The notes below the pieces were generated by a model that saw only the letters and a list, made by a program, of their open reading frames with translations, was not told the DNA's origin and made no database searches. A program made the translations under genes and the position numbers. Positions 1-64,000 of a stretch of DNA of 64,000 nt are shown piece after piece (the first letter of the stretch is position 1; the number at the start of each line of letters is the position of its first letter). The stretch is from Fistulifera solaris (lineage: Eukaryota; Bacillariophyta; Bacillariophyceae; Naviculales; Stauroneidaceae), in contig AP026127.1 in the NCBI GenBank assembly GCA_030295235.1, forward strand, positions 1,366,501-1,430,500, given 5' to 3'.

Positions 1-558
1 TGCATGTCAATGCCGAGGTTTGTCCCTTGACCGGATGAGTAACTGTACGTGCAAACGGCGAAATACGAAGAACGGGGACCGAAGACTTCTCTCTCTCCAA
101 CAAAGTAGGCTTTCCGCTTTCCCTAAGGTCAGTACTAAAACTGGCTGTCAAATGACTCGAAAAATGCTTAGACCTTAGACATCACAAAGTGCACATAAAT
201 ACGCATAGTCGATGAAGCGAATAACCGCACTATAGAATGAAGAATGAAGAAGAGAATAAAAGCCTATAGGACCTTTACTTATTTGATAGAAAAAGTGGCT
301 ATTTTTCTCACAGGGAGTAAAAGTAAAGAAGGTTCCAGGGAGGCGGGCGGTCGAGCAACAATAAACGTTGATACGCAGCGCTGCGTGTTGCGTCGCAAAG
401 TTGCAAATAAAAAAATAAAAAATAAATTATCGCAAATCATCGAGCCAAAGGAAACTCCTTAGAGACCTATCAAAGATAAGAACGACGAAAAGAAGATTAC
501 AAGTAAGTCAAGAGATTTAAAAGTAGCCCAAAGCGATCTTTCAGTCTACGCATAAAGA
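1..558. other. Intergenic, no gene seen
   Basis: I see no supported gene here. A Lys/Arg-rich 72-codon frame at 244-462 has no recognisable domain. Bases 5-24 resemble a stretch near 39020 (shared core tcaatgccgag.tttgtc), which may be a trace of an old dispersed repeat. Confidence 0.4.
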
Positions 559-1236
559 ATGGAGCGAATAAAAAGAATACGACCGAAAAGAGAAACGACA
601 GCCGACAGTTTCGAGTCGCTGGCCGATGCCTTGAACGATCTGGATATGGAGGACTTCGAATTTTCCGATAATTCAGAGACTTCTGCTGATATTCTGGAAG
701 CCATTACTCTTGCAAATGAAAGAATCGGAGGACGCGTTCGGTTTGGGTCGGTTCGTGTGCAAACTCACAAAGTCGTTCTTGGAGATGTAAGTACTTGATT
801 GAGTAGTGTCATCCTTTGAATCGGTCACATCACGTTTTTGAAACTCACTTCTCTGACGGCTCATTCTATTGCTCACGAACAGAATCCTTCTTGTACAAAA
901 GGGGCGCCCATGACCCTCGCGTGGAATCCTGTATTATCCGATCGATTTTCTTCTGTAGAAGAATTTGAGGATCTACGTGGTGCGCCGGCAACACCGCGAA
1001 GAGTGTCAGCAAAAACAAGGGAGGGATGGCTGAGAACTAACGGTCATTCGAGAGCGAGTCTGATCCGCGCTACAAATGAAATCATCGAAATCAAACATCA
1101 GCGAAGAGAGACGGCGGGGCAACGACGACCTTCCAACTTTGAACGAGCGTCGGCGACCCCACCACGGCGACCGCAACGTACGGGTAGCCTGGATGAACCG
1201 CCTTTGGAGCAACCAACAGTCCAGCGAGTCGAATAG
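559..1236 (+). CDS. Small protein with LGD|NPSC-G-PL-LAW motif, paralogue 1
   Basis: Two exons, 559-786 and 883-1236, joined across a 96-nt GTAAGT...ACAG intron in phase 0, give about 193 aa. The N-terminus is acidic, the centre reads VRFGSVRVQTHKVVLGD followed directly by NPSCTKGAPMTLAW, and the tail is basic and Pro/Arg-rich. The intron falls exactly between the LGD and NPSC halves of the motif, as it does in the neighbour at 3146-3766, so the two are tandem duplicates. I recall this LGDNPS-type motif from lineage-expanded diatom proteins of unknown function; I cannot name a role. No signal peptide or membrane segment is visible. The splice is well supported because exon 2 is in frame only after removing the intron and the paralogue reads through the same junction. 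Confidence 0.75.
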
Positions 1237-1446
1237 CAGCGTATCAAGGCAATAGAAGCAAACATAGACACTATGAACAAATTAATAGAAAAGTGACCAG
1301 TCAGCTTCTGGCGAACAGGCAGAAGGGGCGTCGCACGCTACCGATATAATAGTTGAAACACTCTGCAATGTAATAATGCAACAGATATGCAGTAGTGATT
1401 ACCTTAACGTCCATATTAGGCATGTTGTATTCTCTTCGATATCCTT

Positions 1447-2149
1447 TTACGTGTGAAAGCGACGCGAAGCATCCTCAACCGCAAACCGATCAACCCAAAC
1501 TTTATTGTACTCATTGTTGTCATCAGGACCAAAATCTTCATCGTCCCAATCAAATTCATCTTCGCCGTAATCGTCGTCATCGTCATCGTCTTCCTCTTCG
1601 TCATCATCATCGACCTCATGACCCAACTCCTCCCGAACATGATTTTTGGCGCGGAGGTTGGCTTCTTTCAAGGAAAAGAATACTCCCAACACTTCCTGAT
1701 CATACTTGTCTCGAACAAACTGAGAGCGGTAGTAATCACTTCCGCTATTGAGTTCCGACTTGCACGCAAAGGCGACATAAACAGAGGCATGCTCCATCTG
1801 ATCGGCGAGTCGTTCGCGACGGGCGACACGCTCCAAATGCTGAGCACTTGGAGGAGGAATAGGAATATCGCGCGATTGGCGGATCCGATAAAGCACTTTG
1901 TGAATGTGCTTGCATTTGCTCAGAATGGGACACGTGCAGGACGAGTTTCCCTGAGGGTTGAGACGCACGGTGGATTTCATAGTTGCGCTGATTGGTAGTA
2001 GAAGCAGGGATTTTGGCTTCAACATGAGCAATCATTCTTCCTGAATGGTCTTCTTCGTACTGTAAATGAATACTGGAAATATCCTGACAACCACGGAAGT
2101 CGGTAGAACCAAGATAGGCGTCAATGACTTGTTTGCGCAAGGGAATCAT
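1447..2149 (-). CDS. SWIM-type zinc finger protein with acidic tail (one frame change)
   Basis: The N-terminal part begins MIPLRKQVIDAYLGSTDF and the following part carries CTCPILSKCKHIHKVL, a CxC...CxH SWIM zinc finger, a family known to bind DNA or protein partners. The C-terminal third is a long Asp/Glu run (about residues 180-215) encoded by a tcg/tca microsatellite. The two parts are in different frames; skipping one base near 1969-1970 joins NYEIH to VRLNPQGNSSCTC, which gives the normal beta-hairpin spacing before the finger. No GT/AG intron explains the step, so it is a sequencing error or a real +1 lesion. Joined length is about 233 aa. Function inferred only from the SWIM motif; partner and location unknown. 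Confidence 0.65.
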
Positions 2150-3145
2150 GGCGTTCTTCGCGCGTCGTTTTTCTTTTGTGATGATTGCTCTGTGTCAGCC
2201 GCTTTCGGCCTGAATTAAATTTATGAGACCAGCATAGCCATTTTTCATCCGACCCGATTCAACGATCAGTTGATTTGAGCTGGTAGCTGTCCATTTCTTT
2301 GATTGTCTTCGACACGATGGGGAGCGGTTTTCACGACGTGTTGAAACTTAAATGGAACGAGGAATGGAAGTCGGAAGTCGTCAAAGAAAGCCTTTAGCCT
2401 TCTTCAGACGCAATGAGTAACAAGCAACCAGACAAAAGACAATAAGACAATAGGCAATAATAGTTACACGTTTCACACGGCACACAGCTGCATCGTCGCG
2501 GATCTCGGCGAATGATGATGAGGAGGCACGAGCACGAGCACGGAGCACGAGGCACGAGCCACGAGCATCTTTCATCTTTCATCTGACACCAAAAATCGAA
2601 ACACCAAAACGTAAAACGCAAAACAGTCGAAAGCGAATATGAATAAACCCTGTGTAGTGTATAGTGATCTAAGCTACTCAATAACCTATACAATTTTATT
2701 TGTCAAAAGACCGCTGATCGTAGAAAAAGGAAGGGCTATTCATTCTGATTTTAGTAAACAGTAGAAAGTACAGTAGGACGAGAAAACAATGATTTATGAT
2801 TTATGATTTTCGATTTTCTGACACTTTACTCTGTCTCAAAGTTCCACATTACATATGAGTGTCTTGATAGTATCTATTGTAAAGTAGTCACTTATATTCG
2901 ATATTCGCCGCTTGACGCGACACGCGACACGCGACTTCCCATTTCGCATTCTTTTGTACTTTGTTCGATACACTACGCTCTGTGCTGTGTCTTTAGGTCT
3001 TCCGAGAAAAATGAGAAGTGAGAAGAGACGATGAAAGGAAAAAGGCGAAACAAACTTTTCGTGAAGCTATCTTCATTCATTCTTACCTTTCTATTATTAC
3101 CTTGATATCACGTGTTCGACTGCAATACATGACAAACAAGAAGAA
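2150..3145. other. Intergenic with short simple repeats
   Basis: No gene seen. It contains a run of gagcacgagc-type tandem copies at about 2519-2572 and a short gacacgc repeat near 2917-2935. The rest is AT-rich and probably serves as the 3' region of the SWIM gene's neighbour and the promoter of the gene at 3146. Confidence 0.4.
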
Positions 3146-3766
3146 ATGGAAGCCACGGATATAGAATATGCGAGCTTTGCCAGTTTTTCACTCAGTGATT
3201 TCTCGGATTGGTCAGAGAGCTCAGACTTTGACCCGAATGAGTCGGCCGAAAGTCTATCCGTTGATTATGAAGAAGAACTGATCTCACGTAGAGTCGTTCG
3301 ATTTGGCTCTGTTCATGTCAGAACACACAAGGTAACCCTTGGAGATGTAAGTATCCTTGTAAAGTTGGCTCAAGAGGTTCATGATGATAAGCTAACGGTA
3401 ATATCTATTACGCCACAGAATCCATCCTGCTCTCAAGGAGCTCCATTATCGCTAGCCTGGACTCCGATAAAGTCGGATCGTTTTGGCTCATTGGAAGAGT
3501 TTGAACGCGTGTTTGGCTCACCGAAACAAGTACAGCGAATCTCCGTTAAACTAAGAGAGGAATGGCTCCAAAAGAATGGGCATTCCTTACAAAGCATAAA
3601 TGTAGTTGCAAATGAAATTGCGACAGCAAAAAAAGAATCAGCAAGATGTAGCAAAAAGCGACGGATCACTGGGCAAATGATTGTGCCGCGAATAGCAAGT
3701 TTAAAAACGACACGCTACATTTGTCGCCTCATTTGCCGAAACGCCAGAAGACACCTCCTGCCATAA
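3146..3766 (+). CDS. Small protein with LGD|NPSC-G-PL-LAW motif, paralogue 2
   Basis: Tandem paralogue of 559-1236. The open frame runs straight through, but comparison with the first copy shows an intron at 3347-3418 (GTAAGT...ACAG, 72 nt, phase 0). Spliced, the protein is about 182 aa and reads VRFGSVHVRTHKVTLGD then NPSCSQGAPLSLAW, followed by RFGSLEEFE and a Lys/Arg-rich tail; the N-terminus is acidic and Ser-rich. Because the intron is a multiple of three with no in-frame stop, intron retention would insert 24 residues without truncation. Function unknown; same diatom-type family as the first copy. Confidence 0.75.
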   Translation: MEATDIEYASFASFSLSDFSDWSESSDFDPNESAESLSVDYEEELISRRVVRFGSVHVRTHKVTLGDVSILVKLAQEVHDDKLTVISITPQNPSCSQGAPLSLAWTPIKSDRFGSLEEFERVFGSPKQVQRISVKLREEWLQKNGHSLQSINVVANEIATAKKESARCSKKRRITGQMIVPRIASLKTTRYICRLICRNARRHLLP

Positions 3767-4381
3767 AACCGAAGTTGCGTATGCAGTTGCAATGCTCGGA
3801 GCAGCAAATTACATCTAAGATTTTCCCTCAATATTAGTATTATAATTCGCCTCTTTGCGACTATCAAACAATGCGGATATAGCTCGTTCATTCGCGAGGC
3901 CAAGTGTACCTATCGCGAGAAGACAGCTCTCCGGACCTGTGCAGCTGCAACTCACAGTGTAACCACATCAAGCATAATTGCAGCTGCTTTTCCACAGTCG
4001 TGTCAAGAACGTTAACAAGTCAAAGACGGATTTCTCACTGCCTGCTCGGCTGCAGCTTAGGAAAAATTTTATGTCACAAGCAGTTCTTGAGATATCTAGT
4101 GGAAATCGGAAATTGCTCATTGCGCGGGGCCGTGAATGCTCGAACATTTTTCGTCAACGCGTTTCATAGTTCCGCTGTTTTGGAGTAAAGCAATCTTTTT
4201 CCTGCAACTGGCAAGGCTTTATCCAACGTCAAATACATTATCAAACAATTGATTCCTACGGAACTCAAATGCTTCGATGCGTGTATGTACGAATTATCAC
4301 GCAATCATCTTCTTGCCTGTGAATCGAATACTTCCCAGAACCTGTCATCCCTGTTTCCGTAGTATCCTTCTAAAGCTCTAT
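3767..4381. other. Intergenic, no gene seen
   Basis: A 94-codon frame at 3904-4188 has no domain and overlaps another frame of similar length; I do not treat either as a gene. Nothing else recognised. Confidence 0.35.
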
Positions 4382-5543
4382 CTAAAAGCATACTTGTTCG
4401 TAATGCATTTTCGCCTTTGGAAGAAAGGCGGACCTCCGAGTTCCCCGTAGGTCGTCTGTAACGGCTTGGATCATGGCTTGTGCGGTATGTTCAGGAACTT
4501 CAAAATTGTCGACGACACGATTGACCTTGTCAGCTTTGTCCAATACATAGACGGGTGCTACAGCACTCATGGCAATCATACGTAAACTTCCAGAAGAACC
4601 TCGAATAATCAATTCATCTAGATTCTGCACCGACGCAAAATCCCACTCGCAACTGACGTAGGCGTTTCTCGACGGAAGCAGTGGTGTCCAATTCGCCTGT
4701 TGTAGCACTCCCTCGAACCGAACGTAGTCTTCGACTCCAGTTCCCGGCTCCATTCGTTTCGCTTCTGCCCTCAAAAATTTAATAGGACCACACAAATAGT
4801 CAATTCGATCTAAGACGTGGCAACCAACGTCCATAATCAATCCACCACCAGACTGGGCTGGGTCCAGTCGCCAGGGCATGGGGCCATCCATGTCTCGCGC
4901 GCCTCCTTTTCCATGTAATACATACGAAACAGAGGTGATCCTGTCACCAATTGCCCCTTCTTTCAGTAATTGCCGTACAGCCTCGGTGCGTGGATATGCT
5001 CGACTGATGTACGCCGTGTATAGCTTATCTGCACCGACAGCTTTCAAGATGCTGGCCGTTTCGACCGCACAACGACCGACTGGCTTCTCCACGTATACTT
5101 TTTTTACCGGCTGCAGCTACTGCTTTGCAAATCTCCAGGTGCGTCCCGGGCCTGGTTGCTACATAGACCGCATCGAGGCCAGGGTGTTGCAAAAAGGCCT
5201 CCAAATTTTCGTAACCGACACAACGGCCTCCGGGCACTTGTTTCGCAAATTCTTGCGCTTTTCCTGGTGTCCTTCTCATGACAGCAACTAATTCACTGCC
5301 TTCACATTTCCAAAAAGGCGGCCCGCTCTTTTGTCGTGTAACATCTCCGAGTCCGATGATACCCCAGCGAATGAAAGGAGGACGAGCAGGAAGATTCTGT
5401 TCTGCCGTTGTCGTTGTTGGCGTGAGAAATGCCATCGACAAAGCAACCACGCTATCCCTTCTCGTTAAAAGAACAAGGCAAGTTGGGAAATGATCACGAA
5501 GGAGCATAAAAAAGGAAAGAATGCTTAAGTAGCTCAACATCAA
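4382..5543 (-). CDS. Gfo/Idh/MocA-family NAD(P)-dependent oxidoreductase (one frame change)
   Basis: The N-terminal Rossmann fold shows WGIIGLGDVT (GxGxxT-type nucleotide loop), then DAVYVATRPGTHLEI, then EKPVGR with the conserved lysine of the family. The C-terminal part has GGGLIMDVGCHVLDRIDYL, matching the DxGxH substrate-side motif. These features place it with sugar/polyol or dihydrodiol dehydrogenases; substrate cannot be told. The EKPVGR strand is one frame away from the Rossmann part. The switch is at an A7 run (T7 at 5099-5105 on the + strand); six A's would read GKKVYVEKPVG. Joined length is about 386 aa from the first Met, or about 350 from the Met at 5435, where the sequence SMAFLTP faintly resembles a plastid ASAFAP site. 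A decayed fragment of this gene lies at 19073-19207. Confidence 0.85.
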
Positions 5544-6176
5544 ACATCATATAGTCAAAATAAAAAATACGGCGACGATAAGACGACGGTCATCACTCAA
5601 GACTGAATTGCAGTCACGAAGCGAGCTTTGAAACAAAGCTTTCTGCTTGTCTTCGTGATTCTTCCAACCTTGACAAACATATTTTGACCATTGTTATTCT
5701 TACAGGCTATTTTATAGAATTTTGTGTCTGGAATCGGCATCTAGTTCTTGATTTTCGAGTAATCTGCTTCATCGTTTAAACTAGAGTTTTACTATACACC
5801 CTAAATGTATTTCGAATTGTCCAAGACTGGATTTCATTCACGAGACACAAGCTATAGTCCTTATTGCTGGCTCGCTCTTCTGTTTCTTGCATCATCTATC
5901 ATCTACAAGAGAAATTATGACTTATGATATATCCTTAATGGTCACCCTGTTCTCCCACGTGATTAGTGGATAATAAGTCCACCTTACAACGGCGTGGGGG
6001 TGACACCTCTTGGGATCTCTCATCGTCACACGCACAGTGATCGTTATACCGTAATTTCTTGTAGCTTCAACTATTAATTTACAAAACGATTGACCTCATT
6101 TTTCGATCAAAGGCACCTTGGTATCTTCTACAATGATACCCTGTTGTTTCTTTACTTTCGGCTTGGAACCGACGAC
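5544..6176. other. Intergenic, no gene seen
   Basis: AT-rich, no frame of note and no repeat recognised. Lies between the starts/ends of two minus-strand genes, so it includes the promoter of the oxidoreductase and the 3' region of the gene at 6177-6690. Confidence 0.35.
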
Positions 6177-6690
6177 TTATGATGGAGAATAGTATTCATA
6201 GGAACGATCGTCCACAGTAACGATTCGGTAGTTGCCTTTTGCTTTCGGGTTTGAATTCTTGAGGTTAGGCGTTGCGTTTTCGCGTATTTTCGTTCGAACC
6301 GGGGAGGGCGGATAACATTGCCTGCGATGGTCCTCGAGCCATTTGCTCGAAGGAGGTTTCGTCATTCTTTCTGTACGTGCTGCATAATTTTTACTCTGTA
6401 ACTTATGCGTCTTTTTCTCTGATTTCTCGGTTTTGATATATCCTTTTTTCCTTGTTCTTTTCGTCCCGTTTCGTAGTTGTCGATGGAAGTTACTGTATCA
6501 ATTGCGAGTTCGCAATTAGAGCTGTTTGTGAAGGACTGAACCGTACTGCCTTGACGGGTGAACATGACGAGAAACTAGATGCTAATGCTGCAACTTCCGC
6601 GTCGTAATCGTCTCCTAAATTAGTTTCATCTTCTGTAACGCTTGTGTCGTCCTTTAGGCCTTGTTTCATTTTCTCAAACTCATATTGCAT
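6177..6690 (-). CDS. Hypothetical two-exon protein
   Basis: Exon 1 (6690-6494) encodes an acidic stretch, MQYEFEKMKQGLKDDTSV, and then SPVKAVRFSPSQTALIANSQLI. A GTAACT donor at 6493 and an AG near 6394 (about 100 nt) allow phase-2 splicing into a basic second exon ending in NYRIVTVDDRSYEYYSPS. The joined product is about 130 aa. No domain recognised. The acceptor is ambiguous because several AGs lie within 30 nt; only the one chosen keeps the downstream frame. Coding status is inferred from composition and splice fit, so it could be spurious. Confidence 0.35.
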
Positions 6691-7049
6691 TCTACTTGTA
6701 AACGTTTGATGAGCTTCGCTGGTTATTAATGAATGAAGTTGTTGACGAATGAATGAATGCGATTTTTTCGGCGGTGTGCTAAAACTGCTCCAGAATTTCT
6801 GGACCAGGTAGGGGTAAGTTAGGAGTCACCGCGTTTGTGATCGTGTCTTTTAGTCTTGTAAAAATGAACGCCTACTCCTAAAAAAATTCCCCCGCGCGCC
6901 GGCCGTTCTGCAAATTTTTGAATTTTCAATTTCTGCCGCAGGCGTATCTTGAACGCAAGGCCCTCCGTTTGCCACACGCACGCAAAACGCGTCACGTTGC
7001 ACTCCTTTCTACCGTTGCACTTAAAAACGAGCCAGCATCACCAATCACC

Positions 7050-8400
7050 ATGGCGTCCATCGAGTCTTTGCTCGAAGGATCGCAAACAGTCTTACTTCCC
7101 GGAAAAGAAAAGGATAAGATACAGAGTCCTCCGACGACATCTTTGATGAGCGAATTTCCTCGTTACAACCCAGATAAAGATAGCGACGATGAAGCCGAAG
7201 AGCCCCAGGAATTCACCTGGAGACTCGATCCTCGAGAGAGTCTGAGTGACTTTATGATTGAAGTTGTCATCAAGGGAAAGACACATGGGGAAATTTATCA
7301 CGTGCACAAGTCAGTTTTGGCCATCGGGCCGAAGCGCTCGACGTACTTCGCCAGAGCTTTCTTTTCTCCCCCTCCCCCGGAAGCGCAACAACAATCAGCT
7401 GCAAAACTAAATGAAACACGTAACGAATGGCTATCGTGTGGAGGGATTGAAGAGATCATGAAAGACGATGTCGATCCTCAGAGCTCGCTCATTCGCTTCC
7501 AATTACATCAGATGGCTGCCGATGTCTTCCCCGTTTTGCTCGATTACATGTACTCCAATCAGGGACAAATAACCATTACTACGGAAAATGCAGTTCCCCT
7601 ATATTCATTGGCCGCGCTCTTAGAAATCAAACCGCTTCGGAGAAGAGTTCGCGACTTTTGGACGCAAGATTTGAGTATGGAAAACCTTTGCAAATACTAC
7701 CAGCGTGCGCATATCTTTAAAGAAAAACGACTCATCGCACACGCTGAAGAATACTGTGCGCAACACATTTTTCAAGTACACGAGTCTGTTGTCGTCGATA
7801 TTCTGGCCACAGTCGATCCGTTCTTCTTTTTGCGGGTGGTCACTATGCCCACGATCGGAGAAGGCACCACGACGAGTTTGCGACTCTCGCTCTTGATTGC
7901 AGTTTATTGCAACATACACAAAGCAGAGCTTGATTCTTCCATGTTTTGGGCCCTTACGGACGCTTCCCATTTACCCAAACTTGAAATCAAAGCAGCAAGA
8001 ACGTTTCTTGAGCTAGAAGATAAGATTTGTGGAGTCGAATGTCGCCACCAGATGTCTCCCTTGAAAAATAGATGCATCGCAGTACTAGCCGAAAACTGGG
8101 ACACGGCTTGTTTTAAAAAAGCCCGAAGTAGAGCATGACAAGGAGGACATCAAGGGTGTATTGCTGCCGCGCTTATTTGGGGAACCTCTGGAATTATTCG
8201 CGTCCAAGGCATTCTTGAATGCTAAGAAGCGGCTGGATTGGTCGGAACGCGAGCGCAAATCGCTGCATAAAAAGAATGCATTACTTGAAAAGAAGTTAAA
8301 GGAAGTCACCGCTCAACTGGGGCACCTCGAGCTAAATAAATCCGCTATAGATTCCACGTCGGATCTAGATAATGTTCCTTCCGGTCTCCAAGGGATGTAG
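7050..8400 (+). CDS. BTB/POZ domain protein with C-terminal coiled coil (one frame change)
   Basis: Residues about 60-190 form a BTB/POZ fold: LSDFMIEVVIKGK, VHKSVLAIGPKRSTYFARAF, VFPVLLDYMYS. A helical BACK-like region follows (LSMENLCKYYQRAHIF). BTB proteins commonly dimerise and recruit cullin-3 ligases or act as adaptors. The start chosen is the Met at 7050 in a caccATGg context; the frame is open further upstream to 6918. The frame ends at 8138, but the +1 frame continues as KPEVEHDKEDIKGV, then a basic amphipathic coiled coil (about 8230-8330) and stops at 8400. The switch is at an A6 run (8115-8120); five A's restore it. Joined length about 449 aa. Partner unknown. Confidence 0.8.
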
Positions 8401-8759
8401 GGGCCGCTATGGATACATGAAACGTAACTGGGGAGAGTAATCAATAAGGGGGACGGGTCGATTGAGATGAGACCTGGCTAGTATCTTAAGGACTTTTTTA
8501 ATGTTTGTTATGTTTGTAGAGTCAGAACCATAGTTGTTATGTGTTTGTTTTGTATAGGTTCCCGACAAGAGGACGTGAATTCGTTCTTGAATGGTCGGCC
8601 AGAGCCGCGACAAGCAAAATGGAAGCGGATCCTTCACTGCCCATTTGTTGCAAAGCACGAGTCAACAAAAACTGACGTCCACCGCCCATCTCATTCGAAC
8701 GACATACACTCTTTGATCAATGAATTTTATTAAACGGGCGGAGAAGTTAAACCGTCTTT
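8401..8759. other. Intergenic, no gene seen
   Basis: Short overlapping frames only; nothing recognised. Confidence 0.3.
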
Positions 8760-9060
8760 CGATGCATGTCTCGTTCATCGCACCGCCCCACTTATTCTCT
8801 TGATTTATTTAGAGCAGCGGGTTTTTAGACAATGCTTCCCTATCAACACGATTGTCGAAGGAAATGCAGAGGCCAACGCAGCTATTTTCATCCGTTCAGG
8901 ACGCCATCCTTGCTGGTATATTGCGGTGTAACAAGTCAACCTGCTACATGAAATCAGACCTTGTAGGACGAGCTCACCGACAAGTAACTCGTGTACCTTT
9001 TCAGCTCGAGTTCATCGCCGCACTTGCTTTTGGTCTGACAGTCTAAGTATAGTGCGATTA
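8760..9060 (+). repeat. Dispersed diverged repeat, copy 1 (partner near 22005-22430)
   Basis: Two blocks match the region at 22005-22430 in the same order: a block with gatgcatgtctcgttc near 8762 (partner near 22010), and a block with tccgttcaggacgccatcct near 8893 (partner near 22256), continuing with gcggtg, gaaat.aga and ccttttcagctcg. The copies are well diverged, so this is an old duplication; it is non-coding in both places. Confidence 0.55.
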
Positions 9061-9084
9061 CGCAGTGACATCTCGTTAGCCAGC

Positions 9085-9345
9085 TGAGAAATTCCCTACT
9101 GGTACAAAGATTGCAAAGCAATTCAACAGTGGCTTAGAGGTCGGAGACGCGGTGGTTTGAAGTTGAACTGTTCAGCCATTTGAGCCGTTCAGAGCAAATG
9201 ACGGCACGAAAACATGGGGCTACACAGTTCGTGTTGCGACGATGGTACTCTGGGCCGCATGTCTGAAGCTAATGTAGCCGCTAGTTTGATACAAGAGAAA
9301 GAGAATGAAAATATATGTAACTCGAGAAACGAAGACTTTACGGAC
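9085..9345 (+). pseudogene. Decayed copy of a Tudor-like domain C-terminus
   Basis: Translation in shifting frames gives FPTGTKIAKQFNSGLEVGDAVV, then TWGYTVR, then CDDGTLGRMSEANVAASLIQ. This matches the C-terminal domain of the gene at 42740-44420 (FATGTKVAKYFSSGFEVGDAVV...TWGYTVRYDDGILGRMSEADVAASLI) almost residue by residue. A stop follows GDAVV and the frame changes twice, so the copy is dead. No N-terminal half is present. It is therefore a fragment of a duplicated gene, on the strand opposite to its relative. Confidence 0.75.
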
Positions 9346-9831
9346 AGCCCTGTATGGACCGCCGCCGCGATTTCACGCCTCTTGTTTTTTCTGTCGACGG
9401 GCTTATGGGTAAACAAGCCGTGGCTGCCTCACGCCAACTTGCAAGAAAGCTGCAAAAGAAATGGAAGAGACCGTACTCTGAAATTTGTGGCTTCATCCGA
9501 TCTCGTCTGAGTCTCTCGTTGGTTCGATCGGTGAGCATGCTATTGCGAAATCCGAGAGATGGCGCGCCACAGCGCAATCCCCCGCACTGGGAAACCGGAG
9601 CAGGTTTGTCGCTTTACTACTAACTGTGGTACAGTGATTCAGAAATCGAAGTTTCTGAAAGAAAGAAAAAAGTGATTTGTGACAAAAGAGAAACACCAGT
9701 GGAAAATTCACTTGAATGTCAAAAATGCATCCGCATTTTAGGATAATTAGGAATTAAATATTATTTTTTAAAATATTACTGGTACAGTACAGTACCACTT
9801 TACCACCAAGATCGAAGGAGGACCAAGAAAG
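9346..9831. other. Intergenic, no gene seen
   Basis: Short frames without domains. The end (about 9735-9785) is a strongly AT-rich patch just before the hairpin element. Confidence 0.35.
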
Positions 9832-9900
9832 GACGTTAAAATTCTGCCTCTCGGTACAAGTTTCTATGTAGAACCTACGGCGAGGCAGAACTTTAACCTC
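9832..9900. repeat. Hairpin (MITE-like) element, left copy
   Basis: A 69-bp unit with inverted arms: gacgttaaaattctgcctc at 9832-9850 and gaggcagaactttaacctc at 9882-9900, matching at 17 of 19 positions. An inverted, roughly 90% identical copy lies at 14648-14716. It could fold as a cruciform or be the end of a small non-autonomous transposon. Confidence 0.7.
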
Positions 9901-9909
9901 GTTTCTCTC

Positions 9910-12900
9910 TCTAGCGGCTAGCGGAACGCTCGACTTCGAATCACTATACCCCGAAAGTGTGCATAACGATTTTTCACGACTGCATGTTAGTCATGAATCG
10001 CTATTGAGATTGTGCCAAAGTACACCCAAGGCTCCATTTGCCATTTATTCTCACAGGAATACATATTTTATCAGTTGCTGGAGCTTAAAAAATTTCTTTG
10101 AGTCCGTTCATAGCACAATTCGGCAATCGTGTGATTGAAAAGGCGCTAGCGGAACGCTCGACTTTGAATCACTATACCCCGAAAGTGTGGATTACGATTT
10201 TTCACGACTGCATTTTGATCATGAATCGCTATTGAGATTGTGACAAAGTACACCCAAGGCTCCATTTGCCATTTGTTTTCACAGGAATACATATTTTATC
10301 TGTTGCTGTAGCTTAAAAAATTTCTTTGAGTCCGTTCATAGCACAATTCGGCAATCGTGTGATTGAAAAGGCTCTAGCGGAACGCTCGACTTTGAATCAC
10401 TATACCCTGAAAGTGTGGATTACGATTTTTCACGACTGCATTTTAGTCATGAATCGCTATTGAGATTGTGCCAAAGTACACCCAAGGCTCCATTTGTTCT
10501 CACAGGAATACATATTTTATCAGTTGCTGTAGCTTAAAAAATTTCTTTGAGTCCGTTCATAGCTCAATTCGGCAATCGTGTGATTGAAAAGGCGCTAGCG
10601 GAACGCTCGACTTTGAATCACTATACCCCGAAAGTGTGGATTACGACTTTTCACGACTGCTTTTTAGTCATGAATCGCTATTGAGATTGTGCCAAAGTAA
10701 ACCCAAGGCTCCATTTGTTCTCACAGGAATACAAAATTATATGTTGCGGCAGCTTTATAAATTTCAATGAGGCCGTTCATACTACAATTCGGCAATCGTG
10801 TGATTGAAAAGGCTCTAGCGGAACGCTCGACTTCGGATCACTATACCCCGAAAGTGTGCATAACGATTTTTCACGACTGCATGTTAGTCATGAATCGCTA
10901 TTGAGATTGTGCCAAAGTAAACCCAAGGCTCCATTTGCCATTTATTCTCACAGGAATACATATTCAATCAGTTGCGGGAGCTTAAAAAATTTCTTTGAGT
11001 CCGTTCATAGCTCAATTCGGCAATCGTGTGATTGAAAAGGCGCTAGCGGCTTCGAATCACTATACCCCGAAAGTGTGGATTACGATTTTTCACGACTGCT
11101 TTTTAGTCATGAATCGCTATTGAGATTGTGCCAAAGTAAACCCAAGGCTCCATTTGTTCTCACAGGAATACAAAATTATATGTTGCGGCAGCTTTATAAA
11201 TTTCAATGAGGCCGTTCATACTACAATTCGGCAATCGTGTGATTGAAAAGGCGCTAGCGGCTTCGAATCACTATACCCCGAAAGTGTGGATTACGACTTT
11301 TCACGACTGCTTTTTAGTCATGAATCGCTATTGAGATTGTGCCAAAGTAAACCCAAGGCTCCATTTGTTCTCACAGGAATACAAAATTATATGTTGCGGC
11401 AGCTTTATAAATTTCAATGAGGCCGTTCATACTACAATTCGGCAATCGTGTGATTGAAAAGGCGCTAGCGGCTTCGAATCACTATACCCCGAAAGTGTGG
11501 ATTACGATTTTTCACGACTGCATTTTAGTCATGAATCGCTATTGAGATTGTGCCAAAGTAAACCCAAGGCTCCATTTGTTCTCACAGGAATACAAAATTA
11601 TATGTTGCGGCAGCTTTATAAATTTCAATGAGGCCGTTCATACTACAATTCGGCAATCGTGTGATTGAAAAGGCGCTAGCGGCTTCGAATCACTATACCC
11701 CGAAAGTGTGGATTACGATTTTTCACGACTGCTTTTTAGTCATGAATCGCTATTGAGATTGTGCCAAAGTAAACCCAAGGCTCCATTTGTTCTCACAGGA
11801 ATACAAAATTATATGTTGCGGCAGCTTTATAAATTTCAATGAGGCCGTTCATACTACAATTCGGCAATCGTGTGATTGAAAAGGCGCTAGCGGCTTCGAA
11901 TCACTATACCCTGAAAGTGTGGATTACGATTTTTCACGACTGCATTTTAGTCATGAATCGCTATTGAGATTGTGCCAAAGGAAACCCAAGGCTCCATTTG
12001 TTCTCACAGGAATACAAAATTATATGTTGCGGCAGCTTTATAAATTTTAATGAGTCCGTTCATAGCACAATTCGGCAATCGTGTGATTGAAAAGGCTCTA
12101 GCGGAACGCTCGACTTTGAATCACTATACCCTGAAAGTGTGGATTACGATTTTTCACGACTGCATTTTAGTCATGAATCGCTATTGAGATTGTGCCAAAG
12201 TACACCCAAGGCTCCATTTGTTCTCACAGGAATACATATTTTATCAGTTGCTGTAGCTTAAAAAATTTCTTTGAGTCCGTTCATAGCTCAATTCGGCAAT
12301 CGTGTGATTGAAAAGGCGCTAGCGGAACGCTCGACTTTGAATCACTATACCCCGAAAGTGTGGATTACGACTTTTCACGACTGCATTTTAGTCATGAATC
12401 GCTATTGAGATTGTGCCAAAGTAAACCCAAGGCTCCATTTGTTCTCACAGGAATACAAAATTATATGTTGCGGCAGCTTTATAAATTTCAATGAGGCCGT
12501 TCATACTACAATTCGGCAATCGTGTGATTGAAAAGGCTCTAGCGGAACGCTCGACTTCGGATCACTATACCCTGAAAGTGTGGATTACGATTTTTCACGA
12601 CTGCATTTTAGTCATGAATCGCTATTGAGATTGTGCCAAAGTACACCCAAGGCTCCATTTGCCATTTATTCTCACAGGAATACATATTTTATCTGTTGCT
12701 GTAGCTTAAAAAATTTCTTTGAGTCCGTTCATAGCTCAATTCGGCAATCGTGAGATTGAAAAGGCGCTAGCGGAACGCTCGACTTTGAATCACTATACCC
12801 CGAAAGTGTGGATTACGATTTTTCACGACTGCATTTTAGTCATGAATCGCTATTGAGATTGTGCCAAAGTACACCCAAGGCTCCATTTGCCATTTATTCT

Positions 12901-14490
12901 CACAGGAATACATATTTTATCAGTTGCTGGAGCTTAAAAAATTTCTTTGAGTCCGTTCATAGCACAATTCGGCAATCGTGTGATTGAAAAGGCGCTAGCG
13001 GAACGCTCGACTTCGAATCACTATACCCCGAAAGTGTGGATTACGATTTTTCACGACTGCATTTTAGTCATGAATCGCTATTGAGATTGTGACAAAGTAC
13101 ACCCAAGGCTCCATTTGCCATTTGTTTTCACAGGAATACATATTTTATCTGTTGCTGTAGCTTAAAAAATTTCTTTGAGTCCGTTCATAGCACAATTCGG
13201 CAATCGTGTGATTGAAAAGGCTCTAGCGGAACGCTCGACTTTGAATCACTATACCCTGAAAGTGTGGATTACGATTTTTCACGACTGCATTTTAGTCATG
13301 AATCGCTATTGAGATTGTGCCAAAGTACACCCAAGGCTCCATTTGCCATTTGTTTTCACAGGAATACATATTTTATCAGTTGCTGTAGCTTAAAAAATTT
13401 CTTTGAGTCCGTTCATAGCTCAATTCGGCAATCGTGAGATTGAAAAGGCTCTAGCGGAACGCTCGACTTTGAATCACTATACCCCGAAAGTGTGGATTAC
13501 GATTTTTCACGACTGCATTTTAGTCATGAATCGCTATTGAGATTGTGCCAAAGTAAACCCAAGGCTCCATTTGTTCTCACAGGAATACAAAATTATATGT
13601 TGCGGCAGCTTTATAAATTTCAATGAGGCCGTTCATACTACAATTCGGCAATCGTGTGATTGAAAAGGCGCTAGCGGCTTCGAATCACTATACCCCGAAA
13701 GTGTGGATTACGATTTTTCACGACTGCATTTTAGTCATGAATCGCTATTGAGATTGTGCCAAAGTAAACCCAAGGCTCCATTTGCCATTTATTCTCACAG
13801 GAATACATATTTTATCAGTTGCTGGAGCTTAAAAAATTTCAATGAGGCCGTTCATACTACAATTCGGCAATCGTGTGATTGAAAAGGCGCTAGCGGAACG
13901 CTCGACTTCGAATCACTATACCCCGAAAGTGTGGATTACGATTTTTCACGACTGCATTTTAGTCATCAATCGCTATTGAGATTGTGCCAAAGTACACCCA
14001 AGGCTCTATTCGTTCTACCTGTAACAGGAATATAAATTCTATCCGTTGCTGAAGCATTATACATTTTTTGGACGCCTTTCATTTTACAATTTGGCAATGT
14101 TGTGAGTAAACCCAAGGCTCCATTTGTTCTCACAGGAATACAAAATAATATGTTGCTGCAGCTTTATAAATTTCAATGAGGCTGTTCATACTACAATTCG
14201 GCAATCGTGTGATTGAAAAGGCGCTAGCGGAACGCTCGACTTTGAATCACTATACCCCGAAAGTGTGGATTACGATTTTTCACGACTGCATTTTAGTCAT
14301 CAATCGCTATTGAGATTGTGCCAAAGTACACCCAAGGCTCTATTCGTTCTACCTGTAACAGGAATATAAATTCTATCCGTTGCTGAAGCATTATACATTT
14401 TTTGGACGCCTTTCATTTTACAATTTGGCAATGTTGTGATTGAAAAGGCTCTAGCGGAACGCTTGAATCGAACCACTATACCTATATACC
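9910..14490. repeat. Satellite array, about 20 units of roughly 210-230 bp
   Basis: The block aatcgctattgagattgtg recurs about 20 times in head-to-tail order from about 9998 to 14306. Two unit types alternate irregularly. One has gcttaaaaaatttctttgag and often an extra gccattta; the other has gctttataaatttcaatgag and may lack the gaacgctcga segment. The last two units diverge in their second half (cctgtaacaggaatataaat...). Mixed hybrids show that unequal exchange has homogenised the array. There is no open frame across it. Possible roles are a centromeric or heterochromatic satellite, or simply an expanded repeat; nothing in the sequence decides. Confidence 0.95.
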
Positions 14491-14647
14491 CCCAAGTAAA
14501 CGCCTACGAAAAGCTTCCTACTCGGTGAATTTGTCGTCGGGGGCTGGGAGTTCGAGTCGGACGAAAGAAACTGATATTGAATCCTCCCTCGCTTGCTCCC
14601 TCCCTCGCCACCTCCACCACACGTGGCAAATGTGGTGTTCTGGAAAC

Positions 14648-14716
14648 GACGTTAAAATTCTGCCTCGCCGTAGGCTTTACGTAGAAACTTGTACTGAGAG
14701 GCAGAATTTTAACGTC
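14648..14716. repeat. Hairpin (MITE-like) element, right copy
   Basis: Perfect 19-bp inverted arms, gacgttaaaattctgcctc (14648-14666) and its complement (14698-14716), around a 31-bp centre. The whole unit is the reverse complement of the copy at 9832-9900, so the satellite lies between two inverted copies. Confidence 0.75.
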
Positions 14717-14922
14717 CTTTCCTATTTCAATTCCGCCGTTTACACAACGCTTCTACTGGGTTGAGGATCTGCTTTCTGCTGGGAGCTGGGAGTTCGGATT
14801 CCTGTAGTAATGTAGTATAATCAATTTAGTAGTAAAGAGGCTATATGTTGTCAGATCGCAGACGTCCCCGTAAGGGTTGATATCTCTGGTCTGGCATCGC
14901 CCGTTGGAGCCAGGTCGACAGT

Positions 14923-14945
14923 CGACACACACACACACACAACGC
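14923..14945. repeat. (AC)n microsatellite
   Basis: A short cacaca run just before the upstream module. Confidence 0.6.
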
Positions 14946-14967
14946 AACAATTTCCCATGCTCCTTTT

Positions 14968-15485
14968 TTTGGCATTCGACGTTTCCTTTTTCGCGTCGGC
15001 GTCAACAATTTCCTCGCTGGAAAGCACCTTCTATTTTTATGATCTTTGCTTGCTTGACTATGGAACGTCAGTCAACGAAAGTATCCACACATAAAAGTTT
15101 GGTGTGTCGTTTTCGGCCGGATTGCTTCAAGAGCGGCCATGATATGAGCAGTTGCGTTTCGAGCTTCGCGGCTCGCTCCAACGGAGCCTCAACGATGTCG
15201 CCTGTGGCTCTATTAAAACATAAACACAAGAGTTTTAAATGATATATATCTTCTAGGCTCATTTGCAGCACATTGCGGCCGCTTCTACGGCTTCGGCAGC
15301 GCACAGAAACTCCCCCTCTCCGCCGTCTTAGGAAGCAGACGACGCGCGAGCCCGTCCTAAATGTTCGCTTCCCAGTGGCTAAATCGACTCCCACGACCGG
15401 AAACACTTAGGAAAGCCGTTGTTCCTTCGCTCGGAGACGCCTTAACTCAATCAACAAAAATGAATATTCAGAGTAACAGTAAGTA
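14968..15485 (-). repeat. ~510-bp upstream module, copy A
   Basis: On the minus strand this matches copies B (36624-37142) and C (44579-45086) along its length, sharing gaagcgaacatttaggacgg, acatgcgacatcgttga and gcgaagctcgaaacgcaact. It ends about 150 bp before the start codon at 15635. Copy C sits at the same distance before the paralogue at 44420, so this part was probably duplicated with the gene and may carry its promoter. Confidence 0.8.
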
Positions 15486-15634
15486 GGTATGTGTTATGTG
15501 ATCATGCTGGTCGGTAGTCTCGGCAACGAACGAGGATCACTGCTGTCTTTCTATTGTTCTGTCGAAACGTAAGAAAGCGTTGAAATTCAGCTGTTTGCAC
15601 TTGAAAAGTATCTTATATCATATCAATCCTTACA

Positions 15635-18427
15635 ATGAGTGGCGTCAACATCAATCCTATTTTAAACGACCTCATACGCAGTGCTACTGAGATGTTCGAA
15701 TGGGACAAAAAGGAGAATGCGTGGCGATGCAACCAGTGCCCAGAAAGTGATGTTCCTGTAAGGTTCAATAACCATTTAGCCCTGAAGAAGCACATAAAGA
15801 AACACAAAGGCATTTGTGCACAAGGGTGTGAGTTTGACTGGGGTAAAACACCTGGCACCCTCTTTAGATTTCAGAGCAATGGTCCAGATATCAATTGCAG
15901 GGTTTGCGGTTTGATTCTCGAAAACTCCAAAGACTCGCTTTTAAAGCACGCACTCGACGAGCACGGAGACGTGGGCGTCGGACCGTGGCTTATAGAACCA
16001 TACCTCAAGAAGGCCAACGTTGACAAAAATAATTCTCATCTCAAGATTGACGGTCAAGCAATGGTACGCGACTTGCACGGATACGCACATGTTGACGAAC
16101 ACTCCATGGCTACTCGACACGGAGCAAATGCAACGAATGACAATGTAAAGGAAGGTTACTTCGGAATGTAAGTGCACAGCTGTGACTTTGGAGTTCTTCA
16201 TATGGTTGTGTTGGCGAAGAAGACGACGACTCACTGTTTCCTCTGCTTTTTGCAGACCTGTGAATGTAAATTGTCCAGACCCTCGTTCGGAAAGTGAGCA
16301 GCTAGGTTTTTCTCTACCTATTAGCCCGGCCTGTGTATCGTCTCCGGAAGCTCGTAAGGATGAGGCTTTTTCCGATGCACCATCATCGTCGCCGTGTAAG
16401 AAAACGCTTTTTTCCCGTCCGAATTTTACTCGCAACAACTTCAATCGCATCGCGTCTTGCGACAATCTCGCCCAATTATTGCGCTCTTCCGATAATTCCG
16501 ATGATAATGATCTCGCAGACAAACTTGACACCTCCTCGTCGTCCGCATTGAATATTACTTCCTCTTCAATTCCTCGATCCGCGGGCTTGGAGGAGAGCAA
16601 TCTCAAAAACGATAGCAACGCAGAATTCGAACAACCTTTACAGCCACGCACGCCTTTGTCCGTGATAGCAAATGGACAAGATCGCCAATCGACTTCTTCG
16701 GTCAAGCGGAAACCGGCGCTGCCAGCTCACATTGTGGCAACTGGAGCAGCTCTCAATGAAAAGCTACTGCTTCATGTCTTTTCGTTTCTGTCATTGAGCG
16801 AAATCACGACAACGGCGTCGGCAGTTTGCACTTCGTGGTCGGATGCTGCATTGACTGCAACTTGCAGCTTGATGTGCAGCATCCTAAACTTTCCAGACGA
16901 TGACGAGCTCAATGGGGAATATCCTTCCGCCGCTTCTTCTTTGGTGCTTGAGAAAGGTTGGGATGATTTGACGCGCTTATTTCCTTGGGGACGTTATCTT
17001 TCCGGCGGTGCATCAAAGGCCGTTTATCGAGTTCACAACAAGTTTACTAACCGTGCCGAAGCTGTCTCGGTCATGTGAGTTGAAATAGATTTGATCAATG
17101 CTCTGCCTGTCGTCTTGTTGGATACTAATACGCTTGTCGCCACAGGGATTTTGATACAATCACTCATACAAAGACCATCTTGGCCGAGCTCTTGGTTTCG
17201 TGGAAGTTGAGCTCGCTGACGCGTCTTGGAATTTGCCCGAACTTTGTCACAATTCGAGAAGTCTTTACATGCGGGCATCCTCCGCCTTCGGACTGGGGAA
17301 CCGCGGAGGAGGAGGCGAAACTTGGAGATGCTTTTGACCCAGGGATGTCGTATAAGCCGCCATCAAAACCCAAGAAATCGTACCCCGGCCGTTTTGTGTT
17401 TATTCGTATGGACCTGTGTAACCAAGGCGATGCGGAAGCTTTTTTGAAAAATCAGACTGGCGAAAGTGTTGATTCTCTGGTGGCTCGTTCATTCATCTTT
17501 CAAGTTGCGTTTGCATTGCATGTTGCTGGTGCCAAATTTTCTGTGAAGCACTACGATGAAAAATTGTTGAACGTCTTCTTGCACGCCCCGGAGGTGAAAC
17601 GGAATTTGGTACTTCGGTACGGTCTCGGCTCCCGAACATTTGCTCTGAATATGCCGCCGGGACAGGCGATTATTGCTAAAATCGCTGATTACGGCACCGC
17701 TGATATCCGACCTGAATCGAATGGAGAGCCCGTTACTGCGGCACAATTCACCACCATCGAAAATACGCCTCCTGATTTCATGATTCTTGGAGACCGTGCG
17801 CAGCAAGGTCCCGCTCACGACTGCTTTGGGCTGGGTCTCTGTATGTTGCATTTGTTCACAGGGCATGCGCCGTATGAAGAGATTCTCAAGAGTGTCAAAT
17901 GCCCGTCCAATCTGGAGAAGCGCCTGCGAAACATATGGGAGAATAAAAATGATGGTAACTATACGGTCATTCGCAGTGTCATTCTATCTGATGTTGAAGA
18001 AGATGAAGATGGGAATGTTGTCAGTGGAGAGCCGGACGAAAGGGTCTATCATACGCTCTACAGATTCTTGGTCTTGTTTGGTATTCCTGATTTAAAGTTC
18101 AAACGCAAGCGAGGCCCGAAAGTTTGGGTTGCAATCCAACAATTATTGGTCGAGCAAGGCGAAGGGCCCGATGCAAAGACCTATCGAAAGCATTGCAAAA
18201 AGTTTTCCATTTTGGAAGGACAGAACTTTTACATTAAAAGAGCTCGCAAAAGTTTGGAAAGCATGGATGGAGGCTTGGAACTTCTTTTTGAGCTGTGCTC
18301 GTTTGACCCTTCGACGCGTGCTACTGCGCTTGATGTTTTGAATTCACGCTTCATGGCAGCTCTTGTGGAGAATGAAAATAGCTTATACGACCCAGAAGAC
18401 ACGGTGCACTCATTCACAAGCTTTTAG
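15635..18427 (+). CDS. Zinc-finger/F-box/protein-kinase-like fusion protein
   Basis: Three exons, 15635-16167, 16256-17074 and 17146-18427 (introns of 88 and 71 nt, GTAAGT and GTGAGT donors), give about 877 aa. N-terminus: WRCNQCPESD...H-IKKHKG and CRVCGLIL...LLKHALDEH, two C2H2-like fingers. A Ser-rich disordered region follows, then an F-box (LLLHVFSFLSLSEI...VCTSWSDAAL), the SCF-ligase adaptor motif. The C-terminal half is kinase-like: YLSGGASKAVYRV (Gly loop), KHYDEKLLNVF (HRD loop with Asp, Lys, Asn kept), IADYG (DFG as DYG) and HDCFGLGLCMLHLFTG. The strand usually holding the ATP-binding Lys reads EAVSVMDF, so Lys is Ser; activity is uncertain. Finger and linker are shared with the gene at 42740-44420. 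Substrates unknown. Confidence 0.85.
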
Positions 18428-19072
18428 TTCTAGAGTGATAAATTTAGAAGCTTATTTCATTACTACGTGCCTTAGATTTGATCAGTTGTGACGAACCATC
18501 TATCAACTAAATGCCTAGTGCACCGTTACTATCTATGCCTATGTCTTTACTGTCTCGATTCATTCCAGAAGCGTATGATCTTCTGAAACTTCCGCTTCCT
18601 CGTAAAGATACAATGCAAGCACGGAGAAACGACAAGAGACTTCAGCGTTGATGTTGCAAGTACGTCGAGAGCGGTAAAATCCAATATTCCTTGACATCCT
18701 TGGCAAAACCATCGTTTCTTAATGATGCCAAAATCATTCGGAAAAGTCTCTTCAAGCCTTGGCAGATCACGAAGCTCGAAAGTCATGACACAAAGTGAGC
18801 CTGACGACTCTTTTGCAGGGAGAACACGAACGGGACGGGTGGTTTGTTGCATCTACACACAATAGGACGCACTGGGACAGGATGATTGTTACGTTGATGC
18901 GAATGCACCTTATAGGTCACCTCCTCTTTACAAGACAAATGCGCTACCGGAATTGGTCGCGATTGTTGCGAATTCGTAAAGCAGGGGAAAAGAATTTATG
19001 TCATTGTCGGGGTACCTGTGCTCGAAAATTAAATTAAAAGTGCGCGTGACTACTCGAAGAGCTGCAACTCAA
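18428..19072. other. Intergenic, no gene seen
   Basis: A 101-codon minus-strand frame at 18547-18852 shows no domain. Nothing else recognised. Confidence 0.3.
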
Positions 19073-19207
19073 CCCAACTGCTGTCTATGCCACGCTATAT
19101 AACGACCTTCTTCCAGCCGAACATAGTCTCCTCGTCGTACTAAGGATCCTTTCGAACCACACAACCAGTCGATTCAAACCAAGACGTGGCAATCTCATCC
19201 ACGCTTA
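19073..19207 (-). pseudogene. Fragment of a Gfo/Idh/MocA oxidoreductase gene
   Basis: On the minus strand the text gattgccacgtcttggtttg...gactggttgtgtggt aligns with the GCHVLDRIDYLCG segment of the gene at 4382-5543. A second block, ggagactatgttcggct, aligns with its EDYVRFEG segment; some 55 bases between them are missing. Stops and gaps make it non-coding. It is a small relic of a duplication. Confidence 0.6.
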
Positions 19208-19239
19208 CTTTAACACAGTCATTAAAAGGCCAGTAATTC

Positions 19240-19560
19240 AGAAGCAATCACCCAATCTCTCAATTGTTGAGATACAGAAGCTTACAGAAGTAGCCGAGAT
19301 TGCGAATTTTCCCGTCAAGCAGCTTTAGCGATGTCGAGGTAACACGAAACTCTCGCAGCTGGTCCAGCAATAGCAGATTGGCTGCGAAACTACTAACCGG
19401 TCGCGCATCGGAGTTACTGATAAAAGAAAAATCAACTGCTTCAGATTTCCCGACTGGTCAATTTAAAGTCGCTCATTGCGTTGAAGGGAAACTTTTTTCA
19501 TTCACCACCAATACCATCATTTCATCCCCCGGCAATATACAGCATTTTGACCCGGATCAC
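19240..19560 (-). pseudogene. Decayed LRR gene fragment
   Basis: In one minus-strand frame: FAANLLLLDQLREFRVTSTS then LKLLDGKIRNLGYFCKLLYL and NN, followed by a stop. This has the spacing of LRR repeats of the G-IP-I-NL-L-L-L-N type, as in the intact family member at 27714-29648. Only about two repeats are readable, without start or membrane segment, so it is a remnant. Confidence 0.4.
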
Positions 19561-20417
19561 GGAGTTCATTAGGGTGATAAGCATATGAAATTTAGGCTTT
19601 CAAATCAAAACAAATGTGAAAGGTATGTCGAAGCGTCTGAGTCTTGTGAGCAGCCTTTTTCTTCGTCACAGAGTTGACCACTTTCGCTATATTTGTGGCT
19701 TCAAAGGCAACCCATTTCGGTGTGCAGTCTATCGGGTAAACTTTGTCGTTAATTGCCTACAACTGGTTGCGGATGTAATACAAGATGTTTTTTAACAGTG
19801 TCGTGAGCATCGTAAATTGTATTCCTTTCAAATACTGTCGAAGTACTGGTAAGCGCTTGAAGATAAACAGGAGATGGTCAAACGCAGGAGTTGCAACTGT
19901 CTTCGTTACATCTTTTATACTTTACTTCTCTCAAAGATGACGAGATGGTCGCGACGACGACGGCGGCGGCGGGGCGGTCGAAAATAGAACGCGGCGAAAA
20001 AACACCGCCTTTTCAAAAACATAACGGAGTTTCGGTCAGACATGCATGCATATAGTGAGAAATATCTATGACGAGTTGTTATACACTGGAGCGCGCCCGA
20101 CGCGCTAATCGATGTTTCACAAAAATCCAAGAAGCGTTTTCTTTCTTCGCGCAGAAGCAGGAACTCACAAAATTATTCGCTCTTATTGTCGTCATCAACA
20201 ACAACGACGGGCATCATATTCAGAACTTTTGCTTGGTAAGCTGCTTGTTAAGTGATTGTGATCCGTCGACGTAAGCGCCCTTGGTTGTGAAGAGACCGCC
20301 AGTCGAACTCTTGTCGTCTCGTAATCGTCATCGTGCTCGTTTCCTAACCTTGGAAGCTCGCGATCGATCCTTACTTGAAGTTCCATCTAACGAAGTTTGC
20401 TCAAATTACTTAGGAAA
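19561..20417. other. Intergenic, no gene seen
   Basis: No frame with a domain. A cgacgacggcggcggcgg patch occurs at about 19955-19975. The last 300 bases should hold the promoter of the gene at 20418. Confidence 0.35.
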
Positions 20418-21215
20418 ATGGACGACGACTCGATTTTGACTAATACTATAGATGCGGTCGATAGGATGCTTCTGGCCAACACCTGCAAATACTTGGAAGC
20501 CAGCAACTTCCCGGACATTAGAATGTGGATGGAGAGTTACCGGAAGCTCGAGGCCGAACGCATTAGAGGAGACCGGTTTTATCGCAAACTTGAACGTCTT
20601 CGAGAACTCAATATTGGCAGATTCGTCGAGAAACGCAACTATCTACTAAGTGCCTTGGAAGAAGACTGGGTAGGACAAGAAAATCTACCTGTGGAAGCAC
20701 CGGTGATGGAATCACAAGAGAATGCTTCTTTAGTAGTGATGGCGTCGCGCACGAACGAGAATCAGCCATCGGGGGCGAGCTCACGACAGCGATATGAAAA
20801 TGGCACGAAAATATCAAAGTTCTTTGAGGTGAATCAAGTGCATACGGAATTTGATGGAGAGGTTATCTCTTTCGACGAGTCAAATGATGGTTCTGGACGA
20901 TGGTTTTACACTATCCGCTACAATAATGGTCATGTAGAGTATTTGCTAGACGATGAAGTAAGCGTTTCGCTCGATGATCAAGTAAGCGAGCTCCTTGATG
21001 ATGATTCAGAAAACTCGGGTCTCGTATGGGTTCGTGATGGAAAAGAACAACATCCCGCAATTCTTGACAAGACCAAATCTCTTGTAAACAAGGATGAAAA
21101 AACATTGCGTGCTATTCGATGGCAAACATCTGGTCGCCCTGCTTTAGTCGAGCAAAACAAAATCGAGTATAAACTTGCTCCTCGCCGATCGACTGTCCCA
21201 CGATACAGCTTCTGA
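20418..21215 (+). CDS. Tudor-like (PTM/DIR17-like) domain protein
   Basis: Single exon of 265 aa from the ATG at 20418 (MDDDSILTNTIDAVDRML). The N-terminal third is a charged helical region. Residues about 125-180 read YENGTKISKFFEVN...FDGEVISFD...WFYTIRYNNGHVEYLLDDEV. This is the pattern of the small Tudor-like domain found in plant PTM and DIR17 proteins, which is a putative chromatin or methyl-mark reader. The tail is acidic, then basic. The same domain is found at 32670-33341, 42740-44420 and in the relic at 9085-9345. Binding target unknown. Confidence 0.75.
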   Translation: MDDDSILTNTIDAVDRMLLANTCKYLEASNFPDIRMWMESYRKLEAERIRGDRFYRKLERLRELNIGRFVEKRNYLLSALEEDWVGQENLPVEAPVMESQENASLVVMASRTNENQPSGASSRQRYENGTKISKFFEVNQVHTEFDGEVISFDESNDGSGRWFYTIRYNNGHVEYLLDDEVSVSLDDQVSELLDDDSENSGLVWVRDGKEQHPAILDKTKSLVNKDEKTLRAIRWQTSGRPALVEQNKIEYKLAPRRSTVPRYSF

Positions 21216-21714
21216 ATTTCGAGCCATGCCTCGACAAGCATTGAAAGGAGCGAAAAAGCAACCAGCAGACGCGAGACGAAAGAATTGTATTATAAAATAT
21301 TTTGGCATAACGCTCCTCTTTGCATTCATCCGTAGAAATTGACATCGGTGAGTCAATATAAGTCGGCAAGCCGCAATCGAAACTCAATGGCAAAAAAAGA
21401 TTTTAACCCTCAAAATAAAAGGAAAAATCTTTTGCAGACCCTGTAGCGAACAACAAGCAACACGGGAGCTTCCAGCCCCGAAATAAGTAAGCTTAGCATG
21501 CGGCCAGTAGCAACAACAGACAAATCAAAAATCCAAAGAAGAAAGACACAATCGATACCGTTTGTGTATTCAGGAATGTGCAAACTACCGAGTTGCTAAT
21601 GGCGTTACCGATTTAGGCGCATTTCCTCCACGTAATTTCACACAAAACATTGCGGATTGTAGCAGAGGGTGTTTTTGATAGGAATCCGAGTTTACGACTG
21701 CGATCTACGCTTTG
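21216..21714. other. Intergenic, no gene seen
   Basis: Nothing recognised apart from short frames on both strands. Confidence 0.3.
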
Positions 21715-21905
21715 TATAGTTGAACACCCAAAGCGTAGAGATGATGCGATTACAAACAACGAAAGTATGTCCGATCAAACAAGTCAAAATGCTCTGACCA
21801 CAAGAGGGAGTCGAGCAGTCAGCCAGCCGGTGTACGATCAAGCATGAAGGATCACGCGCTTTCTTCGAATCTGTCAGCGGTCCATAGTGACAATCAAGAA
21901 GCGAG
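21715..21905 (+). repeat. Local diverged duplication, unit 1
   Basis: Shares an ordered set of blocks with 22585-22770, about 865 bp downstream: gaacacccaaagcgtag / gaataccgaaagcgtag, then caaacaagtcaa / catacaagtcaa, then a gcatgaag block and a ggtcca-agtg-caa-aag block. Strongly decayed; no coding. Confidence 0.4.
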
Positions 21906-22004
21906 AGAAGACAGAGCAGAGAGACGTATCTACCAGTCTCATTCAACCGACATACTTCTCAAAGCAATGAATGTGCAGAACGGGGGAAGAGGTTATGCCC
22001 TCTT

Positions 22005-22430
22005 TCGATGCATGTCTCGTTCGTCGCACTGGGTTCTCCCTACATTCAAACAAGAACTGTGAACTCTTATCACCATGTGATCTAAAAGTAGACCGCATCT
22101 TCATGCCCACTTCTCCGATTCTCGTGATTTCTCTTGAATACTCTAGCGTAGCGGGGTCGTCCGACACTGCTATCAACATGGATGTCAAAATTCACTTATT
22201 GCTAGCATCACATTGAACGACTGAAAACGCAGGTGCCAATGAGATGAGCTGCTCGTCCGTTCAGGACGCCATCCTCTCTGGTGTATTACGGTGCAAAGGG
22301 GCGACTAGCGACTGCATCTATGAAATTCGACATTGCAGAAAGAGGTCACCGACAACTGGCTCGCCTACCTTTTCAGCTCGCACTTTTTTGCCGCATTGCT
22401 TTCCGTCTTACAATTAATATAACTCGTAGT
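22005..22430 (+). repeat. Dispersed diverged repeat, copy 2 (partner 8760-9060)
   Basis: Contains gatgcatgtctcgttcgtcgc and tccgttcaggacgccatcct in the same order as 8760-9060, and ends with ccttttcagctcgcactttt against ccttttcagctcgagttcat. It is longer because of extra sequence between the two blocks. Confidence 0.55.
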
Positions 22431-22584
22431 ACAGATCTGCCGTGGCCGCGATGCAGTCGACATGAATATCCGTTTACACAATGACACCTCGTTGCCGATG
22501 GAAGCATCATCGTCCAGCACAACCAACTTCAATCGTTGCCAGCCGTTCATCCACGTATTAATAAGAGCTACTGCGCACTTGAAT

Positions 22585-22770
22585 ACCGAAAGCGTAGCGA
22601 CGACGGATCACACAAGTTCGTAAAATCAAACATCGAATCATACAAGTCAACCATTCCCAACACGTGAGTTGATTAAAGGGACCAGCAAGCCCATGTCGGC
22701 CGAGCATGAAGAAGCGAGCGCCTTTCTTTCGTCTACCGGTGGTCCAGTGTCGCAAGTAAGAAGTCAGGGA
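22585..22770 (+). repeat. Local diverged duplication, unit 2
   Basis: Partner of 21715-21905; see the shared blocks listed there. Confidence 0.4.
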
Positions 22771-22815
22771 AGTCAGGCAAGACAGGACTGACGTCAACAG
22801 CCAACCTCGCAACAA

Positions 22816-23495
22816 AAATGTATCGAATCATCATTCAATGTGGCCCGGCAAAAGAGTCGGGAGAAGATGAACGGAATTTCGTCTGCCGGGGTCGCTTTCT
22901 GCAGTTAAAGTCGCCGTTTTTTCGTTTGTTGTCTCTATCGTTTCTTGAATCGCGGTTTTTTAGACCGATTTACGGGCGAATAGGTTGTTTTCGCGAGCCA
23001 ATTTTGACTTTAGCGCGATAATGCGTACTTCGCGACATTCCCCCCGCAAAGTAGACCTACAACCGCAGCAGAAACTGGCACGAGCAGGAGCGACAATCAA
23101 GGGCGGTAATATACCGGAGTATTGTTTTCAAGAAAGGAAGTTGGCCTCATAGTTGATACAAACCATTTTCGTCATCTCGGCCCCGGCCGCAGTATACCAG
23201 GTAGCAGTGCAAACAATAATAGGGCGCGCGGCATCAGGAAGAACACGACTGACGGCCGACAGACGATCACGTTGGAGGGAGAAACCGAAAAATTTGGCTG
23301 CCCGCGACATAATTGTCGGCTAATTAGTACAAGATGGCGCACTCCAAAAAAGCTATAGCGTTTTGTGTAGTTAATGACTCTTGCGGTTTTGATATTTCGC
23401 GTTTCTCGCATTTCATGTGACAACAAAACAAAGCAATCAGACGAAGACGCTATAGAGAGATCAAGGACCGCAAGAACACAACAATCAAGGGAACG
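22816..23495. other. Intergenic, probable promoter side of the Ser-rich gene
   Basis: No gene seen. Several gttttttcg/cggtttttt patches near 22915-22990 but no motif I can name. Confidence 0.3.
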
Positions 23496-26400
23496 ATGAA
23501 GTATGTTAACATGTTAGAGCAAGATTTGAAAGATGATTCGTCGATCAGCTCGGCGGCGTCCTCTTCCTCGTCTTCTTCCTCCTCCTCCTCTTCTTCATCA
23601 TCGTCGTCGTCGTCCTCCTCCTCCTCTTCGTCATCTTCATCTTCGTCATCCTCTTCCTCCTCGTCATCGGCATCCAAGTCATCGGCGAGTTCTTCTTCTT
23701 CAAAGTCTTCTGGTAGCTCGTCTTCTTCAGGAAATACGAGTAACTCAGATACGGCGGATGATTCATCAAAAAGAAGTCAGTCGTCAGATTCAGATACGGG
23801 GGAAAGCTCAAGTGCTGCGCCGAGCTCGGATGCTTCGTCTGCTTCATCGAGTAGTAAAAGCAGTCGAAGCAGCAAAAGTAGCGACGACGACAGTCAATCG
23901 AGTCGAAGTAGTCAAAGCAGTCGTAGTAGTAGCAGCAGCAGCAACAGCACTACCGCCAATTCTGCCTCCGAAAATGAAACCGACAGAGAAAGTGATACTG
24001 TCGGTGACTCTACGGCAGCATCAACTACATCTGCATCGGATGACAAGGATGAATCGTCTCAATCATCTTCATCGAACTCATCGGATTCAGAATCAACAAA
24101 GAGCGATGATGACAGCTCTCGTGACAGTTCGTCAACTACTTCCGAACATTCCGAATCGAATCAATCAACAGGCCCGTCCGCTATTGACTCGACTGAAGCG
24201 GAAGCTCCACCGGCTGTCATCTCCACTGATGCGGAAACCTCGGTAGATGAAGACTCCGTCGATACAGAATCCAGAAAGGTAGATATAGCATCAGCTAGTT
24301 TGTTGCAAAGCCCCGAACGAGATACACAATCGGAAGATCGAAACGTTGAAACAGCGCACGACGCCTCGGAAACATCGCGATCGGCACATGAAGAGCTTGA
24401 GCAAAGAGTAGACGATAGTCCGCGGGAAGAGTCTGACGATCGTGAAAGGGTAGAGCAGTTGAATCTACACGATGAACAGGAAGTTATTTCGGAGAAAGAG
24501 TATCTTACATCGCACGCAGCAGACCAGTCAGACTATGATGGTAGTTCAAAAGAAGTGAATTATGCACCCGCTCAACGTTCCTCGGAAGCGAAAGTTGAAG
24601 CGGGCAATACAGCTGAAGATGTCGATATCGTGACAAAAGCTGCCATGGAAGCAACTTTGTTCGAAGAACAAAAGCCACGTCGACAGTCGCGTTTGATAGA
24701 CTTAGATGACTCTGAGTTCCCCGACGATGATGACGACGAAGACGAGGAAGGAATTACGGCAGTGCTACCGCCAGCAATAACAAATGTGGCCGCAGCGAAT
24801 CGCAATGACGAAGACGAGGACGCCCGTGATGAGCTAAACAAAATTATTCCGCCGGGCGATTCCGCAACAGAATTGCAATCCACCACTGCTGCAGACTCTA
24901 AAAAGAAACGTGGCTTGATGCGATTATTTCGACGTAAAGACCGGTCTCGATCGAAAAGCCGTGACAGGGATCCGCTTCCACAAGAACCAATTCCTACCGT
25001 TGCCTCGAGCAACATCCAAACGGGAAGGGAGGATTCACGCACTGTTGTGGAAGTGACAGGCAATGAAGACGCGATGGTGGAGCGAACAGATATTGATGAA
25101 ATCTCGAAACCCGCGGAAACGATGGGGGATGCTTCAACTTATCGCATTGATGAAATCGACAGTCATTTGCAAGAAGAACCGGGGTCTGCTAATCAGATAT
25201 CAGAGGTCTCGTCAACAGCTGTATCCGTCCCAGAGAAAAAGAAGAGGAGAGGAATCTTTGGTTTCAATAATCGAAAAGATAAAGCTGCACCCTCGGAAGA
25301 GAGACACAGCCTTCGGCTTCTCATGGCCCGTCATCGCAATCTCACTCTGCGGCCACTGCTACGCCAACTATTGCTCCTATTGAAACTGACCAGTTGCCGG
25401 AAAAGACGAAAAAGAGAGGTCTTTTTGGAATCGGGCGCAGAGCAAAGGTGAAGTCAGCAGAAGACCAAGAAGACGATACGCCCTCTGACGTTACCCCTTT
25501 AGCTTCAGATTTGAACATGGAGAGAGGAGTGTCCTCAATGGAACCTTTCCCCATAATTGAGGGTTCTAGCACCGATAAAGACGCAACAAAAGCTCTCGAA
25601 GATTCGAGAAGGCCTGTGTCGGAAGTGGCGGCACAAGACACAAAATTTGCCGACGAATCGGCAATATTGCTCACCGGAATGGCAAAACTAATGGCTGAAG
25701 ACGAGACCCCCGACGAAGCACAAGAAGCAGCAAGAGTAAAAGCAGAAGAGACTGCGAGGCTGCTAGCGGAAGAGCAGGCCGAAGAAGAAGCGGCACGATT
25801 GAAAGCGGAAGAAGATGAAAAAGCTAGATTGTTGGCCGAAATTAAGGCCGAAGAAGAAGAGGCCAGGTTGAAAGAAGAAACGGCAAGAATTCAAGCGGAA
25901 GAAGAAGAAGATAATGCGAGGCTGCTAGCGGAAAAGCAGGCCGAAGAAGAAGCGGCAAGATTGAGAGCGGAAGAAGAAGAGAAATTTAGATTGTTTGCCG
26001 CAAGACAAGCCGAAGAAGAAGAGGCCAGGTTAAAAGCAGAAGAAGCGGCAAGAGTGAAAGCGGAAGAAGAAGAGAATGCGAGGTTGCTAGCGGAAAAGCA
26101 GGCCGAAGAAGAAGCGGCAAGATTGAAAGCGGAAGAAGAAGAAAAGGCTAGATTGCTGGCAGAAAAACAGGCCGAAGAGGAAGCAGAGCTGAAGGCAAAG
26201 GCAGCAAAGGAGCTCGAAGACAAAGAGAAAGAAAAAATCAAAAAGTAGTCTATTTTCCATTTTGCAGCATCGGAGAGAATTAGCCGACAGCGGAAAAGAC
26301 ACGGGGACGATCTTATAAAGAGAAAGAAAGAACTACAAGATGACAAACCGTCGATGAGTACTGACTTGGCAGCGATCTTTAGTAGGCGGAGGCAAAAGAC

Positions 26401-27404
26401 TGAATCGAGCAACGACGAACAAAGTATCGACGATAAAATTCGAAGGAATCACCCGCCTGAAAAGTCCACGGTGAAGATGAATGATGAAGTTCAGATGGCT
26501 TTGCTAAGACGAAGAATGGCCACAGAAAATGCGAAAGTGGACAGAGAGGATGACCGAGTGGAAACTACGACTCAGGAGGACCAAAACCGTTCAGGAGACA
26601 TGGCTCACGATGAGGGAGGAACGCTTGAACGTTAACGTCCAGGATGAAGAGGAATCCTCAAAACCCATTTTTGTTCTTGTCGATGATGAAGGATCTGAGG
26701 AGGACGTCGTGGACGAGGAACAAAATTCCCAAGTAGGTGACGAGGAACAGGGAAAGAGATCTAACCTCGATGACGAGGACGGGGCCTCTGATGCGGAAGC
26801 TGAGGTTGAGGACGACGACTCCGATGTCGAGGCTGAGACTGGGGACGACGACTCCGATGTCGAAGCTGAGAGTGAAGATGAAGACTCCGATGTCGAAGCT
26901 GAGAGTGAGGACGAAAATTGTGAAGTGGAAGCTGAAAGTGAAGACGAAGACTCCGAAGCTGACGTTGAAAATGAAGAGGACTCTGAAGTGGAAGTTGAGA
27001 GCGAGGAAAATTTGAACAACGAGGTCTTTGAAGTAGGTGACGATTCCAATATTGAGAACGAAGATGAAGAGGAAGAAGTCGAGGAGGATTGCTATGAGGT
27101 TGAGAATCTTGAGCACGAATTAGAAGAAGAATCTGAAATCGAAGAAGAATTATTAGAGGAATCTGAAGAGTACGAAGATATAGAAGTAGGAGATGCTGCG
27201 ATCGAGCAAGAGTTCATTGCGGACTCTGTCAACGAGATTGCAGTCGTCTCTGACGATGATGATAATTTCGATAATGCTCATTCTGTCGAACCAACAGCCT
27301 CAAGTGAAGTTATTCTTGAGGATCGGGAAGCAACTAGCAACGAAAATAAGTCTTGGTTCTGGTGGAAAAGAAGAAAAATCTTGAAGAAGTCGAGGCCGAA
27401 TTGA
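23496..27404 (+). CDS. Ser-rich, coiled-coil and acidic N-terminal part of a large LRR membrane protein (several frame changes)
   Basis: From MKYVNMLEQDLKDDSS the frame gives a near-pure Ser tract (about 23560-23690, a tcg/tcc/tca microsatellite), more Ser/Asp-rich sequence, and basic motifs KKKRGLMRLF, KKKRRGIFGF and KKRGLFGIG. Next is an AEEEEARLKAEE-type coiled coil (25700-26240), then an acidic region of repeated DVEAESEDED (26780-27000). The frame changes near 25300 (an extra GA in gagagaga gives ETQPSASHG) and near 26610 (GGG one too long). An in-frame TAG lies at 26246, with coding-like sequence on both sides. The WW-plus-basic motif in this half's last segment (SWFWWKRRK) recurs in the LRR half, so I think both form one gene of about 2,000 aa. 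Function unknown; intracellular by topology of the downstream part. Confidence 0.55.
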
Positions 27405-29648
27405 ACGCTCGCGAAGAACAACAATTAGAAGAGGGTGAAAAACAAGCAGAAAGGCGTTGGTGGCCGAGGAAAGCCGATCTCGCCCGGGACGACTCTGAAC
27501 CCGAGCTTCATGATGAAAATCAAAAAGAGGAAAGTGAAGAACCAGTGAAACGAAGCTGGTGGAAGAGGCAAGGTATTCCGGCAGAGCCCCTTCCCAATCA
27601 TCATGAGGAACCATTTGCAGCGGATAGTCTGAAAGAAGATCGCATGGAAGACAAATTAGGCTCAGATCCCCACGACCTAAAAGCAAAACGAAGCGGCCAA
27701 AGTACCATTATTTATGCGCCGCTGGCGGACATCGAAAGAACATGCTGCAGGTGACGAAATTGAACCTGAAGTGCCCGATGAGCCCCAAAAAAAGGAGGGT
27801 GTAATTCCAGTGAAAAGTGGCTGGTGGGCAAAGACTGAAAGCTCTCCAGTAAACGAAGCGGGAATTGATCATGTCAATGAAAGGCAGAAAAGAGAAAGTA
27901 CACCGCGAGAAAAACGCGGATGGTGGACTAGAAGCGAGAAAAACCCAGCAACTGTAGCTGTGGATGAAGAGGAAGCACTCATGGTCGTATCAGCAGACTG
28001 CGAGCCTGGAGCTTCTGATCGGTTAGATCGCACGGGCAACAAAGATGCATCAATAAAAGCGACCGGGCTTGACAGTGACGTCGAGATGCAGCGAGATGAT
28101 CCGATCGCCAGAGAGATGTCGGACATTGCCCCAAAAACGATTGAGCCAGAGCCAGGAAAGGACTCTAAAAGGAATTGGACTGGTAACCATTGGTCAAAGC
28201 GGTGCTTACTTTTGATGGGAATTCTTCTTATTGCCATTGGCATCGCCGCCGGTGTCGGTATTGGAATTGCCGTCGGAGAAGACGATCCCGCTGCCCCTTC
28301 AATTGAATCTACACCCGCCCCAACCGGTGCGCCTTCTGAAGCCGTGCCTATTGATCCTAATCAAAAACAAGCGTATGACTTGCTTTGTCCTCTCGTTCTT
28401 AATTGCGAATCATTGCTTGACCTCGAGACGCCTCAAGGAACTGCTTTCAAATGGTTGACAGAAAGCGAGCCAAAAGCTACGGATGACTTGCGTATAATCC
28501 AGCGCTATGCCTTGGCTACTTTATATTACAGTACGAATGGTGATTCGTGGACCGACAATTCGGATTGGGTTACCGACGCCGATGAATGTCTTTGGTATTC
28601 TAGTTCCTCAGACTCCCAACGATGTTCACCTGATAACGAATTGTTGGTGCTCTCACTAAACGATAATAACCTCCAAGGAGAGCTGCCGCATGAGATATCG
28701 TTGCTAACAACGCTAACCAGCATAAGTATTCGCAATCCTCGCGACAACACCCCTACTTTGACCGGCGGTATTCCGTCGGGTGTGATTTCGCTGTCCGTCC
28801 TCAGCTCACTTGTCATTTCTGGAAATAGCTTCGAAGGTCCGATCCCCTCCGAGATCGGCAAACTAACACAGCTACAGCAGCTTGATCTAAGCTTCAACAG
28901 CCTTCAAGGTGACATTCCTGGGTCATTTTCTACACTTACCGAAATCACTTTCCTCGACCTTTCCGGTAACTTGCTGGAATCCATTCCATCTGATCTCTTT
29001 TCCTCATTATCAATGCTAAAGGAAATGAACCTGGAAGAAAACTACTTCACAGCGATTCCCGATTCAATTTCAAGTCTGTCGTCTCTTGAAAAGTTGAGCT
29101 TGAGGCAAAACAGCTTCGAAGAGTTTCCCCTTGGCATACTCTCCGTGACTAGCCTCCAGGTGCTCGATCTTAGTGAGAACAACTACGTCGGTAGCTCGAT
29201 TCCGGAGCAAATCAGCAACTTGGTGAATTTGCGACAGCTAAATATGAAAGCCAACGCTTTAATTAGCACCATTCCATCAACAATGGGTCTACTGACACAG
29301 CTTCAACGACTCGACTTGAGTGAAAATGCTTTACAAGGGACCATTCCAACAAACCTCGGTGGCGCAACTAATGTCCGTCAGCTTCTCTTGAACTCAAACC
29401 AGTTGGAAGGGCCCGTACCTGCCGACATAGCGCTGATGACCAGTATAGAGATCATTCGAATTGATGACAACGACCTCACGGGGATCCTACCGAATGAGAT
29501 TTGTGCACTTTACGATTCAATACGACCGGCTTCTTACGCTGACTGCAGCGAAATTATCACGTTCTGCTTCAGTTATTGTTGTGAGGACGGTGAAGGGTGC
29601 ACATGCCGGTTCGAAACCAGTGACCCTGCGCGGTGCCTTGTTCGGTAA
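27353..29648 (+). CDS. Single-pass membrane protein with extracellular LRRs (diatom LRR family)
   Basis: The cytosolic side has four WW-basic motifs (RRWWPRKADL, KRSWWKRQG, KSGWWAKTES, KRGWWTRSE). A membrane segment at about 28200-28270 reads LLLMGILLIAIGIAAGVGIG. Outside follows DLETPQGTAFKWL, then QRYALATLYYSTNGDSWTDN and ECLW, a signature I associate with the large diatom LRR receptor-like family. About 11 LRRs follow (LQQLDLSFNSLQGDIPG, LQRLDLSENALQGTIP) and a Cys-rich cap with CFSYCCEDGEGCTCRF. There is no kinase domain. One frame change (+1) near 27680 links the first WW motifs to the membrane half, and another near 27370 links it to the upstream acidic part. Ligand unknown. Confidence 0.8.
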
Positions 29649-30678
29649 TTTCCCTGTCTTGTAAAACTTTAATAAAAATAGGAAAAACCGATATAGCAAT
29701 AGCGACTACTCCAATACTCGAAAAATAAAAAGTCTCTATAAATTCGTAGAAATAACGCCATCCAGAAAGATATTATGGCTGAATGTTGTGTCAGCGTGAA
29801 AGTTGATCTTGTCGCCCTTGATGCTAACATCGGTGAAGTCTAGTTAATCGAACTTGTAGCAGTTTCAGCGCTCGTTCTGAGTTTAGAATGAGCTTGCATG
29901 TTACTGCGCGCTTCAATGACAACAGTCAAAAGACAACGATAAGTAATCGTTCTTCCCTTGCACTCGCAGGACGGCGCATCGATCCTAGACAGAATTTCAA
30001 GACATGACAAGCGCTCGTTACGTACAAGCGCCACGAAAACGACAGATCGTGGCCAACCACCACTATTTTAATACTATTTCTTGAAAAAACGGAAATGCCA
30101 TTGCGTCCTTTCGAGTTTCGAAAAGAAAAGTTTCCAGAAAAGAACAAGCGAAAGACTAGAGCCATCTTTTTGCGTCATTGCAAGATCCTACGGACGGCAC
30201 AGACATCGCACACCCAAGCACATTGTAAGAGCCACAGTATAAGTTATTAGCGAAAGAACCATCACTATTATAACTTCACCATTCAAAGATGCTCCTCGTC
30301 CATCATGATGCTTCACATTGCAGCATTATTCAGCATCGCACGTCGTGCATCATAAGCCTTATGCACTTATGCATCATGCATGCATCATCGGCGCATTATG
30401 GTGACACGGGCGTTAAATGTATAGGCAACAGTGTAGTCTCGGTGACTATGTATCATTGTGACGGAATGTTTCTGCTTAGAGTTTCGCGTCACCCACCGGT
30501 ACCAAGTACGCTAAGAAATTGTTCAACGGTTGCTCGATCGCTGAAACTGCGCGCAAACCGAGTTTCAAATGGTTCCAAATTCTTTTTTTCTTTCGACATT
30601 CCATTATTTTACTTCTTCGTTGCCTGCTTACGAAACTTTCCTTCAACCTTTACGATCATTCATTGATTCTCTTCTAGT
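29649..30678. other. Intergenic, no gene seen
   Basis: AT-rich; a cluster of gcatcat/atgcat repeats at about 30305-30400. A 125-codon frame at 30289-30666 shows no domain. Confidence 0.35.
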
Positions 30679-32239
30679 TTGTCAAAACCAAGTATGGAAA
30701 GCGACTGTTTTCAATCACCGGAAATCTTCTACGGCTTGAGTGAAATGAAAAAGCATTGCGGGCCACCACCAGAAGACATTTTGAATCTGAGCGAATGCCA
30801 TTTCAGGACGATAGCATCGATGTTACAATTCCAAAGCAAAATAGTAAATACTACAACCGTGACATCAGCCTTATCAAATATGCCCTGGCCTCTGGATCTT
30901 TAAGAGAAATCGATTGGGATAATGTCGCAGTCGATTTGAGAAAGTCAATCAAGAGGTTCTTTGCAGGATGCGATTTGTTGAATGGCCACGCAAAATGCTT
31001 ACTCTACAACAATGAAGAGAATATTGACCGTAAGATGTTGAAAGAAAAGAAAACGATGGCCGATATCCTTTCGGCTCGGACGGTTGTGATCGACGACGAC
31101 TATCTTCTCAACCAAAAGGTGGATCTATTTGTCGTTCATGCCTATGGTATTGCTTTATTGGGCATTCCTTCCGCAACAATGTGCGAGAAAGTCATGACTC
31201 GAATGAAAGCGACAACAAACATTGATCTTACACCAGAAGCGGGATTTTCCACAAAAATAGTCGAGGTTGCTATACCGTGACTTTCGGTGTAACCTTTATG
31301 CTCCAAAGTGGCAAGAACAATACGAAAAGTACGATCGAGGCTGCTGGCGCCGAACGCTACCGACTACGACTCGTGCAAAAGGATCCACTGGAATCAGCGA
31401 AGAAACGTAAAACGCCAAATCTTACGGACGGCAAGGCGAAAAAGAAACAGAAAGCGCCGGACGATTCGACCAAAATTACGACAGGAGGAAACAAGGACGA
31501 AGTAAAAGCATTAAATTATCCACACGATCTTGGAGGGTGCGTTCGCGGAGTTTATGCAAAATTGTGCATTCCTGCTTTAGGGCAAAGATCATTGAATCGA
31601 TCGGAGAGATTAAACGGGGACTTTGTCAATCGAAGCATTCTGAACCTTCCGTCACCTTTGAATACTTCGATTCCAAAAAAAGACATCAAAGGTTAAATGC
31701 GACTGTGCCGAATATGAACTGAAGTGCCGGGAAATTGGCGAACGAATAATGATCGAGTTCTTTGGCCTTATGCGAATGCGCCTCTTATAGCTGCGAACAA
31801 TCTACGGGCGTTTTTCGATAAATGCAAGAATGAGTACCCTGAGGGAAAATGGCTACGCCGGATATTTCCGAAAGGGTCCGTATGCTCATACGCAGATGGT
31901 AAAGATCTCCATAATGACGAAAACGGTAGAATTTCACCTTCCGTTTGGATCAATCTGACAGAAAATGAAAATAGCGTGCTGGAATTCAAGTTGACCGGCT
32001 TCGCGGCTCAGATCAAATGCTCCAAGAACAGATTCGTGTGGTTCATGGGTTACGTGCCGCATCAATTCTATAATCTGAAAGGAGAAAAAGAGTTCGACAG
32101 GATTCACTACTATGGCTACTCAAAGCCCGAGTGCGAACACTGGGGGCTTGTGACCTGCAGTTTTGTGAATAATAGGGGCCCCGCCGAAGGAAGAAAGAAG
32201 TTAAAGTCAAGATTGGTAAGACGTTCCATCACATCTTGA
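30679..32239 (+). pseudogene. Broken gene with a possible 2OG-dioxygenase-like C-terminal segment
   Basis: Protein-like text continues through the region but changes frame several times. Segments are MSKPSMESDCFQSPEIFYGL; then KYYNRDISLIKYALASGSL and MADILSARTVVIDDDYLL to about 31279; then YAPKWQEQYEKYDRGCW in another frame; a Lys-rich linker (KKRKTPNLTDGKAKKKQK); then 31724-32239 with WLRRIFPKGSV, DLHNDENG, SPSVWINL and FVWFMGYVPHQF. The HND and the later PHQ could be the HxD...H iron ligands of a double-stranded beta-helix, but this is inference. At least four frame changes make a decayed gene likelier than assembly error alone. Confidence 0.45.
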
Positions 32240-32669
32240 AAAACTTACCGCAAACGGCGCGGAAGAAGTGAAGATACGGTTTGAAAAATCTTTTGTTTCG
32301 CCAGTTCGAAGTGCCAGACAGCATTACAAGTTGAATTATAAGAAGACGCGGTGCCCGCGAAGGATCCTCACACGTACGTCAAACGATTGATGGTTACCAG
32401 TTGATGGAGTGAAGGGATACATGAGATAGCAGTGCAAATTGTAGTAGCTTGACAAAGGACACACTACGTCTTATAAAAGCTTAGATACATGGATATCAAT
32501 TCTACACGGACTCAGTTCTTTCTCACAAAGTGTGTGCAGCTGATCGTGTCCGTTTCGGAACAGAACTAATGGCTGGTTCACTCTTCAAACAAGGATCTTC
32601 GTTCGATACGTCCTGACCATTCGATTGGTTGAACAAGATCATGTTTTCCCGATTTCGCTTAAACTTTTC
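32240..32669. other. Intergenic, no gene seen
   Basis: Lies between the 3' ends of the broken gene and the Tudor/HA gene; nothing recognised. Confidence 0.35.
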
Positions 32670-33341
32670 TTACGTTTCAAAGGAGCAGTGTTTGGGGCAA
32701 GTGCCCCGGCGCTTGCTTTGCTCGTAACAGTTCTCTTTTTCTTCACTCCGGAATGATTTCATGCTTTTTGAAAGCACAGCATTGTTTTCCATCGCACTCA
32801 CTGGGACTTGCGTCAAAACATCCACCGTCTTTGCCCCACCTTTCGCACTAGGATCATCAATTCGAATACTCTTGGGCTGTGACTGTTTCTTCGATAGGCT
32901 CTCCTTTTCTTCGCTTCGCTCGGGCTTTTTGATTTTCGGCGGATCAACGTACTTTTCTAGTTCCCCTGCCGTCATGTGTTCGCGATCCCCATCATCGTAA
33001 TGAATCATGTATGCTCGTACAGCGACGCCGCCCTCCTCTTCTACGTACTCGGAATGCACAACCGTCCCTCCATATTCACATGCTTTTCCTGGCTCTGTGT
33101 TAGAGTAGAAAAGCCTACTCATTCTCGTACCGTTGGGGTATTTCGGTTCGTCATAGGATCGTTTGGAGGAATCTGCATCCACCGGAACTTTATCATCCAA
33201 AAGATCCACCAACTGTGACAAGCGAAGCCGCAGCATCAAAACCCACTTGCCTAGCTTCTCGGTCGCTCCGATGCGCGGTACATTCGTGTGACCGTTAGCT
33301 TTCTTGAAATCGGCGACGAGAGTCGAAGGTTTGTCGTCCAT
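32670..33341 (-). CDS. Helicase-associated (HA) domain fragment plus Tudor-like domain protein
   Basis: Single exon of 223 aa. Residues about 8-45, LVADFKKANGHTNVPRI...LGKWVLMLR, match the HA repeat (Gh-nVP...LG-Wv--qR), common in algal proteins with or without a helicase. Residues about 67-130, YPNGTRMSRLFYSN...YGGTVVHSEY...AYMIHYDDGDREHMTAGEL, are a PTM/DIR17-type Tudor-like domain. The tail is Lys/Ser-rich and looks disordered and nuclear. A role in chromatin binding is inferred only from the fold. The HA motif begins close to the Met, so an upstream exon is possible. Confidence 0.75.
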   Translation of the reverse strand: MDDKPSTLVADFKKANGHTNVPRIGATEKLGKWVLMLRLRLSQLVDLLDDKVPVDADSSKRSYDEPKYPNGTRMSRLFYSNTEPGKACEYGGTVVHSEYVEEEGGVAVRAYMIHYDDGDREHMTAGELEKYVDPPKIKKPERSEEKESLSKKQSQPKSIRIDDPSAKGGAKTVDVLTQVPVSAMENNAVLSKSMKSFRSEEKENCYEQSKRRGTCPKHCSFET

Positions 33342-33851
33342 TCGTCATGGTTTCCCGAATCATCACCGGCGAGAGGAATGCTTGAAGCCATGGTAGCACG
33401 TTGCAAATCAAATAGAGAATAGAAGGAGACGTTTTTACTACTTCCAACTGCAATGACGGTTTCTCAAGTAAGAGTTTTGTTGTTGTGGATGCTTCGAATG
33501 AACGCGTGTTTGCATTGTTTTCCTTGGCATGAAATTTTGACTGCTGTATTCTGATGGCATGAAATTTTGGGAGAGGGCTTTTTTCGACGTGTACCGTCAC
33601 TCTGCGACATGAAGCACAAGTCACAATTAATAATTAAAGAACCGGTACGAAGCCCATCTCCGCTTGTTCACTGTACTTCGAAAAGTACTATACCTGCTAA
33701 GTGTCACAAAGCACACATCAGACATAAAATGTGTCTGTTGCACTTTTACTCCGTCGGCACCGACGCAAACGCAACAAACAAAATGCTTTTATCTCAATGC
33801 AAATATTCATTCCTCGAATCAACCTTCGTTCTTACAAATAAAATTTATATC
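33342..33851. other. Intergenic, divergent promoter region
   Basis: Lies between divergent starts (33341 minus, 33852 plus). The frame of the phosphagen kinase is open back to 33567, but its N-terminal part there has no support. No motif recognised. Confidence 0.35.
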
Positions 33852-35297
33852 ATGTCCTTTTTAGCCTCGCGTGTTGCTGCAGCCTCAGTTCGTGCATTGG
33901 GAAGCACCTTGATTGTCGGATGTTGGCTGCAACATGAGAAAGATCGTCATGCACGGTGTGAGACAATTTCTCAGTCTCCTGCTTCTTCCTTGGAGCATAC
34001 TATGCAAACGATCGCTGGTAATCCAACGTATGAAGCACCAAACGGAAAGAAAACGGATAATCTCTTTTACAATGATGGCGATTCCTTTCCGAACCTATCG
34101 CGGCACGGGTCAAACTCGTTGCTGAAAAAGTATCTGACGCCGGACGTTTACGAGCAACTCAAAGATAAACAAACATCCGCTGGAGTCAAATTGGAAGATC
34201 TCATTCAAGGGGGAATCGCTCTGCCTTGGGGGGCTCGTCCGCCGCGGGGAATCGCTGGTGTTTACGCCGGAGATGCTGGTACGTGCCTTCTTTTCTTGAT
34301 TTATACATACGGCATCGTTGTCTCACATTCTTTTCGCAAATCACAAAACAAAACAATCTACTTCTTTGAATGAAAAGAATCGTACACAACATTTTCTGTG
34401 TTACTCTCGCCTCTGATTGAAGCTCATCACAAAGCGCTGCATCGGGCACGATTGCGAAGACATCGCACGAACTTGGATGTACAAGGGCTTTCACAGCGTC
34501 GCTTGGATGGAGCGTACATTTTGTATACGCGCATGCGGTTAGCGAGATCATTGAATGGTTTTAAATTTGCTCCCTGCATTGGTCGAAGTGAGCGTCGAGC
34601 CGTGGAGCGTTTGCTGCGCGATTGCAGTCGCGATTGGCCACAGGGCTCTTACATCTCTCTCATGGAAATGTCGAACAATCAACATGAGGATTTGGTGAAG
34701 CGCCAACTGTTGTTTGCCGATCCGGATGAATTTGCAATTTCGACGGGCATGGGGCGTGATTGGCCAGATGGTCGGGGAATTTATTGCGATTCATGGGATG
34801 ATTTGCCGCACATCATGATGTGGGTGAACGCGCAAGATCATCTCTGGATTATTAGCAACGCCAAAGGTGGAGACGTTCAGGGTGTCTTTACAAGACTGTC
34901 GATGGCAGTAAGGAGTCTCGAAAAGAGCTTGAACGATCGAGGACAAAGTTTCGTTGAAGACCCGAACTTGGGTTTCCTTAATGCGTCTCCCGTAGACATT
35001 GGTACTGCACTCCGGGCAAGTTTATACGTCAAACTGGTCCGCTTGGGCCAGAAGCCGGGGTTTGATGAGTTGGTGCGGCGTCTTCGCTTAGAAGCTCGCC
35101 CTTTAAAGTTTCAGAGCCAGACTTACACTGGGATGTTTGATATTGCAAACTTGGAAGCCCTCGGGAAAACGGAAGTAGATCTGATCAATTTAATGATTGA
35201 AGGAGTGGGCACTCTGATTGATCTGGAGAAGCGGCTAGAAAATGGTGAAGACATTGACATAGAGGCAATTGCGCAAAAGAAAGGGAGTAGAAAGTAG
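33852..35297 (+). CDS. Phosphagen (ATP:guanidino) kinase, probably mitochondrial
   Basis: Two exons, 33852-34278 and 34378-35297, with a 99-nt GTACGT...AAAG intron; the join reads GDAESYTTF, as in creatine and arginine kinases (GDEESY). About 448 aa. Further signatures: NNLLKKYLTP-like SLLKKYLTPDVYEQL, YTRMRLARSLNGF, DLPHIMMWVNAQDHLWIIS, AKGGDVQGVFTRL and FDIANLEALGKTEVDLI. These enzymes move phosphate between ATP and a guanidino compound, buffering ATP. The N-terminus (MSFLASRVAAASVRALGS) looks like a mitochondrial presequence. The active-site block, TCPSNLGTGLR in animal enzymes, reads ASPVDIGTALR, so the reactive Cys is Ser. The guanidino substrate cannot be told. Confidence 0.9.
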
Positions 35298-35389
35298 AAA
35301 GGTAATGGTATATGAAGCATACACGCAAACAGTAACTGTCTTCTTAGGTGTTTAATAGTAGAAGATGAATCCATAAAACAACTTAGATA

Positions 35390-36452
35390 CTACACTAGTA
35401 ATCGTTGTTCATGACGCGTTCGAAACATGGGAAAGACTCCAGTAGCTTTGCCGTTAGCAAGCTTGTTGCATTCATCACGAAAAAGGACTTTGTTGAGCAT
35501 TTCATTTTTCGGATAGATCTTGTACGTTTTGACGTCGTGAAAATAAGGAAGGAAAAAGTCGGAACGATGTTGCTCAACTTCCAGATTAGCTTTGTGCACC
35601 AAAAACGTATTTTCAATGCTACTGTGCAGTACTGGCTGCTTCGAGACATCAAACTCTTCTTCGTAGAATTTGACAAACTTCTTGGTGCAGTATGTCACGA
35701 CACGGTCAAAGATTGCTTTATCTCCCGAAGTCCAGAATTCCTCCATGGATTGGACTCCCTCATCTTGCAGTTTCGGCAGAAGCTTCTCTAACCAGTTCTC
35801 CCAAATGTCATCAGCAACAATTAGATCGTCATTTGCAATTTCAAAGATGAAGTCGGAAAACGGATTTGCAGCGTAGTCGACTGGACCAGGAACAATAACT
35901 TGACCACCAGTCAAAGCCGCTTCCATCAGTGCCACTTCTGTTTCCCCCTTTCCTCGTTTGCTGCGATGAACGGGTCGCAACACATAAACTCGCTTATCGC
36001 TGTCAACGGCCACCCATTCCAACGGCAAGTCAGTCAACTCAACAATGCGCGAAACTTGGGTTTTCTGGGTGGCGTCCTTGACCAACACGTGCGCAGGAGC
36101 AGGTGCTCCGGAGGGCATACAAGTTGCCACAAAGAAAGGAACGTCGGTTCCTCCAGAAACTCCCTCAACGAGGTGGAACTCCCTCACTTCGGTAGCCATG
36201 AAGGTAAATTGTTCCTGAGAGCTGCCCAAGAAGAGTCTCGACAGGACGGCCAATGTCGAATTCCCAAACGGCTTTCTCTGAATGACCGGTAATCAGAGGA
36301 AGGCTACGAGCATAGTACACTTGTCGAGAAAAGAAGGCAAACGTCGGAGGGATAGCAAGAGTAAGCTTCAGCTTTTTGGCCAGGGGCACTGTGATCTCTT
36401 CGATCCGTCGTTTCATTCGTCGGCTGCGGATAATCTTGGATGATGAGTTCAT
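35390..36452 (-). CDS. Unrecognised conserved-looking protein (one frame change)
   Basis: The product starts at the Met at 36452 (MNSSSKIIRSRRMKRRIEEI), continues to VYYARSLPLITGHSEKAVWEF and then, in the next frame, to LGSSQEQFTFMATEVREFHL and on to 35390. The step near 36222 is +1 (one extra base beside ggg). Joined length is about 353 aa. It contains LPLEWVAVDSDKRVYVLRPV, NPFSDFIFEIANDDLIVADD and a Lys/Asp-rich C-terminus. I recognise no family. No signal or membrane segment. Its start lies about 170 bp from the module copy B at 36624, the same arrangement as the zinc-finger genes, so the three may share a promoter type. Confidence 0.65.
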
Positions 36453-36623
36453 TATGATAGTAGTAGAAGCAGAAAAAGAGCTGCCTTTTCGATGCAAATG
36501 TCGTGCTTTGTGAACAGTTGATGCGCTCTCACATAACAAAAAGAGACACCAATGAAAAGTTTGGCGACGAAGAAGCCACTACTACGTACTAACGTCGGTG
36601 AACACAAAGACAAAGACTCGTTA

Positions 36624-37142
36624 GTTTAAAACATAATCTTATTATTCATTACTGTTGACTGAGTTAATGCGTCTCCGAGCAAGACAGCAACGGATTTCCT
36701 AAGTGTTCTCCGATCGTGGGAGTCAATTTAGCCGCTGGGAAGCGAACATTTAGGACGGGCTGGCGCGTCGTCTGCTTCTCATGACGGCGGAGAGGGGGGA
36801 GTTTTTGTGGGCTGCCGAAGCCGTAGAGGCGGCCGAATTGTGCTGGTAATGCACTTGGGAGAGCTATATCATTTGAAAATTTTGTGCTTATGTTTCAATA
36901 GAGCAACATGCGACATCGTTGAGGCTCCGTTGAAGCGAGCCGCGAAGCTCGAAACGCAACTGCTCATAGCATGGCCGTTTCTGCAGCAATCCGGCCGAAA
37001 ACGACAAATCACACTTAAATGTTAGACTTCTTTCGTTGGTTGATGTTTCAAAGGCAAGCAAGCAAAGATCATTGAGAATAGAAGGGGATTCCCAGCAAAG
37101 AATTGTTGACGCCGACCCGAAAATGGCGAATGTCGAATGCGG
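36624..37142 (+). repeat. ~510-bp upstream module, copy B
   Basis: Close match to copy C (44579-45086) in the same orientation and to copy A inverted. Begins agtttaaaacat; shares gaagcgaacatttaggacgg, the tgacggcggagagggggg stretch and gacatcgttgaggctccgtt. Similarity to copy C goes on, more weakly, to about 37400. Confidence 0.8.
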
Positions 37143-37353
37143 AAAAAGAGCTTGTGATGCATGTTGAGAGTGGCCTTCTTTCATGCGGGTACCCGGTATG
37201 ACTGTTAAAGTACGAAGGTGTACCGGTGCGTCTTTTAGTTTTTACACTGGGAGAGACACGGGAACGCACCTCTGCTTGGTACATTTTTCTACGGGGGGCC
37301 TACGTGAGTGTACACTTTTTCCCGAACCTTCCTGAGTGAATTTTTTACCGCGA

Positions 37354-37361
37354 TGACGTCA
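37354..37361. promoter_or_regulatory. CRE-type palindrome TGACGTCA
   Basis: The 8-bp bZIP site TGACGTCA lies in a gatgacgtcattttttctt context that recurs at 45218-45225 next to module copy C. Shared context suggests it was copied with the module; regulatory use is inference. Confidence 0.35.
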
Positions 37362-37498
37362 TTTTTTCTTTGTACCTTTTCTCCATCATTCGTCATCCGA
37401 ATGAATGATGGATGCTATGAAGAGGATGCAATAATTACACGTAGAGCGCACCTGAATCATTTCGCCAGCCTGACTATTTCGCGCTGAGGGTTTTGGGA

Positions 37499-37535
37499 AG
37501 TTTAACACGGTAGCATGATGCTACCGTGTTAAACT
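37499..37535. repeat. Perfect 17-bp hairpin
   Basis: agtttaacacggtagca (37499-37515), loop tga, then its exact complement (37519-37535). Related ttaacacggtg/caccgtgttaa motifs recur at 37875-37885 and 37928-37938, so this is probably one end of a foldback element of about 440 bp. Confidence 0.7.
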
Positions 37536-37874
37536 AGCATCACGGTAACCTTAAATATTTTTTATCGAACGGAAAACTGACTTTCTAGATTTAATAAATA
37601 CACCAATAGAATCAGTAGGTCGAGATCTGTTCAAAACCGCTGTGTTTTTCATCATTTGCGTAAACCGTGTGACGTGACGGCCGGCCTAAGTTCCTCAACC
37701 CAGGCCTCGAGCGGGCTCTAACAAGAACGGCTGATTAATAAGCAAGTAAAGTCTACTTTTTTGAATATAGCAATGAGAAGACACTATCATATCATGAACT
37801 GCTAGTTAAAACCATTTGCAACTTCTTGAAAGGTACGAAAGGCTAAAATTACACCTTGATTATTACACGTGATA

Positions 37875-37938
37875 TCACCGTGTTAAATTCTACTACGCGA
37901 TACCACCGTGTAATATTTATTTAGTAATTTAACACGGT
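37875..37938. repeat. Right end of foldback element
   Basis: caccgtgttaa (37875-37885), caccgtgtaata (from 37905) and ttaacacggtg (37928-37938) are forward and inverted copies of the core in the hairpin at 37499. The 340 bases between hold no gene. Confidence 0.5.
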
Positions 37939-38031
37939 GTACCTCGGGCGAATTTAATCAGGTTGGCCCAAAATCTTGAGACCCCCCTGGTAAAATTTTC
38001 TATCGACCATAGCTTTGTCAAAAATGGTCGG

Positions 38032-38421
38032 ATGAAAAAAATAAAGCTAGCAAATGAAAGGTCTCACCGAGATCTATTCAGAAATGCAATAAAAACCCTC
38101 CAGATGGAACTCTGTGATTGGCTGGAATTTTTTCGTGATTCTTCCGCGAACCAGTCAGGTGCGCTCTACAAGCTGTTTGCGCTTCGTTTATTTTGTGCAG
38201 CAAGCTTTGGGAAGGTTGACGAACAAATGCTCGTCTCATCTAACGACGACTTCAAGATTTGGTTGGGTGGGTTCATTTCCCCAACCGGTACGGTTCGTGT
38301 TCCAGGTACACCGTTTGATAAGGCCATGGCTGCACGCGACCGCATGCTGACCATTTCTTATCAACTTTGTCATCAAATTCACCTAATTACGTGTTGCATG
38401 CAACAAATCGCGCTACTTTAG
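38032..38421 (+). CDS. Unrecognised open frame beside foldback element
   Basis: From the Met at 38032 the frame gives 129 aa: MKKIKLANERSHRDLFRNAI, ELCDWLEFFRDSS, KLFALRLFCAASFGKVDEQM. Composition is protein-like and the frame is open further upstream to 37963, but no domain is recognised. It may be a remnant carried by the element at 37499-37938. Weakly supported. Confidence 0.25.
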   Translation: MKKIKLANERSHRDLFRNAIKTLQMELCDWLEFFRDSSANQSGALYKLFALRLFCAASFGKVDEQMLVSSNDDFKIWLGGFISPTGTVRVPGTPFDKAMAARDRMLTISYQLCHQIHLITCCMQQIALL

Positions 38422-39098
38422 AAAGAACGGTGCACAAGGACGAAGAAGTCACTGTGACAACCACTGCTTTTCAAGCAAAACAACGGATGCAAGCCGAAAT
38501 CGAAACGATTTAAAATCCTACTCAACGACCGACCATTCCAACAAACCATAACCCTGCAACTCTTGATACTGCGGGCTTTATTGTGTATATTCATGACAAG
38601 ATCTTTTCGTTTTGCGGTTTTCCTTCTTCTTTTGTGGTAGACTTTCGACCACCAATTTTCAACTTGCATCCGCGGGCAACTTCGTTTTATGAATAATACG
38701 TTTCAATCTTTTGAAGCACGGTTTAATTTTTTGTCGGTGACGCCGCAGTCTGATACGCCGTCCTGTTGCGGTAGTTATTCCTTTGCGGTCGGCTTTGACC
38801 GGGACCTGCAACCTCGGGCACCTTTGTCGACTGGGTTTTGTTATTCGTCGGCGAAAATGCTGCTTCGAACGTCGAAGCTTGGCTTATTTTATGGTCGACC
38901 ACCCGGCAGCTTGTAACCTTTTCTTGTTGCGAAAGTTCTTCTTTTGCGGTTGGCCTTTGCAGTGACTTTCAATCACGGGTATACTTGTCAGATTGTGGGT
39001 GCGCAAATAGGTCCTTTGCGTGTCAATGCCGAGATTTGTCGTCGACGTCGAATTCCGCCTACACAATGAACCTACAGCAACTAGCGGAAAACAGAGCT
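38422..39098. other. Intergenic, no gene seen
   Basis: Overlapping short frames only. Bases 39015-39040 resemble the first 25 bases of the window. Confidence 0.3.
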
Positions 39099-39298
39099 TC
39101 GTAATGCCTTTCGCCACCGAAAATTGTAAAATGCGTTAAAGCATTGCGAATTGCATTAACAGTATGGTGAATTTCGCTGATCTAGGTAACAAAAGGAATC
39201 GTAATGCCTTTCGCCACCGAAAATTGTAAAATGCGTTAAAGCATTGCGAATTGCATTAACAGTATGGTGAATTTCGCTGATCTAGGTAACAAAAGGAA
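39099..39298. repeat. Exact 100-bp tandem duplication
   Basis: Two adjacent copies (39099-39198 and 39199-39298), from tcgtaatgcctttcg to aggtaacaaaaggaa, identical in every base as far as I can compare. Recent duplication. Confidence 0.9.
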
Positions 39299-39581
39299 CG
39301 GATTTACAGGGAGGATTCAATCATCGAAAAACTCTTCCTTCTTGACTAAATCGCAGTCTTGTCACAAAGACCTATACACTAAGTCTAGTTTCAAACTTTA
39401 GTTTCATTCACTTTAGTTTCATAGAAACCTGGGAAAACAACGAGCCACCACAATAAGAAGTGCAAAGAGCATTGAAACACCGCCCAATGGGTTACCTGGA
39501 ATAAGATGACAATCGAAGCTGATCGAGAAACAATGTATACTAAGGTACAAGTAAGGGAGGAGTATTGATCGGCACACAGGA

Positions 39582-40740
39582 CGTTTGATGGATGCCAAAC
39601 ACCGCTTCCAGTGCTTCTGGAACTTCAACACGATCTTTCTGTGACAGAAAATGAAAATTCCAGAATTTCTGGAATGCACGAGAGATCTCTGAAGTGACGC
39701 AGAACACCGATTCCAAGATTTTTGGAACATTGCAGCTTTTCTGGAACGCCAACAGAGTTGCTGTAGGACCAAAAATCTGATTCCAGAAAAATCTGGAACA
39801 TAGACAGGATTTCTGTGTGATCAAAAAAACATCGGGTCCAGAAATTCTGGACCATGCACAGAATTCACCTGCAACGCAAAACAACGATGCCAGCATACTG
39901 TGTCTGCAGGACACAAAGGACGTTTGATGGATGTCAAACACCGATTCGATTATTTCTGGAACGTCAACACAATCTTTCTGTGACCGAAAATAAAAATTCC
40001 AGAATTTCTGGAATGCACGAGAGATCTCTGAAGTGACGCAAAACACCGATTCCAGGATTTCCGGGACGTTCGGAAAATATCAGCGTGATTTCGAACATCG
40101 GTTGCAGCTTCCCTGGAACGCGCACAGAGTTGCGGTAGGACCAAAATACCGATTCCAGAAAATCTGGAACATAGACAGGATTTCTGTGTGACCGAAAAAC
40201 ATCGGGTCCAGAAATTCTGGACCATGCACAGAATTCACCTGCAACGCAAACCAACGATGCCAGCATACTGTGTCTGCAGGACACAAAGGACGTTTGATGG
40301 ATGTCAAACACCGATTCGATTATTTCTGGAACGTCAACACAATCTTTCTGTGACCGAAAATGAAAATCCAGAATTTCTGGAATGCACGAGAGATCTCTGA
40401 AGTGACGCAAAACACCGATTTCAGGATTTCCGGGACGTTCGGAAAATATCACAGGATTTCTGTGTGACCGAAAAACATCGGGTCCAGAAATTCTGGACCA
40501 TTGCACAGAATCTATTTGCAACGCAAAACAACGATACCAGATTATCTGCAGGACAAAATGGACGTTTGATGGATGCACAACCACCGCCCTTCCAGATTTT
40601 CCGGGAACCTGAAAATACACCTGGTCCACATTTTCTGGACACGTCAAAACACCGCTCTCCCAGATTTTCCGGGAACGTGAAAGTACACTGTATCCACATT
40701 TTCTGGCTACGTGAAATCACCGCACTCCCGGATTTATCGA
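39582..40740. repeat. Palindrome-rich minisatellite
   Basis: Four long units begin with (gt)ttgatggatg at about 39582, 39922, 40291 and 40562 and shorten from about 370 to 180 bp. Each is built of smaller blocks carrying ccagaatttctgg or ccagaaattctgg palindromes, with shared text such as cacgagagatctctgaagtg and gacaggatttctgtgtgacc. A 228-codon minus-strand frame crosses units 2-4, but it is driven by the repeat. Confidence 0.85.
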
Positions 40741-42739
40741 TTAGTTTTGGGCCGCGACGGCGGAGCCGTATTTTTTTTGAGATGGGGCGGAAAGTCCGTA
40801 AAGTTTACTTCATCCATCTTCGTGCAACATGTTTTCGTCCATTTTCTGGATCGGAATTAAACGCGAATGCGGAGCGGTGGACTGTAAGCGCTGCAGCCAA
40901 CAAGGTTTTGCGGGTGGTGCAGTTATAATTGACCCTGATGTTGTTGCTGGGGCGCTTCTTCGCGCCCTTTTATGCGGACCATGGCATTTTCTTGTATGGA
41001 ATTGAATCGTATTTCTGCACCATGCAATAACATCTTACTCATTGCTCACTGCATAGCGCATGCCGAAGAATTGGAAAGCAAAAACTATCGCCGCGCGTCG
41101 AGTGGAAAATAGGATCGTTTCATTACGAAATTGTTTCACCCGCCCTGGCCAAAATTTATTGAGATGTGGCAAATATTACAACGTCTTTTCCACTCAACCA
41201 GCCTTACGAAGAGCGGGCTTTTGTCGTGAACACTATGATCGAATCACAACACAATTTACCTTCTTGAATGAAACGAAAGAAAGTCACCAACTTACGTTAG
41301 GTATCTACCCAATATCAAGATTGCATCTTTGAAGATATTTGACGGCTATTCAAAAGTGGGCCAAGGCCTTCAACTGCTCGTTTTGGCGGAGAGCACGACG
41401 CGATGCGACTATTTCAACAACATAAGCCGATACTGTGTCGGAACACTGTCTGGGTGAAGGCATGACGGAATTCGCTGCAGTACCGGGGATTCAGTCCTCG
41501 TTTATTAGTCCTTCGTTATTAACTGGACAAAAGCCTTCGCGCTCGTGTTGCGTTGCAAATCGTGTCACTTCCGTGGTTCTGGTATTTCACATTATTGGAA
41601 CTCACGGCACCGTAGCGGTGATGACTGCGTTCAAAATAACACCAGATACGGGAAATGGCAGCCCCTTAACAATCATGTTCGCGCAGCCTTGTGACTGATT
41701 ATTTTATGTAAGGTTACACAACAATGGAACCGAAGAGTGTCGATACAAAGAACAGAGGCGCGAAGAAGTCGCGATGATGTGGTATTTTCATAAAGGATGT
41801 ACGTGTAATGGAGAAGTCGTCGGCAAACACAATAGTGAAGGCGTTTGTGTGAATGAATTCGGAGACCAAATTTCTGTTTGAAGCATGAAGCTGCATGCAC
41901 AAGTTTCGCAAGCCAGGGCCAGTATAGCACCTCAAACGCAGCGAGCAGCAAGCAGCAAGCAACCTCGTCGTCATCGCCGGGAACGGAAGAAACGGCGAAA
42001 CAAGAATGGCGGGGCAAAAGAATAGGAATTTCGATGAAAGCTTTCGCGGAGGCATCTGGGCTCAATACAACGACCAGCCACAGCAACAGCACAAATGCTC
42101 ATGAAAGAGTACTGAACCGGGTATATCGACACCATTAAGTGAGCACAAGCTATCTACTGAACGAACAAGTGCTGCTGAGTCGAGAACTAGCTGACAAGAG
42201 TGAAGACATTCGGCAGTTGTCGTCAAGAAAGCGACGAAAAACTGTGCAGTATGCTTGTTTTGCATTAAAAGCTGTAGAAAGGGTCTGCATAGGGAAAAGT
42301 GCGGACCCTTTTTACACAAAGCAAACGAAAGCGATAGAAAAAAATCCAACTCGTTTTGCTGGCGGGTGACTGGCCGGTGCAAGCCGACGTACTCAGATTG
42401 GACTGACTTTCTGTTTTTTCGTGAGCTAGGGTGCAGCAAGATTTGCTGTCTCGAGATACTTGTAGTCGAAATACGGATCGCGAGGTACGGCTCATTGCTT
42501 TTGGGGCTACTGTCAGCGCTCCTAAACGAATGGATTACTGTGGATGACGTGAATTGTTATTTCATTTTTTCAGAATAGATCGAGTCACTTTGATTGCGAA
42601 CTACTTCAACTAGAAATATTAAGAATTAGATATGTCAAAATCGTTGTCTAATTAAAGAATGCCATGCTATCAATCTTGCATGTCTACTTCTTTTTGGTCG
42701 TCGGCAAACAAGACTTTTTCTTATATGAGCCACCTTTCT
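40741..42739. other. Long stretch without a supported gene
   Basis: Contains scattered short frames on both strands. One at 41060-41332 starts MPKNWKAKTIAARRVENRIV and has Cys pairs but no recognised fold. Antisense frames at 41673-42439 overlap each other and look like chance. No repeat recognised. Confidence 0.35.
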
Positions 42740-44420
42740 TCAAACCTTTTGGTTTCTTCTTTTCGCAGCAAGCCCACAAGATTTATCCGGAGAAGCTTTA
42801 TCTCCCTTCGACCCAGGTGACACATTCTCATTCTCTTCATCGTGTATCAAACTAGCGGCTACGTCAGCTTCAGACATGCGTCCCAGAATGCCATCATCAT
42901 AACGAACTGTGTAACCCCAGGTTCTCGTGCCGTCATCCGCTCTGAACTGATCAAATGACTGAACAGTTCCACTACAAACTACAGCGTCTCCGACCTCAAA
43001 ACCACTGCTGAAATACTTTGCAACCTTTGTACCAGTGGCAAATTTCTGGGCTGGCTCCGACGGAAAACCATCATCCTTCATACACTTCGTCGTGCCATCA
43101 TTGTACTCGACCACTTTATTCCAAGTGATTGTACGCTTGACAGCAAGGGAATTGCTAACTGTTCGTGCTTTCTTAGAAACGCTTTTAGCAGCGGTTCCGG
43201 TCGCTTTTCGTCTGGATGGCCCACTGTTCAACGATTGTGATAATTGGCGACTTTGGCTTCTAGTCGTCGGTGCAGTGATCTCCACAGCACCGCCTCTCGA
43301 TTCGACGTCCTTAGCAAAGGGCGGTGGATGTATCGTGGCAGTTTGTTGTCGTGTTTTCTGATGGAAAAGGTTTTCATTTGAGGCTACTCCAGTTGCCACA
43401 ATGCGAGCCGAAGGTGCCGCTTTCCGCTTAATCGAAGAGATCGGCTGGTGATCTTGTCCATTTGTGTTCACGGACGAAGGCATGCGTGGCTGTAAAGGTT
43501 GTTCGAATTCTGCGTTGCTATCGTCCTTGAGATTGTTCCCCTCCAAGCCCGCGAATCGAGGAGTTGCAGAGGAAGCAATATTCAATGCGGACGACGACAA
43601 GGATGCGTCAAGATTATCTGCGAGTTCATCGTCGGAATCATCGGAAGAGCACAATTGGGCGAGACCGTCGCGAGACGCGATGCGATTGAAGTTTTGTTGC
43701 GAAGAAAGAAGCGCTTTCTTACATGGCGACGATGACGATGGTGCGTCGGAAAAAGCCTCATCATCCTTTCGTGCTTCCGGAGACGATACGCAGGCCGGGC
43801 TAGGTAGAGAAAGATCTAGCTGCTCGTTTTCCATGCGAGCGACCGGATTTGCAGGCCTGCGCAATTTTAGGAGAAGTAAGTCACACAACATGAAGAGCGA
43901 CATTACATTTGCTCACTTACATTCCAAAGTATCCTTCTATCTTGGCGCGTCCAAGCGCGTCGCTTTTCATTGCTTGTCCATCAGTATCCGGAAGTACGTT
44001 GGTAGAGCGCTGCGCCCGACGTTTTGCGCTATATTTCACTTGGTAAACAAACTTCTCTATGGTCCACAAAGGAATATCCGAATTTTTGTGGATTTCGAGC
44101 TGTAAGTGCTCAATGAGAGCACTCGCTTTCATCGGAAGTTGCACATTAGAACAGTCTTTGCACCTGAAAAGTCTATGGTGGAGTCGGAAGAGGGCCCCCG
44201 GCTTTTGCCCAAAATCAAAATCCGTGCCTTGCGCGCAATCATCAGAGTGTTTCGAACTGATGTGGTTTTGCGTCGCCTCGGAGTAACTGAAATACAAAGA
44301 AGGATTCTCGTTTGGACAAATTGTGCAGCGTCCCGACTTTGCTTTTTCATCCCATTGAAAAACTTGAGCCCAATGGCGATAGAGACCGTCCGTATTCAAA
44401 TTGTTGCTCTCGGAACTCAT
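42740..44420 (-). CDS. Zinc-finger protein with Tudor-like C-terminus, paralogue of the F-box/kinase gene
   Basis: Exon 1 (44420-43921) and exon 2 (43856-42740) are separated by a 64-nt intron at the same place as the first intron of 15635-18427 (GYFG|M). About 538 aa from MSSESNNLNTDGLYRH; the frame is open further upstream, but the paralogue supports this start. N-terminus: RCTICPNENP...HISSKHSDDC and CKDCSNV...H zinc fingers, then a Ser-rich linker nearly identical to the paralogue (SPACVSSPEARKD, ALNIASSATPRFAGLE, FEQPLQPR). After ARIVATGVASNEN the proteins part. Here a basic region is followed by FATGTKVAKYFSSGFEVGDA...TWGYTVRYDDGILGRMSEADV, a Tudor-like domain. Likely nuclear, DNA- or chromatin-binding by inference. 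A relic of this C-terminus lies at 9085-9345. Confidence 0.85.
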
Positions 44421-44578
44421 GATATTGAATGACGACTTATTCTTTGATCCGAAAGACTGATTGCGAGCACTTTTTGATTGACATGCAACAAGAGGAACAC
44501 CAGCGATCCTCTTTCTCGCTGACAACTCGTCTGCAGTCGAACATGGTTTTTCTTGGATACAATAACTGAGACACAATC

Positions 44579-45086
44579 AGTTTAAAACATGATCATGATA
44601 TTCGTTACTGTTTACTGAGTCAAGACGTCTCCTAGCAAAAGAACAACGGATTTCTTAAGTGTTTTGCAGTCGTGGGAGTTGATTTAGCCGCTGGGAAGCG
44701 AACATTTAGGACGGGCTCGCGCGTCGTCTGCTTCTCATGACGGCGGAGAGGGGGGAGTTTTTGTGCGCTGCCGGAGCCGTAGAGGCGGCCGACATGTGCT
44801 GGGAATGAGCTTAGAAGATATATATTAAATGGAACTCTTGTGTTTATGTTTCAATAGAGCCACATGCGACATCGTTGAAGCGAGCCGCGAAGCTCGAAAC
44901 GCAACTGCTCATAGCGTAGCCGCTTCCGAAGCAATCCGGCCGAGAACGACACATCACACTTAAATGTGAGGCTACTTTTGTTGGCTGACGTTTCAAAGTC
45001 AAGCAAGCAAAGATCATCAAGAATAAAAGGTGATTCCCAGCAAGGAATTGTTGACGCCGACCCGAAAATGGCGATGTCGAATGCAA
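44579..45086 (+). repeat. ~510-bp upstream module, copy C
   Basis: Same orientation as copy B; lies about 160 bp upstream of the start at 44420 (minus). Similarity to copy B continues to about 45265 through the ggtaccggtg and gatgacgtcattttttctt blocks. Confidence 0.8.
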
Positions 45087-45217
45087 AACATAAAAAAAAT
45101 CGAGGATCACTTTTACGAGTACGAGCTGCTACTTGTAGTTGATGTGGATATGGTCGCTAAAGTACTGATTGGGTACCGGTGAGGTCTTTTTTGTTTTTTA
45201 CGCTCAATTATCGGTGA

Positions 45218-45225
45218 TGACGTCA
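45218..45225. promoter_or_regulatory. CRE-type palindrome TGACGTCA
   Basis: Counterpart of the site at 37354-37361, in the same local context. Lies between divergent genes (zinc-finger gene at 44420 minus, ClC gene at 45848 plus), so either could be its target. Confidence 0.35.
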
Positions 45226-45265
45226 TTTTTTCTTCTTCCTTTACCTTTTCTCGCTATCGTCATCG

Positions 45266-45847
45266 TCAAAAAATGCGATTGGTGGAAGTCGTTCTTGTTT
45301 GGGAAAACATTTCGCACTGCTCGAGTTGCGCGTGTTCTTGGTTCGCCTGTTTCAAAACTATGAACTATCGGTCGTAAAGGACACGAAGGTATGGCTCCCT
45401 ATTTGCACATGGAATGTCGAATTTCAGTTGACAAAGAAGACCGCCTAAAGAGACATTATCAATACTTTGTAGTTCAAACGTTAGCGTTAGTACGTGTTCC
45501 GGTCGTGCATGGTGACTTACCGGTACTGAAGTATGGCGTATCAAGTGTTCTGACGTGTGACGCGTGACCGCGTGACGGATGATTTTGCCTGCATGCGCGG
45601 CGTCCTGAGCTTTGTTCGCACCGCGAGGTTGACGATGATGCTCTGCAACTGCCCAAGTAAATTCGTCTCATCATTATTTGTGCAATCGTTCTACTCCTCG
45701 GTCCAGTTTTCAGGGGAAGCATATTACTGTTGAGATTCCGTTTCTCGCGCTTTACGGACAACAAGAGCAACAAGATAAAGCTCGTAAACGCTTTGAACGA
45801 ATATCGTTCATTTGTTTCTGACGCTGCGTCTCCTTCGCAACAAAGGA
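45266..45847. other. Intergenic, 5' region of ClC gene
   Basis: No gene seen. A 177-codon antisense frame at 45474-46007 runs into the ClC coding region and has no domain. Confidence 0.35.
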
Positions 45848-48519
45848 ATGGACTATCACAATCTTCCCGTGAACGTGAACGGCGGTGACTACGATGATGA
45901 CGACAGTCTCTCCATTGAAGAAAGCAACGGTCAATTATTCGAAAATGGTTTAAAATGTAGCTACAGCGACAATCAAGGTCAGCAATTGCGCTTTCGGGCA
46001 ACTTCACTAAGAGGCGACGGATACGGCAGCGGCAGTGGAGATCCAGGCAATAGCCTCGTGGAAGACAACACGATTCAATCGCACAATTACGAGCCTGATG
46101 AAAGTGAAGTCTGGCGTGCCTACACGGCGCAATTGCATTTTCGCAATCGAGGACACTGGTGGACGACGGGCAAGAAGCGTTCGCTTATGCGCTGGGTACT
46201 GACGTTCATTATAGGAGTCGTACAAGCACTCGTCGCTATTCTTTCCAATATCGCTTGTCGAAGTCTGTCCCGACGAAAATTTGAGCACGTTTATCAATAT
46301 CTAACTGTGCCGGAACCATCCAGCAGTGTCACAATTGATACGGCTCAAGATTTATTTCAGTTTGATGACGATGCAACGACCGATGGCGCGGCGTCACATT
46401 CCTCCTTGAATCAAAACGTGACCCCGAGTCTTTTTACCGCATTCTTTTATTTTGTTCTTTATCAGTTGGTGTTTGCTGCGATTGCCAGCGTCTTTGTTTG
46501 GATTGAGCCTGTCTCGGGAGGCTCCGGTATTCCGGAAATCAAATGCTTTTTGAACGGTATTGACATTCCTCGGGTCGTTCGAATCAAGACACTGTTTTGT
46601 AAGGTCATCGGTGTCACCTTCAGTGTAGCGGCGGGCTTGCCGGTCGGAAAAGAAGGACCCATGGTGCATTCGGGGTCTGTTGTCGCCGCGGGTATTTCTC
46701 AGGGAAAGACGACTTTGTTTGGACAAGACACTTCGTTTTCTAAATTCAGCGACTTTCGAAACGATCGAGAAAAGAGAGATTTTGTAGCCTGCGGTGCAGC
46801 TGCTGGTGTTTGCAGTGCCTTCGGAAGTCCGATTGGTGGCGTGCTCTTCAGTCTCGAGGAAGCTTCTTCGTACTTTAGTACCAAACTGACCTGGTGAGAA
46901 CAGGACACGCATTGTTTGCGTACGATCCATAAGTCGCATTCTAACATGTCTCTTCGTCTCCTGATACAGGCGTGCGTTTTTCTGTGCCATGACTACTCTT
47001 GCCACTCTTTTTGGATTCGAAACTTCGATTCTCTATGGGGACAAGCGAACATCGAGAAAATGTTTTCCTTTGGAGAATTCAATTCTATCAGCAGAGAGGC
47101 ATCCAATTTTTCAATTTGGGAACTGATCCTTTTTACTATGGTAGGATGTTTGGGAGGATTGATCGGGGCCGTTTTCAATGCAGCCAACGAGCATTTGACG
47201 ATTTGGCGTATGAAGAAAGTCAACAAATCTAAGTCGAGACGATTTGTAGAAGTTCTTTGTGTAAGCCTGGGCGTTTCTATCGTCAGTTTCTTAATGCCCG
47301 TTCTGTGGGGGCGCTGCACGAAGCTGCCCACCGATATGCAGGACTGGACGAACCAAGAGAAGAATTTGGTAGAAGCCTTGGTACCCTTTCGTTGTGTGCC
47401 GGGCAAGGAATACAATGAAGTGGCTAGTTTGATTTTTACCGAGTCAGACATTGCGATCAAGCAGTTGTTTCACTTTCGCGAAGCGGGGCATCGGATATGT
47501 CAACTTTCAGCTCGGGAGCATTATTCTTTTTCTTCGTCCCTTACATTGTCATGGCGACGATAACGTATGGCACCGCTGTTCCCTCCGGTTTGTTTGTACC
47601 ATCGCTTCTATCGGGTGCTGCTTTTGGGAGACTTGTTGGTCACTTGCTTCACAAATTGGACCATACTAACGGGACGTTCGCTGACTCTGGTACATACGCA
47701 TTGATTGGAGCTGCCGCTGTATTAGGTGGAATGGCCCGCATGACAATCAGCTTGACGGTAATCCTTTTGGAAGCGACAGGTGATATGCAGTATGTGCTAC
47801 CGCTCATGTTGACACTCATGGCAGCTAGATTCACGGGTAATGTGTTCAATGAAGGTCTTTACGACATTCACATCCACTTGAAAAACATTCCTTTCCTTGA
47901 ACCCGACGTGCCGCCCATTGCCGAACGCTCGGAGATTGTTGCTGGTCAGGTGATGTCGACAGAGGTTAAATGCCTTCGTCCTGTGGAACGAGCAGGAGTC
48001 GTGTACGATTTGTTACAGCAATGCGGCCATGGAACGTTTCCCATTGTCGATATGGCCAGTGGTGGAACTTTGTACGGAACAGCAAGTCGTTACATGCTAT
48101 TTACGCTGCTACAAAGGCGTGCCTTCGGTTCGCCGGATGTAATTTCAGGCGACTACGATGGAGACACATTGGGTCCCCGCCGTCTGAGTCCGCTAGTTCA
48201 ATGGGATACGATTGAAAAGGCATATCCAAGGTATCCTAGGATTTCGGATGTGCACTTGCGCGAACAGGATCGCAACTGCTGGTTGGATTTGCGCCCATAC
48301 GCGAATACAGCGCCGTACACGATCAATGAGACGGCGTCAATCCAACGCACCTATCGGTTGTTCCGTACTCTTGGCTTGCGGTTTCTATGTGTCGTCAATC
48401 ACAACAATCAAGTTGTCGGTATCATTACACGAAAAGATCTGTTGCCACGTGCTCTGAGTGAATCTTTACTCCGAGGGCGCAACGCCCATGTCAACGAGGA
48501 CTCGCTGGGTTTTACATAA
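45848..48519 (+). CDS. CLC: ClC-family chloride channel/exchanger with two CBS domains (two frame changes)
   Basis: Exon 1 (45848-46893) and exon 2 (from 46970), 76-nt GTGAGA...ACAG intron; the join reads KLTWRAFFCAM. Motifs: GGSGIPEIKCFLNG (Ser form, chloride type), GKEGPMVHSG (gating Glu, typical of Cl-/H+ exchangers), GGVLFSLEEASS, GGLIGAVFNAANE, YGTAVPSGLFVPSLLSGAAFGR and GGMARMTISLTVILLEATGD. Two CBS domains follow (QVMSTEVKCLRPVERAG; YTINETASIQRTYRLFRTLG). Likely in an internal membrane such as the vacuole, as for plant CLC-d and animal ClC-6/7. The frame slips twice: between about 47008 and 47040 (T5 or G4 run one short) and at the G4 run 47485-47488 (one G short; five would give REAGASDMSTF). 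Joined length about 865 aa. Confidence 0.92.
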
Positions 48520-49507
48520 TGACAAATGGTTGCTGTTTTGAAACATGGTTCTCGTTCAAGAGAGTGTAGGAGGTTATAGCCCATTTATTTAGTTTTTGTT
48601 CAAAATATATCGTGACCGACAATTAAAATACAAACAAGTTATCGTCTGTTACAGCATTTCAACTTGGCATTCATGCTATAACGTTCAGTGCTTTCCATTT
48701 CCATTTCCATCATCATTGTTTCGTTGCTATGCATCGTGGTCAAAAGTTCTGAACACGAAACTCAAGTTGCGCTTAGACCCTTGTTGTGTTTATGAATGGT
48801 TTGCCGAGTCAGTTTGACTCGTTGGACCATGGTCGAACCGACCGTACAGAGAAATTCTCGTCTTCGCAAGCCACCTCGCGATCGGCGCCACTTTGACAGA
48901 TGCAAAAGTGTACATTTTTACTGATGACCGCATTTGACTGTCGCATTTGTCATGAGAGACGTTTGAGAGGATAAAAACTGGAAGATCGAATCACTTTCCG
49001 TGGTGCCGCAGATGGCGCATCGGAACAGATCCTCTTCATTATTTAAGTCCATTGCTTCGATAAGTCTAATAGCCACTCTCCCTCTCCTGTATGCTCATTG
49101 TCTATTCTGTGATCGACCAAAATGAAGAGGTTGGTGAGGCTTATTGTTCCTTTGTTGTAGTATAGACTCTTTGTTGATGTTTTTGCGAAAAGTCTGAGAT
49201 GAATGCAGCGTTTCTCGACGATATACGAAAAATAACTATAGCTTTTACTGTTTGAGATCGGCATTCAAACGCCGTAAACTAACATTGGAGACAATAGTAA
49301 AAATTAGAAACCATTGATACACTTTAACGTATAGTGTTTGTAGATCGAGTTTCGATGATGCGAATTTTCTTCGACAAAGGAGAAAAGATACGCCGAAGGC
49401 CGTCGAAGACGATGATAATCCTTCGCGTTTCGATTTCAAAAGCATAAGAGACCCCCTTAACAAGATCTTGTTGGTCGATCCTTCTTCGAGAAGATCGCCG
49501 CATAAAC
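48520..49507. other. Intergenic, no gene seen
   Basis: AT-rich 3' region of ClC and 5' region of the phosphofructokinase gene. Antisense frames at 49245-49557 overlap each other and have no domain. Confidence 0.35.
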
Positions 49508-51275
49508 ATGCGAACAGCACTCTTATTTCTCTTTTGTGCTTTCGAATCATCCTTCATCTTTTTTCTCCCTTGCGTGAAATCTTTTCAAACTGCTCCTCCT
49601 ATTCGTCAGCAACAACAATCACGACAACAACAAACTATGCTTTCCGGGAAAAACAAATACACACTTCAAGCTTCTTCACTGCAAGAAGATACCGTCAGTC
49701 GCGATGAAGAATTGGCGGAAATTGAGCAACAGCTCGAGAGTGCCGGCTTTCAAGCGCGTTGCGAAGAGCATCTCATCGTGAAAAAAAGTCTACAAAGCCA
49801 AACTAGAATCCTTGCGTGATCGATTTCCTTCAACAGATACTCTCAACAGTCGAGTCGAGTTATTCAAGCCGATTCCGATGCAACCGCCGAAGGCCTTTCA
49901 GAATCAGACCGAAGTGGATGTTGCACGCAATAGCAACCACTCTTCGGTTTCTTCGAACCCCAACTCGTTCTCTCAATTCATTGCGTTTGATTACAATGAG
50001 TACTTCAACGACGACGACGTCGTTTATCTTGATGCGGTTCGAACGTCTCGGATGGTGTCTTTGTCACGCGCCTTTGTACGTGCCGGTCCCCGAGAACGAC
50101 TGCATTTTAACCCGGCGACCGTCAATGCGGCAATTGTGACGTGCGGTGGACTCTGTCCCGGTTTAAACAATGTGATCCGCGAATTGACGCACAGTCTGTA
50201 CAGTGTGTATGGCGTCAATCAAGTGTGGGGTATACGAGGAGGATTTCGAGGATTTTTGGGTCTTGCGGACTTTGAACCCATCATTCTTACGAATGAGCTC
50301 GTAGAAGACATTCATCACGAAGGCGGCACCGTTCTTCGGAGTGGACGGGGTGGTTTCGAAATCGAAAAAATTCTACAATTTTTACAAGAAAGGGATATTT
50401 CACAGCTCTATGTCATTGGAGGAGACGGAACGCACCGTGCTGCCTTCAAGATACACGAAGAATGTATGCAACAGAACCGGAATATTGCTGTAGTGGGAAT
50501 CTGCAAAACAATCGACAATGATCTAGACTATATTGATCGCTCTTTTGGTTTCTTGAGCAGCGTCGAGGCGGCGCAAGCCAGTATCCGAACTGCCAAGACA
50601 GAGAGTATGTGCGTGAGTCCAAGAGGCATCACTGTAGTGAAACTGATGGGTCGATCGGCGGGATATTTGACAGCATATGCCGCCTTGGGAAGCGGAGATG
50701 TCGATTGTGTCCTGATACCAGAAGTTCCGATTGTTTTGGAAGGGAAAGAGGGCATTCTACACTTTCTGGAGAAACGAGTCGCCGAAAAGAAGTATGCCGT
50801 CGTCGTAGTCGCCGAAGGTGCCGGTGAAGAAATCCTAGGCACGTCTTCCGAAATAGACAAGGGTGGCAATAAAAAGTTACAACCGATTGGTGAATACATC
50901 AAGAAGCAAATTCAAGATCACTTTGAGAACAAGGGACTCGAATGCACCGTCCGTTATATCGATCCCTCATATATGGTTCGGTCAGTACCCGCCAATGCGG
51001 CAGACTCGGTGTATTGCACGGAACTGGCACAAAATGCAGTCCACGGGGCCATGTGCGGCTATACCGGCTTTTCTGTCGGTCAAGTGAATAGTCACGGCGT
51101 TTACATTCCAATTCCTTTGCTCGTTGCCACAAGTCCACGGACGATGGATCCAAAGGGACTTTTATGGGAACGAATTTTATCCCTCACAGGACAGCCCAAT
51201 CCAGATGTGGGTGAGTTATGCAATCCAGAAAATGAAATGGATTGTTTCCCGCATTTCGAGAGGTTCATTCATTAG
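49508..51275 (+). CDS. PFK: ATP-dependent 6-phosphofructokinase, plant type, probably plastid-targeted (one frame change)
   Basis: Phosphorylates fructose 6-phosphate in glycolysis. Motifs: TCGGLCPGLNNVIRELT (substrate loop), YVIGGDGTHRAA (Gly at the position that is Asp in PPi enzymes, so ATP use is expected), GICKTIDNDLDYID, KLMGRSAGYLTAYAAL, VAEGAGEE and IDPSYMVRS; this matches plant PFK5-like proteins. The start MRTALLFLFCAFESSF is a signal peptide, followed by CVKSFQTAP, an ASAFAP-like site with Phe at +1, which indicates the diatom plastid. The N-terminal and catalytic frames differ; the switch is at an A7 run (49781-49787), where six A's would read VKKVYKAKLESLRDRF. Joined length about 588 aa. 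Confidence 0.93.
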
Positions 51276-51691
51276 AGTCGATTAATGATGAATTTTCAAG
51301 AATTTAGGTCGCGTATTATCACGGAATGACTAATTTTGAGGTCGTGTGTGATTGTAGGCTTCACGAATAGTTGAACCTTGTATTCTTGTTTACTAAGGGA
51401 TTCTAGTTGTTACTATTATAGAACTGATTACATAGTTCCACAAGAACAAGAAGCCTTATAGCCAGCCGACAGCCGACCATTTTCCGTTCATCATGACTCG
51501 GTACTCAAATGACATACTAAAAACAGCAAGGACGTTCTATGTATCCGTTACGGCATTCATCAAGCCAACGCATGCGAAACCACACAAAATGCTTTGCAAC
51601 GAAACGAAAGCGCCTTTGCTTGTCTGTTTTTACTCTCTTGGTTTGATTCGTTTCGTTTTGTTGATACCTCTTCACTCTATTGACTACGAAG
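51276..51691. other. Intergenic, 5' region of the glycosyltransferase
   Basis: An open frame starts at 51493 but gives no membrane anchor; the better N-terminus starts at 51692. Nothing else recognised. Confidence 0.35.
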
Positions 51692-54023
51692 ATGACAGTA
51701 CCGATACGACCGAGCAAGAATCTTCATCATTCTGCGCACAATTCAAGTGCAACGAACAGCGGTCCGAAAGCCAAGGAGGCGAAACGCGCCCGAGCAAATG
51801 CCATGTTACGGACGATTGTAACAGCATTGATTCTTACGGGTGGCTTTTTCATTTTTCAATCAACAAATGGTCTCCTTGGTTGCTTCATGACCTGCCCGTG
51901 TCGGGATTATCGAGTACGACAAGTATGCTCTTTTCAACAATTCCTTCAACGCCGTTTCGTGTCTTTGGTCCGATGCCAAGCTCCGGAATTCCTCCTCTCA
52001 TTACCGATTTCATTGAAGAATTCGATGCAGCAGGAACTGGCAGCGCACAAATGTCGTTTAACTTTTATACGCAGGCGCAGCAACGGACGTTTGTGCAGCA
52101 ATATTGTCATGACTCGCTGGCACAATTCGATGCTTTAGCGTCACAATACGCAACACAGTTGTGGAAGTATTGTGTCATGGCGACACAGCAGGGAAACGTC
52201 TATTGGGACTCGGAGCAAGTTACTTTGACAGTATTGTGGCAAGATTTGTTGCCGAACGCGCAGTCGTCGGTGGCGATTGCCTTGCCCGATGATCGATGGC
52301 ATCCTGGATTTCTTTACTTGGCTCCATCGTCGTTGCCCATGGCATCCACTTTCTTGCGATACTGGACTACTACATCAACAACAGATACTCGAGAACCCGT
52401 GGCACCTAGAGTCACGTCGTGGACGTTGTGGCAGGCACAATGTACTTTTGGTGAAGAAGTGGAGCATGCGACGTGCCCCGTGCCGTACAAGGGACATTGC
52501 TGTCAAGTGTGGTCGCAGCAAGAAGAAAATGGGCGACAAGAGGCTCCCATTTTGTTAATTCGGGATCCCTGGCTGTCAAAACATGATCGTGAAGAGGCTA
52601 CACCGTCAACAAATGTTCCATTTGCTTTTATCGACCGACCTGACGAAATGACAGATGCGAGCTTGGGGATGGATATGGATCATTTGCCATTTGTTGCGAC
52701 CGTTCGGGAGTATCCAACGGGTGCTACACCCGCAACCCTGTTGGAAACGCCCAATTTCTTTGATATTTTGCTCATGAATGATTGCTTGCCGTCGGGTAAA
52801 GAATGTTTCAAATGTCTCAAAACAGGCTATGATGGAGATCAAGGTGGGGATTGCCAACTATGTCAAGCCCAGTGTCCGTGTTACTGTCAAGCACTTTGTC
52901 AGATACGACCGCCGCCCAAACGTTTAATGGCGGAATGGAAGGTCACGCGACCCCGCGTTTCGAAAGACCCCGAGCGACTCATTCCCCGAATCATTCATCA
53001 AACATGGTACGAACCCGTCACCAAAGAGAAATATCCCAACATGTCTCGATTGATTGAATCCTTCCGACAGTCCGGGTGGCACTACGAGTTCTACGATGAC
53101 GATCGGGCGGCACAATTCTTGCAAGCCCATTTCCCACCCGCCGTTCGTGAAGCGTACGATGCCATTTTGCCCGGCGCGTTCAAAGCAGATCTGTTTCGTT
53201 ATTGCGTCCTCTTGATCATGGGTGGAGTCTATGCCGACATGGATATCATGTTGGAAAGCAACTTGGATGAGCTCATTCCGCCGTCGGTGGGTTTCATGAC
53301 ACCGCAAGATACACCGGGCATGACCTTGGGTCATCGACATTGTCTATGGAATGGATTTCTCGCTGCCGCCCCGGGACATCCCTTTCTAGCTCAAACGGTG
53401 CAGAACGTAGTGAACCATGCGCGCAATCGGTATACTTCGGTGGACTATGATGATATGCTGTGTCCCAATCCTGTCTTGGCTGTTTCGCATACTGTGGTAC
53501 GTAGTTTAAAAGCTGCGTCGAAATTGTGGATTGTCAATATGGCAGAGTACAGGGCGACTCACTCGTTGTCGCTTTTATTGCGCGTTCTTCGTTCAAGGAT
53601 ACTCTGTTTACAGCGGGTCCTTGTATCTTGGGGGCCAGCATCAACGATGTACTTCAATTGCATCGTCAGACAGGATTTGAACCCGGCGATATTGAATTGT
53701 TTCCCAATCATAATGGCGAAGAAGACGACGATGCAGACTACTTGAAGAAAATGGCTCTCTCTCCGAATGATCCTCGTTTTCTAATTCCGGGTCGATCGAT
53801 TATTTTGAAACAGGATAAGGAAGACATGGGATCGCATCGATTTACTTGGGAAGAAATGAACATGGTGGCGGCAGCAACAGATATGCCCGATTACGACGAT
53901 CGTCCGAAGACGTTGGAACACTATAGCAAAACGCACGAAAAGTTTGGTGTTTATGGCTTGAATAAACTTTACAGAGACGCTCATCGAGCGAATGAAGAGT
54001 TTACTGTAACAATCGTACCCTAG
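51692..54023 (+). CDS. GT32/OCH1-like glycosyltransferase, type II membrane protein (frame changes)
   Basis: Best N-terminus: the Met at 51692, a basic stretch (KAKEAKRARANAMLRT) and a signal anchor (IVTALILTGGFFIFQSTNG), as in Golgi glycosyltransferases. The frame then moves by -1 near 51890-51930. The catalytic domain reads IPRIIHQTWYEPVTKEKYP, WHYEFYDDDRAAQFL, ALFRYCVL-like KADLFRYCVLLIMGGVYADM and DMDIMLESNLDEL (DxD metal/nucleotide-sugar site). A Cys-rich insert (GGDCQLCQAQCPCYCQALC) precedes it. A second -1 step at about 53530-53600 leads to TAGPCILGASINDVLQL and the C-terminus at 54023. The family uses GDP- or UDP-sugars on protein or lipid glycans; sugar specificity is not readable. 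Total near 775 aa. Confidence 0.85.
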
Positions 54024-54186
54024 AAGGCAAAGGTGGCTACAGAGGAGAAAGCGAACGATGTTCTTTACACCTAAACTAAGGAGTCGTTAGGGATTTACTA
54101 CGTATTTTAGATGTTTCGTTAGGATTTCCAAAAAATTTAAGGCTAATAGACCTGTGTTTTTTGCTGCCAAAGGCTAAAGATACCAT

Positions 54187-55430
54187 TCACTTATCGTCAG
54201 AATCCTCACGAATGACCACTGCACTGAATTGACCACCGCCGCCGAAATCCAAAATCTGCTTCTGAGAAGGAAGGTCGACCTTTGTTGGGCAACAAATATC
54301 CTTTTCCTCGTCTCCTGCAGCGCAAGGTTGACCTGTAGCTCCCCTCCCCGCCAAAGCCCCACGTGTATAGTGTATTGTTGCTATCGAGAGCCATGCCGTG
54401 AGTATTACCCGCCGCAATTTTAGTAAGCACAACAGGTCCCGGAAACGTGACTTGCTTAAAGCAAAAATGCTGTCCTCCACCAGCACCCAGACCAAGCTGT
54501 GCGTATGTATTCTGCCCGGTGGCGAACATGCACCCTTCATCATCAACGATGTAAGAATGGTAGGAACCAGCGGCAACCAGGGACACATTTTTACACAGTT
54601 CCGTCAACACATGTACTGAATGGATTGTATCCGGAAGACCTAGTTGTCCAGAGTAATTTAAGCCGCTACCGTACAGCGTCGTATTGGTCTCACCCCAGTT
54701 CCTTGCAACGACAAGAAGGTGTTTTGATCCACATGCCATCGCAAGTACTTCCTTGACCGGTCCCTCGAAACGAGCGAGCTATGGTGTCAAAAAATGACGC
54801 ATGATTCGCCCATTATCCGTCGGATGGGGAACTTTATCGATCTTGCTCAACGCGCTCAAATTGTAGCTGCCATCAGCTTCGGGATCCGTCATGCCGTGCG
54901 ATCGAGCTAATTCGCCATACTCACCGAAACCTATCGAGCGCTCTACTTGTTAGAATACCTTTCCAGCAAGAGACATCAAGCTGTAACAACACTTTCCAAA
55001 TGTAGCGATTTCCCCACTTTCCAAAAGCACCGCAGCAAAGTTGGAACCGTCTCCCGCTGCAATGCGGACCGCCTTCAGGTTTCCAGGCATCGGTACAACA
55101 ACAGGTTGTACAGTGTTCCCCTGACAAGAAATTCCGTCGGCAGGGTAATGAAAAGAGTCGTAGTGAGACGAGCGCATTTTCCCGCACATCAACACATGTC
55201 CTTTCGTGTTGAGAAACAAAGTGAACGATTCTCCCGCCGCAACTTGAATGATTTTGTCAGGTATCGGCACTATCTGGGGAATAGGATTTTCATCGTCGTC
55301 GGGTGAATATCCTAACGCTCCTTCGTCAGCGGCCACGCCCCATGTATAGACTTTTCCATCGACCGTGAGAGCAGCTGTGTACGTTGTGCTAACATTTTTT
55401 TGCAAGAAAGACGTTGTACTTCGTAGTCAT
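54187..55430 (-). CDS. RCC1-repeat (beta-propeller) protein (introns and two frame changes)
   Basis: Repeats of the RCC1 type: GKVYTWGVAADEGALGY, KGHVLMCGK, SGEIATFGK..FGEYGELARSHG, TTLYGSGLNYSGQLGL, GCMFATGQNTYAQLGLGAG and NTLYTWGFGGEG, each followed by VAAG- or IAAG- strands. Such propellers bind Ran, chromatin or other partners. The ATG at 55430 (MTTKYNVFLAK) is out of frame with the rest until an A7 run (55395-55401) is read as A6. A 57-60-nt intron with a TTCTAAC branch-like box lies near 54940-55000. A 54-nt intron ending CATAG, or else an in-frame TAG, lies near 54785. The last part shifts at a G4 run (54341-54349), where one more G gives GGATGQPC. Only 20 bp separate its ATG from the stop of the next gene upstream on the same strand. 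Confidence 0.75.
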
Positions 55431-55450
55431 TCTAAAAATAAAATATTGAT

Positions 55451-57229
55451 TCAAAAGAATGGTATAGGAGGCGGTGTAGCGTTTCTCCGCAGTCTAGCCA
55501 GCTTTCTTAACGCAGTCAATGTTGGTGTTTCTGGCGGTGCAGGCATAACATCCGTATCACAACCTTGCAAATCAAAGTCCTTAGCGATAGCTGAGGCAGC
55601 TTGTCGTCCCGTAACGACAGCTTTCTCTGTACTCCACGATGAATGCCCCGTCCGATCAATCCAATCTCCGGAAAAATAAAGTCCTTTTCGAGCTCTCACT
55701 CCAGGAGACGTCTTGGCCGAGTCGAGACAGAAATGCGAAACAGCGTTGCGAGCACGAATGACATGCACTTCGAGCCATGAGTTTCGATCCTGCGCAATGG
55801 ACGGAATCTGCAAGGCAGTCGCAACAGCTTCGAGTGCTAAATCAGCTACATCGTCGTCACTTTCCATGTTCGCAATATCATCGGCTCGAAAGAAGTCCAC
55901 TTCTAGGGCGGTAACATTCGAAAAGACATTCGGCTGCAATCGATTCAGATCATAAATGCAAAATCCCGTTTCGACCAGTTCGGGAAGTATGTTGGGTCCA
56001 CAAACAACGACAGGCGAATCCTTCATAGGCGTGAGCCAAGGTTTAAGACAATCTCGATCAAAGAAAAGCCGAACAGCGACACACGTAACACCACGCAATG
56101 AGTCATTCCAATACTTTGATTCAGGGACTTGTAACAACGGGCAATTCAATGCCAGTCGTTTCAACGCCGTCCCACCAACCGCCATGACCACAGCATCGCA
56201 TGTATACCGTTCGTTGTTTCCTTGCACCGAAACGTCGAACGACCCTGATGATTGAGCCGTGATATTTGTAACTCTTTGTCCAGACGTAATTTTCACATTC
56301 CCCCGCGCCGTCATTTGCTCCATCCACGGTTGAAATATCGTTTGCCCTATACTCCCTGTACACCATCGCACATCAAAAGCACCTTTCGATTGCAATGCAA
56401 AGACATGAAAACACGACAAGGCCGCCGCGGCCGAACAATCGTATCCAGTCGTCATGGGCAATACGTGCAACAACGGCGCAACCAATTCATCATACATTGC
56501 GGGTGTGACACCCGCCGATCGAAATAAAGCTTCAGCAGAAACATTGTCATAACGCAACCAAGATTCACGATTTTCGGGTTCAAAATCGGCCCAGGCCGAC
56601 AACAAACCGAGTGCCGAAAGTCGATCGGCGGGAGAGAGTCGTTGGGAGGAAAATTCTGACAACAAGGCCACACCGAGTGGCGGAGGTAGCAACTGAGAAA
56701 TGGCTTCATCCAGCGTTGGTATTGGTGAGTTTGCTGTCCATTGATTGTTGAATGATTCGTTGGCGAGTACCGGCGCGAGAGCTACACGTCCATTTTGCGA
56801 GACGAGAATCGAAGGTGTAAATTCGGTCAAAGCACCGGGCATGACACCAATCCGTTCCAGTGTCGCAATCGTATTCCGATATTCGCGCCAGAAACCGTGC
56901 AATCCCGGCTCGGCGGGCAATTGCAACCGCGGCGAACGCGCCCCGCCTCCCGCCAATCCTCCGATGGCCGGCCCCGCATCCAACACTGTGACTTCCACAG
57001 TCTCATCGTGGGAAAGAGAATCCGCAACACTGAGACCCGCCCAGCCACCTCCGACTATAAGAATGCGTGTCTTTTTGTTGGTGTGTTCGTCCTTATAGGC
57101 AAATAAGGATGTCGGATCTCGCGCGTCATTACGAATGGATCGAAGAGACGAAACAATGTGCGGATGCACCCACAGCTCCCCGAGCCGTACACACGCCGCA
57201 AGTAGACACAAAGAGCGACAGATACCCAT
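55451..57229 (-). CDS. Carotenoid-desaturase-like FAD-dependent oxidoreductase
   Basis: Intact single exon of 592 aa. After a hydrophobic N-terminus (MGICRSLCLLAACVRLGE), the FAD-binding dinucleotide loop reads RILIVGGGWAGLSVADSL, with an acidic end of strand 2 (VTVLDAGPAIGGLAGG). GLHGFWREYRNTIATLERIG resembles the region after the Rossmann fold in zeta-carotene desaturase and related amine-oxidase-fold enzymes. The C-terminus, GLYFSGDWIDRTGHSSWSTE and KAVVTGRQAASAI, is the conserved second FAD motif. Substrate is not readable; plastid location is plausible from the leader but the ASAFAP site is unclear. Ends 20 bp before the RCC1-repeat gene on the same strand. Confidence 0.88.
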   Translation of the reverse strand: MGICRSLCLLAACVRLGELWVHPHIVSSLRSIRNDARDPTSLFAYKDEHTNKKTRILIVGGGWAGLSVADSLSHDETVEVTVLDAGPAIGGLAGGGARSPRLQLPAEPGLHGFWREYRNTIATLERIGVMPGALTEFTPSILVSQNGRVALAPVLANESFNNQWTANSPIPTLDEAISQLLPPPLGVALLSEFSSQRLSPADRLSALGLLSAWADFEPENRESWLRYDNVSAEALFRSAGVTPAMYDELVAPLLHVLPMTTGYDCSAAAALSCFHVFALQSKGAFDVRWCTGSIGQTIFQPWMEQMTARGNVKITSGQRVTNITAQSSGSFDVSVQGNNERYTCDAVVMAVGGTALKRLALNCPLLQVPESKYWNDSLRGVTCVAVRLFFDRDCLKPWLTPMKDSPVVVCGPNILPELVETGFCIYDLNRLQPNVFSNVTALEVDFFRADDIANMESDDDVADLALEAVATALQIPSIAQDRNSWLEVHVIRARNAVSHFCLDSAKTSPGVRARKGLYFSGDWIDRTGHSSWSTEKAVVTGRQAASAIAKDFDLQGCDTDVMPAPPETPTLTALRKLARLRRNATPPPIPFF

Positions 57230-57957
57230 TCTTATTAGTTTACCGCGTCCTTCTTCTCTGATTCATTGTAAATGGTGATGGAAAGAGTGAAAGTATATGA
57301 TAAAGTACGATAAATCAACGTCTTCGCAACAAAACAAAAAGCAAAGAATTCGTGACTGGCTTGCGGACTTGCAGTCGCGGAGAAAAGTAATCTACACATA
57401 GGTCTATAGTCGATGGGAATTCATCATCACTGCGACATGCCTTGTGACTGTTTTCGTAAAACTTGTTTCGGGTCGTTATTTTTCAAGCGAGAACATTATT
57501 CATAACATAACAAGGAAGATTGTGCACGGTTTCGTCATTATTGAAAGAAAGAATGACATTACAAATCAACCGCTATTTCGAAGGAGGCGCGAACGGCGTA
57601 ATATGTTTTGTGGAGAATGTGCGATGATATCTTTGGGGTTCATCGTCCCGAGGTTGCAAGAGGATGAATGAATGTCCTCTTATCGCCGTACTTGAAGAAC
57701 TCCCATCGGCTTTAACGTTGTTGCGCGATTATGTTTCTATCAGCCGGCCTGGTATCATTGAAACGCAGTATCGTTTCGTTGCTCGGTCTCCGATTGGGCG
57801 CGACTCACTCCGCAGATGCAACTCGTCGTTAATGTTTCACTCGATGGACATGCGGATGTGCTTCGACGTGTTTAGACTCTCAAGGAAAACAATGACGCAA
57901 ACTATATGCAAATATCAACGAATACATGAATGAAAGCGATGTGTCTGTACCATATTT
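57230..57957. other. Intergenic, no supported gene
   Basis: Frames at 57444-57671 and 57664-57933 overlap end to start in different frames and may belong to the decayed gene further right, but show no motif. Confidence 0.3.
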
Positions 57958-58440
57958 GTGCAGCCAGAGCAACGATATATGACGACCAAATCCTTTTACA
58001 AACAACTCGTTTATCAAAACAATCTACAAATTGAAAGCTTACCTGCTTATTCAGAAGACAACCTACAACGTCTTAATGAAGATACCGAAAACGACTTTCA
58101 CCCTGCGAACGAGAATCACTTTAACGCTGTTCAACTGCGCATTCTATCCGATCTCTTCGGTTTGGGGCCGTTACGCTCCATCCCGAACAATCCACTGTGC
58201 TCGCATCGAGGCCTATACGCTATGCATTTCAGTTTGGAGACGTGTCAAGGTTATTGTCGTTTTACAGGAGGCGGAACGGTATTTGTTGAGGCGCTCCAGA
58301 AACGGACGTCTTCTTCTTTTGGCTCTCTTCAGATAAACGACTGTTCACAAGTGTTCGGTAATCGACGCATGACGGTATCGATTGATTCGATTACCATATC
58401 TTCGTATTCGATTCGTTTCCAACACCAAAGAACTGTTTGA
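57958..58440 (+). pseudogene. Unresolved open frame, possible remnant
   Basis: 160 codons with protein-like text: FGLGPLRSIPNNPLCSHRGL, GGGTVFVEALQKRTSSSFGS and LQINDCSQVF. The last part resembles the LRR/RNI-like repeats of diatom proteins, but I cannot assign it. Neighbouring frames on both sides (57664-57933, 58504-58737) may be other pieces of the same decayed gene. Confidence 0.3.
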
Positions 58441-59958
58441 TGCACAATATAGTAGCAAGTAGCAATGAACGTAGCGTAATTCAATTGCCCCTACAAAAAC
58501 TCCTTGCCACGACCAAAAGAGACTTTTCCTTACTTTCCGCATACGCCAGAGACCCTTTATGTGAATGAGAATTGCGTGAAAGACGGTGTTGCATTTGGTG
58601 CGCAAACGGATTTTCTTAGAATGATTGACAGTCTCGTGCCAACGAGGAAAAGCGAGCGTGCATCGTTAATACAAAGGAGAAGAGTCTTCAAGGTACTTTT
58701 CTGGGAAAGAATAACGCATCGTCTGCGGAAACCATGACATTCTTCGACTCTCTTTTCCGGCGCACCATCTCTACAAAAGACGGCGTCAAACGTTGCCTCG
58801 CTCCAGCTCGGGCGTTTCGCTCGTTTAACTGACTTAACTTTCATCCAATACAACATGTACTGAAATCTGGAATGAAACGCATTTCACCGTTCTTGCGCCA
58901 CGTCCCTTCCCATTGACTCTGACATTTGGATAAGTTGACTTTCAAGATAAAGAATGGCCTTTGTCGACGCTTCAGACCAACTATCATCTCAGCCTCACCT
59001 TTAATCGCTCGTATCGAGTTACACTACAGACTGATGCGCGTCATTGGATATCTTATATTGCAGAAATGTCCCGGATGGTGACAAGACAACGTTTCGTCAT
59101 CGAGCATTTGCCGAGGGAATATCCTTCTAAAGAACTTGCACATTAGCAGGTTCCAAACTCCGCGATATCCAAGAGTCAAGAGTTGGTATCATTCACCATC
59201 TTCCGACAACAGTTTTCGAGGATCACAGCATAATGCAGCTCAGGGAGGATGTTCTCGTGACTTCATATTGAACGACAGAAACCGCGAAAATCCTACAATG
59301 GTTCGGGAAGTCGTCGGAAGTTAGCGAAGCGTGATCGGTATACGCGGCTGTTCCTCCTTTCATTAGATAAACGGTATACAATATTTTGCGAGAACTACTA
59401 CACCTGCAATAGAAATGTGCTGGTTCATCTATAACATCGTCGAAAAAATGAGACATGCAAGACGCAAACGCAAATATGGCGCAAACGCAAAACGCGTCCG
59501 TGAAAAAGCATGTCTGTCTGACAAGCGGACAAAGATCCAACGGCCAGCGGCAAGACTACTATACGCTTGTTCTGTAGTCGGTCCGTGTTCGGCGTGTGGC
59601 ATCCTCACAAAATCAACTTCCGTCCGATCTTCCGGAAGTTTGAAGAACACGGAGCGGTGAATGTCAGAACTGCGCTTTGCACGTCAGAAACGGTACTTGA
59701 AAGTACAATTTGATATTATACATGAGAACCGCATCGCCTTCTCGTTCGCTTTCGGAGCCATAGTAACGCAGAAAGATCCACCGATCCACCGACAAAAAAT
59801 TCCGCAAAAAGCGAACAACCGGCCCACCACGACAAAGAACGAGTGATGAAGAGATCTTGAAGATCACTTTCCTTCCATTTGCACCGTTCATTTGCTCTCG
59901 TGAAAGAGCGATTTGAAGTAACCAGACCTCAATACAAGCACAAAAGACACACACAATC
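58441..59958. other. Intergenic, promoter side of GSIII
   Basis: Short frames only. No repeat seen. The final few hundred bases should hold the GSIII promoter; I see no defined box. Confidence 0.35.
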
Positions 59959-62272
59959 ATGTTCTTACGCAACGCTGCTCATCAACTCTCTCGTACATCG
60001 AACATTCCCTACGCCGTCGCTCGTCGAGCCTTTGCGGCGTTGCCTCAGTTTGAAGATTACGGCAAAAACGTCTTCACGGGGAAAGTTGCCGATGAATACT
60101 TGAAGAAACACGGTGCTTCGGGAGCTATCTTGAAGGATCCGACTTGGGTTGCGACTCATTCGGATGTTGTAGCGAATGCTGTCTTTGATTGGTAAGTCGG
60201 TCGTTGAAAGGCATCGGCGGTCGTCGTCGTCGTCGTCGTCGAACTCTTGAAGACAAAAGATTCGACCGTTGAATCATTTACATTGTAAACTCATTTCTCA
60301 CTTCATGACTCTCACTTGACTTTCCTTCACTTCTCAATTACTTCTTATTTACTCGCTTTCTGTAGGGCCCTCGACAACGGAGCCAACGTCTACTGCCACT
60401 GGTTTCAGCCGATGGGTGCATCGGGTGTTCGACACGGTCAAACCGGTCAAGTGCACAACATGATGCTTCAGTTCAACAAGGATAACGAAGTCGTCAAGGA
60501 CTTCAAGGGAAAGACTCTCATTAAGGGTGAAACTGACGGTTCGTCTTACCCCAACGGTGGTCTCCGAGGAACCCATCAAGCTGGAGGATACATTGCTGTC
60601 GACACGTCGTCGCCCATCTTCCTTCGAGGAGATACCATCTTCATTCCCTCCGTCTTCGTTTCCTACTACGGTGCCGCTTTGGATGAAAAGACACCTCTCC
60701 TCCGTGCCAACGCCGCGCTCGACAAGCAGGGTAGTCGTCTTCTCAAACTCTTGGGCTTGGATACGTCCTCGGGTGTCTGCACCAACATTGGTCTCGAACA
60801 GGAAATCTTCCTCATCCCCCGTGAGCAGTACTACCGACGTCCCGACTTGCAAATGACGGGACGTACCGTCATCGGAAAGGACGCTCCCCGTGGTCAAGAA
60901 TTGTGCGATCACTACATGGCTCCGCTTTCCACTTCGACCGCGGCCTTGGCCTGCATGCAAGAAATCCAGGACGAGTGCTGGCGCATCGGTATCCCCCCTT
61001 AAGACACGCCATCGTGAAGTCGCTCCCAACCAGTTCGAATTCGCTCCTCTTTACGGAACCAACACGACACAAATCGATCAGAACTTGATGGTCATGCAAA
61101 TCATCGAAGAAGTGGCCGTCAAACACGGTTTGGCCGCTCTCATGCAAGAGAAGCCATTCAATGGAATCAACGGATCCGGAAAGCACAACAACTGGTCCAT
61201 TGCTACACGAGATGGTGTCAACTTGTTGGACCCCGACAGCCTCACCAAGGCGTCCGGCAACAGTGCCGCCTTTCCCATTGTCATGGCGGCCATCATTTCC
61301 GCCGTTGATCAGCACGGTGATTTGATGCGTGCGGCCATTTCCTCGCCCGGAAATGACTTCCGTCTCGGTGCCTGCGAGGCGCCTCCCGCCATTGTCTCGG
61401 CCTACTTGGGTGATGACATGACCAAGTACTTGGAAGCATTCAAGAACGGAAGTGACGTCAAATACGAGCCCGCCAAGAAGACACTCGATCTAGGTACTCG
61501 CGAGGTTGTTCCTTTTGAAGTCCCCGCCGAAGATCGCAACCGTACTTCTCCGTTTCCCTATGGTGGTTCTCGTTTCGAGTTCCGTGCCGTCGGTTCCTCG
61601 CAGAACGTCTCGTTGGTCAACACGGTCCTCAACACCATTACCGCCGAAAAGTTTGCCGAATTTGCCGACAAGATTGAGGCCGGCGCCGACCCGAAGCAGA
61701 TTGCTATCGATGCTTTGAACAAGCACTGGAAGGTCATCTTCAATGGTAACAACTACGATTTGGACAACCAGCAAATGTTGACGGATCGTGGTGTTTGGCG
61801 AATTGACTCGGGTGTCGAAGCCGTGAAGCAATTGACTTCCGACAAGAATGTTGCCCTCTTTGAGAAGATGAGCGTTCTGACCAAGCCCGAGTTGGAGAGT
61901 CGCCGAGATATTCTTCACAGTCACTACACTGGAACTGTCGAGATGGAAGCCCTTACACTCATCGATATGTTGAACCACCACATCATTCCTGCCATCAAGA
62001 AGGCTGGTGTCGGACCTTTGAAGGAATTGCAAGATGCCGTCCCCAAGCTCAAGGCCGAATTGGCCAAGATTCATGCCGTGGAAGATGGTTACGAGAAGGC
62101 CAAATTGGCTCGTGTCTTGCGTTTGGAGACCATGGTCGATATTCGTGATGTTTGCGACGATGCTGAGGAAGTATGCCCTGCCGAGTACTGGACATTGGCC
62201 ACGTACAAGGAGCTTCTCTTCCTCGACTCACACACTCACCCCTCTGGCCCCGATTACGATGATTTTGAGTAA
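59959..62272 (+). CDS. GSIII: Glutamine synthetase type III, mitochondrial (one frame change)
   Basis: Joins ammonium to glutamate using ATP. Exon 1 (59959-60191) and exon 2 (from 60366) are separated by a 174-nt GTAAGT...GTAG intron holding a (gtc)n run; the join reads VFDWALDNGANVYCHWFQPM. About 712 aa, the large GSIII size. Motifs: GANVYCHWFQPMGASGVRHG, VCTNIGLEQEIFLIPREQYY (catalytic Glu), LKTRHREVAPNQFEFAPLYG, GINGSGKHNNWSI (ATP/glutamate site) and PYGGSRFEFRAVGSSQN. MFLRNAAHQLSRTSNIPYAVARR looks like a mitochondrial presequence; diatom GSIII is known as the mitochondrial form that recycles ammonium. At C6 (60993-60998) the frame slips; five C's give RIGIPLKTRHREVAP. Its codons are rich in G/C third bases, suggesting high expression. 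Confidence 0.96.
60218..60240. repeat. (GTC)n microsatellite in GSIII intron
   Basis: Seven to eight gtc/gtcgtc units inside the intron. Confidence 0.7.
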
Positions 62273-62794
62273 GCGATGTGTATAGATGGTGATGCAGTAC
62301 ATTGATTTTTAAAGATAGTAAAACAATATTTTTCCTTTAACTGATGTTTATGTCTTGTTTTCAGCGGTAAACTATCAAGTCTACTCCGGGATAATTAACA
62401 AGAAGATGACATTTTTTATATTTTTCCTACGTTATTTTACGACCACAAAGCTAAACTTCGTTTTTCTGCAAGCGAGATCACCCGAATTAGCTGTATTATT
62501 GTATTAATCCTCTATAGTAATGTTGTAATACAACTGACGATGCTTGTTGTCCAATAACCTTGCTTACCGTTGTTTTCCCTAGATTTTACTCTGATCTCTT
62601 TGTGTATGGCATTTATAGCCACGACTGATTTGCATTCGCGAACCAATTGGGTCCATTAAATATTTTCAAGCCGCATTTCTTCGGAAACAAGTAGCACTAT
62701 ATCTCCCTTTCCATGAAAGAATGAAGTAGAAACTTCAATCAATGCAAGTTTTTTATCGCAAGCTCGAATCTAAGTCTTATTATCATTAGATAGA
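62273..62794. other. Intergenic, no gene seen
   Basis: AT-rich 3' region of GSIII and 5' region of the methyltransferase gene. Nothing else recognised. Confidence 0.35.
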
Positions 62795-64000
62795 ATGAAA
62801 TTAGTTTCAATTGTTTCTTCTTTCTTGACCGTCATGTTTCATTCGAAAATCTGGGTGTCATCGCTGGTTCTGCCGCGAATTGTGCAACGCGAATATCGCA
62901 GTACGGCAGCTATTTTCAGTAAATTACAGGTCCATGTCGACAACAAAGGAAGAACAATCCGACAAAGAAGAGAAGATAATAATGAATACAACAACGATGA
63001 CAGCGTTGATCGCGTTGACGATCGACGCTCACAAAAAAGATTCTGCTTCGACGGGATGGGATGATTGGGATCCTTTTGAATCTACTCCTTCAACTTCTTC
63101 CTTTTCCTCATCACCATCTATGACGTACTCCTCCCCGCAAAAGCAAAATCGACAATCCGAACGACGCGGCGGTTCCAAGAACTATTACAATTCCGGACGA
63201 AACGAAAGATCTCCGTACGGAAAGAATAGACGCAACAACTATGATAACAACCAGGAATCGAACAAACCGAATAACGATCGCAGAATTAATATGCGAGCAC
63301 TGGAAGGGGCCGGATTTGTTCACTTGTACGGCTTGGCGCCTGTGTTGAATGCATTGCGAGCCGGAAAGAGGGATTTTACTCGTCCAGAGGATATGATTGA
63401 CATCAATTTACTAGAAGGCGACGAGGCTGAACACGAAATGTTACAGCGCGAACGCAAGCCAGAAGCGCAATTCAGCCCGTGGCTCTTTGTGCAAGAGCAA
63501 AAGGGTAGGACGAACCGATCGGGCGACAAGCAGTCTCAAGCTGAAGAAGTTTTAGAATTGGCCAAATTACGTGGCCTCCCTGTCGCGTATGTTGACAAAG
63601 GTGTCCTCAATACACTTTCCAATGATCGCCCTCATCAGGGGTATGTATTGCGATGCGGCAAGTTGTACTTTGAGTCACTTTCTCGGATACCATATCCAGT
63701 AGCACCCAACGCTGACGATACACCCCATTTTTGGTTGGTGCTGGACGAAGTTGTGGATCCACAAAATCTCGGTGCCTTGATCCGTTCGGCATACTTTTTA
63801 GGCGGATCCAAGATTGCTCTTGTAGTGTGTGCGAAGAACTCAGCACCTCCGTCACCGGTCGTGAGTGCGGCCAGTGCCGGCGCGTTGGAACTTCTCGATG
63901 TCGTGTATAGTACGAGTAATCTACCCAGAACCTTGGCGAATGCACGAGAAGATGGATTTCGTATCATCGGTGCTTCCGCGGTCCCAACGACTGACGCCGT
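62795..64000 (+). CDS. TrmH/SpoU-family rRNA 2'-O-methyltransferase, MRM1/RlmB-like (partial, one frame change)
   Basis: Runs off the window; about 400 codons are present. The start MKLVSIVSSFLTVMFHS with RIVQREYRSTAAIFSKL looks like an organelle presequence. A low-complexity Ser/Asn/Arg stretch follows, then VHLYGLAPVLNALRAGKRD (the N-terminal L30e-like part of RlmB-type enzymes), LAKLRGLPVAYVDKGVLNTL, and the SPOUT core FWLVLDEVVDPQNLGALIRS and SAASAGALELLDVVY. These enzymes methylate the 2'-OH of a ribose in rRNA, using SAM bound by a C-terminal knot that lies beyond the window. The presequence and core are in different frames; reading the A6 run at 63033-63038 as A5 gives RRSQKDSASTGWDDWDPF. 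Confidence 0.85.

Follow-up and report, generated by a model that had tools for sequence, protein, structure and literature searches.

This locus of the diatom Fistulifera solaris raises the question of whether an F-box and a kinase fold are joined in one polypeptide and, if they are, whether a kinase domain with serine in place of the beta-3 lysine can still act as an enzyme. A preliminary description of the DNA had proposed a zinc-finger/F-box/kinase-like protein and had considered both a pseudokinase used for binding and a kinase that, like WNK kinases, uses another lysine. We followed this proposal up in the 64,000-nucleotide stretch that contains the gene (the window, situated on contig C7) and in the genome as a whole (51.7 Mb, 61 contigs).

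The coordinates given in that description proved right: on the forward strand, the gene begins with an ATG at 15635 and its stop codon ends at 18427, and its three exons, separated by two GT-AG introns of phase 2 (16168..16255 and 17075..17145), encode 877 amino acids arranged as a finger-like part, a linker, an F-box and a kinase domain. The F-box (16752..16853, amino acids 344-377) and the kinase domain (16980..18355, amino acids 420-854, split by intron 2) belong to one gene: exon 2 encodes the F-box, the glycine loop and strand beta-3 in a single uninterrupted frame, and the fusion is thus independent of splice prediction. If the gene model were nonetheless an artefact, the F-box and the kinase would be separate proteins or the locus would be a pseudogene, and one observation points that way. 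In the paralogous copy on contig C26 (L019, C26:354600-362500), a one-base frame offset, which is either an assembly error or the mark of a broken copy, separates the F-box from the kinase. We consider an artefact very improbable, because the two parts are open together in the window gene and in another copy, on contig C25, the F-box shares its frame with the glycine loop, intron 2 is conserved, and dN/dS is far below 1.

The F-box (LNEKLLLHVFSFLSLSEI...VCTSWSDA) is divergent. The Pfam F-box-like model matches it with an E-value of 1.7e-4 and 21.7 bits, and matches the C25 paralogue with 9.8e-5 and 22.5 bits, both below the curated cut-off of 24.3 bits, and the window gene is absent from the 18 matches of a genome-wide scan with the F-box model. 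Its alignment by hhalign to a profile of eight Pfam F-boxes from the same genome, which are not all independent (two are identical), gave a probability of 81%, an E-value of 1.2e-5 and a score of 28.2, a score reached by none of 100 column shuffles (maximum 14.0). The proposed F-box is therefore recognized by comparison with the genome's own F-boxes, and the Skp1 family has four matches in the same genome. For the kinase, the Pfam Pkinase match to the window protein (E-value 5.7e-9; 36.2 bits, the cut-off being 31.7) covers residues 533-854 without the N-lobe, which is covered both in the C25 paralogue (3.5e-14) and in an hhalign comparison with 36 kinases of the genome (E-value 2e-20 over 260 columns). 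The kinase fold is thus present, above the Pfam cut-off and at full length by hhalign; an AlphaFold2 model of exon 3 alone had a mean pLDDT of 35 and was not used as evidence.

The label of zinc finger fared less well. The two putative C2H2-like fingers (15728..15964, C32 to H110) give only sub-cut-off Pfam matches when exon 1 is searched alone (E-values 0.11 and 0.17), but their Cys and His ligands align, by eye, with those of a diverged paralogue on the reverse strand, in which exon 1 begins at 44420. This second finger-like gene (about 42740-44576, reverse strand) lies 27 kb from the F-box-kinase gene and has a related finger exon, an identically placed intron (intron 1 is in phase there too, within 44420-42740), the same linker and a different C-terminal part. 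The Ser/Asp-rich linker block (16289..16765) is 82% identical in DNA to 43832-43368 on the reverse strand, and upstream of both genes 15301-15467 matches 44766-44598 in inverted orientation with 87% identity. By dS, the linker block (0.24) is young and the finger exon (3.5, near saturation) is old, so that block-wise exchange or conversion must have affected the 5' half. Separately, the ORF at 20391-21215, which is Tudor-like at a sub-cut-off Pfam E-value of 0.009, has a weakly similar counterpart in the C-terminus of the second gene.

The homology to the finger gene ends at the F-box, within about 2 bp of the place where homology to the C25 copy starts as judged by the ends of the local alignments; the block shared with C25 extends over 16767..18425 with 69% DNA identity, and the local alignment with C26 starts at 16774. 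Upstream of their F-boxes, the C25 and C26 regions have different sequence with no Pfam match. These alignments make the gene a mosaic of a 5' half that matches the zinc-finger gene and an F-box-kinase unit, and this unit looks like a stable one with exchangeable N-terminal parts.

When the F-box-kinase part was used as a query of its own genome, two more loci were found, on C25 (71% identity) and C26 (69% identity), followed by two matches with E-values of 0.05 and 0.08, one of which falls in a kinase resembling CaMK1. Many kinase genes of this genome are paired across contigs C1/C2, C3/C4 and so on, as in an allopolyploid, and PMC13276009 describes F. solaris as allodiploid; on C8, the own-genome search, in which only the best candidates were scored, revealed no homeologue of the window gene. 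Intron 2 agrees in place and phase among the three genes. A phase 2 intron whose splice carries a comparable short motif also precedes the F-box exon of C25, and it was not counted as shared because the surrounding sequence cannot be aligned. Between the window and C25 kinases, dS is 1.56 and dN/dS 0.137 (456 codons), between those of C25 and C26 the values are 0.25 and 0.107 (471 codons), and the F-box plus linker has a dN/dS of 0.193 (78 codons). Judged by these estimates, the F-box-kinase unit is old and constrained.

Several other features of the window and the genome were recorded. Upstream of the gene, at 13216-13882, there are three short ORFs that repeat one another (KGSSGTLDFESLYPESVDYDFSRLHFSHESLL... 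and similar), and 45797-48519 encodes a CLC-type chloride channel with a CBS domain in two frames, which an intron apparently separates. In the genome, 23 matches to the silicon transporter family PF03842 (best E-value 3.5e-222; one of 14 control genomes was matched, below the cut-off) are indicative of a diatom or some other alga that forms silica. The kinase pair L037 (C14) and L070 (C13), situated near other kinase matches, has NRN in place of HRD, i.e., Asn for the catalytic Asp, and these two are likely pseudokinases.

The motifs HYDEKLLN, DYG and EAVSVM are present in the window protein as the preliminary description had claimed, and the replacement of the beta-3 lysine by serine holds in all three copies. 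The alignments also supply a candidate for the other lysine that it had considered. In the glycine loop of the window protein (S-G-G-A-S-K-A-V-Y-R-V), Lys432 (17016..17018) occupies the position of the third glycine, PKA position 55, which is that of the WNK-type lysine, and Ser449 (17067..17069), at the position of the beta-3 lysine (PKA 72), follows 17 residues later. The C25 and C26 copies have S-Y-G-A-F-K-N-V in the loop and A-I-S in beta-3, which means that all three combine Lys at 55 with Ser at 72. MAFFT alignments with 40 and with 58 kinase stretches agree with hhalign on this register, and the spacing of 17 is also seen in the WNK1 and WNK3 rows. The comparison set comprised 58 of the 143 kinase matches of the genome, homeologous pairs among them not being independent. 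In the other non-WNK stretches, lysine is found at position 55 in 0 of 57 (26 Gly, 16 Ser, 9 Ala, 2 Phe, 1 Cys and 3 gaps) and at position 72 in 56 of 57, the sole exception (L076) having a stop in the stretch and a first strand seemingly in another frame. Apart from the F-box-kinase, the WNK of this genome is the one member of the set that has Lys55 without Lys72. In WNK kinases, according to two papers, catalysis requires Lys55, which extends to ATP in the manner of Lys72 (PMC1821047; PMC4718504), and the second, a 2016 review, counts PRPK as likewise active without the usual beta-3 lysine (PMC4718504).

The residues at the kinase motifs bear directly on the choice between an enzyme and a pseudokinase. 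The F-box-kinase keeps E91, D166, K168, N171, D184, G186, D220 and R280 in PKA numbering, which in the window protein are Glu465 of helix alpha-C (17186..17188), Asp588 of HYDEKLLN at the position of the catalytic base (17555..17557), Lys590, Asn593, Asp632 of DYG (17687..17689), Gly634, Asp676 and Arg842, and the phosphotransfer and metal-binding residues are retained in all three copies. It has lost two of the three loop glycines and has HYD for HRD (in all three copies), DYG for DFG and PPD for APE. An F-box protein whose pseudokinase fold serves as a platform for substrate binding or dimerization would agree with the loss of the beta-3 lysine and of two loop glycines, with HYD and PPD, and with a stem branch as long as 2.2-2.8 changes per column, and we regard it as a possible but less probable reading. 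Under it, Lys72 would have been lost without compensation, which does not predict a lysine fixed at position 55, and it sits poorly with the retention of the phosphotransfer and metal-binding residues in three of three copies together with a lysine at the WNK replacement position, and with a dN/dS of 0.11-0.14. We therefore favour, from these residues and rates, an active kinase with a relocated lysine over a pseudokinase. WNK-like sensing of chloride was also considered and was rejected at the sequence level: according to PMC5346417, the chloride pocket of WNK involves two leucines at the DLG motif, Leu369 and Leu371, and these chloride-contact leucines are replaced in all three copies by DYGT, so that chloride sensing is not predicted.

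Whether the relocated lysine came with descent from WNK is a separate matter. The WNK gene pair of this genome (L062 on C26 and L063 on C25) has Lys55 and Asn72, and its best matches among solved structures are WNK3 and WNK1 (E-value 6.6e-74). Like WNK1, WNK3 and the diatom WNK, the F-box-kinase has lysine at 55 and none at 72, with the same spacing, and keeps the catalytic Asp, the alpha-C Glu and DxG. It differs in having Ser at 72, where WNK has Cys or Asn, in having HYD and DYGT instead of HRD and DLGL, and in its fused F-box, long inserts and low overall similarity. The F-box-kinase pair joined WNK in three of five trees (87/91, 75/50 and 58/84, the last for a union in which the diatom WNK was the sole WNK), the WNK union was never starred in any tree and never rejected in any test, and the WNK group had been named for the trees after Lys55 was already noticed. 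With the columns from the loop to beta-3 dropped, the free tree separated the F-box-kinase from WNK and the constrained WNK tree was 4.65 log units better (p-AU 0.66); removal of just columns 55 and 72 again separated them in the free tree and left the constrained tree 3.43 log units better (p-AU 0.63).

It is possible, and in our judgement somewhat less than an even chance, that the lysine shift is convergent and the gene descends from another family, such as the eIF2-alpha kinases (PEK), which is a statement on ancestry and is compatible with an active kinase of the lysine-relocated type. The best solved-structure matches of the F-box-kinase are to PKR (E-value 0.001); a union with the diatom PEK-type kinase, whose row lacks the C-lobe, was 2.45 log units worse and was not rejected (p-AU 0.225); WNK was not ranked first for the F-box-kinase by BLASTP or HMM similarity within the comparison kinase set; and comparison of gene structures found no intron common to the F-box-kinase and WNK. 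In the eIF2-alpha kinases PKR and PEK, as in the F-box-kinase, a long stretch separates the N-lobe from beta-5, whereas the diatom PEK-type kinase (L084) keeps its beta-3 lysine (YAIK), and no F-box is known in this family. On the other side, WNK is nearest in the three trees given above, and the distance to the WNK gene is about 67 kb for the C25 copy and 59 kb for the C26 copy, a proximity that fits local duplication and that we noticed post hoc, with our own estimate of coincidence at about 0.5%. Descent from WNK is thus weakly favoured on phylogenetic grounds and is not established.

Taken as a whole, the reading we lean towards, with little more than even confidence, is that of an SCF-type F-box protein with its own lysine-relocated kinase domain, probably a fast-evolved relative of WNK. 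The F-box would dock on Skp1 and hence on a cullin ligase. With Ser449 at the place of the beta-3 lysine, the kinase domain would contact ATP through Lys432 of beta-2 (PKA 55), in the manner of WNK kinases. The kinase would phosphorylate, or bind in a nucleotide-dependent manner, the proteins ubiquitinated by the complex, which would place marking and recruitment on one polypeptide, and the N-terminal parts may provide targeting. As in SCF substrate receptors, a single F-box precedes a C-terminal domain with the potential to bind substrates; here this domain is a kinase fold instead of LRR, WD40 or Kelch, and the F-box is divergent and below the Pfam cut-off. A further-reaching version, in which a one-polypeptide SCF receptor-kinase writes its own phosphodegron by means of a WNK-type lysine, Lys55 makes up for the lost Lys72 outside the classical WNKs, and fusion to the F-box was followed by the acquisition of N-terminal targeting parts through exon exchange, appears to us unlikely in its entirety.

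Domain databases include plant and fungal architectures that combine an F-box and a kinase. In the literature, an F-box-kinase protein was not described among the matches listed (for example, the best 15 of 944 and 20 of 35). The word F-box is absent from the Phytophthora kinome paper (PMC3019232), and "kinase" appears 0, 1, 0 and 3 times in the F-box papers PMC5412402, PMC4340835, PMC3719486 and PMC6685633, none of these occurrences being on an F-box-kinase protein. A viral origin was considered and rejected: none of 16 pattern matches obtained with the window kinase as a query and none of 29 obtained with the three-sequence alignment were confirmed in viral contigs, and phage records gave only two chance matches, both with an E-value of 8. 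The contigs of prokaryote genomes gave no relative either (0 of 87).

A second, F-box-fused lineage with the lysine swap of WNK, be it an offshoot of WNK or a convergent one, offers a direct test of the movement of the catalytic lysine. If the proposed activity is true, the writing of the phosphodegron and ubiquitination would be coupled in one molecule, a ligase receptor that carries its own kinase.
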